In this document: positions 1 to 64,000 of the stretch, piece by piece
How positions within the stretch are numbered: position 1 is the first letter of the stretch
Layout of the letters: each line of letters starts with the position of its first letter
From: Cheilinus undulatus
Lineage: Eukaryota > Chordata > Actinopteri > Labriformes > Labridae
Direction of reading: 5' to 3'
Assembly (NCBI RefSeq): GCF_018320785.1
Contig: NC_054876.1
Location: 5,795,405 to 5,859,404 of the forward strand
DNA: 64,000 bases
Notes under the pieces: generated by a model
What the model was told of the DNA's origin: nothing
Seen by the model: the letters and a program-made list of their open reading frames with translations, nothing else
Databases searched by the model: none
Position numbers and translations under genes: made by a program

Positions 1-286
1 TTGTTTCCATCCACTTGGGCTTCCAATGAAGACAGAGAAAGACTGCATAGATATCAAGGACCACACTCAAGCAACATAGACTGCAGAGCATTATGTTAAA
101 GGCCACCTCATGGTGATGGGCTCAGTCCTTCCAGGCAGAAAATCCCATTTTTGCTGGTGCACCAAACAGATGGAACTTTGTTGAGTCTTCCTGCTTGTTT
201 GTAGCAAGACACCCAAGGTGGCTGTTGTCAATGAATGTGTTTTTCAGTTGTCATGCAATTTTGGCAGAGAAAAGCCTCTCGTAGTG

Positions 287-360
287 CCATGACAATGGGA
301 TTCAAACTTACGTGTGCAGAGGACGATGGATTGGCAGTGTCAACCACGAGCCATCTTGTT
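287..360 (-). pseudogene. degraded tRNA-Ser relic, unit 1
   Basis: This aligns over its whole length with the intact tRNA-Ser of the same unit: the T-arm region, variable arm and anticodon arm are recognisable on the minus strand, but the T loop reads TTTGAAT and the acceptor and D arms no longer pair. The anticodon position reads GCC here. Its 3' flank keeps a TTTT run (270-273 on the plus strand as AAAA). It cannot form a normal tRNA cloverleaf. Confidence 0.85.
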
Positions 361-627
361 TGCTTAGCTTCACGGACAGTGCAACCTCATGGACATGGGC
401 TCAGTCCTGCAAGGAATCAAATGCAATCCTGCTGGTGGATTGTGAGGAGCATTTTGTTGAGTCTTCCTCCTTGTTGGCAGTTTCAGCAGCTGGCACATTG
501 GTTTGAAGTTGAGCAAGATGCAGCCATCACACACTGTTGCTTGATGAAAGACTTGCAGGGTGCTGGTGTTAATGGAGTTATCATTGTGTTGAAATACAAG
601 CATGGCAGAACAAAGCCTCCAGAAGTG

Positions 628-709
628 CAACGAGGATGGGATTCGAACCCACGCGTGCAGAGCACAAAGGATTAGCAGTCCATCACCTTAGCCACTCGGT
701 CACCTCGTC
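628..709 (-). tRNA. tRNA-Ser (anticodon GCU), unit 1
   Basis: An 82-nt class II tRNA with the long variable arm of serine tRNAs. On the minus strand it starts GACGAGGTGACCGAGTGG, has anticodon loop CTGCTAA and B box GGTTCGAATCC, and ends with discriminator G. The D stem is closed by A10-U25 in place of the usual G-C. Two weak points are specific to this copy: the acceptor ends in a G1:U72 wobble, and the anticodon stem has a U28/U42 mismatch that is also seen in units 6 and 9. It is divergent from tRNA-Ala, with 106 bp between them. No CCA is encoded, as expected in a eukaryote. Confidence 0.93.
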
Positions 710-815
710 TGTGCCTTCGGGATTTTTTAGCCACATTTGATGGAGTAATCTTGGGAAGCAGAGAAAGTTTAACACATTTGGGGGCCTGGCCCACTGCAAG
801 GTGGTCTGTTTCACA

Positions 816-888
816 GGGGAATTAGCTCAAATGGTAGAGAGCTCGCTTAGCATGCGAGAGGTAGAGGGATCAATGCCCTCATTCTCCA
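816..888 (+). tRNA. tRNA-Ala (anticodon AGC), unit 1
   Basis: A 73-nt tRNA with acceptor GGGGAAT paired to ATTCTCC, which gives the G3:U70 pair that alanyl-tRNA synthetase recognises. The anticodon loop is TTAGCAT, and the discriminator is A. This copy differs from the others by A for C at position 25, which breaks the G10-C25 D-stem pair, and by A for G at T-loop position 57. A TTTT terminator lies about 18 nt past the end. It may be a weaker gene than the other copies. Confidence 0.9.
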
Positions 889-1377
889 GAACTCCTTCCT
901 TGCTCTTTTCTGGTGATGAAACAATGAGTGGGAAGGTGAAGCATTCCATGTCCACAATGAAATGACTTTTATTCCAGTCAGCAAGCTTATGAGGGATTCA
1001 TGTCATTCTGTGAAACAATGCTTCCCGTTTGCCTCCCTGCTTTTAGGCTAGGCTTTTCCCACAGTGCTATCACTTCATAATCATGGACAATGTTGCTTCC
1101 ATCCACTTGGGCTTCCAATGAAGACAGAGAGACTACGTAGATATCAAGGACCACACTCAAACAACATTAATAGCAGAGCTTTACGTAAAAAGGCCACCTC
1201 ATGGTGATGGACTCAGTCCTTCCAGGCAGAAAATCCAATTCTTGCTGGTGCACAAAACAGATGGAACTTTGTTGAGTCTTCCTGCTTGTTGGCAGCAAGA
1301 CACCCAAGGTGGCTGTTGTCAGTGAATGTGTTTTTCTGTTGTCATGCAATTTTGGCAGAGAAAAGCCTCTCGTAGTG

Positions 1378-1454
1378 CCATGACAATGGGATTCAAACTT
1401 ACGTGTGCAGAGGACGATGGATTAGCAGTGTCAACCCACTGGGGCCATCTTGTT
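1378..1454 (-). pseudogene. degraded tRNA-Ser relic, unit 2
   Basis: Same relic as in unit 1, with GCT kept at the anticodon position. The acceptor and D arms are lost, and the T loop is changed. TTTT follows its 3' end on the minus strand (plus-strand AAAA at 1361-1364). Confidence 0.85.
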
Positions 1455-1615
1455 TGCTTAGCTTCATGGACAATGCAACCTCACACTGGTTTGAAGTTGA
1501 GCAAGATGCAGCCATCACACACTGTTGCTTGATGAAAGACTTGCAGGGTGCTGGTGTTAATGGAGTTATCATTGTGTTGAAATACAAGCATGGCAGAACA
1601 AAGCCTCCAGAAGTG

Positions 1616-1697
1616 CGACGAGGATGGGATTCGAACCCACGCGTGCAGAGCACAATGGATTAGCAGTCCATCACCTTAACCACTCGGTCACCTCGTC
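1616..1697 (-). tRNA. tRNA-Ser (anticodon GCU), unit 2
   Basis: Complete 82-nt copy. Acceptor GACGAGG/CCTCGTC pairs fully, the anticodon stem ATGGA/TCCAT is perfect, and the variable arm and B box GGTTCGAATCC are intact. This is the array's consensus form. The 3' flank on the minus strand begins with GGCTTTGTTC and has no TTTT until beyond the relic about 255 nt downstream. Confidence 0.96.
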
Positions 1698-1803
1698 TGT
1701 GCCTTTGGGTTTTTTTAGCCACATTTGATGGAGTAATCTTGGGTAGCAGAGAAAGTTTAACACATTTGGGGGCCTGGCCCACTGCAAGGTGGACTATTGC
1801 ACA

Positions 1804-1876
1804 GGGGAATTAGCTCAAATGGTAGAGCGCTCGCTTAGCATGCGAGAGGTAGAGGGATCGATGCCCTCATTCTCCA
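1804..1876 (+). tRNA. tRNA-Ala (anticodon AGC), unit 2
   Basis: Consensus 73-nt copy with G3:U70, D stem GCTC/GAGC, anticodon stem CTCGC/GCGAG, T stem GAGGG/CCCTC and discriminator A. A TTTT terminator lies 18 nt downstream. It is 106 bp from the divergent tRNA-Ser. Confidence 0.96.
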
Positions 1877-2369
1877 GAACTCCTTCCTTGCTCTTTTCTG
1901 GTGATGAAACAATGAGTGGGAAGGTGACGCATTCCATGTCCACAATGAAATGACTTTCATTCCAGTCAGCAAGCTTATGAGGGATTCATGTCATCCTGTG
2001 AAACAATGCTTCCATGTTGCCTCCCTGCTTTTAGGCTAGGCTTTTCCCACAGTGCTATCACTTCATAATCATGGACCATTTTGTTTCCATCCACTTGGGC
2101 TTCCAATGAAGACAGAGAAAGACTGCATAGATATCAAGGACCACACTCAAACAACATTAGACTAGCAGAGCTTTACGTAAAAAGGCCAACTCATGGTGAT
2201 GGACTCAGTCCTTCCAGGCAGAAAATCCAATTCTTGCTGGTGCACAAAACAGATGGAACTCTGTTGAGTCTTCCTGCTTGTTGGCAGCAAGACACCCAAG
2301 GTGGCTGTTGTCAGTGAATGTGTTTTTCTGTTGTCATGCAATTTTGGCAGAGAAAAGCCTCTCGTAGTG

Positions 2370-2447
2370 CCATGACAATGGGATTCAAACTCACATGTGC
2401 CGAGGACGATGCATTAGCAGTGTCAACCCACTGGGGCCATCTTGTTT
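2370..2447 (-). pseudogene. degraded tRNA-Ser relic, unit 3
   Basis: Relic of the same type as in unit 2. The anticodon GCT is still readable, but the acceptor and T-arm pairing are lost. Confidence 0.83.
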
Positions 2448-2584
2448 GCTTAGCTTCATGGACAATGCAACCTCACATTGGTTTGAAGTTGAGCAAGATG
2501 CAGCCATCACACACTGTTGCTGGTGTTAATGGAGTTATCATTGTGTTGAAATACAAGCATGGCAGAACAAAGCCTCCAGAAGTG

Positions 2585-2666
2585 CGACGAGGATGGGATT
2601 CGAACCCACGCGTGCAGAGCACAATGGATTAGCAGTCCATCACCTTAACCACTCGGTCACCTCGTC
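2585..2666 (-). tRNA. tRNA-Ser (anticodon GCU), unit 3
   Basis: Identical in form to the unit 2 copy, with all arms pairing. The spacer just to its left lacks 24 bp between two short GTTGCT-like repeats, which looks like a slippage deletion outside the gene. Confidence 0.96.
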
Positions 2667-2772
2667 TGTGCCTTCGGGATTTTTTAGCCACATTTGATGG
2701 AGTAATCTTGGGAAGCAGAGAAAGTTTAACACATTTGCGGGCCTGGCCCACTGCAAGGTGGTCTGTTTCACA

Positions 2773-2845
2773 GGGGAATTAGCTCAAATGGTAGAGCGCT
2801 CGCTTAGCATGCGAGAGGTAGAGGGATCGATGCCCTCATTCTCCA
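2773..2845 (+). tRNA. tRNA-Ala (anticodon AGC), unit 3
   Basis: Consensus 73-nt copy with G3:U70 and intact arms. The 106-bp spacing to tRNA-Ser is preserved even though the unit has a deletion elsewhere. Confidence 0.96.
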
Positions 2846-3335
2846 GAACTCCTTCCTTGCTCTTTTCTGGTGATGAAACAATGAGTGGGAAGGTGACGCA
2901 TTCCATGTCCACAATGAAATGACTTTCATTCCAGTCAGCAAGCTTATGAGGGATTCATGTCATCCTGTGAAACAATGCTTCCATGTTGCCTCCCTGCTTT
3001 TAGGCTAGGCTTTTCCCACAGTGCTATCACTTCATAATCATGGACCATTTTGTTTCCATCCACTTGGGCTTCCAATGAAGACAGAGAAAGACTATGTAGA
3101 TATCAAGGACCACACTCAAACAACATAGACTGCAGAGCATTATGTTAAAGGCCAACTCATGGTGATGGACTCAGTCCTTCCAGGCAGAAAATCCAATTCT
3201 TGCTGGTGCACCAAACAGATGGAACTTTGTTGAGTCTTCCTGCTTGTTGGCAGCAAGACACCCAAGGTGGCTGTTGTCAATGAATGTGTTTTTCTGTTGT
3301 CATGCAATTTTGGCAGAGAAAAGCCTCTCGTAGTG

Positions 3336-3413
3336 CCATGACAATGGGATTCAAACTTACGTGTGCAGAGGACGATGGATTGGCAGTGTCAACCCACCGG
3401 AGCCATCTTGTTT
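3336..3413 (-). pseudogene. degraded tRNA-Ser relic, unit 4
   Basis: Relic with GCC at the anticodon position, as in the other long units. The acceptor and D arms are not pairable. Confidence 0.83.
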
Positions 3414-3679
3414 GCTTAGCTTCACGGACAGTGCAACCTCATGGACATGGGCTCAGTCCTGCAAGGAATCAAATGCAATCCTGCTGGTGGATTGTGAGGA
3501 GCATTTTGTTGAGTCTTCCTCCTTGTTGGCAGCTTCAGCAGCTGGCACATTGGTTTGAAGTTGAGCAAGATGCAGCCATCACACACTGTTGCTTGATGAA
3601 AGACTTGCAGGGTGCTGGTGTTAATGGAGTTATCATTGTGTTGAAATACAAGCATGGCAGAACAAAGCCTCCAGAAGTG

Positions 3680-3761
3680 CGACGAGGATGGGATTCGAAC
3701 CCACGCGTGCAGAGCACAATGGATTAGCAGTCCATCACCTTAACCACTCGGTCACCTCGTC
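3680..3761 (-). tRNA. tRNA-Ser (anticodon GCU), unit 4
   Basis: Consensus 82-nt copy. It is the only one in a long unit with a perfect anticodon stem (TCCAT rather than TCCTT). Unit 4 therefore mixes long-unit spacer with middle-unit gene sequence, as expected from gene conversion. Confidence 0.96.
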
Positions 3762-3867
3762 TGTGCCTTTGGGTTTTTTTAGCCACATTTGATGGAGTAA
3801 TCTTGGGAAGCAGAGAAAGTTTAACACATTTGGGGGCCTGGCCCACTGCAAGGTGGACTATTGCACA

Positions 3868-3940
3868 GGGGAATTAGCTCAAATGGTAGAGCGCTCGCTT
3901 AGCATGCGAGAGGTAGAGGGATCGATGCCCTCATTCTCCA
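3868..3940 (+). tRNA. tRNA-Ala (anticodon AGC), unit 4
   Basis: Consensus 73-nt copy with G3:U70, all stems paired and a TTTT terminator 18 nt downstream. Confidence 0.96.
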
Positions 3941-4429
3941 GAACTCCTTCCTTGCTCTTTTCTGGTGATGAAACAATGAGTGGGAAGGTGACGCATTCCA
4001 TGTCCACAATGAAATGACTTTCATTCCAGTCAGCAAGCTTATGAGGGATTCATGTCATCCTGTGAAACAATGCTTCCATTTCCCTCCCTGCTTTTAGGCT
4101 AGGCATTTCCCACAGTGCTATCACTTCATAATCATGGACAATGTTGCTTCCATCCACTTGGGCTTCCAATGAAGACAGAGAGACTACGTAGATATCAAGG
4201 ACCACACTCAAACAACATTAATAGCAGAGCTTTACGTAAAAAGGCCAACTCATGGTGATGGACTCAGTCCTTCCAGGCAGAAAATCCAATTCTTGCTGGT
4301 GCACCAAAACCGATGGAACACGGTTGAGTCTTCCTGCTTGTTGGCAGCAAGACACCCAAGGTGGCTGTTGTCAGTGAATGTGTTTTTCTGTTGTCATGCA
4401 ATTTTGGCAGAGAAAAGCCTCTCGTAGTG

Positions 4430-4507
4430 CCATGACAATGGGATTCAAACTCACATGTGCAGAGGACGATGCATTAGCAGTGTCAACCCACTGGGGCCAT
4501 CTTGTTT
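4430..4507 (-). pseudogene. degraded tRNA-Ser relic, unit 5 (short unit)
   Basis: The only Ser-related sequence in this short unit. GCT is readable at the anticodon position, but the cloverleaf is lost. The deletion that made the short unit begins shortly after it. Confidence 0.82.
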
Positions 4508-4535
4508 GCTTAGCTTCATGGACAATGCAACCTCG

Positions 4536-4582
4536 CTTGCTTAGCATGCGAGAGGTAGAGGGATCGATGCCCTCATTCTCCA
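4536..4582 (+). pseudogene. tRNA-Ala 3' part, unit 5
   Basis: Spacer sequence ending CAATGCAACCTC runs directly into the tRNA-Ala anticodon arm, so the acceptor 5' strand, D arm and A box are missing. The anticodon loop, T arm with B box and the acceptor 3' strand remain. It cannot give a complete tRNA. The same junction occurs in units 8 and 11, so the deletion happened once and was then multiplied. Confidence 0.9.
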
Positions 4583-5072
4583 GAACTCCTTCCTTGCTCT
4601 TTTCTGGTGATGAAACAATGAGTGGGAAGGTGACGCATTCCATGTCCACAATGAAATGACTTTCATTCCAGTCAGCAAGCTTATGAGGGATTCATGTCAT
4701 CCTGTGAAACAATGCTTCCATGTTGCCTCCCTGCTTTTAGGCTAGGCTTTTCCCACAGTGCTATCACTTCATAATCTTGGACCATTTTGTTTCCATCCAC
4801 TTGGGCTTCCAATGAAGACAGAGAAAGACTGCATAGATATCAAGGACCACACTCAAGCAACATAGACTGCAGAGCATTATGTTAAAGGCCACCTCATGGT
4901 GATGGGCTCAGTCCTTCCAGGCAGAAAATCCCATTTTTGCTGGTGCACCAAACAGATGGGACTTTGTTGAGTCTTCCTGCTTGTTTGTAGCAAGACACCC
5001 AAGGTGGCTGTTGTCAATGAATGTGTTTTTCACTTGTCATGCAATTTTGGCAGAGAAAAGCCTCTCGTAGTG

Positions 5073-5150
5073 CCATGACAATGGGATTCAAACTTATGTG
5101 TGCAGAGGACGATGGATTGGCAGTGTCAACCCACCGGAGCCATCTTGTTT
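5073..5150 (-). pseudogene. degraded tRNA-Ser relic, unit 6
   Basis: Relic with GCC at the anticodon position and TATG in place of TACG in the T-arm region. Unit 9 shares this change, as part of the duplicated trimer. Confidence 0.83.
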
Positions 5151-5416
5151 GCTTAGCTTCACGGACAGTGCAACCTCATGGACATGGGCTCAGTCCTGCA
5201 AGGAATCAAATGCAATCCTGCTGGTGGATTGTGAGGAGCATTTTGTTGAGTCTTCCTCCTTGTTGGCAGTTTCAGCAGCTGGCACATTGGTTTGAAGTTG
5301 AGCAAGATGCAGCCATCACACACTGTTGCTTGATGAAAGACTTGCAGGGTGCTGGTGTTAATGGAGTTATCATTGTGTTGAAATACAAGCATGGCAGAAC
5401 AAAGCCTCCAGAAGTG

Positions 5417-5498
5417 CGACGAGGATGGGATTCGAACCCACGCGTGCAGAGCACAAAGGATTAGCAGTCCATCACCTTAGCCACTCGGTCACCTCGTC
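5417..5498 (-). tRNA. tRNA-Ser (anticodon GCU), unit 6
   Basis: Complete 82-nt copy with a normal acceptor. It carries the long-unit variant TCCTT, which leaves a U28/U42 mismatch in the anticodon stem, and GGCTAAGG in the D loop, a common serine tRNA variant. Confidence 0.94.
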
Positions 5499-5604
5499 TG
5501 TGCCTTCGGGATTTTTTAGCCACATTTGATGGAGTAATCTTGGGAAGCAGAGAAAGTTTAACACATTTGGGGGCCTGGCCCACTGCAAGGTGGTCTGTTT
5601 CACA

Positions 5605-5677
5605 GGGGAATTAGCTCAAATGGTAGAGCGCTCGCTTAGCATGCGAGAGGTAGAGGGATCAATGCCCTCATTCTCCA
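5605..5677 (+). tRNA. tRNA-Ala (anticodon AGC), unit 6
   Basis: Complete 73-nt copy with the D stem intact. It carries A at T-loop position 57, shared with units 1 and 9, which is still a purine and so compatible with function. Confidence 0.95.
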
Positions 5678-6165
5678 GAACTCCTTCCTTGCTCTTTTCT
5701 GGTGATGAAACAATGAGTGGGAAGGTGACGCATTCCATGTCCACAATGAAATGACTTTCATTCCAGTCAGCAAGCTTATGAGGGATTCATGTCATCCTGT
5801 GAAACAATGCTTCCATGTTGCCTCCCTGCTTTTAGGCTAGGCTTTTCCCACAGTGCTATCACTTCATAATCATGGACAATGTTGCTTCCATCCACTTGGG
5901 CTTCCAATGAAGACAGAGAGACTATGTAGATATCAAGGACCACACTCAAACAACATTAATAGCAGAGCATTATGTTAAAGGCCACCTCATGGTGATGGGC
6001 TCAGTCCTTCCAGGCAGAAAATCCCATTTTTGCTGGTGCACCAAACAGATGGAACTTTGTCGAGTCTTCCTGCTTGTTTGTAGCAAGACACCCAAGGTGG
6101 CTGTTGTCAATGAATGTGTTTTTCAGTTGTCATGCAATTTTGGCAGAGAAAAGCCTCTCGTAGTG

Positions 6166-6243
6166 CCATGACAATGGGATTCAAACTTACGTGTGCAGAG
6201 GACGATGGATTGGCAGTGTCAACCCACTGGGGCCATCTTGTTT
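6166..6243 (-). pseudogene. degraded tRNA-Ser relic, unit 7
   Basis: Relic with GCC at the anticodon position. This half of unit 7 is not visibly more eroded than in the other units. Confidence 0.82.
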
Positions 6244-6403
6244 GCTTAGCTTCATGGACAATGCAACCTCACATTGGTTTGAAGTTGAGCAAGATGCAGC
6301 CATCACACACTGTTGCTTGATGAAAGACTTGCAGGGTGCTGGTGTTAATGGAGTTATCATTGTGTTGAAATACAAGCATGGCAGAACAAAGCCTCCAGAA
6401 GTG

Positions 6404-6483
6404 CGACGAGGATGGAATTCAAACCCACGCGTGCAGAGCACAATGGATTAGCAGTCCATCACCTTAACCACTCGGTCACCGTC
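6404..6483 (-). pseudogene. damaged tRNA-Ser (GCU), unit 7
   Basis: Unlike the eight complete copies, this one lacks two bases in the 5' acceptor strand (GACGG rather than GACGAGG). Its T arm is changed so that the loop reads TTTGAAT and the stem no longer pairs cleanly. The anticodon arm is intact. It looks non-functional. The adjacent tRNA-Ala and spacer also show small losses, so consensus error in the assembly is an alternative explanation. Confidence 0.85.
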
Positions 6484-6587
6484 TGTGCCTTTGGGTTTTT
6501 TAGCCACATTTGATGGAGTAATCTTGGGAAGCAGAGAAAGTTTAACACATTTGGGGCCTGGCCCACTGCAAGGTGGACTATTGCACA

Positions 6588-6655
6588 GGGAATTAGCTCA
6601 AATGGTAGAGCTCTTAGCATGCGAGAGGTAGAGGGATCGATGCCCTCATTCTCCA
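6588..6655 (+). pseudogene. damaged tRNA-Ala (AGC), unit 7
   Basis: It is 68 nt long rather than 73. One G is lost from the acceptor and four bases (two CG/GC pairs) from the D-stem/anticodon-stem junction, leaving GAGCTCTTAGC. The T arm is intact. It looks non-functional unless the losses are assembly errors. Confidence 0.85.
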
Positions 6656-7143
6656 GAACTCCTTCCTTGCTCTTTTCTGGTGATGAAACAATGAGTGGGA
6701 AGGTGACGCATTCCATGTCCACAATGAAATGACTTTCATTCCAGTCAGCAAGCTTATGAGGGATTCATGTCATCCTGTGAAACAATGCTTCCCCATTTCC
6801 TCCTGCTTTTAGGCTAGGCTTTTCCCACAGTGCTATCACTTCATAATCATGGACAATGTTGCTTCCATCCACTTGGGCTTCCAATGAAGACAGAGAGACT
6901 ACGTAGATATCAAGGACCCCACTCAAACAACATTAATAGCAGAGCTTTACGTAAAAAGGCCAACTCATGGTGATGGACTCAGTCCTTCCAGGCAGAAAAT
7001 CCAATTCTTGCTGGTGCACAAAACAGATGGAACTCTGTTGAGTCTTCCTGCTTGTTGGCAGCAAGACACCCAAGGTGGCTGTTGTCAGTGAATGTGTTTT
7101 TCTGTTGTCATGCAATTTTGGCAGAGAAAAGCCTCTCGTAGTG

Positions 7144-7220
7144 CCATGACAATGGGATTCAAACTCACATGTGCAGAGGACGATGCATTAGCAGTGTCAA
7201 CCCACTGGGGCCATCTTGTT
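7144..7220 (-). pseudogene. degraded tRNA-Ser relic, unit 8 (short unit)
   Basis: Same as the unit 5 relic. The two short units are nearly identical throughout. Confidence 0.82.
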
Positions 7221-7249
7221 TGCTTAGCTTCATGGACAATGCAACCTCG

Positions 7250-7296
7250 CTTGCTTAGCATGCGAGAGGTAGAGGGATCGATGCCCTCATTCTCCA
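7250..7296 (+). pseudogene. tRNA-Ala 3' part, unit 8
   Basis: Same junction and remaining parts as in unit 5: anticodon arm, T arm and acceptor 3' strand, without the A box. Confidence 0.9.
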
Positions 7297-7786
7297 GAAC
7301 TCCTTCCTTGCTCTTTTCTGGTGATGAAACAATGAGTGGGAAGGTGACGCATTCCATGTCCACAATGAAATGACTTTCATTCCAGTCAGCAAGCTTATGA
7401 GGGATTCATGTCATCCTGTGAAACAATGCTTCCATGTTGCCTCCCTGCTTTTAGGCTAGGCTTTTCCCACAGTGCTATCACTTCATAATCTTGGACCATT
7501 TTGTTTCCATCCACTTGGGCTTCCAATGAAGACAGAGAAAGACTGCATAGATATCAAGGACCACACTCAAGCAACATAGACTGCAGAGCATTATGTTAAA
7601 GGCCACCTCATGGTGATGGGCTCAGTCCTTCCAGGCAGAAAATCCCATTTTTGCTGGTGCACCAAACAGATGGGACTTTGTTGAGTCTTCCTGCTTGTTT
7701 GTAGCAAGACACCCAAGGTGGCTGTTGTCAATGAATGTGTTTTTCACTTGTCATGCAATTTTGGCAGAGAAAAGCCTCTCGTAGTG

Positions 7787-7863
7787 CCATGACAATGGGA
7801 TTCAAACTTATGTGTGCAGAGGACGATGGATTGGCAGTGTCAACCCACCGGAGCCATCTTGTT
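7787..7863 (-). pseudogene. degraded tRNA-Ser relic, unit 9
   Basis: Matches the unit 6 relic, including the TATG variant and the CACTTG variant in its 3' flank, so units 6 and 9 are recent duplicates. Confidence 0.83.
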
Positions 7864-8130
7864 TGCTTAGCTTCACGGACAGTGCAACCTCATGGACATG
7901 GGCTCAGTCCTGCAAGGAATCAAATGCAATCCTGCTGGTGGATTGTGAGGAGCATTTTGTTGAGTCTTCCTCCTTGTTGGCAGTTTCAGCAGCTGGCACA
8001 TTGGTTTGAAGTTGAGCAAGATGCAGCCATCACACACTGTTGCTTGATGAAAGACTTGCAGGGTGCTGGTGTTAATGGAGTTATCATTGTGTTGAAATAC
8101 AAGCATGGCAGAACAAAGCCTCCAGAAGTG

Positions 8131-8212
8131 CGACGAGGATGGGATTCGAACCCACGCGTGCAGAGCACAAAGGATTAGCAGTCCATCACCTTAGCCACTC
8201 GGTCACCTCGTC
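8131..8212 (-). tRNA. tRNA-Ser (anticodon GCU), unit 9
   Basis: Complete 82-nt copy matching the unit 6 copy, including the U28/U42 mismatch and the GGCTAAGG D loop. Confidence 0.94.
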
Positions 8213-8318
8213 TGTGCCTTCGGGATTTTTTAGCCACATTTGATGGAGTAATCTTGGGAAGCAGAGAAAGTTTAACACATTTGCGGGCCTGGCCCACTGC
8301 AAGGTGGTCTGTTTCACA

Positions 8319-8391
8319 GGGGAATTAGCTCAAATGGTAGAGCGCTCGCTTAGCATGCGAGAGGTAGAGGGATCAATGCCCTCATTCTCCA
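8319..8391 (+). tRNA. tRNA-Ala (anticodon AGC), unit 9
   Basis: Complete 73-nt copy with A at T-loop position 57 and a normal D stem. The flank to its right shares rare variants with unit 1 (GAAGCATTCC, TTTTATTCC), a sign of exchange between distant units. Confidence 0.95.
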
Positions 8392-8881
8392 GAACTCCTT
8401 CCTTGCTCTTTTCTGGTGATGAAACAATGAGTGGGAAGGTGAAGCATTCCATGTCCACAATGAAATGACTTTTATTCCAGTCAGCAAGCTTATGAGGGAT
8501 TCATGTCATTCTGTGAAACAATGCTTCCCCGTTTGCCTCCCTGCTTTTAGGCTAGGCTTTTCCCACAGTGCTATCACTTCATAATCATGGACAATGTTGC
8601 TTCCATCCACTTGGGCTTCCAATGAAGACAGAGAGACTACGTAGATATCAAGGACCACACTCAAACAACATTAATAGCAGAGCTTTACGTAAAAAGGCCA
8701 CCTCATGGTGATGGACTCAGTCCTTCCAGGCAGAAAATCCAATTCTTGCTGGTGCACAAAACAGATGGAACTTTGTTGAGTCTTCCTGCTTGTTGGCAGC
8801 AAGACACCCAAGGTGGCTGTTGTCAGTGAATGTGTTTTTCTGTTGTCATGCAATTTTGGCAGAGAAAAGCCTCTCGTAGTG

Positions 8882-8958
8882 CCATGACAATGGGATTCAA
8901 ACTTACGTGTGCAGAGGACGATGGATTAGCAGTGTCAACCCACTGGGGCCATCTTGTT
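8882..8958 (-). pseudogene. degraded tRNA-Ser relic, unit 10
   Basis: Same form as the unit 2 relic, with GCT at the anticodon position. Confidence 0.83.
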
Positions 8959-9119
8959 TGCTTAGCTTCATGGACAATGCAACCTCACACTGGTTTGAAG
9001 TTGAGCAAGATGCAGCCATCACACACTGTTGCTTGATGAAAGACTTGCAGGGTGCTGGTGTTAATGGAGTTATCATTGTGTTGAAATACAAGCATGGCAG
9101 AACAAAGCCTCCAGAAGTG

Positions 9120-9201
9120 CGACGAGGATGGGATTCGAACCCACGCGTGCAGAGCACAATGGATTAGCAGTCCATCACCTTAACCACTCGGTCACCTCGT
9201 C
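9120..9201 (-). tRNA. tRNA-Ser (anticodon GCU), unit 10
   Basis: Consensus 82-nt copy with all stems paired. Unit 10 is the intact counterpart of the damaged unit 7 in the duplicated trimer. Confidence 0.96.
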
Positions 9202-9307
9202 TGTGCCTTCGGGATTTTTTAGCCACATTTGATGGAGTAATCTTGGGAAGCAGAGAAAGTTTAACACATTTGCGGGCCTGGCCCACTGCAAGGTGGACTA
9301 TTCCACA

Positions 9308-9380
9308 GGGGAATTAGCTCAAATGGTAGAGCGCTCGCTTAGCATGCGAGAGGTAGAGGGATCGATGCCCTCATTCTCCA
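9308..9380 (+). tRNA. tRNA-Ala (anticodon AGC), unit 10
   Basis: Consensus 73-nt copy with G3:U70, paired stems and a TTTT terminator 18 nt downstream. Confidence 0.96.
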
Positions 9381-9871
9381 GAACTCCTTCCTTGCTCTTT
9401 TCTGGTGATGAAACAATGAGTGGGAAGGTGAAGCATTCCATGTCCACAATGAAATGACTTTCATTCCAGTCAGCAAGCTTATGAGGGATTCATGTCATCC
9501 TGTGAAACAATGCTTCCCCGTTTGCCTCCCTGCTTTTAGGCTAGGCTTTTCCCACAGTGCTATCACTTCATAATCATGGACCATTTTGTTTCTATCCACT
9601 TGGGCTTCCAATGAAGACAGAGAAAGACTGCATAGATATCAAGGACCACACTCAAGCAACATAGACTGCAGAGCATTATGTTAAAGGCCACCTCATGGTG
9701 ATGGACTCAGTCCTTCCAGGCAGAAAATCCAATTCTTGCTGGTGCACAAAACAGATGGAACTTTGTTGAGTCTTCCTGCTTGTTGGCAGCAAGACACCCA
9801 AGGTGGCTGTTGTCAGTGAATGTGTTTTTCTGTTGTCATGCAATTTTGGCAGAGAAAAGCCTCTCGTAGTG

Positions 9872-9948
9872 CCATGACAATGGGATTCAAACTCACATGT
9901 GCAGAGGACGATGGATTGGCAGTGTCAACCCACTGGGGCCATCTTGTT
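9872..9948 (-). pseudogene. degraded tRNA-Ser relic, unit 11 (short unit)
   Basis: Relic with GCC at the anticodon position, unlike units 5 and 8. The short units are therefore not simple copies of one another. Confidence 0.82.
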
Positions 9949-9977
9949 TGCTTAGCTTCATGGACAATGCAACCTCG

Positions 9978-10024
9978 CTTGCTTAGCATGCAAGAGGTAG
10001 AGGGATCGATGCCCTCATTCTCCA
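9978..10024 (+). pseudogene. tRNA-Ala 3' part, unit 11
   Basis: Same deletion junction as in units 5 and 8. One further change (GCAAG for GCGAG) weakens the anticodon stem. Confidence 0.9.
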
Positions 10025-10513
10025 GAACTCCTTCCTTGCTCTTTTCTGGTGATGAAACAATGAGTGGGAAGGTGACGCATTCCATGTCCACAATGAAATG
10101 ACTTTCATTCCAGTCAGCAAGCTTATGAGGGATTCATGTCATCCTGTGAAACAATGCTTCCATGTTGCCTCCCTGCTTTTAGGCTAGGCTTTTCCCACAG
10201 TGCTATCACTTCATAATCATGGACAATGTTGCTTCCATCCACTTGGGCTTCCAATGAAGACAGAGAGACTACGTAGATATCAAGGACCACACTCAAACAA
10301 CATTAATAGCAGAGCTTTACGTAAAAAGGCCACCTCATGGTGATGGACTCAGTCCTTCCAGGCAGAAAATCCAATTCTTGCTGGTGCACAAAACAGATGG
10401 AACTTTGTTGAGTCTTCCTGCTTGTTGGCAGCAAGACACCCAAGGTGGCTGTTGTCAGTGAATGTGTTTTTCTGTTGTCATGCAATTTTGGCAGAGAAAA
10501 GCCTCTCGTAGTG

Positions 10514-10590
10514 CCATGACAATGGGATTCAAACTTACGTGTGCAGAGGACGATGGATTAGCAGTGTCAACCCACTGGGGCCATCTTGTT
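10514..10590 (-). pseudogene. degraded tRNA-Ser relic, unit 12
   Basis: Same form as the unit 2 relic, with GCT at the anticodon position. Confidence 0.83.
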
Positions 10591-10751
10591 TGCTTAGCTT
10601 CATGGACAATGCAACCTCACACTGGTTTGAAGTTGAGCAAGATGCAGCCATCACACACTGTTGCTTGATGAAAGACTTGCAGGGTGCTGGTGTTAATGGA
10701 GTTATCATTGTGTTGAAATACAAGCATGGCAGAACAAAGCCTCCAGAAGTG

Positions 10752-10833
10752 CGACGAGGATGGGATTCGAACCCACGCGTGCAGAGCACAATGGATTAGC
10801 AGTCCATCACCTTAACCACTCGGTCACCTCGTC
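10752..10833 (-). tRNA. tRNA-Ser (anticodon GCU), unit 12 (array end)
   Basis: Consensus 82-nt copy, the last gene of the array. No tRNA-Ala follows: sequence matching the array stops about 65 bp upstream of this gene's 5' end. A diverged 30-bp piece of the unit (CACAATGTTATGACTTTCAT) follows at about 10922-10950, so the array edge was formed by deletion. Confidence 0.96.
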
Positions 10834-10899
10834 TGTGCCTTCGGGATTTTTTAGCCACATTTGATGGAGTAATCTTGGGAAGCAGAGAAAGTTTAACAC

Positions 10900-12397
10900 T
10901 TTTCAGGGAGACTTTACATATCCACAATGTTATGACTTTCATTCCAGTTGGTGGGCAGGCTGTAAAGGCATAAATGTGAAGTCATAGTCAGCACAAGTCT
11001 GCTGATCCACCTGCATAGTTGTCGAAAGGATGAGTGACAGAAATCAGTAGAACATAAGCATTTAAAAGCTTTGTTTCAGCTGACAGTGCTTTTTTAAAAA
11101 AATAACTACATCTTAATTATGTCAACCGCGATCAATCCAGATCCTCAGCTGATGGTATATGTGTCTCATTTCAAAATAGGCAGCTGCCAGAAGTTTATTA
11201 ATTACGTTCAATAAACACAGAGCACTGTCTTCAGAAGTTACCTAAAGTAAGAAATACATTAATAACTAGTTACAGTAGAGAATCAACTGTTCTTTGGCTT
11301 CATATTCACAAAACTTCAGCATTAATTTAGTTTCACATCCATCGTGGATGGATCAGGCTGATGTGTGCCTTCAGGCTCTGCTTTGTGTTCTTAAAATCAG
11401 GTCCAGAAACTTGATTTGTGGCCAGATATCAATGTCCATACACTAGGAAACAGTCTGGATTGCTGTCGAGTCCAAGTATCCCCAATTTAAGCAGATATTT
11501 GTCCGTTTTTCTCCTGTTTTTGCCCACTCCTCACAGAGCAGACTTCTGTGTTTTGCAGCCCTGAGACAAGCAGCTGATGTGACGTCAGTGCAACCCCTTA
11601 TTGTTGTGTGTGTAGCTCCACCTTTTTGGTACGGACAGGTAAGATTGGTACCACTATGAAAGGGCCCCAAAAAGTGGGACAGTAACATAAATGTGATATT
11701 TAAAAGCGTTAATTTTGTGTTTTAAAATGCCCTGTTTTCGGAGTTGCTGCGGGGAGATTGAGGGGAGGGTAAAGCGAAACTGCTGGGTGATAATTGGCCA
11801 CTCAGCTTCCATCGTTCCCAGTTTCGCCCATTGAGATGGACAATAACAAACCCCGCTTGGCTCAAGCGCCACCCCTCTCCGGCACGTAAATACAGCCGTT
11901 TTGTAGTTATCACCTTTATCAACAAGCCTCAAGATGCACCCTGCAGCGAAGAAAAGTAGAAGAGACAATGAAGAAGCGGCAAGAAATACCAACAGACTTG
12001 GGACAACTTCAGGATCACTTGACAGTAAAAGTTTGATGAAGGCAGATTTCCTATAGGAGAATTTTGATGAGCATCACCAGTCCGATTCAGAGGCTTGGTT
12101 TGGGTGGACTTTATGTAAATGAGGCCCTATTGTTCACGCCCATTACCTGGCCTGCCTGAAGGTATGAAAGTCCTGAAACTTTGAGCCTGGTTTTCTCATA
12201 ACAAACAGAAACTAGAAGTTAACATTCAAATGAGCATGTCTTTGTAAAGCATGCTTAGATTAAGATGTATGATACACTATTTGAAAGCTTGGAATCTACG
12301 CTTTCATAATGTGTAAAAAACTCAAAAATGACCTCGGACGACTTGCAGGAGTTTTTACCAGCTTTGGTCACAGATGTTTTGGAGGCATACTGTACTT
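10900..12397. other. no gene or clear repeat recognised
   Basis: A short diverged piece of the array unit lies at about 10922-10950. The rest is AT-rich single-copy-looking sequence. An open frame of 112 codons on the minus strand at 11654-11992 and a 40-codon plus-strand frame at 11934 (MHPAAKKSRRDNEEAARNTN) match no protein I recognise and are probably chance. Confidence 0.5.
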
Positions 12398-13018
12398 TCT
12401 TTGCAGAAATGGCAGAATGGAAAACTGTTCTGTGGTTAGATGAATCCAAGCTAGAAATTCTGTTTGGAAACCATGTACCCTGTGTCCGGTGGACTACAGA
12501 GGAGCGGGACCATCCAGCTAACACATCTATCAATACTGAAAAGTAGATCAAGGTTTTAGAGCAACATATGCTCCCATCCAGATATATCTCCTTCAGGGAA
12601 GGCCTTGACTATTTCAGCAAGACAATGTTAAACCACATACCACATCCAACACAACAGCATGGCTTCACGGTCAAGGAGTATGGGTCCTAAACTGGCTTGC
12701 CTGTAGTCCACACCTTTGACCAACTGAAAACATTTGGAGGAAATATCCAAGGAAGGAAAAATCCAGCAGAGAAGACCCAGAACTGTTGAACAGCTAGAAT
12801 CCTACATTAGACAGGAATGCGACAACATTCGTCTCCCAGAACTCCAGCAACTGGTCTCCTCACTTCCCAGAAAGTTTAAAGAAGAGAGGATGCTACACAA
12901 TGGTAAAAATGGCCCTGCCCGAACTTTTTTGAGATGTTTTGCTGCCATCAAATCCTAATTGAGCTGACATCTTTACGTTTTACATAGTGCCCCATTTTTG
13001 AGGGGCATTGGGGTGGTG
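12398..13018 (+). mobile_element. Tc1/mariner remnant (Tc1-I), 5' truncated
   Basis: The plus strand encodes pieces of a Tc1-like transposase: EWKTVLWLDESKLEILFGNH around the first catalytic Asp, then fragments of the second Asp region and the C terminus (RRPRTVEQLESYIRQECDN). The right end reads GGGGCATTGGGGTGGTG, a decayed form of the family's terminal repeat, followed by TA. The 5' half, including the DNA-binding domain, is missing. The copy has several disruptions and is old and inactive. Confidence 0.9.
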
Positions 13019-13019
13019 T

Positions 13020-13999
13020 ATTTTTATAAATTATTGTGTCCAGTCAGAGCTACACTATCATCCAGATCACGTATTTTGTTCTTAATTTAATCAATCAAAG
13101 ATTTCTACTGTAGATTTGAGAAGCAGCTGGTATTTGCAGTCACTTCAGGTGTGGGTCACCCTCTGACTGACACTCCTGTGTGGGACGCAGCATTGATTTA
13201 TCGTCCACCTCTGCATCCACCTGAATGCTAATGATCCAGCTGGGCCAGGTCTTGAAGGACACTGATGAGTAGCAGGCTGGGTGGGAGAAATACGTCAAGC
13301 TGACCCACTACCACCCAGCATTGTGACTCACTACTATGACTGTACTCCCATCCATTCAGGCCTGATGTTACATCTTACAGCTGAGCTCATTCAATAGATA
13401 TGAGAGCACACTGAGAGGAGAGAGGGGATAAGAGGATAGATGGTGAGGGTGAGTGCTGGATTATGGTGCAGTTTTTTATTTTACAGCATAACTTTTACAG
13501 TATGTTGATACGTCTCACAGATCAGTGCTGTGTTTTCTTTCTGACTCACAGGGAAGTTAACAGATTCAGAGATAATGTTTATACTTCTAGTGTAATACCA
13601 CAGTAGGGTGTTTTTAAGTCTGCAGCCTGTCAGATGTACCAAGATACAGTTACATATGAGTACAAGGACTTAAAAGTTTTTAGCAGATGGCAGGGGAAAG
13701 TACGTCCCAGTTTGACTGGTACTGTCCTGTTTTTAAGCTCTATCTCCTGAGTCTCCAATAATATGTATAAAACTCTATTTTGTCCCAGTTTTGAACAGTC
13801 TGTCCTGGTTTTGACACTCCAAAACAATGCAACATGCTTATAACACTGTCCTGTTTGATCTCTGCCCTGCTGTTATGTTGTAGATTTCTATCCCTATTCC
13901 TTTCTGAAGTTACAACATGGATACGTGTTAATTTTTCTTTTATTGGCATTATCATTTAATAGTTCTTCCATTTTCCAAACTATTTTTCTTTGTTTGTTG
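13020..13999. other. no gene or repeat recognised
   Basis: AT-rich sequence with no clear coding frame. The short open frames here have no recognisable motifs. Confidence 0.5.
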
Positions 14000-14007
14000 G
14001 TCTAGTT

Positions 14008-14878
14008 CACAGGTGTCAAACTCAAGGCCCGGGGGCCAAATCCGGCCCATGGAACAGTTAAATCCGGTTCTCAGGTAGATCTCATATTTCTGTTATAACT
14101 TGCCCATCAGTCTGAGGTCTGCAGATTTCCTTAAGTATAAAAATGTAAATGTATCCTTGATAAATTAAGATATCCTTGTGAATTCATAAAATCTGAAAAA
14201 GTAAGGAATAAAAATATTTAGATAAGAAGTCAGGGATGTGGGAAAATAAGTTATTTGTGTTTTATTGTCACATTTTCAATTTTGCATCTCACAATTAGGA
14301 CTCAAACTTAGGATTTCGACTTTTTATTTCGTACTTTAAGCATTTCAACTCATAATTCTGACTTCTCATATAATATTTTGAGTTTTAAAATTCATAATTC
14401 TAATTTTTAAGTGATATTTTGACCTTTTTAACCAATTATTTTTACCTCATATTTTCAACTCCAAACTTTGACTTCATAATCCCATGGTTTGAACCTTTAG
14501 ACTCAAATTTAAAATTTTGAATGATATTTTGGCTTTTAATTTCATGGTTACAAATTTATTTCATATTTTGACCTTTTAAACTCATGATTTTGACTTTCTT
14601 TCTAATATATTTGCCATTAAAAACATTAATATTCAATTTCAATTTCATGTTTTGATCTTCTTGAATTAAAACATTTACTTTTCTCAGATTGTGAGCCTTT
14701 AAACTTATCTTTTCTATTTTTAAAAAATCAAAATCGTTTATCATCAGTGTATGTTTTTTCATATTTTATTACAGGTGATACAAGGTTGACAGTTTATGGT
14801 TAGAAAGGTGACCCTGTTAGGCCCTCAGGTTAGTCCTGAATCCAGAATCACCTGCTGTGATTGAGTTTGACACCCCTG
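14008..14878. mobile_element. hAT-type non-autonomous element with 8-bp target duplication
   Basis: The left end reads CACAGGTGTCAAACTCAAGG and the right end TTGAGTTTGACACCCCTG, which are inverted repeats of each other. The flanks are GTCTAGTT and GTCTTGTT, an 8-bp target duplication with one mismatch, as hAT transposase makes. The interior is AT-rich degenerate repeat (TTTTGACTT and CATAATT motifs) with no transposase, so the copy depended on another element. The substitutions in its ends suggest moderate age. Confidence 0.85.
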
Positions 14879-15140
14879 GTCTTGTTAAAGTTTATGGTTA
14901 TGGGCCTTTGCTCTATAGTAAAATAATGAATAGAAATTTATACAATTTTATTAGACAAAGTATGTACAAAAAACAGAGAGGTCTGGCTGCAGAGCACCAG
15001 CACTGAGCAAATTAGTGAATTCGTGAAAACTGTAACTGGTGGCGGATAAAGTTTTCTTTCCTGTTCTTTTCTGTCCTCTATCTTGAGGAAAAATAACGCT
15101 GGTACTTCCAAGACAGAAAACTTGGGCTCGAGTGCCCAGC

Positions 15141-15531
15141 ATAGACTGTAGAAAGAATTGGACAAAGCCTGAGTGACATCAGCCGTTTGAATACAGTTTG
15201 AATACAATACAGTTTTTGAAGCTTTTGGTGTGGTGGCTTCTATAATGAAATCACTGTCTCAATCGAACTTTGGATCAACCTCCCAGCAGACAAGAGCCCG
15301 CCCACTGAGCTCGACTTCCTGTCAGCTAAGCTAGCTAGCATTCTGGTCGACAGATAGGTACCGTCTTCCTGTCAAGCTATCTGTCAATCAAATGAGATGC
15401 GCCAATCAGTGCGCAGTGAGGTTTTTTCCTAAATATAATCGAAACGATTGTGGTACAAAAAATGTCACCCCCCATACAGTGAGAGGACATGAAGACATTA
15501 GCTAATGAGACACGTTTAGTTTTCTGAACCA
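15141..15531 (+). repeat. dispersed repeat of unknown family, copy 1 of 2
   Basis: About 390 bp that match 27877-28255 in the same orientation from TAGACTGTAGAAAGAATT to GACACGTTTAGTTTTCTGAACCAG-like sequence. The shared parts include CCCACTGAGCTCGACTTCC, GCTATCTGTCAATCAAATGA and GACATTAGCTAATGAGACAC. No coding frame and no terminal inverted repeat are evident. The sharp loss of similarity at both ends suggests a transposed unit rather than a segmental duplication. Confidence 0.8.
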
Positions 15532-15779
15532 GCAATGAGTAAAAAGTGGTTTAAATTTTCTGTGCTTGTAAGGGCGTTAATGATTTTTTTTTAAAAACGT
15601 GTTACGCGACTGGTTACCATTAAAAGTATTGGAGTTACAGAAACATGTTACTTCCAACACTTCAGAGCACCACTTTCAGAGACCGTCTCCAGCAGACCAC
15701 CACTGTCAGACACCACCATCATCAGGACGGAGGTGACGGAACTCGCTAGCACCAAGTATTTACCAGGTTTAAGTTCTTT

Positions 15780-16880
15780 ATAGATGACGTCATGCAAATT
15801 TTTATCTCGTAACTATATTGTCCTTTATCATAATATGCTATATCTCATAACTTTATCTCATGATTCAAAATTTCTATCTCATAATTATGATTTGCCATAT
15901 TCCATGACTTTATCTAGAATTCCCCATTTTTATCTCATAATAATAAAACGCTATGTCTCATGACTCTTTCTCATAATTTTACATTTCAATCTCATCATTG
16001 TTATTTCATTGCCATTTTTTCTCACAATTATGTGTTATAGTTCATGATACGTTTATCTCATACTGTATGCCGACCTGTTGGCTCATAATTTCAACTTTCT
16101 ATCTCACAATTATGAAGTGTTATATCTTATAATTTTATCTCATAATTTTACATTTTAATCTTTGTTTCAGTTCATAACTTCATTATCTCATATTTTGACT
16201 AACCTCGTAATTTTTTTTATAGTTATGATGTGCTATATCTCATTGCTTAGTTATCTGATAATTTTACATTTTCATTTGAAAATAATATTTAAGTTCATGA
16301 CTTTTTATTTTATACTTTGACTTATGTAATTATTGTATTCTTTAATTTTATAGTTATGATGTGCGATATCTCTTTGGTTCCCAACCTGGGGTCCGGACCC
16401 CCGGGGGGGCGGCAAAGATATTGGGGGAGCATGAGGCATTGTCTGCTCTGAGGCTGCTAAAATTAGATTTGCAAATATTGATAAAAGCATTTTTTAAGTC
16501 GTTTATGCAGAGGTACTTTGATAAGAAGGGGGGGGTCTGCTTTTCTTAGGTACATGGAGGAGGGGCTTAAAGAAGAAATTCTGGGACCACAGCATTATCT
16601 CATGACTTAATTATCTGATAATTTTACATTTTTATCTCATAAATATGTTTTTGTTCATGACTTAATTATTCCAAATTTTGACTTCTCATAATTTAATTTT
16701 ATCACATTCTTATGACACTGATTATCAACTTTTTGATCAGATTGATCTATTGAATTTATTTCTCGTAATTTCGACTTTTATCCCATAATGTTGGCATTCT
16801 TTATCTTATAAATCTGACTTTTTATGTTAAAAATCCTGACTTAATTATTTTGTTGTTTTGAATAAATATCTAACTTTCAT
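15780..16880. repeat. degenerate AT-rich tandem repeat (TATCTCATAATT type)
   Basis: Loose repeats of TATCTCATAATTTTGACTT-like sequence fill this stretch, interrupted by the small insertion at 16374-16591. Similar motifs fill the interior of the hAT element at 14008. It is non-coding. Confidence 0.75.
16374..16591. mobile_element. small hAT-like non-autonomous element
   Basis: The left end TTTGGTTCCCAACCTGGGGT resembles a widespread hAT terminal sequence, and the right end GGGACCACAG is its approximate inverse. It sits inside the AT-rich tandem repeat. The flanks GATATCTC and ATTATCTC agree at 6 of 8 positions, but the surrounding repeat makes that weak evidence. No coding capacity. Confidence 0.55.
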
Positions 16881-16899
16881 ACTGTTCTTTTTTCTAAGT

Positions 16900-18341
16900 G
16901 GGCTTCCGTACATCATGGTGTTTATCAGTAACTGAATGATGACTTTCTTTGCCTCAGGCGACATTAAACCAACTACTGTAGTTTAGCCCTCATCATCCCC
17001 AACAGCCATCTGAGGAGACTAAAGACCTTCTTACTCATCTTTACATGACCTGTGAACCACATTTACAGCATTATTTATCTATTTTAGGTAAATAAACAGA
17101 CAGGGTCTTAAGTAGCGAGGGAGATGTTTGTTTACCATAGAAATGAGTCATTCTGGGTCTTCATAAGCATGCTAATATTTTCTTGTCTTAAACCTTACAC
17201 TTCAACCTTTTCATGAAGTCTCCTGGACACATGCATACATCCAGCCTCCATGCTGACTCGATGCCAGCGTGAAACTTAACATGACTCAGCAGCTGATATT
17301 TCCATGTGTGGGCTCTGACTATGAATAATCATGACTAACGTTAATGACCTTTCTGATCCAGCCAACGCCATGTAGCGTACGTCCTGAGCAGGCATTGTTG
17401 CTGTCTCTGACATCATCTGATCAGCAGCCACCCACAGGCACCTGATGCAAGCACATGGCCTGTCGCTACGCTGTCCCTCCAGCATTGTCATCAATATACT
17501 GCCTCCCATCAACCCTCGCTCGCCGTGTCTGCCGTGTGTGACAAACCGGAGGGGGGACATGAGTGAGTCACACACCTCTCTGCCCCTCCTACATGTTGTT
17601 TTTTTTCCTGACAGAGTGAGTGAAAAGGAGCCGGGTTTCTTGGGGTGACTCACTCAAACTTCAGGTTCAGATTCCCTGTGGGCCTCTGAGTGCACACGAG
17701 CTCAGTCTGTCATCGTCTGTGACCATGAAGCGAGGCTTATTCAAGTTCACAGGAGGCCACATTCACACCAGAAAAAGCTTCATTTTCATTTAATTCCCAG
17801 CCTTTCAAACTCAATAATTTATCCTCTATTTGATGTTATATTAAAATTATACAAACATCAATAAAACATCCAAAACCCTCTAAAATCCTCAAGTTTTCCA
17901 CATCATGCCCTTCTTTCTTCCTTCTTCGCTTAAAAATAAATCTTCCTGCTTTCTTATTGCACATTAAAGTACATTTCTGCCAGCAGGCTGGTAATATGCA
18001 CTAAGAGTAATGCCTTCTGAAACACTTTCTGCAGCCTGCCGTTGCTTTGGTTCACCTCCTTATTATATCAGGGTGAAGTTAAAGACTCCCCAAATTCTCT
18101 TTCCCTGCCTCGGTGTGTTTACAGGAGTGCACACGCTCGCTGTGGCAATGAATCATCCACAACAGCTCACATCAACATGGAGTGAAATGGCAGCAGATGG
18201 TGCTTAAAAGTGTCGAGCAACCGTGCAACAAGCTGAGACAACTTCTAACAATGTTTAATGAGTTACTATCATTGTATACTGGAATTAAATGACTTAATTA
18301 TATAGGCAGAGGGTCAATATAAAAATGTAGGACATTGCATT
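16900..18341. other. non-repetitive sequence, no gene identified
   Basis: The GC-richer part at about 17250-17760 has open frames on both strands (125 codons on the minus strand) without recognisable domains. It could hold regulatory sequence. I see no splice-flanked exon. Confidence 0.4.
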
Positions 18342-18600
18342 TACAACCCTGATTCCAAAAAAGTTGAGGCGCTGTGTAATGTGATATAAAAACAATGCAA
18401 TGACTTCAAGTCTCATAAAGCCACAACAGAACATAAATAACATATCAGGTGTTTAAACTGACATTTTACCATTTCAGGAAATATATTAGCTCATTCTGAT
18501 TTGATTGCAGCAACACATCTTAGAAAGTAGAGATGTGACAACAAAATGCTGGAAAAGTAAGTTGTACTAATAAACAACAGCTGAAGGAGCTAGGCAGGAA

Positions 18601-19855
18601 GGCTGTTTCTACTTGTTCATATCTCTTCCTTTAATTCTCTCTTCCTGCTCTGGTGATCAGCTGATTATGGCCGTTCACTCTCTGAAGTACTAAGCCAATC
18701 AGATTCTGCCACAACCTCATTTGACCATCATGCACCTGTCATATTTTAAATCTGTCATCCTTTCTCCTGCAGTCAGTCTGTTGTTTCAGTGTGGATGCTT
18801 CAACCCTCCTCCACCCCAGCCACCTCCATTTCAGTTCATCAGCATCTAGTCCTGCTAAGGGTTGCACCAGCTGTGCGTAAGTTCAAATGTAGCCTAGTTT
18901 GACCGTAAGTTCTTACTTACGACAGTTTACACTCTCCTAACATTTAAGGTGTTGCACCAGCTGTGATAGTTTCAACCTAGGCTTAAGCTGTAACATCAAT
19001 CTTGTACCTACCCCCTACTAGGTGTAAAGTCCTCCGTAGAATATGGCTGTCATAGTGATAGCTCCAAAAGACGTGATAACCCGGAGGGTGATGAGAAGTT
19101 GCAGTTTTTACCACAAATTTGGAGTCAGCACTGCGTTCTCCATGATCAATAACTGTTGTTTTCCATAAGCGGAGATCATTTCTGCCATCCACTGTGACAT
19201 TATCTTGTGTTATTAGCGATTTCACCTCTCGACATCAGTGTTGTTATTTATACTGGCTCTAGATTTAGGCTGTAGGCTTCACAATTGTCAGGCAAATGCC
19301 TTGTCATATTTTTCATCCATGCTAGATGCTGTTTGATGATTAACAGCAGTTAGCAAACATTATTTTTAGCCGTTAGCATCTGTAGCAAACATGGGGTTAA
19401 GAAATGCTTTTCAGTGATTGATTACAGTAAGAGAATACGTCACATCTGCAACAATATTTTGGTTAGTTTGGACATAAATCTCTACTAGTTAAGATCAACC
19501 TGATGTCTCTGTGGTGCAATGGAACAATGACACAATTTAAGTTAGGACTTAACTAGTCTCAACGTAGGGTTTAGTGTGGACTTTATACCATTACTTAAGG
19601 CAGAACTTACGCATAGCTGGTGCAACAGGCTGCAGATCCTTAAAAGTCTACTCCTCATCTGATCCTGCATCCCACATCAACTCCACCACCAGTGTCTAGA
19701 CTCCATAGGACGGACCCTATTCCTGCTGTTTGCCTCACTACTCCTTCAAGTACATGAAGTCATCACAATGTAATGGCCAGAGGCATTGCATAATTCTCTT
19801 TCATTAAAATTTGTAAAATCAATGATTGAAAACTCATATTAAGTCTCTACTGAAT
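18601..19855. mobile_element. insertion of unknown family within the Tc1-I copy
   Basis: This sequence interrupts the Tc1-I copy and is itself interrupted by the element at 18861-19627. It has no terminal inverted repeat of its own. The right part ends in TTCATTAAAATTTGTAAAATC, which could be a 3' tail, so a LINE- or SINE-like fragment is possible. No reverse transcriptase is recognisable. Confidence 0.5.
18861..19627. mobile_element. non-autonomous DNA transposon with GTTGCACCAGCT ends
   Basis: The left end GTTGCACCAGCTGTGCGTAA and the right end, read inverted, GTTGCACCAGCTATGCGTAA match over 24 bp with one mismatch. Both flanks carry AGG, a possible 3-bp target duplication, which would fit PIF/Harbinger. 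A second, inner copy of the left end lies at about 18950. An open frame of 80 codons on the minus strand (18983-19225) has no recognisable transposase motif. Family not certain. Confidence 0.7.
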
Positions 19856-20383
19856 GAAATGAGGTCAACTTGCATCAAATCAGTGACATGAATGGGTATA
19901 AAAGGAACATTTTAGAGAGGCAGAGTCTCTCAGAAAGATAGAAGGGCAAAGGCCAGTGGTGGATGTAGGTGATCTTTGGGCCTCTCAGCTAGCACTGCAT
20001 TAAAAACAGGCATGATTCTGTTCTGGGAGTCACTGCCTGGGCTCAGGAGCACTTTCAGAAATCCTTGTCAGTCAACACAGTTAACAGTGCAGTCCACAAA
20101 TGGGCCAAAGCTCTTTTAAAATGGACTGAAGCAAAATGGAAAACTTCTGTGGTCAGATGAAACAAAATTTGAAATTTATTTCAGAAACTATGGATGCTGA
20201 GTCCTGTGGACTACAGAAGAGAGGGGCCATCCAGCTTGTTATCAGTGCACAGTTCAAAAGCCTGCATCTCTGATGGTATGGGGTTACATTAGTGCCTATG
20301 GCGTGGGCAGCTTACACATCTAGATAGCAACTATCAATACTGAAAATTAGATAGAGGTTTTAGAGCAGCATACACCTTGCTAG

Positions 20384-20857
20384 TAGTGAGTTGGACCATG
20401 CTTTGCCTTCAGAACTGCTGTAATTCTTCATGGCATTGTTTCAACAAGATGTTTGAAACATCCCTCAGAGAATTTGTTCCATGTTGACATGATAGCATCA
20501 CATAGATGCTGCAGATTTGTCTGCTGCACATCCCTGATGCCAATCTCCGTTCCATCACATCTCAAAGGTGCTCTACTGGATCAAGATCTCTCATGATACC
20601 ATTTTCAAGAAACCAGTTTGAGATGATTTGAGCTTTGTCACATGGTGCATTATCCTGCTGGAGCAGCCATCAGAAGATGGTACACTGTGGTCATAAAGGA
20701 TGGATGTGGTCAGCAGCAATACTCAGGTAGGCTGTGGTGTTAAAACGATGCTCAATTGGTACTAAGGGGCCCAAAATGTGCCAAGAAAATATCCCCCACC
20801 CCTTTACACCACCACTAGCCTGAACCGTTGACACAAGGCAGGATGGATCCATGCTTT
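20384..20857 (-). mobile_element. Tc1/mariner remnant, second family (Tc1-II)
   Basis: The minus strand at 20691-20918 encodes NESMDPSCLVSTVQASGGVK and WGIFSWHILGPLVPIEHRFN, a Tc1-type transposase region between the first and second catalytic Asp. Further left come the DNA forms of the second Asp region and the C terminus. The N-terminal half is absent. It lies inside the split Tc1-I copy, so it arrived later or was joined by deletion. Confidence 0.85.
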
Positions 20858-20904
20858 CATTAACCTTGCAAGCAGATGGATACGCTCCTTGTTTCTCACT
20901 GGTG
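20858..20904. repeat. fragment of a longer dispersed repeat also at 54998
   Basis: TAACCTTGCAAGCAGATGGA and CCTTGTTTCTCACTGGTGAA match the start of the repeat at 54998-55530. Only about 50 bp survive here, between Tc1-II and the last piece of Tc1-I. Confidence 0.6.
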
Positions 20905-20945
20905 AAGCATGGCTTCACAGTAGAAGAGTGTGGGTGCTGAAGTGT

Positions 20946-21800
20946 TCTTGGATTTTATTTGTAAGGATTGTAACTTAGTTTTCAACCTTCTGGTTCAACT
21001 CTTAATTAATCAGTGTAGTATAAGAGACGGTGTTATCTCTGGATACATACCAGCTTGTTGCACCTATTTTTCTTTTTGGCTGAACAGTACATTTGTTTGC
21101 ATCTTTGGTGTCCCCCTGAGGATTTACTCTTAGGAAAGGTTCCAGTGTGTTGCCCCCCCCAACCCCATAATGAGGTGAGATATCTTCCCTTGCCAGCTAG
21201 AACAACAAACACATCATTCAATGAAGAAAACACAAGGGTTAAATATGCCACTCATTTATATTAGACTTTAGGTTCAAATATTTTCCATTTCATTTTCCCA
21301 AGCAGGTTTGTAATTGGATGGTGGAACAAAACTGAGTGTTGTGATGCTATTTTAGATGCAGCCAGCTGAGCCTGGATTGACCCTCATGTTAATTCATTAG
21401 CTCTTGTTGTCGGAGCAGACTGCAGCCTCCTCCATACCTGCAGGGCAGAGACGACTCACAGTGGAGAGGCTCTGAACATACACAGCAGCTCCACGTTAGT
21501 AATGAAGCAGAGACTGAGTTTGCAGCGCTTCACTGTCGTAAAGCTGCCAGGTGGCTGTGGTCAGTGTTATGACACCGTGGAAAAGGTTGTGCCAGAGTGA
21601 ACATGTTCACAGATACAGGGCCCACACACTTTGACTCATGGTAGCTGAGAAATGATGCAGAGAGTGCTCATTCTGTTGTGTAATTAAAGTTTATTTAATC
21701 TGACGTCCTGTCGGTGTTTGATCATTTATGTATCACTGGAGAGTCAGTGAAGAGCTGTGACCAACATCATTCAGCTGTTCACTGCAGTAAAGTAAAAAAA
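20946..21800. other. no gene or repeat recognised
   Basis: Mixed single-copy-looking sequence. The part around 21390-21620 is GC-richer. The short open frames have no known motifs. Confidence 0.45.
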
Positions 21801-21847
21801 CGGTTAGTTAACAAAACCAGTAAAAAAAAAAAAAAAAACACACAACA

Positions 21848-22712
21848 GGCAAAGTAACAAAACCAATAAAGTAACAAAACCACTAACAAAACCAGTAAAG
21901 TAGCAAAACCAATTAAGTAGCAAAACCAATAAAGTAACAAAACCAGTAAAGTAGCAAAACCAATAAAGTAGCAAAACCAGTAAAGTAACAAAACCAGTAA
22001 AGTAGCAAAACCAATAAAGTAACAAAACCAGTAAAGTAACACAACCAGTAAAGTAGCAAAACCAATAAAGTAACAAAACCAGTAAAGTAACACAAGCAGT
22101 AAAGTAGCAAAACCAATAAAGTAGCAAAACCAGTAAAGTAACAAAACCAGTAAAGTAGCAAAACCAATAAAGTAGCAAGACCAGTAAAGTAGCAAAACCA
22201 GTAAAGTAACAAAACCAATAAAGTAACAAAACCACTAACAAAACCAGTAAAGTAGCAAAACCAATAAAGTCACAAAAGCAGTAAAATAACAAAACCAGTA
22301 AAGTAGCAAAACCAATAAAGTAACAAAACCAGTAAAGTAACACAGCCAGTAAAGTAGCAAAACCAATAAAGTAGCAAAACCAGTAAAGTAACAAAACCAG
22401 TAAAGTAGCAAAACCAATAAAGTAACAAAACCACTAACAAAACCAGTAAAGTAGCAAAACCAATAAAGTAACAAAACCAGTAAAGTAGCAAAACCAATAG
22501 AGTAGCAAAACCAATAAAGTAGCAAAACCAGTAAAGTAACAAAACCAGTAAAGTAGCAAAACCAGTAAAGTAGCAAAACCAATAAAGTAATAAAACCACT
22601 AACAAAACCAGTAAAGTAGCAAAAGCAATAAAGTAGCAAAACCAGTAAAGTAACAAAACCAGTAAAGCAGCAAAACCAATAAAGTAACAAAACCAGTAAA
22701 GTAACAAAACCA
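21848..22712. repeat. 17-bp minisatellite, about 50 copies
   Basis: The unit is AGTAAAGTARCAAAACC, with GTAAC and GTAGC variants mixed, and a shortened 12-bp unit (ACTAACAAAACC) recurs at about 21880, 22232, 22432 and 22592. Because 17 is not a multiple of 3 and the unit lacks stops on the minus strand, all three minus frames stay open for 100-196 codons (LLYWFCYFTGF patterns). These are not genes. Confidence 0.95.
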
Positions 22713-23310
22713 TGGGGCGGGTTCTGTAACTTTTATGAGGTTGCATTTGCATTTTTGATGGGGTGTAATTTGTAACTTTCACAAGGTGGTTTTCACAACT
22801 TTGATGGTGCGGCTTTCATAATTTTCATGGGTAGCATTCGTAACTTTCATGGCGTGGCATTTGTAATTTTCATGGGTGGCATTGGTATCTTTCATTGATG
22901 CATTCATAACTTCATGGGGTGGCTTTTGTAACTTTTATGAGATGGCATATGTATCTTTCGTGGGGTGACTTTTGTCATTTTTATAAGGTTTCATTTGAAA
23001 ACTTTGATGGCGTGGCATTTGTAACTTTCACAAGGTGGTATTTTATAACTTTCATGGGTGTCATAGGATGGCTTTCTGATTTTCTCGATATGTTGTTCTT
23101 AACTTTCATGTTGTGACTTTTTTAACTTTTACGCGGTGGCATTCCTAATTTTCATGGTTGGCGAATGTAACTTTCACTGAGTGGCATTCACAACTTTGAT
23201 TGGTGGAATTTATAACTTCCACAAGATGATATTTGTAACTCTCATAGGTTGTCATTGGATGGCTTTCATAGCTTTCATGCATGGCACTCATAATTTTTCT
23301 AGGGTGGCTT
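22713..23310. repeat. degenerate minisatellite, about 24-bp unit
   Basis: Diverged repeats of the form TTCATGGGGTGGCATTTGTA follow the 17-bp array directly. Typical pieces are GGCATTTGTAACTTTC and TTTTCATGGGTGGCATT. Copies differ at many sites, so this array is older than its neighbour. Confidence 0.85.
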
Positions 23311-24170
23311 TATCGGCACACCTAGACTTGCCTCCACACCATTGGAGAACCACGAAATTAGATCACAGATTTGATCAATTATATGCACATCTCAATCAAA
23401 TATAAGACTTAAATAAAAAATAAAACTATTTAACATTTAATGACCTTGAATTTATAAACTAATTCAAGACTTTATTAGTGTTTTAAGGATTTATAGGAAC
23501 CCTGAAAAGCATCATTTGAAGAGATGGGGAATTAAAAAGCTCTGAGCTGTAGCTTCACATAGTAGTCAACAGTAGCTTTCCTTTTTCTTATGTGTTGGAA
23601 CAATTTCTTTATTCATGTTCCTCCAGGCCTCTAGGGGCACAGTGTCTCAGTTAGAGCAGTCTCATTCAACAGAGAGTTAGGGAAGTGATGTCACAGGAAC
23701 TAGTTTTCTCCATGCTCCTACAAAGATGGTGTGTTTTAATCTTCATCGTCAGCCATCCGTTTGTTTCCAGCCTTTTAAGCAGCAATATGAGTGAGTATTG
23801 TAGTGAGTATTGTTATTAGAGTGAATATTGTTAAGTATGTTATGTATATTTGCAGCACTTTGAGCATTTAGTGTGGTTCACGTTAGAGAGTACATGGAGA
23901 CTTGTGTTTGTTGCACATACAGCAATGTTTATTTGAATTATTGTGATTTACCTCATTATAGTCACCCTCAATTGTTTACTTAATTTTACATACAGTACTT
24001 ACCTGATGTGATATGCCTTTTATATTGATTGTAAATCAATACCTTTGCACTCTTGTATATCATTTCAGTTTCACACCTTTTTTGCATTAAATCCTGTTCA
24101 ACCACAACACCTGCCTGTTCCTTGGAGGATGAGATACAAAGGGGAGTTTAACTGGCTGTGAATCCTAGTA
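23311..24170. other. no gene recognised
   Basis: AT-rich. From 23593 (TGTTGGAACA) to about 24106 (CCACAACA) the sequence has LTR-like ends, but I see no target duplication or internal region, so I do not call an LTR. Confidence 0.4.
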
Positions 24171-24172
24171 TA

Positions 24173-25704
24173 CAGTCATGGAAAAAAATTATTAGACCAC
24201 CCTTGTTTTCTTTAATTTCTTGTTCATTTCAATGCCTGATATCACTGAAGGTATATTACCTGAAGAATACCGTGAACATGACAAAAAAATGCAGCTGATT
24301 CCATAATACTTTATGTCCTATTTGACATGCTTAAGCTTAATTGTATTCTCAGAGTATATAAGAGGCCATTTCATGTCATAAGCAGCACTGCACATGCAAA
24401 GGCCTAGAGTGGATTACTGCTTACATTCAAGCCGTAGCACAACTCAGAAGTTGTGAGCTCTAACATAATGCCCAAAACAAAAGAATTATGTGAAGCCACA
24501 AAGGCAGCCATCTTGGCACTGCTGGAAATTGGTATGAGTGAGAGACAGGTAGCCAAAAAACTGGAGATCTCCAAGACAGCCATTCATTACACCAAAAAAA
24601 AAAAAGCAAGCCGAACATGGTACTACCAAATTGCTAGCTGGTCAAAGCAGGAAATGTCTTTCTACCCCACGAGAGGACCATGCACTCATCCGTTCCTGTG
24701 TCAGGAATCGTCGTCAGGCCTCCAGGGACCTTAAAAATGAGTGGGCACTATCAAGAAATGTGACTTGTTCAGCAAGGACAGTTCGAAACCGACTTCACAC
24801 AGGGCACGGAAGAAGCCCTTCCATCAACGAAAGGCAGAGGAAGGCCCGGTTACTCTCTGCTAGGGATCACAAGGATTGGACTGTTGATGATTGGGCTAAG
24901 GTTCTCTTCAGTGATGAATCAAATTTTGAGTTGATGCCCACTCCAGCCAACTTACTGGTTTGGAGGAGGCCTGGAGAAGCCAACAAACCAGACTGTCTTG
25001 CCCCTACAGTAAAACATGGGGGTGGATCAGTGATGATCTGGGGCTGTTTCAGTATGGGTGGAACAGGGTAAATGCAATTGTGTGAAGGGCGAATGAACCA
25101 GGTCACGTACAGGGCTACTCTTGAAAACAGTCTTCTCCCATCAGCTGATAAACTCCTTCCTGCTTCAAATGACTGGATTTTCCAACAAGACAATGCCCCT
25201 TGCCACACGGCAAGGTCAGTTAAAGCCTGGATGGAGAACCAGAGCATTTGAACCATGCCTTGGCCTGCTCAATCACCAGATCTAAATCCAATTGAAAACC
25301 TGTGGAACATCATCAAACTCAAAATGGAGAACCACAAGCCCAAAAACAAAGCAAATTTGGTTGAATTTTTGCAACAGGAATGGGCTGCTGTGACAGCAGA
25401 ACAATGTCAGAAGCTGGTGGAGAGCATGCCAAGACGTGCATGCAATCAAATACTAACTCCTGTGTGAATCATGTGACTAACAGACAGAAAAGAAAACATG
25501 GAATGCCTAAAAAAACCTGTTTTTGGCAGTACAATGCCTTAGCTATTGATGTAAGAACTTAAGTGATTTTGGTTATCATCAAGAAAACCAGCTCTTATGA
25601 GCTATTTTTGTTGTTATCATTATATTTGTCCATACAAATGTACTTTTAGTTGTACCAGGCATTAAAATGAACAAGAAATTGAAGAAAACAAGGGTGGTTT
25701 AATA
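24173..25704 (+). mobile_element. near full-length Tc1/mariner element (Tc1-III)
   Basis: The left end after TA reads CAGTCATGGAAAAAAATTAT and continues with ACCACCCTTGTTTTC. The right end carries the inverse (GAAAACAAGGGTGGTTTAAT) but stops short of the outermost bases, so the right terminus is truncated or rearranged. It carries a broken transposase gene. This is the most complete DNA transposon in the window. Confidence 0.92.
24468..25467 (+). pseudogene. Tc1-type transposase, DD34E, disabled
   Basis: The gene begins MPKTKELCEATKAAILALLE, with an N-terminal helix-turn-helix (ERQVAKKLEISKTAIHY) that binds the terminal repeats. The DDE catalytic residues are all present: Asp in LFSDESNFEL (24913), Asp in QQDNAPCH (25189) and Glu in NPIENLW (25294). 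There are 34 residues between the second Asp and the Glu, the Tc1 signature. The reading frame shifts near the A-run at 24593-24605, between the two DNA-binding halves. In-frame stops lie at 25069 and 25249. The C terminus ends MPRRACNQILTPV. The protein would cut and paste the element at TA sites. This copy cannot make it. Confidence 0.93.
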
Positions 25705-26429
25705 AAACAGTCTGGACATTTAGCTTCCCCAGTCAATATTGATCAGTAATTTAAATACATAGCTTAGATTTACTACCTTTAACATAAATGGACATGTTTA
25801 TAAATGTGGCCAAAATTCCTTTGATGTTCCTTAAAAAGAGGTAGTTTTTTGTGACTTTATCAGAAAGTCTGCTTTACTTTTTGTCAGACTTTCAGGTGAA
25901 GGCAGCATCGTTTTTCATTTTTCAGTCACAGACTGAAAGCCTGCAACGGCTGGCCTGGGAGGGTTCATGATGCCTGTGTCTTCTCAAACTCATGCCTGTA
26001 TGAATGGGGACAGATCAATGATGCTAAAAACAATGACAGGCTAATGCAAGAATGGCATCCGTCATTTTTCCTATTTTTTTTTATTGATATGTGTGAAGCA
26101 CATACATGCATACTCACAAACATTATCTAAACGATTCACCTGTCTATATATGAATTAATACACTATTTACATATATACATGGGGTATTTACAAATTAAAT
26201 AAACATATTTAAGGATTCACAAGTGTCCAGAGTTTTCTTTATTTGTGTGTTTGATTCCATGTAGTCAATCAAATAACTGGCTATTTCCATTTTAAATTGT
26301 TGTATCTTTGTTAACTTTTGAGTCCATTTACACTTATGGATATAATATTTATCAAAAAATACAAGTAAATTCAAAATATGAAGCTTTTGGCAATTTCCAT
26401 TCCCATTGCCATAATAAAATATATATCGT
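25705..26429. other. AT-rich sequence, no feature recognised
   Basis: No coding frame of note and no repeat ends seen. Confidence 0.45.
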
Positions 26430-26660
26430 TTTCTTTTAACCGAACTTTGGAGCAGGTTTGTACATTATAGAGTTGCTCTACATCCAACCAAAACAAGCGA
26501 CTATGGAGACACTAATTCTTTCCCCAACCCGTCGTTATGATAAATGGAACGCAAACAACTGGGAAACCCATTTTTGCAGACGAATGTGATGTCATTCCCA
26601 GTTCCAACTTTCGACCTCCAAGGTAAATGGAACGCAGCACTTTTCTCCATCACTCCAACT
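26430..26660. mobile_element. possible Harbinger-like non-autonomous fragment
   Basis: TGATAAATGGAACGCAAACA and GGTAAATGGAACGCAGCACT are inexact repeats, and the sequence resembles fish non-autonomous Harbinger elements as I remember them. I cannot define ends or a target duplication. Assignment is from memory only. Confidence 0.35.
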
Positions 26661-26989
26661 TGGCCCAGATCTGTGATGCATTAGCTGGTGTTGTATGAAA
26701 ATCTCTGTCAGGATGGATGGATCCAGAGTGATTTTTAATGAGTGACAGAGCCACAGGCTCATCTTCTCTTCTTATTTTTGTTGCAGTATGAAACAATTTG
26801 CCTCATTATGTGAATTCTCAGTAAAACAAATAAAAGACCACAGACTTGGTGTGCAAGGTGCAAGTTTGGCATTGTTTCGGATTATGGATCAGAAAAAATG
26901 CGTCCAAAAATAACAGACTCGGCGTGCAGAGGCCTTTAGTCAGAGGGCACCGGGATAACCCCGTAGCAGACGGCATTCAATCCCTGCTT

Positions 26990-27240
26990 AAGTCAAGCTA
27001 GAATGACGGTGGAGACAGCTTTTGAACGCTTGAAAGCACGATGGAGATGCCCTGTGACATCGATGTCATCTCGTCAGTGGCATAATCTTGGCCTGCTGTA
27101 TCCTCCATCATTTTTGAGAGTCATAAGAAGGAATACATTTGCAATGAAAATGATGTGTATGATCAAAGGCCAGACCCTGCAGATTGTCGGTTGTTGGTGA
27201 GAGTGGGGAAATTATTATGAATGCACTGTGCGCTCGTTTT
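26990..27240 (+). mobile_element. PIF/Harbinger transposase fragment
   Basis: The plus strand from 27003 translates to MTVETAFERLKARWRC, close to the ER.FG.LK.RWR block near the C-terminal catalytic Glu of Harbinger (DDE_Tnp_4) transposases. The rest of the gene is absent, and the flanking frame shows no other transposase motif. It is a short fossil. Confidence 0.65.
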
Positions 27241-27629
27241 TCAGCTCTGCAGTATACACTGGGCTTCGTAGAGCAGAGCTGTAACGATGTTTCAAGAGAG
27301 TCACACAGTGACCAACGCTACTTTGTCAATGAAGCATACAAGAAATATTTAATAATTTGTATTAAGCTGGGCTTACACAGCGCGATTTCAGGCCGACTCA
27401 GTAACAGCCGTGGCAGAATGTCAGCTCATACTGTTCAACAGAATCGCTTGCGATGCAGGATCATCACACACAATGTATGTGCTCACATTATACAGTTCGA
27501 TGGTCCTGCATGGCTTGAGTGCTCACACTGTACGAGTGAAGTTGGGACAGACTGTGACAAAAATCTGCAGTTTCCTTTGAAAAAGTCTCACACACTGAGG
27601 TTGAAGTTGTTTCCAGTCACATCCTGTTT

Positions 27630-27676
27630 CTCTCTCTCTCTCCCGCTACCTCCCTCTATCACACACACACAAACAG
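27630..27676. repeat. (TC)n and (CA)n microsatellite
   Basis: CTCTCTCTCTCTC followed by CACACACACACAAAC. Simple sequence. Confidence 0.85.
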
Positions 27677-27876
27677 CATCACCATCTGCGTCAGCTTCAG
27701 GTCCGCAGGTAGGAATATTTTCTGCTTGTTTATTTCCTTTACAATAGCAGGGAAGGGGGAGCATTAGAAAGATATTCCTGCTGTTTTTTGATGTTGTCTG
27801 ACAGTTTACAAAGGGAAAAATACCCCAAAGTTGAGGGTTCTGCTCATGGTTCTGCTCTGACTGTGGGCGTGTTAAC

Positions 27877-28255
27877 CGTAGACTGTAGAAAGAATTCGAC
27901 AAATCCTGTGTGACGTCAGCCGTCCGCTTACAATAGGTGGACTCAAACAGCTCTTAAAGCCAATCCACGGCGGCTTCCATATTGAAATCGTGGCCTCAAC
28001 TTAACTATGTATCAACCTAACCTGCCCACTGAGCTCGACTTCCTGTCAGCTAGTTAGCTAGCATTCTAGTTGACAGAAATGTAGCCTCTGCCTGTCGAGC
28101 TATCTGTCAATCAAATGAGATGCACCAATCAGTCCGCAGTGAGGTTTTGTCCTCAGTATAATCTAAACCACTGTGGTACAAAAAAATTCACCCCCCGTAA
28201 AGTGAGAGCACATGAAGACATTAGCTAATGAGACACGCTTGGTTTTTTGAACCAG
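27877..28255 (+). repeat. dispersed repeat of unknown family, copy 2 of 2
   Basis: Matches 15141-15531 in the same orientation over nearly its whole length, with substitutions and small indels. Past the shared end this copy continues into sequence (GTGTTCCTGCAGCCAGCC) absent from copy 1. Confidence 0.8.
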
Positions 28256-28505
28256 TTAATTTCTAGTGTAAAAACCAGTTGTTTAACAGGTGTCCGGACC
28301 GGACTTCCGGTGTTCCTGCAGCCAGCCTCAAGTGGACACTCGCGGTATTGCAATTTTTAGCACTTCCACATTGACTTCATTTTTCAGGACCGGAGGTTGC
28401 CGCTTCTAGTCAACCAAAATGTCAAACAAGTCAGAAATCCATCTGACCAGTAGGAAGCAGCTGGTCAGGTTGTATGTGGGTCATGGTTGACCGTTGTATC
28501 CCCCT

Positions 28506-28904
28506 CAGGGTTGCCAGGTCTGCATTTTTTCAGCAGAATTGGGCTACTTTTGATGTACTCCCGCAGGGTAGAATTTTAGATCCGAGGGTTGAGCGAACCC
28601 ATTTTTGATGTGTATGTAATATCCAAAGCAGAATGAACTACCTTTTAACCCTGAAATATCACTAAATCAACCAGCAGAGAGGCAGGAAAATGTAGAATAT
28701 GGCACACAACCAAAGATCTGCCACACTGGTACATAGACATACACACAACACACAGAAGCAGCACACCTGCACACACACAAGAAATATGTATGTGGTGGGG
28801 CAGATGTTTTACTGGCTCATGTTCAATTTCAGTATTGGGCTTGGTTTTGGGCTAGTTTTTATCAACCATTGGGCAAGATTTGTCACCCAGACCTGGCAAC
28901 CCTG
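28506..28904. mobile_element. non-autonomous DNA transposon with 17-bp perfect inverted ends
   Basis: Begins CAGGGTTGCCAGGTCTG and ends with its exact inverse CAGACCTGGCAACCCTG, 399 bp in all. The CAGGG start suggests hAT. The 8-bp flanks ATCCCCCT and ATCTCTGA agree poorly, so a target duplication is not shown. No transposase inside. Confidence 0.75.
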
Positions 28905-29807
28905 ATCTCTGAGCTGTACACAGCATTAAAAACTACGATCTGACTGAGAGTTGGTCTGACTTCAAGTTGAGATGTGCAACTTAAAATTCGAGGCTGAATC
29001 TGATGAATTGGCAGTGTTCCCTGGGGTTTTGGTGATATTTTGCTGGAGCTTTGTGACATTTACCAAGGTTAGAAAGTAACTATTTTTTATGTTTTCTGTA
29101 CAGTCACACCACACTGTATTAAACCTGGTTATACAACTGTAGTTATTGTACAGTAAGAAAAGATCATATTCAACAAACAAAAACAAAGATGAACAAAGGT
29201 AAAGATGAAGACAGTGAAAAGTTCTTTTAAAAAGTTCACATCTAGGCTGCTTTAAAATACCAGACTGATTATATCTGAGATATGTTCGGATAATTTTGAT
29301 TAATTACAAAATTGCCTTGTCTAACAAGGTCGTCATATTGTTTCTTTTTTTTGTACTTTTAGTATTGTCACCACAAAAATGTCCCTGTACTGTTAAAACA
29401 AATAAACAGATCTAATGTGTCATAAACCACTGCATTGTATTATTCATGTAATTTATTTTAATCACATCATCTTGTACCAAAACATACGGCAGACTGAAGA
29501 ACAGTTTAGGATAAACTAACAGAAATGACCACTGCTCTTCTTTTAGACACGCTCTGCTGAACTGACTTATTTGTGTTTCTGCTCCAAACACGACTTTATA
29601 AATTATGTCAACTTCTGCCACAACTTTTGGCAGACTGAGGACAAACAGAAATTCGCCCAGCTCTTGCAGCCCTGTCTGTTAAACTAAGCTTGGACTTGCC
29701 TCGTTTAATTGGCCTCTGTTCAGAGGGAGAAATCACAACTGTCAAAAATCCTGCTTCTCATTGCTCTGTTCACCTCTTCATGGCATCTGCTCATAGAGAT
29801 TTAGGGT
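28905..29807. other. AT-rich sequence, no feature recognised
   Basis: Short open frames only, without recognisable motifs. Confidence 0.4.
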
Positions 29808-30377
29808 CAGTCCCATTTCTACCCCTTAGCTCTTATCTTATCCCTTCCCCTTGGTTTGCGCGTTCACGTTAGGTGAAGGAGTGTCCCGTTTCTCCTATGA
29901 ATTGAGGGCTAGGGCTGAGGGCTACATAGCTCTTGAAAGGAAGATTTTCCAGGACCACACTAGAATCCAAGGGGTATGATGAATTTTCCACCATGGAAAA
30001 TGGTGCAACAGACTACAAAGGAGGCGCATAAATGTAGAAATATTTTCAGCATAATTATTATAGAAAGCATAACAGTCGTGTATTCTCATATATTCAATCA
30101 TGGGAGTTTATTGTATTTTTGGTACACACACGTGTAAACCAGAGCTATTAACTGTATAAATATATGAATAAGATCAACATGGAGATCCATAGGATGAACA
30201 AGATGGTCAAAGCTTTATTGTCACCTCTGATGATGCACTGTCTATCGGCGATGTTTGATGGTGAACAGCAATCAAGTGGCGTCTCATTTCTCAATGCAAG
30301 GTTTTCACTCCTACCCCTTACCTCTCTGCTTCAAGGGGAAGGGCTAGATGAAGGGTTAAGGGGTAGAAATGGGATTG
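29808..30377. mobile_element. inverted-repeat element with TCCCATTTCTACCCCTTA ends
   Basis: The left end reads AGTCCCATTTCTACCCCTTA. The right end, read inverted, is AATCCCATTTCTACCCCTTA. Similarity continues over about 40 bp with gaps (CCCTTCCCCTT on both sides). The interior has no transposase. I cannot assign the family and could not define a target duplication. Confidence 0.6.
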
Positions 30378-31039
30378 GCTCTCTTCCATCTCCTGCTGTA
30401 TCTTCATCCACTTCTCAAAAGCTGCATCCTCCCTCTCCTGTCTGCTGCACGGTTTACCTCTTCTTTTGTGTTCTTCAGTTCTTCCAACATTCTTGGCCTT
30501 TCTCTTCTTGCAGTGTCAAACAGACTCTGGGGCAAGCCCTTTCTCCTCATCAGTGCTCATAGCTGCATCTTCTCCTGTGAAATTAAACAGTTATGGTGAA
30601 TTCAGAGGTGCAACTGGTCAACAGGCAAGGCAGGCAAGTGCTTGGGGCCCAGGCCACTGGGACACCCAAGAGCTGACAAACTTTACTCATCAGTAATGTC
30701 TTGTTGCAACTGCAGTGACCTATCCCATTGACATAAAACAACCAATGGAAAACAGTAATGACATCTATGTCCAATGCCTCCCAAAAAGGGTCCCATGTCA
30801 TCCCTCTAGCATTGCTACATCCAGTACCCTTACTGAAGAGTCAATCAAAGTCACATGACATCATCAACGTAACATGAAGAGGAGTTACCTTTAACTGCTC
30901 ACCACTCTTCATGCTGTTTTCATTGGAAAAGGAAAAATCGCCAGACGCTAGCTCCGGCTCGCCGGTATCAGCTGCTGCAGATTCCACAACATTAACTGGG
31001 GAGTTCGTCTGGCAAGTGCCCAAAATGCTGTCAAGGTCC
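30378..31039. other. no gene recognised
   Basis: The part at about 30605-30830 (GGCAAGGCAGGCAAGTGCTT) resembles a fish dispersed repeat from memory, but nothing else in the window matches it. The open frames here look like chance. Confidence 0.35.
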
Positions 31040-31510
31040 TCAAAGAAGGGGAACATCCATCCATCCATCGTCCTCTGCTTATCCGGGGCCAGGCCGGGCA
31101 GCAGGCTAAGCAAGTCCATCTAGACGTCCCTTACCCCAGCCCCCAGAATAGTCGGAGGCATTCCTAGACCAGACAGGATACGTTATCCCTCCAGCACATA
31201 GTGGGTCTTACCCGAGGTCTTCTCCCCCACCTGGATTTGCCCGGAATACCTCCACAGGGAGGCAACTAGGAGGCATCCTGATCAGATGCCTGAACCACCT
31301 CAACTGGCTCGTTTCGATGCGAAGGAGCAGCAACTCTACTCCTAGCTCCCTCCGATGTCCGAACTCCTCCCCCTATTTCTAAGGCTGAGCCCAGCCACCC
31401 TCCAGAGAAAACTCATTTAGGCCGCTTGTATCCGTGACCTCATTCTTGCGGTCATTACCCAGAGTTCATGACCATAGGTGAGGGTTGGGAGGTAGATCGA
31501 CGGGTAAACT
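31040..31510 (-). mobile_element. LINE 3' end fragment (L2/Rex1-like non-LTR element)
   Basis: On the minus strand this runs through the C-terminal end of a LINE reverse-transcriptase protein: RWFRHLIRMPP, then a decayed stretch, then DLLSLLPGLAPDKQRTMDGW. The element ends at the left in a (GGAT)n-type tail (CATCCATCCATC on the plus strand), a usual 3' tail for L2-like LINEs. It is 5' truncated and has several disruptions. The clade is an inference from the short protein match. Confidence 0.75.
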
Positions 31511-31787
31511 GGGAGCCTTGCCTCTTTGGCTACTTGTCCTTTTTAATAATGGAAGCACCGCTTCTTCTCAGTTCATCACGCACCGTTAGTATGACTGCTG
31601 CTGCAGTTTCTCTATCTCCAGGTGACGCTCTTCTCCATGTCAATTTCCTCTCATTTATACAAAGGTCCAGACCTTTCAAAATAATGCTTTCACACTGGTC
31701 TTGGTCTGGACCATGGTTCAGTTAGGTCCAGACTGAGATGCCTCTTCTGGGCAGACCAAGATCCAGCTGTTTGGCTCAGACCATGGT

Positions 31788-31868
31788 CAGGGGGTTTTCA
31801 CACCTATCATTTTGGTTCAGATTAAACTGAGAGGTCTGGACCAAACAATGTAGGTGTGAAAGCCCCCC
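31788..31868. mobile_element. short hairpin element with GGGGGTTTTCACACCT ends
   Basis: The left GGGGGTTTTCACACCTATCA and the inverse of the right (GGGGGCTTTCACACCTACAT) pair over about 35 bp, including GGTTCAGA against GGTCCAGA. The total is only about 80 bp, so nearly all of it is arm. It may be a minimal MITE or the end of a larger element that begins at about 31660. Confidence 0.5.
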
Positions 31869-31879
31869 TCAATTGGGGA

Positions 31880-32719
31880 GCAGAGATTTATGGGGAACTA
31901 TCTGTTGGACAGAGATGTTGTTACATATTTGCCTGATTGAGTTTGTAAAAGAGGAGACTGTTGTAGTTAGGTACAAAATGTCTTGCTCTCTGAAATGCAA
32001 GTCCTTCAAAAGAGAATAAAAACTCTGAGATTAATTTTACTTTTTAAGTTTCTCCCATCTCTTTTGACTTTTTCCTAAAGATCTACACCATGAATAAAGA
32101 AAACCGTCTGGCTCAGACTGATGAATATTTCACAACAGTCTGCTTAGGCAATGCTTATTTCATTAGGTTTCTATCAGCAGAGCTGCGGATGATTTATTGA
32201 AACAATCCATATTTGATGTTCAGCTAGCCAAAGAGGAGGGGATCTTTTTATTTACACACCCTCTGAACTTATCTGATTTCATTTTGTCATAATATGTACA
32301 CCCTTATTTTTTATAAATACTTCAGGTTCAGAAATAACTTGGAAATTATCGCTGACTTTGGAAAATTTTAGTCAGTATGAAATTAGATCAAATACTCAAA
32401 ATCATAAAGCAGTGTGAGCTGCCTGAAGCAAAGAGACTCAAATTAAATCAGCAGCCGAGCACAAAGACGAACAAATGAGTTTAAATGGGGGATGAGAGTC
32501 TCACTTTTCATCTCCCAAACCTCCCACAGTGCTGTGTATCAGGCTTTCATGAACCAATCATCACTGTGGCTGACCTACAGAATACAAAGAAACAAAACTG
32601 TCTAATAAAACTGATGTTATCCAGGCAGAAACGTGGCAATCAAAACAGCCTGTCAGGAATGAAACACCATCCACCAGTGTAGCAGAACTGTGCTGTTTCA
32701 CAAGAGGCCACTGTTTAAA
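31880..32719. other. no feature recognised
   Basis: AT-rich sequence without coding signal or repeat ends. Confidence 0.4.
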
Positions 32720-33940
32720 CTTTAAACTAGGACTGTTAACGTGTTAATGCTTGTGATTAATCTTGAAACCTTCATGTGTTAAAAAATTACTGCAAATTAA
32801 TCATATGACTAAGTTTGACCACAATTTGCCCCGTAGTCCTCCAGCGCAGATGTTTACGTGCCTGGGGGTGAGGAGGTGAGAGGTCAGACACAGCCAGCAG
32901 TGATGAGTGAGGAGACAGACCCAGGTCTGCTTAACGGCTATTTTCTTTTTAAAAAGCTGGAGAACGGTAGTTAAGATAAAACCAAAGCTGTAGGTACATG
33001 CTGCGGTGATGAACTGTCTTTACACCAAAGTACGAGTCCTAAGTTCCACCATCAGGCAAAGCACATCTTTGCTAATGTTAGCAAAGACGCTAATGTCAAC
33101 ACGGGCCATGGTCATAGCAATCTCTTCAGCTGCTTCAAGACAGTTTTCTTCTTCAGCTGCTCAGATAAATGCTGAAGAGTGCTTCAAAACTTTGAGCAAG
33201 GGGCGCAGGTGGCCAAGTGGTTAAGGCGCACCCAATGTACGCGGACGGCCCGGGTTCGAATTTGGCCTGAAGCCCTTTACCGCATGTCTCTCCCCCGCTC
33301 TCGTCCCTGTTTCCAACTCTATCCCCTATCCTCCTCTATCAAATAAAGGAACAAAAATGCCCAAAAATAAATCTTAAAAAAAAACTTTGAGCAAGTCCTG
33401 TTTGTTTACAATATTAATCTAGTGTAGAAATTCACATTTGAATTGACAAAATTGAAGCTAATTAGCAAACGTTATGAGTTGAAGACAGAAAATAAGATGC
33501 GTTCAGGTAACCTCAGTAAATTAGATGACTGTATGCTATGTTATGATGTGTTCAAATGTCACATAAAATGGGAAAATGTGGTTTTTGATAAGAAACTTCA
33601 ATGAATACGGTGTGAAAATGTGTTTATATTTGAGGGATATACAACAGACATGACAGACTGAATCACAGCTTTTTAACTCAAGCACTACTCAGCTCAGACC
33701 ACTTGTAGTTTAAATATTTGCCCTTATTTTGTCTTTCCACCAAACGAAAGAAAGTATCGATAGTGGTATTGATAAGGACTCAGATCAGCACTTTAATGTG
33801 CTGTAGATAGAATTAAAAGAATAAAAATAAAACACTTGACAATAACAACCTTTAAAAATCTTAAAACATAAAAATATACTTAAATTATTAAAACAAATCT
33901 GTGATTAATCATGATTAATCATGATTAATCATGATGCTGT
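32720..33940. mobile_element. possible non-autonomous element containing a SINE
   Basis: The left GGACTGTTAACGTGTTAATG and the right ATGATTAATCATGATTAATC share TTAA/GATTAAT-rich ends of a type I recall from fish repeats. At 33902-33931 the 10-bp unit ATGATTAATC repeats three times. Ends and target duplication are not defined. The SINE at 33201 interrupts it. Confidence 0.35.
33201..33380 (+). mobile_element. tRNA-derived SINE with 15-bp target duplication
   Basis: The 5' part reads GGCGCAGGTGGCCAAGTGGT with a Pol III A box (TGGCCAAGTGG) and, about 45 bp later, a B box (GGTTCGAATTT), so it derives from a tRNA, probably serine or leucine type. A non-tRNA body (CCGCATGTCTCTCCCCC) and an A-rich tail follow. 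The element is flanked by AAAACTTTGAGCAAG at 33186-33200 and again at 33381-33395, a perfect duplication showing LINE-driven insertion. The perfect duplication suggests that it is fairly young. Confidence 0.93.
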
Positions 33941-34522
33941 AGCACCAGCGTTGTATTCTCCATCGCTTCACAAGGATGCATGTTTACATCGTCTGATAAT
34001 CGAGGAATAACTGGGATATTATTGAAACTGTAAGTTGTCACTTTAGACGCTTATACAGCACCTCCTCACTACCCACAGAAACGTTTCATCTTCAGTAGTG
34101 TTTAAACACTGAAATACTGACAGTAGTGAAGAGTCCTTCTCCTCAGTCTGCTGGGATTAGAGTATACAACTCTATGAGCGAGGGAAAGACATTCGTTATC
34201 ATTTAAGTGTCGGCGAGTGCTTATTAGCAGACATTAGCTAGTTTTTGTTATGTAATATAATGAGGATCGCTGTCAGCTATCAGTCAGTGTTCTGCTCCTG
34301 TAATTTTAGTTTAAAAGGTCTATCAACACTGTTCTGCTTTTTGCTCCCCTCTAGATTTTCTTTCTCTGTTGGAGTTCTGTAGATTTATAACCCCAGCTTG
34401 TCTCCTCATCAGTTACTTTATCAAGTTAAAAAAAAGCTTTTGTTCTTTAAGAAATATAAACAATGAAATATAAACAACATCTAAGACACAGTTTTTCACA
34501 GATAGGTAAACCTCTGCTCATC

Positions 34523-34772
34523 TTTACCTTTGAGGAACCCTACCTCTCTAAAATGCTCCTTTTATACCAAGTCATGTTACTGACCTGTTGCCATTAACCC
34601 TAACTTGCCATTAGTTGGTTGTAAAATGCTCCTCTAGCTGTTTTCATTAGTAGAACTTTTGTTTCCATGTCCCTACTTTTTTGAGATGTGTTGCTGCCAT
34701 CAAATTCAAAGGAGCTGATATTTTTGATGAAATGATAAAATGTTTAAATTTAAACATCTCATATGTTGTTTG
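34523..34772 (-). mobile_element. Tc1-I 5' fragment
   Basis: GTCCCTACTTTTTTGAGATG and GTTGCTGCCATCAAATTCAA match the 5' untranslated part of Tc1-I in inverse orientation, as in the larger minus-strand copy at 60582. No transposase region remains. Confidence 0.8.
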
Positions 34773-34840
34773 GCCACTCAACAGTCACAGAGTGCCAAAC
34801 AAGAGAAGTCTTATTTAATAAGCACCTTATTCCTCCTTAA

Positions 34841-35958
34841 AGGGGCTCTATGCAAGATTTAGAAAAATATCAGTGTAGCGACACCGCCAGCCATTAGGCG
34901 AACTACATCAACATAGTGTTGCTCGTCCATGATGGCACGCTCCTTGTTCATGAACAAGCCTCCGGTTTATCAGCTGATACACACGCAGACCAAGGTGATT
35001 TACCGGCATCGTGTATACAGAGGAGGTAAGTGAAGTAACACTTAAAAGTTCCACAAACTAAAAATGAAAATGAATAAAGCATATTTGAACCTCTAGTGCG
35101 GACACGGCACAAAGGCTATAAAAACAGGACGATATTTTTGCAACCATTTCTATGAATGAACAACTTAGGGACTTGGTGCAGCATTGACCAGCTTTATTGT
35201 CTTTTTACATGTGTAATGTGTGATGTGTATTGAATGGAACGCGTTTTAGAGCAGAAGCAACAGGGCTAACGTTGCTTAGCTCTGATAATGGTGCCTCGAC
35301 CACGGATATCAGATAGCTGACATTATGTGTTGAAGATATTTTACGAACTAAGTATCAAAACATAAACTCAGTAAGTTGAGTCCAGTGCCAGGAAGCAAGA
35401 AAAAGATGAAATATTATCCAGAAAACACTAAATGAGTAACGTGACATTCTCGTTGTTTGGATAGCATCTTTGTAAGCAAGCTAACGTGATGTAGCATATG
35501 GTTTATACAACATAAAACACTACATTATATTTCATGGTCCAGAGTGATGCTTTACCTTTTCCACAGAAAGACGGCCATCTCTGGATATGTATTTATCCTG
35601 GCTAAAGTCAGAATTCTGAAAAAAAAAGTCAGAATTCTGAGATTAAAGTCAGAATTCTGAGATTAAAGTCAGAATTCTGATAAAAAAAAAATTTGAGACT
35701 TTTTTTCATTTGAAGAATAAAGTCAGAATTCTGACCTTTTTTTCTCAGAATTCTGACTTTAATCTCAGAATTCTGACTTTTTTCTCACAAGTGAAAAAAA
35801 AAATTCGTCTCAAAATTTTTTTTTTCAGTGGCCCTAATACTCTTCCGTACAAACAAGGAAGACATAAAGAGCCTCATTCTTCACATCGGGATAAAGTGCG
35901 CACCATTATATACTCAAAAGTGGGAAGTTTTAAAGCAAACATCTTACATAAAGCCCCT
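34841..35958. mobile_element. TTAA-target non-autonomous element (Kolobok or piggyBac type)
   Basis: TTAA lies at 34837-34840 and 35959-35962. The ends AAGGGGCTCTATGCAAGAT and, inverted, AAGGGGCTTTATGTAAGAT match over about 19 bp with two differences. It is 1118 bp long with no transposase. Both piggyBac and Kolobok elements use TTAA, so the family is open. It contains the inverted repeat at 35604-35786. Confidence 0.8.
35604..35786. repeat. inverted repeat of AGTCAGAATTCTGA units
   Basis: The left arm has four copies of GTCAGAATTCTGA separated by GATTAAA or A-runs. The right arm has the inverse (CTCAGAATTCTGACTTTAAT). Each unit is itself nearly palindromic around GAATTC. The arms could form a long hairpin. 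Confidence 0.85.
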
Positions 35959-35962
35959 TTAA

Positions 35963-36880
35963 TATAAAATATCCTGCTGAATTATCCCACATTGTCTCTT
36001 ACAGCTTTACTGCAGCTCTAATACTTTAAGAAAGCTTCAAATGCATGTTTGCATAAATATAAATAATCTTGATTGATCTAATCTATCTCATGTAAATCTG
36101 CCAACATGTGATGAACATGAAATGTTTCTGTGGGCCGCCATTGGCTCGCGGGCCGCACTTTGAGAACCTATGCTCTAAATTATGAATATTCAGTGTGCCG
36201 TCACATTCAGCATGAGTAGAGTGAGATTATTGCAGTTAGGACACAACCAAGGACTTAGATGCCTCGAGTACTATTGCTTTGTTAACATTCTCCTTTAAAG
36301 TTCCTGCTCCCAGACCTATATATGCCCAAATATGACCATCACTGAATTGTAATGAATGGCCTTATGACTGGTTTATTGTATTTCATGATGTTTGTGAACC
36401 CAGGCTAGTCGAATTAAATCTCCTAAGTATTTATTCAAACATCTGAACTTTAGAGTGTGAAGTTGCATGACCTCTTTAAATTATAAAATACCACACAAAC
36501 TTATGACTACAGTTTACCTTTCTCTTGATTTGACCAAAGAGAACTATCTCTGTGAAAATAACAACTCTCCTGCTCTTCCCAACTCAACATTTGCTTTTAC
36601 AGTCACTATGAAGTGGATATTGTTTACTTTGATTTACTCAGCTGGGTTCATAATTCTGAGGAACTCTAAACTGAGACTTTTTCCCCCTCAAGGCTTTTGT
36701 TTTCAATCTTTTACTTCATTTTCTATTGTCATATTTTTCAATAAGGGAGAATTAAAAAGCAGTCTTACCTGTATTCCATTCAGCATTAACCTGCTGTACC
36801 AACCTTTTTAAGCTCTTTGGGATGTATTTCTTTATGAAAGCTGCTTAAATAAATCCAGAGTAGTTCATTTCTCTTGTAGT
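35963..36880. other. no gene; fragment of a hAT-like right end at about 36128-36172
   Basis: GCGGGCCGCACTTTGAGAAC resembles the right end of a hAT element, but its left end was not found. The remainder is AT-rich. The 114-codon frame at 36467 has no known motif. Confidence 0.4.
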
Positions 36881-36965
36881 TTGGATGTCGATGCAGCTGC
36901 AGGTAAGACCACAAGAGGGCAGTGTTTACCACCAAAAGGCTGAAGCCTGTACAGATCAGTGAGTA
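36870..36965 (+). repeat. short dispersed repeat with CTCF-like core, copy 1
   Basis: CTTGTAGTTTGGATGTCGAT followed by CCACAAGAGGGCAG (36909-36922) and ACCACCAAAAGGCT matches 38555-38640 in the same orientation. The core resembles the vertebrate CTCF motif. Confidence 0.6.
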
Positions 36966-37510
36966 GAAACACCTCTGACAGCTTTATTTACATTATAGAG
37001 GAAGACAGATGCAACAATTAAGGACATAGTCTAAAGAAGCATCACTGACTAAGGTTTAATATAAGTATTATTGTTACTACTTTATTATCACCTGTTTAAT
37101 ATTTTATATACTTTTGTCCTTACTTTAATACAGTAATTATCCAGTCTATTTCACTTACCTGTTTATTTATTATTGGTGTTTTTCTGGTCCTCAATACATT
37201 TTGTACGTAACTAAATAAATGAACTGTATATTTTTTCTTTCTTTTTTCTTTTCTTTTTTATACATTCGTATATTATACTTGATTTTTGACAGACTGTTTA
37301 TATTGCACTGTCTACTGGCTGTTTCTGCTCTTTGCTTTTTGTAATGCTGCTGCTCTGAGTGCTTTGTTTCACTCCCTGAGGACGAATAAAGTTTTCTGAA
37401 TTCAACTGCATTAAATCTGATTGGCCTTTAGCTGGCTAACTATCAGCTGTTGCCAAAAAACATTTTAAAATAAGAGTTTTAGAAACAGGCTTACACATGC
37501 CTCAGATTTC

Positions 37511-38049
37511 TAGTGACGGGTCATTCGTGAACGATCCGGTTCAAAGAGCTGGCTCTTGTATGTGTACAAGAAGAGTCGGATCCCGTTTGAGAGCCGTTTT
37601 ATATCATTGTTACTATTCCTTTATTATTTATTTGTATGTTGTTTGGGTGTTATGTGACTGATTAGCAGGAATGATCTTTTCTACATACACTTCCACAGGC
37701 ACATCTTGCATTTGGGACACATGCTTGATGGTATAACATTTATTTTCTATATCAGGTTTGTCAAACAGCCCAGCCAGTGTGCAGACGTCATTTGACCTGC
37801 AAGGTGTTTTGAGGAGGGGCAGTACATTTAAACAGTAATAGCATGATATTTTCATCAATTCAAAAAAATTGAACATAGTTGGACTAAATTATTAGCACAA
37901 ATATCAGTCATATGTCATGATATTGCTAAATCTGGCAGGTTAAATGAACATCACTGGTACCTGAATGAGGAGCCGAAAGAGCCGGCTCTTCTTGCAGAGC
38001 CGAACCAAATGATCCAGATCACTGAAAAGAGCCTAAATTCCCATCACTA
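37511..38049. mobile_element. hAT non-autonomous element with perfect 8-bp target duplication
   Basis: CAGATTTC flanks both sides (37503-37510 and 38050-38057). The ends TAGTGACGGGTCATTC and, inverted, TAGTGATGGGAATTTAG are imperfect inverted repeats, and the subterminal GAGCCGGCTCTT and AAGAGC motifs recur near both ends, as expected for hAT transposase binding sites. The 539-bp interior has no transposase. The intact duplication suggests relatively recent insertion. Confidence 0.9.
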
Positions 38050-38057
38050 CAGATTTC

Positions 38058-39354
38058 AGTCTCTTAAAGTTAAAGTGAATCCCTTGATGCTTTTAATATG
38101 GAGTTGTGCGCTAAACATTGTGAGTAATGGAATTCCTTCAAATTATTATTATTTTTATTTCATAAAGTGTGGAGCAACTACAACATGAAATGGAAAAAAC
38201 ACCAAACAAGAACAAAACTGACTGAAAGGAGACATCATGAGTTAAGTTGAATAATTGAGTTTAACTACGTGGTTTTTATCTTATTTTGAAAGGAAGATTG
38301 ATTAGAAGCACATGAGTTTTTTCAGAATAGCATTAAACGTATTATTAAGCTGATATTTGCGCTAAAATTGGCCTTGGTTTATTAGGAGAAAACAGCAAAA
38401 TGTGTTTTTTTTTTTCATTTATTGCTCCTATGCAGCTGGAATGAAATGACCCCTGATTCATAGTCAGAAGTTAGTGAATCTGGCAGTTCACTGAGCCTCT
38501 TTCATATAAATTGTTACATTTTTGAGTATTCTGGGTCACCTACAGTCTTCAGCCCATTCCTCCTGTAGTTTGGATGTTGGTGTTGCTGCAGCCGGCCACA
38601 AGAGGGCAGCATTTAACCATAAAAGGAATCCGCTTGAGCCTGTTAACACATTCTAGGTGGAGATGCGTCTCTAAAAAGTTCTTGTAAACATTTAAGAGAC
38701 AAACAGCTATAACAGTATAAAACAAAACCATGATAATGATGTTTAAAAATATCAGACTGTGGCCTGAATTCTATTTAATCACAGCATGTTAGTCCTGAAG
38801 GAAGCAGAGCACCTAAATCTAAAAGTTGGGGTATATTATTGGATCATTTAGATTCATTTAGTGTCATTTTTTGTGGTCAGTAGGTGTCGCTGCAGACTGC
38901 AGCTCTGTTATAAACTCTGTGGAGTGTTCCAGGAGCATCAAAGGTGTTTATTATAGTCAGTCTGCAGTCATAGATGATCTTATGCGTCCTCTCTTTCTTT
39001 GTGTCACTGTGTGATTATCTACTTTATGTATGCTGTGTTTTGTATTTTTAACGTTGAGACTGTTTTATCAGGAATTCTTGTTGAGTTTTATGTATTTTTG
39101 AGACCCAGCTAGAGGCAGGCATTGCAGAATATCTCTGGCTATAGCTGGTGTAATGTTAGGCAACAATTTCCTTGCCTCATACTTGTCCCTATTAAAATAT
39201 TTTTTTGCTGAGATTTTAATGACTATGATTATGAATGGATAGAGTCTGAATGATACTCAGGCAAGGACCCAGGCTGACCACCAGCGTCCTGTAAGATTGT
39301 TTATAATGAGAGTTGGAGTTTACGTTGTTTTCAGTGTTATGGACATTGTTCACA
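38058..39354. other. non-coding sequence with second copy of the CTCF-like repeat
   Basis: CTGTAGTTTGGATGTTGGTG and CCACAAGAGGGCAG (38596-38609) match the repeat at 36870. A further GTGTCGCTGCAGACTGCAG lies at 38883. No gene seen. Confidence 0.5.
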
Positions 39355-39538
39355 TCGATTCAGAGAAACTGGAAAAATCTCTGTGCAGAAAGGACAGAGC
39401 CAAAGGTCGTGATCTACAGACCCTCAGGCCAAAGATCATGAGTGTTAAAAAACGACATGAGTTTCACTGCATGGGCTCAGAACACTTCCAGGAATGACTG
39501 TCAACACCGTTGGCCCTGCTGTCCCCAATGCAAGTTAA

Positions 39539-40104
39539 AGGGAACATATTTTAGTTTATAGTTTATAGTTTATATTGTCCTTATAGGTCCCCAAAACATG
39601 CCTGTGAAGTTTGTTGCTGAAAAAAACTCTCCTTTATAGGATTTTTGCATGTCTAAAAATCTCTCTGTTTCAGTCCTATTTCTGTGTCTGTGGCTTTAAA
39701 TGTTAATTAGCAGTCTGACTCCACCCCTTAGGAAATGGATGCAGCACTCCTGATGTTACAGACACTTTTATCCAGAGTTTAGGACCTGACTGGGATTTGA
39801 ACCATCAATTTCCCAGACCAAAGTCAGCAGGTAACCCACTGAGCTATCTGGCAGCTGAGAGGAAGAACTTTCCTCCAAGTGGGGAGGGAAAACTGAACCT
39901 GGGGGTGGGGCTAACTCCCCACATGACATCATGAGGGGAAAATCTGAGAACAGCTTGTTTTCAGCACACATTTTCTGAAAGGTGGAGAAAGAGGGGGGGA
40001 AGGGAATGGATTTTTCTGGTACTTGAGGGGATTGTGGACAGGCCAGGGGCACATATTTGTGTTAGAAAAGCCTGGAAAAGTGATTTTTGCATAATATGTC
40101 CCCT
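39539..40104. mobile_element. TTAA-target non-autonomous element inside Tc1-I
   Basis: TTAA at 39535-39538 and 40105-40108 flank the ends AGGGAACATATTTTAG and, inverted, AGGGGACATATTATGC. Removing the element and one TTAA rejoins Tc1-I sequence exactly. It is 566 bp with no transposase and uses the target shared by piggyBac and Kolobok. It contains a tRNA-like segment on its minus strand. Confidence 0.92.
39782..39852 (-). pseudogene. tRNA-like relic inside the TTAA element
   Basis: The minus strand reads GCCAGATAGCTCAGTGGG, with A box TAGCTCAGTGGG, and later GATGGTTCAAATCCC, with an exact B box GGTTCAAATCC, at tRNA-like spacing. The acceptor and T stems do not pair, so it is not a working tRNA. 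It may have come from a SINE captured by the element. The parent tRNA is uncertain. Confidence 0.7.
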
Positions 40105-40511
40105 TTAAAGCTGTATCATGCAAAGAAGCTCATTTACATGGACTGAGGCAAAATGGAAAATTGTTCTGTGGTCACATGAAACAAAATTTGAAATTCTTTT
40201 TGGAAACCACTGGTGCTGTGTCTATGGACTAAAGAGAAGGACCATCCAGCTTGTAATCAGCTGACAGTCTAAAGCCTGCATCTCTGATGGTATGGGTTCG
40301 CATTAGTGCCTATGGCATGGGCAGCTTACACATCTGGAAAGGAACTATCAATGCTGGAAGGTAGATTGAGGGTTTAGAGCAACATATGCTCCCATAAAGA
40401 TGTCAGGGAAGGTCTTGGCTATTTCAGCAAGACAGTGCTAAACCACATCCATCACAACAGCTTCACGATAGTAGAGTCCAGGTGCTAAACTGGCCTTCCT
40501 GCAGTCCAGGC

Positions 40512-41047
40512 CAGTGTTAATTTTGGCAGCTATTTTTAATTTTAGCCTAAGTCTTTTGAAAAAATGTCTTTTAGTTTTAGTCCCATTTTAGTCATTTCTA
40601 CCCTTTCTAGTTGTAGTCTAGTTTTAGTCGACAAAAACTCAAAACATTTTAGTCTAGTTTTACTCCATAAAAAGTCCTCACATTTTAGTCTTTACTTTTA
40701 GTCCAAGCATTTATTTTCTTGCCTAAATCTGGCATCAAATCATGGCAGTGTACTCTCTGCTCTCTGCCAGACCTGGGGTCCCTGCTTTCTACAGCTAAAA
40801 GACAAAAGAGTTACAGATGCATTATTTTTTGACAGATTTACCACCAGTAGAGAAATATCACGGATTCTGAATGTCTGATGAAAACTACATTACACTTAAG
40901 TCTAGTTTTAGTCATCTTGACAAAAAACTAAACTTACATTTGGTTAGTTTTAGTCATCACAGATCTATTTTTGTCAGTCTTAGTCTAGTTTTTGTCATGG
41001 AAAAAAAGGCTGTCGAAGAATAGTTTTAGTCAACGAAATTAACACTG
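40512..41047. mobile_element. hAT non-autonomous element inside Tc1-I
   Basis: Begins CAGTGTTAA and ends TTAACACTG. GTCCAGGC lies on both sides (40504-40511 and 41048-41055), a perfect 8-bp target duplication. The interior repeats TTTTAGTCTAGTTTTAGTC motifs on the left and the same strand sense on the right. There is no transposase. It inserted after Tc1-I was in place. Confidence 0.93.
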
Positions 41048-41406
41048 GTCCAGGCCTTTCACCAATAGAAAACGTAGACCCAGGACTGTTGAGCAGCTTC
41101 AGCCTTACCTCAGACAAGAATGGGACAGCATTCCTCTCCAGAGACTCCAGAAACTGGACTGTTGTTAAAAAAGAGGGGATGCTACACAACGGTAAACATT
41201 GTCCCTACTTTTTTGAGATGTGTTGCTGACATCAAATTTAAACTGAGCTAAATTTTTCATGAAATGTTAAAACGTCTCAGTGTCAACGTCTGAAATGTTG
41301 TTTATGTTCTTTTGTGAATAAAATATGTGTTTATGAGATTTGAAAATCATGGAATTCTGTTTTTATTTGCATTTTACACAGCATCCCATTTTTGGAATTG
41401 GGGTTG

Positions 41407-43299
41407 TGATCCCAAATTTGATTTTTTTCCCGTAATCATTCATCACTGATGTCGAGTGAATATTGTGTTTGTTGCACTGTGAAATGTGGGAAGGCCTTTT
41501 GTCAAATGTAGGTATTGTTTAATAATTAGTAAGGATGTGACCCTGTGAGGGGCAATTAAATAAAAACAAAGCAAGCAGCCCCTGATCTGAAGTGTCAGAT
41601 CTTATGAAGAGCTCATCATGTTTGTCCTTCCTAAACAGGAACACATGACCTCGGCGGGACGTGTTAATGAAACCTACCTGCAGCTTTAACGCCTGGCTGT
41701 GCTTCAGCAGCAACAACACCACTGAGAGGCACCAAGAAGCGGGCCAGGCAGTAAATCTGGAGGGATATTACACGGTGTGGAGCGCTGGCTGCCAGTGAAG
41801 TGCAGCCTGGCTCTTTTCTTCAATGATTCTTCTCACTGTCAGAGCCAATTTACACGGACCCCCGCTGCCCCCGTTTCCCATCGCGCAGGCCTCGCTGCTG
41901 CTGGTTCAGCTGTGGGCAGGTGAAACAGGTAGCCTGTGAGCCTCTCCCGACCTGACAGGGCAATTAAATCACTCTCACGGGGTGTTTTTTCTGCATGCCC
42001 CCCTCGGCTAGGACTGTCATTTGATCATTTAGCAGGAGGAGAGAGTGTATACTCTGCAGGCAGAGGAGGAGAGGGGGAGGCTCTGCTCTCTGGCATTCAG
42101 GCTGCGAGTGGCTGAACACACTGGATTAAAAGAAGGGTCACGGCCTTGCTGATGGGATTTTTCTGAAAATATAGCCATGCCCTACAGTAGTGTTTTCCTT
42201 TAAATATAAAAATAATGTTTGACATGGCGGCTGAATTATCAGCAGAGGAGGACGGCTCTGTTGACGCACATTAAAGCCTGCTTAAAAGAAAATGTTTGCT
42301 CTGCTCCAATCGGACGTTCTTGTTAAAGCCTGTTTGAACAATAAAGACCAAGATTAGATTTTAGAAAAATGAATGGATTTAAGGTTACAGAGGATAAATA
42401 TCAGAAAAATCAGGGCAGGAATAATGACGTAGGATTCTTTGAGGTTTTTTTTTAAATATTTTACAAAAGTTTAAGGCTAAAAATAAGTGTGGGGTGTTAC
42501 AAAACCAATAAAATACACGCTAACTAGATATGTGGCAGTGCTATTGATTTTATTTCATTATTTGTCATCATATTCTCTACTTTTTACCAGTTTAACCCTG
42601 TTTAACAGGGCTTTGCACCAGTTTTGTGCACACAGATACCAATCCTTTAACGCTCTGTGTGAATGCACTTAAATATGTTCTGAAAACCTGCTGATAGCTC
42701 AGAATGGTTTAGGTTCTTTGCAGATGACGCCACACAGCACTAGAACTTCCCTTGGGAGATGATAGGAGCTGTTTGCCAGGTGTTAAAACAGCAAAATAAA
42801 AAAAAATTTTACGCTACTTTTTTGTCTTGAAAGTCGTGAAATATTCAGAAATAAAGTTTAAAAAGACTCGAAGAAACAGCAGCTGGCAGGAATTTAAAAA
42901 CCGTCTGTCTAAGCCTAGAGGAGCGGTGTCACAGAACACTCGAATATGGTCCATCTTCACCAAACAATACGGTTTAGTTCACCACAGCTTTTTCACAGTT
43001 TAGCACATTAAGCTCTTCCCCATATTTCCTCCGCTGATATCCATCCAGTCTCACTCATGACAGGAAATCCATCCACTCAATCCACTCAGTGGAGCTGGTT
43101 CTTTGGGTCTTCATTTGGTACCAGTTTGGCTTTTTAAATATGGATTAAATGATGACAAAGGGGGAGGAAAGGACACTGGTACTCAAATGGGGGCTACCTA
43201 CAGTACCCCACACTGAAGAGTCGCTTCGTAGCACATCTTCATCTGATCTCTTACCCCACAAAGTTTACTCTGTTGATAATGTATCTCCATTTCAATTTA
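41407..43299. other. non-repetitive stretch, no gene identified
   Basis: The part at about 41580-42130 is GC-richer than its surroundings, has no repeat ends and no convincing exon, and could be conserved regulatory DNA. The rest is AT-rich. Confidence 0.4.
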
Positions 43300-44200
43300 A
43301 GTAGAGATATTCTGATACCAAGGTGCTGGGTATCGGCCGATACCGAGTACTGATCCGATACCGGTGTGAACTTTCTGGACTGACTGTGCAGACTAGCAAA
43401 TTATTTTACACCGATACTTAACTCAGAACAGGACTCAACAAATAAATCACAATGTACAGCATCTCTGTGACCCTAAAGATGTTTTCCTGCTGATTATTGA
43501 GTTTTACTGCTAAATATTAAAATAACAATAATACAGAGGCCGGCATCACAGGCTCTCTCTGTCTCCACTATGCTCTATTTAGGCAGCGTGACAGATTACA
43601 GAACAGCCTGCCATTGGCTGACAGACTCTCACAAAGGGTAAATGATATGAAGGTTACCATTAAGCTAGCGGTAATAAACGATCATATTTGGATTAAAATT
43701 GATAAAAAGACACTGGCTGGAGTTCCAGGCTTGCTGAAAATGCTGCTGCAAGGGATTCAAAGGCATCAATAGCATCAACGGGACGGCACAACGGCTAGCT
43801 TCAAGAGAAAAAAACAAGATGGTTCAAAAGTTATTTGACTTTTGATAAACTGGGCCACTTCTTGTCGTGTACGATGGCACCGGTATTTTAGCGATCACAT
43901 TCAGAAATAAACTGTCATGCAGCCTCTATTCTCTGCTGCTGCAGTGGGTCCTTTGGTTCTTCTTCACTGTGGTAAAAATGGCAGCATGACATGCTTTCTG
44001 GCAGTGAAGAAGAATTGATTTCTGGTTTATAACGCTAACAGTTAGCATGGCTAAACAAAGCAAAATATAAAGTTAAACCAAATGGTATCAGATCGGTGCA
44101 TAAACTTGTGTACTGGCAGATACCAATACCTGCATTTTAAGCCGTGTCGGACGTATTTCTGATACTGGAATTGGAATCAGAATGACTCTAATTTAAAGCA
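43300..44200. mobile_element. probable non-autonomous element with GATACC-rich ends
   Basis: The left side reads GGTATCGGCCGATACCGAGT and GATCCGATACCGG. The right side, read inverted, carries ATTCCAGTATCAGAAATAC and GGTATTGGTATCTGCC. Such GATACC-rich subterminal repeats are common in fish hAT elements. Exact ends and target duplication were not found. Confidence 0.5.
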
Positions 44201-47200
44201 TGTTTGTGACAAAATAAGGATTTTTTTTATATGTTACTGAGGCTCAGCTACCCTCTTAGCTAAGTTTGGGTGTTAATCACATCTTTAATAACAATACAGT
44301 AGAAGTCATAATTGGAACAATGATAGCGAAACATAGTCTTGGCATTGTAATTACAAAAATGTTTCTGAATTCAATAAAAGAAATGATCTCTTTTGACAAC
44401 AAAAAAAAAAGATATGGGAGTATTTTCAAAATAAAAGCGTAGCTTAAAGGTGACGTTTAGATCGATGTTCAGCTCAGTCCAAGACTCCTAAAGACCCTTC
44501 ATCATGCTGGACGACGCAAGACGCCAGGAGGTTTGCAGGACTGAAAAAAGTGTGAGATTGACCACTTCCACACCAGGTAATCGATTAAACTGTGGTAAAA
44601 ATCACTGATTTCTAAAGTGTAGGGATGGTATTCAGTGTATGTAGAATGATAACTGCAGCAAACAGGTTTATTTACAACTTTAAACTGTTCTCTTTCATTC
44701 CTTCGTCTGTCCCCGACTGACCCCCAGAAGGACATTGGGGATCACTTGGTTGCCTTCTATTTACTCCATTTCACGAAATAATCCGTCTTAGGAAGAATGA
44801 CAGCGATCATCAAAGAGGAACAGAGTAAAGTGAAATGTATGGACACGTGTCTTCATAGGGCTTCTGCAGGTAGAGTTAGTCGAGATTATGTTCTGGCAGG
44901 TGATTTAAGTGGTAGAATTGTGAACCTCCAGGAAATAAATCTAATTTTTCTCCATAAAAGAAACCTTAGACCCTCACAGTCCTGGTGTCCTTGCACCACT
45001 CAAGCTCCAGAGGTGAGCAAACCTTTCTATCAGTAAACCTTCCTATCAGTAAACCTTACAGCATAAAGCCACGAGTGATCTACGGAGAGTTACGTGTCAG
45101 CCGAGTGTCTCTGTAGGAGCCGCTCCTCTCCGTCACTCTGCTGCTCTTCTTGATCTTTAGTCTATATTTAATTCAGCAGTGAGATGTAAATCTGCAGGCA
45201 CGTGACAGCAGATAATCCAGGGATCCTATAGATATGTTCTGATCACACGGAAACTGCTAGAAATCTGACTGATTCTTTACTGAGTGATTATTCCTGAATA
45301 AATCATGTCAGGATTCGAGGACTGAGTTGTGCCGACTTCACAGAGCTACAGGGGTGAATTAGAGCCAGAAAAAAAGAAGAAAATGTGATGAAAAGGCTTC
45401 ATTTTTTAAACTGAAGTTAACATTTTAGAATCAAAACAAATTTCCAGAATAAATTCTTGGTTTACCAGTCTGAACTAGTCTGGATTCTTTTAGTCAATAT
45501 TCAACCTAAAACTCCTAATATCATCGGTATAAACACTATACATCCTTTTTTTTTTTTTTTTTTTTTTAATGGTAAATGCAATTCGCCTAAACATAGCTGG
45601 GTAAGAAGTGAAATTTTCCATTCATTTTGAAAATGTAAAGGGACAGCAAATTAGTCATGCAAAAATAATGCTCATACATTTTTAACACAAAAGGCACAAC
45701 ACGGCTTTTATCAGGTATTGAACACCTGACCACACAGTGGCTGGTAGAGATTTTAGCAGCACTGCTGTCAGTGTGTGTTACCCCGGACCTCCTCTGAATC
45801 CGTATCTGCAGTCCATCACAGCTGTGCTGCAGTTTGACTGCATGCACCGCTGGACTGCTAGACCTGCAAGACTTTCACGGTTACAGACCAGTCAGAGAAT
45901 CCCACCTGGCCATGTGAGTAGAAACTACTGACGTGCTCTAAAACATAACAAACACTAGCTTCTGAACTGCAGGAGTAGGATGAACTTGCTTGGATTTGTC
46001 TCTGTTTTGTCCTGTCATGTGGGTTTTTGTTTTTTACCATGGGTCAATAACCCTTTATAAATAAACGTGCCTACTTTATACTCCTCTGACCTGTTGACTA
46101 CTGGCTCTGCTACACCCCATTATGACATTTTGTCGATGCAGTTAAAGGAAATACAGTCTGGCGTCAACACCAGTATTTCATTGTGAAATTTTACCTGGAT
46201 ATTTTAATTTGGTTTCAGCGACACTTGCTGCTCCATTCGATCTGCTCTGTGCTGAATTTACGGGTTGGTCTCTGGCATCCAACAGAAATAGAAGTCCAGC
46301 ATAGCTGCTGTGGAGGGCTCCAGACTGCTGGGGCTCTGCCGGAGCAGAGATGCAGTACAGCTGACTGAAGCTGAAACCTATCTGCCCCGTCACCGTGCTG
46401 GAGCGAAGACCGAACACGTATCTGGTGGAATTTAAGAGTTAAGGATGGCAATCAAAGCGTGTCTAATGACCTGACGCTCCGGTCTGGGATCATGTCAGTA
46501 GGTTTTGGGTCTAACACTTAGATGAAGACCCAAAAAAGACACAAAACAGTTTAAAATCCAAAATAATGGAATTTTAAAATGCAATAAAAGGATGTGGTTA
46601 AGGGCTGAAATTCAGAGATTAATCATGATTTTAAAAATTTGTCTCTTGTCATCCCTACACACAATGAATATGTGACAACATGGGCGTACATTATTTCAGA
46701 TCATATCATCAGTCTGAGACTTGGTTTGTTAGAGATTAAATATAATCTGTACTGTGTCCATGTCTTATCTCTTTATTGTAATATTATCTTCAACAACACT
46801 TTACTCTCAGTATGAAATGTCATCAACAGATAAAATAAATGAGGTAAAAAAAAGCCCCAGAATTGTTGAATTTGAGAAAAGAGACGGTAATCCAGTCTCA
46901 TACCACACAAAACAATTCACAGAAATCTAGAAACATCCAAGACATGAAATAAAAAATACCCTTATTCAATTTACTTTTCTCCATTAAAAATGAAAACATT
47001 TAAATGTTTTACAACTGCACAGAAGAGCCAAAGCACACACTGAAAGAGATTTCATTTGGTTTTTAATGGGAAAAAGGAAAACAAATTTTAACTCTCTGCC
47101 TTTTGTGTTGATAAATTTAGAGTAAAATAATTTTCTGAAACTTATGAATGATAAACTTTGATGGCAGACACAGACAGTGGATTCATTTCTAGTAAGGTGT

Positions 47201-49059
47201 GTAAATATTCCTCCTGACTGAAAAACTTTCTTTAGAAATAAACGTTTATCAATAGCTGGAGCGAACTATTCAGAAAAAAATCACACACCAGTGTTTCTAT
47301 TAGTCACTGAAGCCTCTTCAGTGTAATTTTCACGTATTTTATAATGTTAACTAATTTATCCCGTCCTTTACCTCTGTGTTAAGATTGATGAGGTAAAATC
47401 TGCTTCCAGAAAAATCCTCTACAAAGTAAATTAGCGTAACATTATGTGTTATGATTTACCTTTAAAAATTAAGGAAACTTTTCTTGTATGATTTGTGAAT
47501 AAATTTGATTTTTATTGGTTTAAAGAGAAAGACTAACCTGTCAATGAAATTCAGAGGCTCATTTGTTCATAATGATAGGAGCTTATGTGTGTTCAAGCTG
47601 GTGTTTTTGGTTCAAATCTAACATTATTTTCTGCTATGACCTTAAAAACAAATGATGGGAACTAAAATAATTCTGCTGCATGTCATTTTGAAGTTGAAGG
47701 TCATATTTTAAAGTGACTCTTTTCTTTATGAGAACGTAAACTAAAACCTATGACCAGTAGTGACAGTAATTCCTGTAAGCTCTGAATAAATTACCTTTAA
47801 AATATGTAAATAACAGGATTTCACTGGTACCTCATGGCCCTGCTTCAAAGAGAAGAAGCAATCATAAATGTTAAGTTGTGTGTCGATTGTGGAGCCTCGG
47901 TCCGAGTCGTCTGGAGCTAAAAATTGTGCAGAAAATCCTCCAAAGATCCACGATGGAGACTGGCCTGGACCGCCGGCATTCCTCCATAATCTGGAGCGTC
48001 GGCACACGCCCTGGACATGTGTTCACCATCAGCTCTCTCCAAACCTCTCCATCCTCTGCTCTTAGATCTGATAGAATAAAAACACAGAGGTCGCTCGCTG
48101 CTCCTGCTGCTCTATCCAACCAGAGTTTTCTAAATGTTTGATACTCAGACAGATTTATAGGAGAGTGATCAGGGAGTTCGCTGTCATGTGGAGAGAGCCG
48201 ATATCAGCGGACAGAAATAGAAAGGAATGAGGGGAGAGGCCGGTGTTTAGAGGAAAAGCCTTCAGGGAAGTTTTTAACAAACAGGATCTGATATCAGTGA
48301 AAAACAACGTTTATACCTGTCACAGTGTTAAACAGAGTTCACACTGATGGATTTATTTTTTAATAAATTAAAGCATGATGTGACGATCCTCAGAGCTCTG
48401 AAGCTGCTGCTGCTAAAGCTTCAGGAGTGATTTACACGACATTTTATTTACACGACAGAAAAGTTCTGTTTTTCTGGAATAATCTCTAGTCTGCTGACAG
48501 GAAAGTGTTGGACTTAGCTCCTGTTACTAACTCAGCCTCAGTGAATGACCGGCCCGCTCGCACAAACACAACATGCCCAAACATTTCTGGTTATTCAGGT
48601 GTGTGTGAACCCAAAGGAGCCGGTCTGATCAGCCAGAATTCAAATAAAAAATCAGCATGAATTCAGGGTGAGCTGATGTTTGATCAGAGCAGGTAACAGT
48701 CTTAGTATTCACCGTGTGGTTCAGTTCAAGAGGAGAAGATATTTCTGAGGTAGGACAGGAGTCAGCAACTGTCAGAATCTGACCTGTGAGATTATAATGA
48801 TCACAGCTCTGATTTTTATTATTTTACATGCATTTTTCATCGCTAAAATTCATAACTGACACAAACTTTTCTGGTACATTCTTTCCACCCAAAAAAGGTT
48901 TTTTTTCCTTTTTTTGGTTTTTCTTTTTTTTTTTGTTTATTTTGTTTGTTTTACAGTAATATACACAGATGTCAGGACACCAGAAAATTTTGTAGAAGAC
49001 ACTGAGATAACTCTTTTTTTTTTCTTTTTTTTTTTTTTTTTTTCTTTTTTTAGAGCAAA
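44201..49059. other. mostly non-repetitive DNA; one exon-like block at 46195-46421
   Basis: The longest repeat-poor stretch of the window. On the minus strand 46195-46421 is open for 75 codons (YVFGLRSSTVTGQIGFSFSQ onward), preceded by TTCCACCAG and followed by GTAAAA, so it could be an internal exon. I do not recognise the protein. Poly-T runs lie at 45548-45568 and 48900-49052. Nothing else is identified. Confidence 0.35.
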
Positions 49060-49360
49060 GTAATGGTTAAAAAGACTGGGCTAAAATTGGTGAAAAAAAA
49101 AGATAAATAAATGGGCAAAAAATGGCAGAAGTGTGTAAATAGTGGTAAAAACAAAAGTAAAATGGCTGAAAAGTGAAAAAAAAAGATGGTTAAAAGTGGA
49201 AAAGATTGGCAAAAAAATGCTGACAAGTGGCCAAAACCAACAAAATAGGGCAAAAAGGGGTGACAAGAATATGCAATAAAGGGCAAAAAGTGGCAAAAAT
49301 TGGTTATAACATGGCATAGTGAGGCAAATGTGCAAAAAAAGTGGCCAAAAAAACAGAAAA
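49060..49360 (+). repeat. degenerate GGCAAAAA-type tandem repeat, block 1
   Basis: Loose repeats of AGTGGCAAAAA and TGGTTAAAA. The minus strand is open in long frames rich in Phe, His and Leu, which are not genes. Related blocks lie at 49560-49650, 50440-50870, 57880-58090 and 58736-59300, all in this orientation. Confidence 0.8.
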
Positions 49361-49387
49361 AAAATCTGTAAGAAGTGACAAATGTAG

Positions 49388-49553
49388 GGTAAAGGTGGCC
49401 CAGTGGCTTAAGGTGCGCCTCACATACACAGTTAGCCCAGGTGCATATCTGTCCTGTGACACTTTCCTGCATGACTCTCTCATCCCTGTTTCCCATTCTG
49501 TCCACTTTCCTCCTCTAAGGCATAAAATTCCCCAAATAAATCCAAAATAATAA
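49388..49553 (+). mobile_element. tRNA-derived SINE, diverged second copy
   Basis: GGTGGCCCAGTGGCTTAAGG matches the A-box region of the SINE at 33201. The body (CTCTCATCCCTGTTTCCCAT) and tail (CCCCAAATAAATCCAAAATA) also correspond. It is older, with its B box lost, and lies between two GGCAAAAA blocks. Confidence 0.75.
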
Positions 49554-49653
49554 ACAAGTGAACAACAAGGGCAAAAAGGTAAGACAAGGCCAGATAATTC
49601 TAAGTAGAGGGCAAAAAGCTCCAAAAGTTGGGTGAAATGGGGCAACGAAATAT

Positions 49654-50429
49654 GGCAATAATCAGGACAGGAGTGGGATTAGTTTCCAGCCCTGGAGTGT
49701 CATGGCTCAGACTCAGACCAGCACTCTTTAGTTCAAACCTTTTACTAAAGTATTTCAATTTCAGATTAAGTAAATAATTATATTAATGTTCAATTAGGCA
49801 ATTTATATATTTTTTAAAAGCATTAATGGTTACTTTGAGTGTTCAGGTAGAGATATTCTTGAACCAGTTACCTGTGTTTAATTGTTAACGCTGTAGGACA
49901 GCAGCTAGTCTGGGCCTTGAGTGTTACTGACAGCAACGATCACACTGAGCTCAATACTGGGGCCTGCTACTGCTGCCGATACAAAAATTAGGTTTTAAAG
50001 TGTTTTAAAGTCTGGTCAATGAAAGTTCCCACACCATTAAAAGAATAAAAATCTATATTTTTATTTCATAATTTTCACCGTTTCATTATGATGATCTTCT
50101 AAGCCACAAGTACAGGTTTTATAGTTGAACAGTCTAGAGTTGGTTGTTTTAAAGCTCTTCCCTTTATTTCCAGTCATTTGTTTGTCAAGTTAGTTTTATT
50201 TACATATTATGTTAGTACTGAACTCTTTTTTTACCATATTGTTGACTAAATCCTACTTTTCTATTCTTGTGGCTTGTTCTTAGTAGTGTGAAGGCTCTTC
50301 TTTCAGCAGCAGACTGGTGGAGGGGCTGCAGCTGCTGCAGAGGTGATGTTAACACTTACTTCCTGTAACACAGATGCTGTTTACATAGAGCAGCGTTACT
50401 CAACCCCGCTCAATTGTTGAAAAATGCCT
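49654..50429. other. AT-rich sequence, no feature recognised
   Basis: No gene or repeat ends seen. Confidence 0.4.
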
Positions 50430-50439
50430 TTAGAGCCAC

Positions 50440-50870
50440 AATGTAAATGGTGAAAAGTGGCAAAAACTGATTAAAGCGGCAATAAAAATAAGTAATAGGT
50501 GGCAAATAATGGTCAAAGAGTGGCAAAAAGGGGTAAAGTAGGCATAGAACGGCAAAAAGTGGAAAAAACAGGGAAAAGTGGCAAAAAAATAGTCAAAAAC
50601 ATCCCTAAAAATGAGTGTAAAAGTGACTAAAATTGGCAAAAATGTGGGGAAAATTGTCTAAAAGCAGCAAAGAGTGGGAAAAAAGGGAATAAAATTGCAA
50701 ATAGCAAAAAGCAGGATAAAAGAGGCAAAAAACTGGTGGCAAAAATTGGATAGAAGTAGTAAAAAGTGGCAAAAAGAAATGCAAAGGTGGGCTTAAAGTA
50801 GTAAAAATAGGTTAAAACTGGCAAAAACAACTGAAAAAAATGGAAATAAACAGATGAAAAATAAAGGTTG
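50440..50870 (+). repeat. degenerate GGCAAAAA-type tandem repeat, block 2
   Basis: Repeats such as AAAAGTGGCAAAAA, AAAATGGAAATAAA and TAAAAGAGGCAAAAAACTGG. Non-coding. Confidence 0.8.
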
Positions 50871-50879
50871 AAAATTAAA

Positions 50880-51654
50880 GCCAGCTGTAATAATGTGGGC
50901 ATTCAAACAGATTAATGTGGCTTGTAATGGATCATTTCTGAGGTCAAAGTTTCCCTTTTTTAAGGTTTTCTGGGGGAGTAATATTTCAAATTAAGACAAA
51001 GGAGCCACAAATAATCACAAAAAAAGCCCCACATTGAGTATCACTGACATAGAGCTTATTTATGTTGTGTACTTATACTTTGTTGTATGGTATGTAATAA
51101 TAAATAAATATTAAATCTAAATAATAATAATGATATTAAATATAAATATTAAAATAAACAGATGAGACTCCAGACAAATAAATTTCCCTTCAGGGATAAA
51201 CAAAGTTATTGTACTGTATTGTATTGGCTATAAAATTAAACAATCAGTTGATCTGATTCATAAACTTAGACAGTAGTTTGCACAGTTCATGCTCTTATGT
51301 GTTGGACATCTGGTTCTGCTACTTACCAGTTTCATCTCCACCTGGCGTGTTTACATTGAGCTGTGTGAGCTTCCATCTTTCTCTCTTCATTGTCACTTTG
51401 ACTGTCTTAGATCGGAGGGATCAGTCACTGATATGGCAAACTTGGATCCAGTGTTACGGTTTTGTTTCCAGTCAGACAGACATGGGCGGTCTGCTCTGCT
51501 CGACCTGTTTAATGTACGGCAGCCCTACCGGCCCTCAAAGCAGACCAGCTGACCGGGAACTCTCCCATTTCTCCAGATTAACCACTCCGGGCCTGGCAAT
51601 AATGGATGGAGAAAGTGGTGAAACAGGTAATAAATAGCACAAATGAATAATTCC
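50880..51654. other. no gene recognised
   Basis: An open frame of 119 codons at 51278-51637 has no recognisable domain and no clear splice context. Confidence 0.35.
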
Positions 51655-51850
51655 ATCATCAGAACCCACAATAGCTCAACACACTTGTCAGCTCCAAAAT
51701 GAAGAAATTCTGGAACCAATGATATTGATCCAGCACAAATGTATTGCTATCATTAATAAATAACCACTGGGGAGGGCCTGCTCTCTCAGTTTTTCAGGGG
51801 TCCAGCCAATCCTGTGGGCGGGCCCCGCCTGTAGCTACCACCTTGTTCTC
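51655..51850 (+). repeat. dispersed repeat of unknown family, copy 1 of 3
   Basis: CAACACACTTGTCAGCTCCA, AATAAATAACCACTGGGGAG and CAGGGGTCCAGCCAATCCTG are shared, with changes, with 52745-53000 and 59300-59490. No coding frame. Confidence 0.75.
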
Positions 51851-52744
51851 TTTAAATGACTCTGATTCGCCAGGTCAAATCTCAGAACTGACATGACTGT
51901 GTCTGATTAGATCTTTGAGAGATGGATCAGCCGGATGACAGGCATGGAGTCTGGCCAGTCCGTCTACTTTGCGAGGTTACAAGCAAGCAGAAGCAACCTG
52001 AATGAGAGGAGAATGGTTTTAGAGTCTTGAGAGCAAGCAGACATTTTGAGCAGAGACTCTCTCAGCATAAGGAGGCAGTTTTAATGAAACAGCTGAGCTC
52101 AAAATCTGTCAGTCATGCTCGCAAAACATTAAAATAGATGCTTGAGTTTGCAACAAAAGCCTCCACACACACCAACACTTCAGAGAAGGAGGTTTAGTCT
52201 GATTAATGCAGAAGACGTGATTATTTCTGCTCCACCTGCTGTCACAGTTCCTGGTTTAATTTACCGGTTGGCAAAAACATTTAATTAAACCTCTTTAGCA
52301 TAAAGATGTACACATTAAGGTAGTGTCTTAAAGACAGAGAGCAGAGGAGAGGCAGTGATGTCTCCTGGTTCATAAAAGTTTTACTGTACATCCTGACCTG
52401 CAGACTGATGACAGCTTCACACCTCTACACAAACAACAGCACCGTACATGACCAAACTTAATCACGGCTTACGCTTCCTCTGGATAACTCATGATAATTC
52501 TGTTATTCTGTGTCTGAAAAAGGAGTGATACGAAACTGGTGCAGGCTCTTTTTGCAGCAAGTAAACAACGTAGCAGCACCTCCATCAGAAGAAGACTGGG
52601 CTGAAATCATTTTGGATACGCGGAGCATTCAGTCAGGCTGGATGGGGACCGTTGAAGAACAAGAGGAGGCAAGTTGAATAAAAAGTGCATAAAACAGATG
52701 AAAAGTGTCAACCAAAAGTTGCTTAAAAGAAGCCCATATTATTA
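51851..52744. other. no feature recognised
   Basis: Single-copy-looking sequence without a coding signal. Confidence 0.4.
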
Positions 52745-53000
52745 AGTGGAATGTCAGATCCAAGCTTGACACACCTTTCAGCTCCAAATTGTTACCAAAC
52801 TCCAAACTGTTAGCATGGATGCTAGCACCGATGCTACTGATCTAACTCACATGCACTGATTTATAAATCACAGCTGGGTGGGGTCCATTCTCGGCCCGTT
52901 TGTCAGGGGACCTGCTAATCTGTGGGTGGGCCTGATAAGAATGGCCTGGACAGACAGCCTGAATGCCTCCAACCTCGGCTAACGCCAGCTCAGAGGCATT
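52745..53000 (+). repeat. dispersed repeat of unknown family, copy 2 of 3
   Basis: The longest of the three copies. It has TTGACACACCTTTCAGCTCC, GTTAGCATGGATGCTAGCAC and GTTTGTCAGGGGACCTGCTA. The order and orientation of motifs match the other copies. Confidence 0.75.
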
Positions 53001-53942
53001 AAACTTAACTTTAGCTCTGCAAAAGCAGACCAAACCAGACTAACCTGAAAAACATTCTCACCTCAGCAGTAAGCTCATTACGTCTGAGCGTTCTCACCTA
53101 ACAAACAAATGACAGGTAGCGTTCTCCATGAAATCCACGGGGAATCTTTAATGAATTAATATAACTTGTATTCTTACTGACAATAACAACAGTCAGCACA
53201 ACCTAATCTCTTATTATCTGTCCTTTTGTAATTAGGATGCAAATGAGCTGGAGGTGACGCCGAGCCAGGCTCATTAGGTCTTTAGTGAAGTGGAGGCGAT
53301 TTGTTTCATGTCACATTTCAGAGACGTACATGTGTTTGGACAGAAAACACACTCCCAGAGGAGACATTTTACCCAGCATGCTTATCTGTAAGGAGCTCCT
53401 GTAATAATGGTGGAGTGGTAGTAATAAATCAGCTTATGTAAGCAGCGGTTTTAATTAGAACCCTCTTTAAAAGCTGCATGGGTTCACAGCAGAATAAGTC
53501 ACATTTTTGTCTAAACATTTAAGATTTAAACTGGCAGTGGCATCAGATCTCTTCATCGTACATCTTCATCAAAGTAAAGAAAGCAGAAAGAACAACTTTA
53601 TACTGACTGGACTTGACATGACTTGTTAGTGCATTTATTTATGAGAATAAAACTAAACTGTGATTACAGCTGATCCTGTGCATTCTTTTCATTTCTGTCC
53701 TTGTTTCTGTTCTGCTGCATCCACTCAACAGCCTAATGACAGATGCATTTGAAGGCATATCATTGGTGCAGAGTTGCGAGGACAATCACACCGGAACATT
53801 CCTGCTGCTAAACTGTGAAGCTGACGATTTTAGAATAAGTTTATCGTGTATGTCTTATGGTGGACCTTATGGGCCTAGGCCTAACCACCTGTCAAATCAG
53901 CCTACCCTTAATGATTGTGAGATAATAAACTTTCCTTGCTTA
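53001..53942. other. no gene; possible regulatory sequence
   Basis: At 53231-53245 AATTAGGATGCAAATGAG holds an octamer-like ATGCAAAT. No repeat or exon is recognised. Confidence 0.35.
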
Positions 53943-53944
53943 TA

Positions 53945-54888
53945 CAACCCCAGTTCCAAAAAAGTTGGGGCGCTGTGTAAAAGGTAAATAAAAGCAATGC
54001 AATGATTTAAAAACCTCATAAACCCACATTTTATTCACAACTGAACATAAACAACATATCAGACGCTGAAACTGAGACATTTGATAATTTCTTGAAAAAC
54101 TATCAGCTCTTTTTGAATTTGATGAGAGCAGCACGTGTCAAAAAAATTGGAACAGGGCAACAAAAGGCTGGAAAAGTAAGTGGTAATAATGAAAAACAGT
54201 TGGAGGAGCATTTTGCAACTATTAATAGGCAACAGGTCAGTAACATGACAGGGTATAAAAGAAGCATTTTAGAGAGCCTGAGTCACTCAGAAGTTAACCA
54301 ATCTGCAAAAAGAATGCAATAAATGTTGAGGAATCATTTCAGAACAGTTTTCCCCAACATCAGTTGAAAAACTGAACATCTGACCTTCTACAGTCCATAA
54401 TATCATCAAAAGATTCAGAGAATCTGAAGAAATTTCTATGAGCAAGGATCAAGGGCAAAGGTCAGTATTAGGGGCTTGTGATCTTTTGGCCCCTGAGGTG
54501 GCACTGCTTAAAAAACAGGCGTGATTTTGTGCTGGAGATCACTGCATGGGCTCAGGAATAGTTCCAGAAATCACTGTCTGCCATCCCCAAATGACAGTTA
54601 AAGCTGACTAGTGCACAGAAGAAGCCTTATGTGAACAGGATCCAAGAAAGCTGCTGTCTTCTCTAGACCAAAACTAATTTAGAATGGACTACAGTCCGTA
54701 TCTTTGACCTATAGAAAACAGGAGCAGCATAAAGGAAAAATCAGGCAAAAAGACCCAGGACTGTTAGGCAGCTAGAATGAGACAACATTCCTCACCCAAA
54801 ACACTGGCAACTGGTCTCCTCACTTCCCAGACGTTTACAGACTGTTGTTAACAAACTCAGTGCCCCAACTTTTTTAGCATTGGGGTTG
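53945..54888 (+). mobile_element. Tc1-I copy with both ends, internally deleted
   Basis: Starts CAACCCCAGTTCCAAAAAAG after TA and ends AGCATTGGGGTTG before TA, so both termini and the TA duplication survive. The 5' region and part of the N-terminal coding region are present, but most of the catalytic part is deleted (sequence jumps near 54690 to the C-terminal region). It could only have moved with a transposase from elsewhere. Confidence 0.92.
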
Positions 54889-54997
54889 TACTTTCAATTC
54901 ATGTTTAATATTTAAATTCTATTCAGCATCTGAATTACAGTCTCCCTTTGAAACAGTAAAGGTGAATTAATCACGCAGCTATCGTTTGTGAAGATAA

Positions 54998-55530
54998 CCT
55001 TACAAGCAGATAAGGATACGCCCATTTCCTTGTTTTTCACTGGTGAATCCATCTTGCAAGCTCCCGTCTGAACAGTTTGGGCCCGGTCAGAAAGTGATAG
55101 GACCAATCAGTGATGAGGGCAGAACTCTCAGGCGTGGCAGAGTCGTAACGTAAACGAGCAGGAACAAGAGGCGGGTGCAATTATGGTGGAAGACATTAGC
55201 GTGGATGCTGTAAAGGGTCACTTTTAACAGAACTTGATGACATTTCTTTGTTTAAAGAAGAGTAAAGAACAGCAGTGAGTTGTTTTCTTTTCAAAAACGA
55301 CAAAAGTGGTGTACCGACATGTCTTCAGTCGCCATGGTTTACTCCTTCGGTAGCGGCTACATCACGTGTTTTGCTGCTTTGATTTGATGGTAAAGATGTG
55401 ACAAGGAAAAAATGTTCATCCAATCAACCTCCCAGTTTCTTTTTCAAAGGCTCTTCTCTTTCCCAAACACCATCTATGGAAGGTTTGTAGAACATGTCAG
55501 GTTAGTGACAAGACATATCGGTCCATTTTT
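54998..55530 (+). repeat. dispersed repeat of unknown family
   Basis: The first 55 bp match 20858-20904. The remainder (AGGAACAAGAGGCGGGTGCA and later) resembles a long fish repeat from memory. No terminal inverted repeat or coding frame was identified. Confidence 0.5.
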
Positions 55531-57309
55531 GGCAGTTGGGGCTTCAGTGTTGTAGCATCTCTGCTTCTAATCTGATGGAGTGGATGATACATTAGGCATC
55601 TATCCAGGCCCAAAAGGAAGCACAGTGTCTGAGCCAACAAAGGAGGCATGTTAGTTTGAATATTTGAAAATGGAATCCTTTTCCAGCATCAATAAACATT
55701 TAGAACAACACTGTGGGAACAGAAATAACAGAATAGCAGTGATTTAAAGATAAAATGAAATTAAAGTAATAGTCCTTTCAAGTTGAACCCGAATGCTCTC
55801 TGCCAGGAGGGGTTTGAAAAGTTCAAGCGAACTCAGGAGAAGATGGGGGCGTTTTTGGATTTCTGGAGTGCATCTCCTACTCTCAGATTTTGTCTCTGGA
55901 GTTTTTTTTCACACTTTTTCATACAAGGATACTTTGTTCTGGGGAGTAGTTGGAGCTACTCCTCTCCTCTGTCCAGCATTACAACAGGCACCCCAGATAG
56001 TTTTCATCAGCCATATGCTAAGTTTTACCTTGTGTTGTTTGCAGATTGGTGCCCATCTTTACTTCTCAGAGACTCTGCCTCTCTAAAATGTTCCTTTTAT
56101 ACCCAGTCCTGTCACTGACCTGTTGCAGTTAACCTGATTTGTTGCAACCTGCTCCTCTAGCTTTTTTTATTGCTTGTGAAATCTGTTCTGTAGTTTTGCC
56201 TCGCTGTTACACTGTCCAGGCCTCTGTCAGAGATTCATAATGACATTAACATTAGTCTGTCTCTTCTGCTGCCTCAGTTATTCTGATGCTCTTATGGTAA
56301 CCTGTAAGATTAAAGTGTTTCCTCATGCACTGTTATGGCTCTGGTGTGTTTTGTGAAATGTAATCCTGGCTGTGCCGCTGAAATCAAACACACAGCTTTG
56401 AAGGTCATGCTGATGTTCTACAAAGAAGCATTGACTTTTACTTTAAAATACAGGGTTAATGTAATGCTAATGTGACATTTCACACTCATGTCTGAACCAT
56501 ATGATGGAGCTCATATTCATTTAGAAGCCAGCAGATGGTGTTCAGAACACAGAGAGAAAAACCCTGAAGGGTGAATTAAAGAAAATGTTCACATCGCATT
56601 AATAGTCCGTCTGCAGAGAGCGAATGTGACACCACGTTAGCTTTATATGGGTGTAAAAACTCGTGCTTTTATACACCGTTCATGCTGCTGTCACAATATC
56701 TAAAGCTGTAGAGAACATGTGTAAGGTGATATGCTAATGAGCAGGTTCAGTCCCATGTAGCTTCATTAAATATGTACTTTCATCACAGTGCATCTGCACA
56801 CGGGCCGTCAGTGTGGAGGCTTAATGAAACATGAACACACTCATACAGACGGAAACACAGTCTGATTTCACTCTGAGCATTTCAAACATGCCTGTGACTT
56901 TTAATTAGGCTGCTAATTACTCCTGCTGCTTGATTTTATTTATTTATTTGTCTTTACACAGGGGCAAGTGTGAATTTGCATCTTTGGAAAACATTGTGAG
57001 CTACACAGATGCACTTCAGTTTCTTTAAAACGACGTCAGATTTTTCATGAATAATAAATCCTTGTTTCATTAGAGTTACACATTAATGTGACTACGGACT
57101 CAGAGAGGAAGGCTGGCCTGGGGTAGCAACAATGGAACTTTTATCACTTGAAATTTTTAAAAACTTTTCAAATTTATTATTCTTTAATAGCCTAGCACTT
57201 GAGATATAATCCTCTAGATCAGTTTTTATAATGTCAGGGCCAACCACCACCTCCCTAACCACAAACTAATAATTCAATCATAACTAAAGCTACACATCAT
57301 CCCGCCATC
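55531..57309. other. non-coding; contains a Tc1-I scrap at 56045-56165 (minus)
   Basis: CTCTGCCTCTCTAAAATGTT and TTATACCCAGTCCTGTCACT match the minus-strand 5' region of Tc1-I. The stretch at 56600-57010 is rich in TAATTA-type homeodomain-like sites (TTTTAATTAGGCTGCTAATT) and could be regulatory. No gene seen. Confidence 0.45.
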
Positions 57310-57645
57310 TTAAGAAAGTCAAGAACAGATGAGAATCAAAGTCATTGACATCTGTCTGGAAAGGGTTACAAAGAAATTTCTATGATGTGACTCCAGTGAA
57401 CCATGGTGAGAGCCATTATCCACAAGGGGAGAAAACTTGGGACAGTGACGAATCTTTCCAGGAGTAGCTGGCCTTCAAAAAAAATGACTCCAAGAGCGCA
57501 TCAACGACTCATCCAGGAAGTCACAGATGAGCGCAGAACAACATCTCCAATGTGGCTGAATAAAAAACAATTCTGCAAAGAAGAGTGGGACAAAATTCGT
57601 GGAGGTCATGGAATATCATGGTCCATGTCAAGCTGTGATATCAAT
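57310..57645 (+). mobile_element. Tc1/mariner remnant, fourth family (Tc1-IV)
   Basis: The plus strand encodes VRAIIHKGRKLGTVTNLSRS and TPRAHQRLIQEVTDERRTTS, matching the DNA-binding domain of a common fish Tc1 transposase. It then jumps to MWLNKKQFCKEEWDKI, the C-terminal region. The catalytic core is deleted. Confidence 0.88.
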
Positions 57646-57879
57646 TTGTACTTAGGAATAGTAACACTTATCAAAGCAGCAGAAATTAATTTCATGTATT
57701 CGTTTATGTGATAGTATATTATAGCCTTTAAAAATGTAAACCCTTTCTCTTAAATCAGTGTTACCTTTGTTGGTAATGTTAATAACTGTGGATGTACGCA
57801 CAAAAGCACAAGTCATGATACAGCAGAATAAAGTAGAAGGAACTGAAATAAGTGGATATTTGCAAAATGAAGATGAAAA

Positions 57880-58090
57880 TTGGGAATGGCAGAAAAAAAT
57901 TGGTGAAAAGTGGTCAAAGGGTGTGAAAATGGGTAAAAATGTCAAAAGTGATGAAATGGAAAACTAAGAAAGTGGTAAAAAAAAAAAAAGGGGGGGTAAA
58001 AGTGGCAAGTATGGGTTATGAAAGGCAAAACTGAACAGGAAATGGTGAAAAGCAGTTAAAAAATGAAAAAAAAAAAGTTATACATGGCAA
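57880..58090 (+). repeat. degenerate GGCAAAAA-type tandem repeat, block 3
   Basis: Repeats such as TTGGTGAAAAGTGGTCAAAG and AAAGTGGTAAAAAAA. Same class and orientation as the blocks near 49060 and 50440. Confidence 0.75.
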
Positions 58091-58129
58091 AATGGACAAT
58101 TATAGAAAAGGCTTGTTGCTGCCACTTTT

Positions 58130-58735
58130 ACGCCTTTAAGTAATTATGTTGATGTTCTGTACATGCATGCATCGTCTCAGTGCTTTAAGTCTCATCTTTG
58201 TACTATGATCGAGTTGGTTGGCCTTCTTTATTAAAGCGTCGGCTACATCATTGGCTTATCCTTATTTATAAGGCCATACTAAATCTGCTTCCATCACTTG
58301 TGTGATCTTATTCATGTGAAAAGTTCTGGAAGCTACAGTCTTCACTCTGTGTCTCAGTCACAAGACGTATTTTTGTTCTCTGTTCCCAAAGTCCGTCTTG
58401 AAACAGGTAAAAGGAGTTTCAGGTACGCTGCTCCTGCAGCCTGAAATCTACCGTAGGACACTCTTCATCTGTGGAGCTGTTCTCTTTAAATATTTTTAAA
58501 AGCAGATTAAAGGTATTGGAGGATGATGCTTCAAGTTGTAGATGTTTTGACCAATGACTTTGTGCTCTGAGATTCAGGATTTGTTTGATCTGTTTATAAC
58601 TGTTAGACTTCATGTCTGTAACTCTGTTAATTGTGCTGCTGCCTGTCTTGGCCAGTACTCTCTTGTAAATGAGAGTACTGATCTCAATGAAGTTTTCCTG
58701 GTTAAATAAAATTAAATAAATAAAATTAAAGAAGG
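58130..58735 (+). mobile_element. LINE 3' end fragment
   Basis: The plus strand encodes decayed pieces of a LINE reverse-transcriptase C terminus: HWLILIYKAILNLLPSYLCD, then LRSVSHKTYFCSLFPKS and a KRSFRYAAPAA-like block in another frame. The 3' end reads GAGAGTACTGATCTCAATGA, then CCTGGTTAAATAAAATT, and closes in an AAAT-rich tail. It is 5' truncated, with several disruptions. The clade was not determined. Confidence 0.75.
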
Positions 58736-59300
58736 GAAAAGGGGTTAAAGAGTGGCAAAAGTTGGTTTGAGAAGGCAAAAAATGGGAAAGATAAGTGGTG
58801 AAATGTTTTAAGAGTGGGAAAATGGGTTAAAAGGGCAAAAAGAGGGAAAAAGGGGGATAAAAGTGGAAAGTATGGGTCAAGAAAGGCAAAAATGGACAGA
58901 AAATGGTGAAAAGCAGTTAAAAAGTGGCAAAAATGGATCTGAAGTGGCCAAAAAGTGCAAAATCAGCAATTTAGGTAGTGAAAAGGAGTTAAAATTGTTG
59001 TCAAGTTGATAAGCTAAAATTGGATTGGAGTGTTGCAAAGATGGATTAAGAAATGGAAAAAAGCAAAATTGGCAGAAAAATGGGGAAAAGACGTTAAAAG
59101 TTGCACAAATGTGTTACAGGAGGCACAAATGGGTAAAAATCACAAATGGGGTGAAAATGTGAGCGAAAAGTAGTGAAAAGAGGTTAAAAATAGCACAAAT
59201 TGGCTGAAATGGCAAAATTAGTTTAATGTGAAAACAAATAAGGAATGATAGGTGGAAAACAAGGATGAAAAGAGGTTAAAAAGTGGCACAAATAAATCAT
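58736..59300 (+). repeat. degenerate GGCAAAAA-type tandem repeat, block 4
   Basis: Repeats such as AAAGAGTGGCAAAAGTTGG, GAAAAGCAGTTAAAAAGTGG and AAATGGTGAAAAG. It begins directly at the tail of the LINE fragment. Some of its pieces also occur in block 3, such as AAATGGTGAAAAGCAGTTAA. Confidence 0.8.
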
Positions 59301-59490
59301 ATGAATATCAGGGCCCAATCATAGCTTTACACACTTTTCTGCTCCAAAATGATAGCAACTGTTAGCCTGGATGCTAGCACCATACTGCTGATCAAACACA
59401 GGCACAGATACCATCAATAAATAACAACAGGATCCTGTTCTCTGGGTTTTCAGGGGACCAGCCAGCTCTGTGGGCAGACCTGGTTACATG
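59300..59490 (+). repeat. dispersed repeat of unknown family, copy 3 of 3
   Basis: AGCTTTACACACTTTTCTGC, GTTAGCCTGGATGCTAGCAC and TTTTCAGGGGACCAGCCAG match the copies at 51655 and 52745 in order and orientation. Confidence 0.75.
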
Positions 59491-60581
59491 CTGCTGTTTC
59501 TTCAGCATTTAGTCTAAAAACTTGTTTATTTTCTTCTTTGTTTACATTTTCTGCCTTTATTTCAGTCTTCAGTATGTCCTCTTTGTTTCTTTTCTAACTT
59601 CTCTAAGAGGATTTATTTTTCTCTGCATTTCTATGAGCATGCAGGCATGTCTTTAATCCACCTCTTTGCAGAAGTCCAAAAACAGCACGTCGCTATCTTT
59701 CAAAAACATTCCAGCTCCTCTATTATCTAATAAAATGTTCAGACTGGTCAGGCTGGCATTTGAGGTCAGAAACTTTGCCAAGAACCCAGCAGACAGAGAA
59801 GGCAGCTCACGTTCCCAGACCAGGCTACCCCGGCCTCACTGAGGCCACATGTGGTGCTAACATCTGCCTCTTCTAAACAGGTGCTGCTATTAGAGCTGAT
59901 GCTCCCCTGGGAGGAGGAGAGGATGAGGAGTGTTTGTGGTTCAGGTACCAGTCTGTCAAAGACTGCTTGGCCTCAGAGAAGCAGCTACAAGGAGAACCAT
60001 CAAGTCTACATCAGGGCTGCATGTTTTAAAATCAACATGTGGGACATTTTTAATGAGAATAACCAGGAAAACCTCTCTGGAAACATGCTATATTCTGCAG
60101 TCTGCAACCATAGACTCTATGTAAACGGTGAAATCTCTGCGCACATTATGAAACTTCTTCACTATGTTTTGTGTTCTCCAGTGTTTTCTTCTCCTTCCTC
60201 TCCAGTGTGTAACTGGGATTTTGTTCTGCTTTACATAAACTTGGTATAAAGGCAAAAAAATCTCATCACTTCATTGGACTCTGTTGCTTCCTCTGATACT
60301 TCTGTCATACTTCTTATTTTACTTATTGCTTTCTGAGAAAGGCATCAAAAATTCTCTCAGTTTATGTTTATGTCCCGATGCTAACAGCACTTCTAGGTAA
60401 ACAGATTAACTGTTGGCGCAGCTACACGCTGTCAATATCATTTCTCCTTCACTGGCCACTCAAAATCTGGAGTTTTGGGAGAGGAATGTTGTCTCATTCT
60501 TGTCTGATGTATGATTATATGTGCACAACAGCCCTGGGTCCTCCGCTAGAATTTTCCTTTAATGAGTCAATGAATGATTTC
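59491..60581. other. no gene identified; weak exon-like block near 59880
   Basis: After TCTTCTAAACAG an open frame reads GAAIRADAPLGGGEDEECLW onward for about 45 codons, but I see no donor site at its end and do not recognise the peptide. The rest has no features I can name. Confidence 0.3.
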
Positions 60582-61708
60582 TATTGGTGAAAGGTCTGGA
60601 CTACAGACAGACCAGTGCAGCACCTGGACTCTTCTACTGTGAAGCCATGCTGTTGTGATGGATGTGGTATGTTTAGCACTGACTTGCTGGAGCAGTCAAG
60701 GCCTTCCCTGAAAGAGATGTTGTCTGGATGGGAGAATGTGTTGCTCTAAAACCTCCATCTTCTTTCCAGCATTGATAGTTACTTCCAGATGTGTAAGCTG
60801 TCCACGCCATAGGCACTAATGCAACCCCATACCATCAGAGATGCAGGCTTTAGAACTGAGCCAGGAGAACAACCTCTCCTCTTTAGTCTGCGGGATACAG
60901 CATCCGTGGTTTCTAAAGAGAATTTCAAATTTTGATTCATCTGACCACAGAACACTTTTCCATTTTGCTTCAGTCCATTTTAAACAAGCTCTCGCCCAGA
61001 GAGGACGGCAACATTTCATGATCTTGTTCACATGTTGCTTCTTCTTTGCCTGATACAGCTTTAGCTTGCATTTTGTAGCTGGTAAGGTGAAATGTGTGGA
61101 CAACGATTTGTGGAAGAATTCCTGAGCCCATGCGGTGATTTCAGTACAGAATCATGCCTGTTTTTAAGGCAGTGGCCTCCTTGGGCCCAAAGATCTCCTA
61201 TATCCTATACTGACCTTCAGCCTTGTCCCTTTCACTCAGAGATTTCTCCAGACTCTCTGAATCTTTTGATAATATTATGGACTGTAGATGGTGGGATATT
61301 CAAAGTCTTTGCAGTTTTATGACAAGATACATTTTTCTACAATTTTTCCAACATTTTTAGATGCAGTTTTTCACAGATTAGAATTTCTGCCAGTCTTTAT
61401 TTCTGAGAGACTCTGCCTCTCTAAGATGCTCCTTTTATACCCAGTTATGTTACTGACTTGTTGCAATTAACCTAATTAGTTGCACAGAGCTCCTTTGGCT
61501 GTTTTTCATTATTACTAGCTATTTTTCCAGCCTTTTGTTGCCCTGTCCCTACTTTTTTGAGATGTGTTACTGCCATTAAATTCAAAATGAGCAAATATTT
61601 TTCATGAAATGTAAAATACAGCCTGAGTTTATCAGATTTTAAAATCATTGCATTCTGCTTTGATTTACATTTTACACAGCGCCCCAGCTTTTCTGGAACT
61701 GGGATTAG
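60582..61708 (-). mobile_element. Tc1-I copy, 3' truncated
   Basis: The minus strand starts with the terminal repeat (inverse of GCGCCCCAGCTTTTCTGGAA) and encodes KWTEAKWKSVLWSDESKFEI, including the first catalytic Asp, in an open frame of 95 codons (60816-61103). It runs on to the region before the catalytic Glu, where it stops. It has several disruptions and is inactive. Confidence 0.9.
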
Positions 61709-61789
61709 AGAATGTAAAGAGAGTTTGTGTGATAGTCCTCTGCTGTGTGGTAGATTTATGACCAGGCACCTCATAAAGGTTTCAGGGGC

Positions 61790-61846
61790 AGTGGCGTGCA
61801 CGGACTTTTTCAAGGGCAGGGGCTAAAAGAAAAAAAGGGCAACCAG
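61790..61846. mobile_element. possible terminal piece of a DNA transposon
   Basis: CAGTGGCGTGCACGGACTTT resembles the end of a fish DNA element from memory. The other end was not found. Confidence 0.3.
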
Positions 61847-62000
61847 GAGGGCACTTTAGCACGTTTTGTCTCCATAGAGGGCACTTTAGCACGTTTTGTC
61901 TCCATAGAGGCCACTTTAGCATGTTTTTTGGCTCTTGAGGGCACTTTAACACACATTTTGCCTCCCAAGAGGACAATTTAGCGTGCATTTTTCAACAATT
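61847..62000. repeat. 30-bp minisatellite, about 5 copies
   Basis: The unit is GAGGGCACTTTAGCACGTTT plus TGTCTCCATA. Copies begin at 61847, 61877, 61907, 61937 and 61969. The first two are identical and later ones diverge. An open frame on the minus strand is a by-product of the period being a multiple of 3. Confidence 0.9.
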
Positions 62001-62011
62001 GGGCCACAAGG

Positions 62012-62046
62012 CGACCCCCCCCCCCCACACACACACACACACACAC
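62012..62046. repeat. (C)n(CA)n microsatellite
   Basis: A run of C followed by CACACACACACACACACAC. Simple sequence. Confidence 0.9.
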
Positions 62047-63399
62047 CACTAATCAGGGGACATTCTGTCTAAGAATTTCTAAAAATTTTGAAGAGTGCCT
62101 GTGCTTAAAGTGGGGAGATATTGTAGATCCTAATCAGTGCCGCTGATTAAAACGTGTTGATGATAAGATATCTGCAGAAATGAATAAAAGCTGAAAGTAT
62201 TAAGTGTTCAGATCACCTTGAGAAGGTGAGCTCGACTTCATAAAATCAGGGAAAGCGGAGCAGGACAGATGCAGCGGAGTGTCGGTCCATGTTAATTAGC
62301 CTCAGCTCAGCGAGCGCCTCGCCTCATCACGGGTAAACAGAGGGGGGTTAACAGGGAATGGGTGGGGGGTTGTACATGGGGGGGGGGTCAGCTGTAGCAG
62401 AGGAGCACACTGTGATGAAGCAGAGCATCTGGAGGGACGGCACAGAGCCAGTCGCCTCTCTGCGTCTGAAGCTGACTCATGTCTTTGTGCAGATGTTGGC
62501 ACGTTACACACTCATAAGTGAGGTCAGCAGCACAAGTCAGGGACCAAACCGCTCCTGATCCTGGCCCGCAGCCACATTAAAGGTGCCAGGGGAGCACTCT
62601 GTCGCTGAAACGTGCTCCCTACGACCTAACCGAGCGGGCAATGTGCTGGCCTCATGGTGTTGTGTGCCTTGCATGCCAGGCATGCTGGGATTTGTGACAG
62701 CTGTGGGCAGCCGGCAGAGACAGTCGGCCAGTCTTGGCAACTGGAGAGGCGGGACAGGTGGAGCACGGCTCATCCGATTGAGTCGTGCATGCGTGCAGGG
62801 GGGGTGAGTCAGCCAAAGCCTCATATTATCATCATAATGCAGAAATCCAGCACATGACCCCGGCAGGCTGTATGTTGATGCCTGAAAAGAGTAAATGCAG
62901 CAGAAAAACACTGGACAATCAGGACACACGATACACGACACAGTTTATAGTCAAGCCCAGCCCTCCAGTCTTTCACTGTTTAATTATTTACACTGCAGGA
63001 GCGGGAAAATGAGCTAAAACAACAACTCAGGATTAAATAAATCCACTTAAACATTTGAATACATATAATCCCTGAATAAGGGAATATAAAGAAACTGGGA
63101 TGAAGTCCAACAAGAAAATGGAGCCTTAAAAAACATCTTTACACAAACGCTGCAAACAGAGTGGAAGGACTTTCCAAAAGGTGTGTTTGCAGTGACCTGA
63201 GTCGCCGTTTTCATGTTTACACAAAAACAATAAAACTCTGTAACAGAAATACCCACCTATATGTGGACTATAGCTTCAGACATGTGCTGGGAGCATTCCT
63301 CAGATTCCTCATATCGGCATGGAAGCTTCACAAAAGTGCTGAACATTCATTTCTGGTTTGCACATCTATGAGGAGAATCATCCTAAAGGTGCTCTATGG
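62047..63399. other. GC-richer non-repetitive block, no gene identified
   Basis: The part at 62220-62830 is GC-rich with several short open frames on both strands but no recognisable domain or splice-flanked exon. At 62681-62700 CAGGCATGCTGGGATTTGTG resembles, inverted, a ZNF143-type site. It could be a promoter or other regulatory region. Confidence 0.35.
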
Positions 63400-63520
63400 C
63401 AGTGGTTCTCAACGTAGGGGTCAGGACCCCCTGGGGGGGCATGAGACACTGAAAGGGGTCGCCAGATGCCTCCCAAAAAACAAAGAAGATTAAAAAAAAA
63501 AAAAGATTTTAAAAATGTGT
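63400..63520 (+). mobile_element. hAT-like left end
   Basis: CAGTGGTTCTCAACGTAGGG and ACCCCCTGGGGGGGCATGAG resemble the start of a widespread hAT family related to the element at 16374. No matching right end lies in the window, so the element is truncated or continues past 64000. Confidence 0.55.
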
Positions 63521-63712
63521 AAAATTAGTTAATCCCTTAAAGCCTGTTGTATCGTATTTGATACATACTTTTATGATACCTCTATCTAATCAATATGGTC
63601 AATAAATTACTCAAATATATAAATATATATAAATACAATCTGATAAATGATAAAAATGCCCTCAAATAGAATATCAGTTACCAAAAACACCTAATGTATC
63701 AAATGAGATAAA

Positions 63713-63750
63713 TATATATGTGTGGGTGTGTGTGTATGTGTATGTGTGTT
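63713..63750. repeat. (TG)n-rich microsatellite
   Basis: ATATATGTGTGGGTGTGTGT followed by ATGTGTATGTGTG. Simple sequence. The flanks from 63520 to the window end are AT-rich with no other feature seen. Confidence 0.85.
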
Positions 63751-64000
63751 CAATTTCATGAAAATGTGGATATTTTTGGATTTAAGTAGAAAGTAAAAGG
63801 AACATTTCAGTCCCAAAAAATGATAATTTTCTGGCTATAATTTGTGTATTCAGGCTTTAAAGGGTTAAATGTAAAATAAAAGCACAGTCATTTGGTGAGG
63901 TTCATGTCGAAATGAAAAAAATGTATGAAAAATCCGTATATATTCCTTGTCTACACACAACTTTTTTAAAATGTGCACAACTGTGTTCAATCAAAGTTCA

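Follow-up and report, generated by a model that had tools for sequence, protein, structure and literature searches.

We describe a tandem tRNA-Ala/tRNA-Ser array at its right-hand end, where the intact tRNA-Ser(GCT) genes lack a nearby run of four T (T4) and are accompanied by a tandem-duplicated, decayed tRNA-Ser copy, here called the relic. Our preferred reading, to which we assign a probability of roughly 0.7, is that the interrupted tract TTTGTT behind the intact gene is a leaky, non-canonical stop, that the rest of RNA polymerase III (Pol III) would continue to the following T run, located inside the relic in the window (the whole stretch of 64,000 nucleotides that was analysed), and that the transcript would be trimmed by tRNase Z. 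Ordinary duplication, together with a known, leaky mode of ending tRNA transcripts, accounts for the layout, and a dedicated terminator or a two-tRNA precursor as the function of the relic is not supported. An unexpected result is that nearly all examined tRNA-Ser(GCU) genes are without a nearby T4, unlike the tRNA-Ala genes of the array and most tRNA-Ser(AGA/TGA) genes.

Results

The array is about 48 kb in length. Within positions 1-10899 of the window, ARAGORN calls eight tRNA-Ser(GCT) genes on the minus strand and seven tRNA-Ala(AGC) genes on the plus strand, and Rfam adds one further, degenerate Ser copy, so that the segment holds nine Ser copies. It also holds 12 relics, three of which (pattern starts 4409, 7123 and 9851) do not lie directly behind a Ser gene. 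Plus-strand open reading frames of 146-147 aa run antisense to relic and Ser gene; two of the four were tested and have no Pfam match. The features are as follows.

1..10899, no strand: right-hand end of the tandem tRNA-Ala/tRNA-Ser array, which reaches left to about C12:5757832, beyond the window
1616..1697, minus: tRNA-Ser(GCT) of unit 2, the type copy (ARAGORN; Rfam RF00005, 63.4 bits)
628-709, 2585-2666, 3680-3761, 5417-5498, 8131-8212, 9120-9201 and 10752-10833, minus: other tRNA-Ser(GCT) copies (ARAGORN, Rfam)
6404..6483, minus: degenerate tRNA-Ser copy with altered B box (GGTTTGAATTC) (RF00005, 38.1 bits; no ARAGORN call)
1804..1876, plus: tRNA-Ala(AGC), divergent from tRNA-Ser, with TTTT beginning 18 nt past the gene (ARAGORN)
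1597..1602, minus: interrupted T tract TTTGTT of unit 2, 13-18 nt beyond the ARAGORN gene end
1361..1429, minus: tRNA-Ser relic of unit 2, consisting of TTTT, a 13-nt flank (1365-1377) and a tRNA-derived 3' half (1378-1429)
1361..1364, minus: first run of at least four T downstream of the unit 2 tRNA-Ser, which is the TTTT of the relic
4409..4582, 7123-7296 and 9851-10024, minus: relic fused on its 5' side to a tRNA-Ala 3' fragment (plus strand), which replaces the normal spacer

An earlier note on this DNA had taken the flanks of the intact gene and the relic to be related, and the alignment bears this out: a 144-nt alignment of the relic to the Ser gene plus its 3' flank reaches 72% (E about 2e-21) and runs past the tRNA into the flank. 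In a long unit a second paralogous spacer block (75% over 104 nt) is duplicated as well. Relics are absent among the ARAGORN hits and among the Rfam hits, the latter even at E<=1. Homology that extends into the flank, no tRNA call or fold, and drift like that of spacer together characterize a decayed tandem duplicate, and the relic shows all three; a dicistronic arrangement consists of two functional tRNAs, and here the second element is no tRNA by ARAGORN or Rfam. Matches to an 18-base flank pattern in viral and bacterial collections (1 and 5, respectively) were taken as chance. A second cluster lies on the same contig at C12:17.36 Mb, and five relics were found in the parts of it that were fetched. 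In a FastTree phylogeny of 31 sequences the relics of the array and of the second cluster group as a single clade with local support 1.0, and on this phylogenetic ground they are of common origin.

Directly behind the gene, GGCTTTGTTC is found in all nine tRNA-Ser(GCT) copies of the window; 3' of the gene all nine read GGAGGCTTTGTTCTGCC, with TTTGTT beginning 13 nt past the ARAGORN end. The first minus-strand run of at least four T is reached 228 nt (n=1), 251-252 nt (n=4) or 354-357 nt (n=4) from the Ser gene, and in 9/9 copies it is that of the relic (GGCTTTTCTC). The window Ser genes are thus without T4 ahead of the relic, as had been claimed, and the gene end (1615/1616) and TTTT (1361-1364) of unit 2 agree with the earlier values; the distances given there, about 255 and about 355 nt, hold for all units except the one at 228 nt. 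The lack of T4 over 250 nt is, however, no improbable event: its probability is 0.23 when the dinucleotides of the unit 2 spacer are shuffled and 0.17-0.20 when starting points are drawn at random in the window, about 0.2 overall, and the window copies are not independent of each other for this estimate. We therefore rejected its rarity as an argument.

The survey of the whole array (C12:5756001-5807404) covered 29 ARAGORN Ser genes and 28 Ala genes. TTTGTT is present behind 24 of the 29 Ser genes and a T4 within 50 nt behind only one, as against 26/28 Ala genes with a T4 within that distance. In sequence the Ser flanks thus have the form of a non-canonical Pol III terminator, an interrupted T-rich tract close to the gene with no T4 in the first 50 nt. 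All 36 relics of the array have at least four T (30 with T4 and two each with T5, T6 and T7). It is conceivable that most Pol III reads through TTTGTT and terminates at the relic TTTT, so that an RNA of roughly 315-445 nt carrying tRNA-Ser and relic is the regular precursor and the relic a terminator cassette. The presence of at least four T in every array relic agrees with this, as does the position of the relic tract as first run of at least four T at 23 of the 29 array Ser genes. Against it, a different T4 comes first at the other six, including C12:5783698, whose gene matches the query copy at 100% identity; 8/36 array relics do not directly follow a Ser-type hit; and TTATTC stands in place of T4 in all five relics found in the fetched parts of the second cluster. 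The relic tRNA-derived half moreover diverges about like spacer. We consider this reading unlikely.

The earlier suggestion that the relic might serve as terminator cassette, trailer or source of small RNA is not supported, given these same observations and the absence of any excess of folding, described below. The relic as a conserved terminator was rejected because of the TTATTC of the five second-cluster relics and because a different T4 precedes that of the relic at some array Ser genes. Nor is there support for the relic having kept an ancestral terminator, as had been proposed: T4 is absent in those five relics, and the T tracts of Ser genes outside the array with homologous flank (C1 and the second cluster) are interrupted too. 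Selection on the relic TTTT was likewise discarded as a candidate: its four columns are all invariant in the array, but so are 19/30 of the next columns and 8/13 of the preceding ones.

Between the clusters the Ser gene is identical at 81/82 positions (98.8%) and its 3' flank at 65%, while the relic (four array and two second-cluster relics compared) is 67-75% identical in its 3' half and 61-66% in its flank; its 5' part, at 77-81%, lies somewhat above spacer. Diversity within the array is 0.034 in the gene as against 0.062-0.136 in the gene flanks and 0.076 in the relic 3' half. At 0.087 the TTTGTT tract is conserved no better than the sequence before (0.071) and after it (0.062), and selection on the tract was dismissed. 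Folding z values are +1.28, -0.23 and +1.28 for three relics (two with the same sequence) and -2.18 for the gene; the relic folds no better than shuffles, which removes it as a candidate structured RNA.

These data bear on whether the relic, instead of being debris, might be a kept RNA or a B-box-only site that binds TFIIIC. Three of the five second-cluster relics match exactly the pattern GGTTCGANTCC, which we take to be the B-box consensus, with no A box left, and the similarity of the 5' part between clusters points the same way. The array relics argue otherwise, since 8/9 aligned ones have AGTTTGAATCC, with two mismatches to the pattern, and the ninth has three; the spacer-like divergence of the tRNA-like part and the lack of a fold also speak against a kept element, which we regard as very improbable.

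Among the 35 ARAGORN tRNA-Ser(GCT) genes examined in the genome, none has a T4 within 30 nt and one has it within 50 nt, so that the supply of this needed tRNA apparently does not depend on a proximal T4; judged from gene and flank sequence, tRNA-Ser(GCU) would apparently be made via non-canonical or distal termination. Genome-wide, 27 Ser(GCT) genes match the anticodon-plus-B-box pattern, and they are confined to the array, the second cluster and C18. Outside the array the first T4 lies at 61 nt (C18), 231 nt (C17) and 224 nt (C1), and in the second cluster at 130 nt, at 422 nt or nowhere in 500 nt. By comparison, 14/18 tRNA-Ser(AGA/TGA) genes have a T4 within 50 nt (20 of 49 pattern places were fetched, and two of the 20 dropped because ARAGORN made no Ser call). 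The lack of T4 is not unique to Ser(GCT), an option ruled out by 18/30 other tRNA genes without T4 within 50 nt, in a non-random sample of 30 of 63 Rfam hits (the top ones), half of them Thr and the rest mostly Cys or Ala.

Many array copies might be silent, with tRNA-Ser(GCU) coming from a few genes such as C18:35519234 or those of the second cluster and the array flanks being irrelevant. Isolated and second-cluster Ser(GCT) genes do exist, and according to the accessible text of PMC11417395 the isodecoders that zebrafish encodes in clusters are expressed differently in development from the isolated ones. The outside genes (C18, C17, C1 and the second cluster) are, however, without T4 within 50 nt as well, so that the termination question would merely be moved, and array gene sequences are kept better than their flanks. 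We hold this explanation to be decidedly improbable.

Discussion

In HeLa B2 assays, as far as the consulted portion of PMC8466645 goes, TTTT and TVTTT (V = A, C, G) are the shortest moderately efficient terminators and TTT and TCTT give little termination; TTTGTT does not appear among the terminators assayed in that portion. TTTGTT may accordingly hardly stop Pol III and distal termination could be the main route, a point that also favors the two-tRNA precursor. Orioli et al. 2011 reported that human Pol III can terminate at tRNA genes non-canonically and with read-through, as cited in the excerpts of PMC4937561, PMC5356446, PMC8466645 and PMC12775064, the published work consulted in part also describes terminators lying 50 nt or more past the gene, and in human PRO-Seq engaged Pol III falls off at poly-T runs (PMC9026722, excerpt). 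The earlier premise that Pol III stops at T4 or longer is thus too strict, because non-canonical and distal tRNA termination have been described; what stands of it is that stopping without T4 is expected to be leaky. A literature search on TTTGTT as a Pol III terminator returned one paper, on gene editing in grape, and none of the titles listed in our searches concerned teleost tRNA terminators or a precursor joining a tRNA to a tRNA pseudogene. The words 'dicistronic tRNA' occur in a C. elegans promoter paper (PMC2527325).

We propose that a tRNA-Ser gene and its 3' flank were tandemly duplicated and that the duplicate decayed into the relic, which most simply would have arisen before the array split from the second cluster and would then have been copied along with the unit. 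TTTGTT behind the intact gene would be a non-canonical, probably leaky terminator at which part of the polymerases halt, the remainder proceeding to a T run that, in the window, happens to fall in the relic; read-through across the relic is plausible from the arrangement of T runs. In either case tRNase Z would cut the tRNA 3' end and the trailer would be degraded. Points against this proposal are the possible inefficiency of TTTGTT, the fall of engaged Pol III at poly-T runs in human PRO-Seq, the at least four T in 36/36 array relics, which a functional reading also predicts, and the similarity of the relic 5' part (77-81%). We raise more tentatively, as somewhat doubtful, that essentially the whole tRNA-Ser(GCU) supply might come from genes without proximal T4, ending at interrupted tracts or far-downstream T runs and giving family-wide pre-tRNAs with long trailers, while array Ala and most Ser(AGA/TGA) genes keep ordinary TTTT.

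The locus offers a natural experiment on Pol III termination at tRNA genes in the absence of T4: a single array places some two dozen nearly identical Ser genes that have interrupted tracts next to Ala genes that have TTTT. If non-canonical stopping is very inefficient, tRNA-Ser(GCU) would depend on long read-through precursors. The relic also advises caution, as tandem duplication and decay can leave a terminator-bearing pseudogene downstream.

As far as the portions of the cited papers allow comparison, the arrangement resembles human non-canonical and read-through termination in having no nearby T4, interrupted T tracts and possible distal terminators, and differs in that it involves nearly every examined Ser(GCT) gene, that the distal T4 of the window lies in a decayed gene copy, and that it is known here from sequence alone. 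Extended tRNA transcripts of yeast (PMC4937561) are alike in having 3' extensions that usually reach 50-200 nt beyond weak terminators and are processed or degraded; yeast T tracts are longer, 7-8 being commonest, whereas the window Ser genes are without T4 for 228-357 nt. The tRNA clusters of zebrafish and stickleback (PMC2888827, PMC11417395) are similarly large, contain genes and pseudogenes and often consist of heterogeneous pairs, but the Danio pairs surveyed are nearly all parallel, while Ala and Ser here stand head-to-head.

Results

The window begins within a tandem array in which tRNA-Ala(AGC) genes lie on the plus strand and tRNA-Ser(GCT) genes on the minus strand, head to head (ARAGORN, Rfam). 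The array extends over ~48 kb from a left limit at ~C12:5757832 (C12 is contig NC_054876.1, on which the window occupies 5795405-5859404), and in C12:5756001-5807404 ARAGORN recognizes 29 genes for Ser and 28 for Ala, one degenerate Ser copy of the window being outside the 29. With the Ser gene as query, BLAST finds 38 Ser-type matches in the array and 36 relics, i.e., decayed duplicates of the Ser gene and its 3' flank; 28 of the 36 have a Ser-type match next upstream within 500 nt.

An earlier note on this DNA stated that the Ser genes lack TTTT (T4), the canonical Pol III stop, and that the first such run lies in the relic, and in this it was right. All nine Ser copies in the window (eight called by ARAGORN, one degenerate from Rfam) carry the interrupted tract TTTGTT 13-18 nt beyond the gene end (14 in the degenerate copy when counted from the Rfam end), and the first run of at least four T behind them is the relic TTTT, at an offset of 228, 251-252 or 354-357 nt. 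Among the 29 array Ser genes the tract is TTTGTT in 24, TTTCTT in 1, TTCGTT in 2 and TTGGTC in 1, and the remaining gene has none; a T4 within 50 nt is found in one of them (at 33 nt), and the relic supplies the first T>=4 for 23. Of the 28 Ala genes in the array, 26 carry T4 7-19 nt behind the gene. The chance level for 250 nt without T4 is 17-23%, where copies of one repeat are non-independent events.

Some copies in the array depart from the common type. Two 86% Ser-type copies (C12:5763985 and C12:5779577), not called Ser by ARAGORN, have an altered anticodon arm, fall outside the Ser(GCT) pattern list and carry T6 at 24 nt. A Ser body with anticodon GTT, 91% to the Ser gene and called tRNA-Asn by ARAGORN, lies on the minus strand at C12:5788637-5788718 (2637-2718 of L018, a fetched piece of the array); it is probably a decaying copy, and if expressed it could be a mis-decoding tRNA. 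Single Ala copies in C12:5756001-5807404 have anticodons CGC, GGC and TGC among the AGC copies. In three short units the relic is joined to a tRNA-Ala 3' fragment, and these junctions are signs of unequal recombination within the array:

Window 4409-4582, relic joined to tRNA-Ala 3' fragment
Window 7123-7296, relic joined to tRNA-Ala 3' fragment
Window 9851-10024, relic joined to tRNA-Ala 3' fragment

Elsewhere the window holds a 17/51 bp tandem repeat with ~52 copies of AAAGTAACAAAACCAGT (21851-22712) and, on the plus strand at 24631-25071, a fragment of a Tc1-like transposase that matches Pfam HTH_Tnp_Tc3_2 (E=1.7e-8). Such a fragment, the clustering of the tRNA genes and the size of the genome would point to a teleost.

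Ser(GCT) genes in the whole genome

Across the assembly (1.17 Gb, 46 contigs), an anticodon-arm pattern with at most 2 mismatches occurs at 42 places (33 in the array, 3 in a second, related cluster on C12, 6 single), and an anticodon plus B-box pattern at 27 (24, 2 and 1 on C18). The array accounts for 29 of the 35 Ser(GCT) genes that ARAGORN identifies in the fetched stretches, the second cluster for 3, and C1, C17 and C18 for 1 each. Three single pattern places (two on C2, one on C9) yield no ARAGORN gene and were excluded; in these the first T4 is reached after 275, 157 and 439 nt. T4 is found within 30 nt behind 0/35 genes and within 50 nt behind 1/35, the controls at 50 nt being 14/18 for Ser(AGA/TGA), 26/28 for array Ala and 12/30 for the top Rfam tRNA matches. 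Because the independent flanks among the 35 genes may number three to five, and the chance level of having no T4 within 50 nt is 0.65-0.77, selection is not required for the family-wide lack. The flanks suggest that the tRNA needed for AGC/AGU codons is produced without a proximal T4, a reading that a missed or unassembled gene would overturn.

Origin of the relic and its T run

Gene and relic align over 144 nt at 72%, and in a long unit an additional spacer block is duplicated too (75% over 104 nt), so the relic derives from duplication of a larger unit. In a tree of 31 sequences picked from a larger set, where the deep order of the Ser genes is poorly supported, relics from both clusters form one clade (local support 1.0) separate from the Ser genes; most simply, the relic would be older than the split of the two clusters.

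The second cluster (C12:17.36-17.37 Mb) was sampled as two stretches of 10,000 and 801 bases. At the aligned place its three Ser genes read TTCTCC, TTATCC and TTATTC, and none of the 5 relics found in these stretches has T4 there, the sequence being TTATTC instead (a 17-nt Ser match at 9915-9931 of L019, a piece of this cluster, was excluded from the 5). The C1 Ser gene, which has its flank in common with array Ser, carries TTTCTT. All 36 array relics have T>=4 (T4 in 30; T5, T6 and T7 in 2 each). Since every examined Ser lineage with the common flank has an interrupted tract, and T>=4 at that place occurs only in array relics, the proposal that the intact genes lost T4 and the relic kept it is not borne out; a gain in array relics would be at least as economical as a loss from intact genes.

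Three of the five second-cluster relics fit exactly the B-box consensus pattern GGTTCGANTCC, with the A box gone:

L019 8446-8492, minus strand, B-box-matching relic
L019 9577-9623, minus strand, B-box-matching relic
L104 (second piece of this cluster) 251-296, minus strand, B-box-matching relic

Constraint on the relic

Between the clusters, the Ser gene is identical at 81/82 positions, the 3' flank at 55/85 (65%) and the 5' flank at 27/40 (68%). For 4 array relics against 2 second-cluster relics, identity is 67-75% in the tRNA-derived 3' half, 61-66% in the flank and 77-81% in the 5' part. Mean pairwise diversity within the array is 0.034 for the Ser gene, 0.087 for TTTGTT, 0.062-0.135 for the remaining 3' flank and 0.076 for the relic 3' half. 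The relic TTTT is invariant in 36 copies, as are 19 of the 30 following and 8 of the 13 preceding columns. Folding z-scores are +1.28, -0.23 and +1.28 for three relics (two identical in sequence) and -2.18 for the Ser gene. Judged by these comparisons, the relic resembles spacer, except for its slightly better kept 5' part, and the function earlier proposed for it finds no support.

Antisense to relic and Ser, four units contain ORFs of 146-147 aa, likely due to chance; the two tested gave no Pfam match:

Window 235-675, plus strand, antisense ORF
Window 3284-3727, plus strand, antisense ORF
Window 5021-5464, plus strand, antisense ORF
Window 7735-8178, plus strand, antisense ORF

Discussion

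tRNase Z cleaves at the tRNA 3' end. The source of the figure of about 95% termination at TTTT in a tRNA model is reportedly Orioli 2011. That figure is cited in the part of PMC8466645 used here, which gives 65% for TTTT with Pol III in HeLa cells in a SINE context, together with 50% for TCTTT, 42% for TATTT, 20% for TGTTT and little for TTT or TCTT; cited tRNA work gave 50% for TATTT and 40% for TGTTT. TTTGTT is not among the tracts with termination values in that part. Sections of a review and yeast data (PMC5356446, PMC4937561) describe polymerases that read through, terminators lying at a distance and extended pre-tRNAs that are degraded, and the introduction of PMC12775064 cites tRNA genes with degenerate tracts, for example TTATTT. 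Pol III would be expected to stop weakly at TTTGTT, and polymerases passing it would be expected to read through to the next T run. Human PRO-Seq data, as excerpted from PMC9026722, show engaged Pol III falling off at poly-T runs, which counts against such a weak stop with read-through. The best account of the array would be leaky, non-canonical termination across ordinary array debris.
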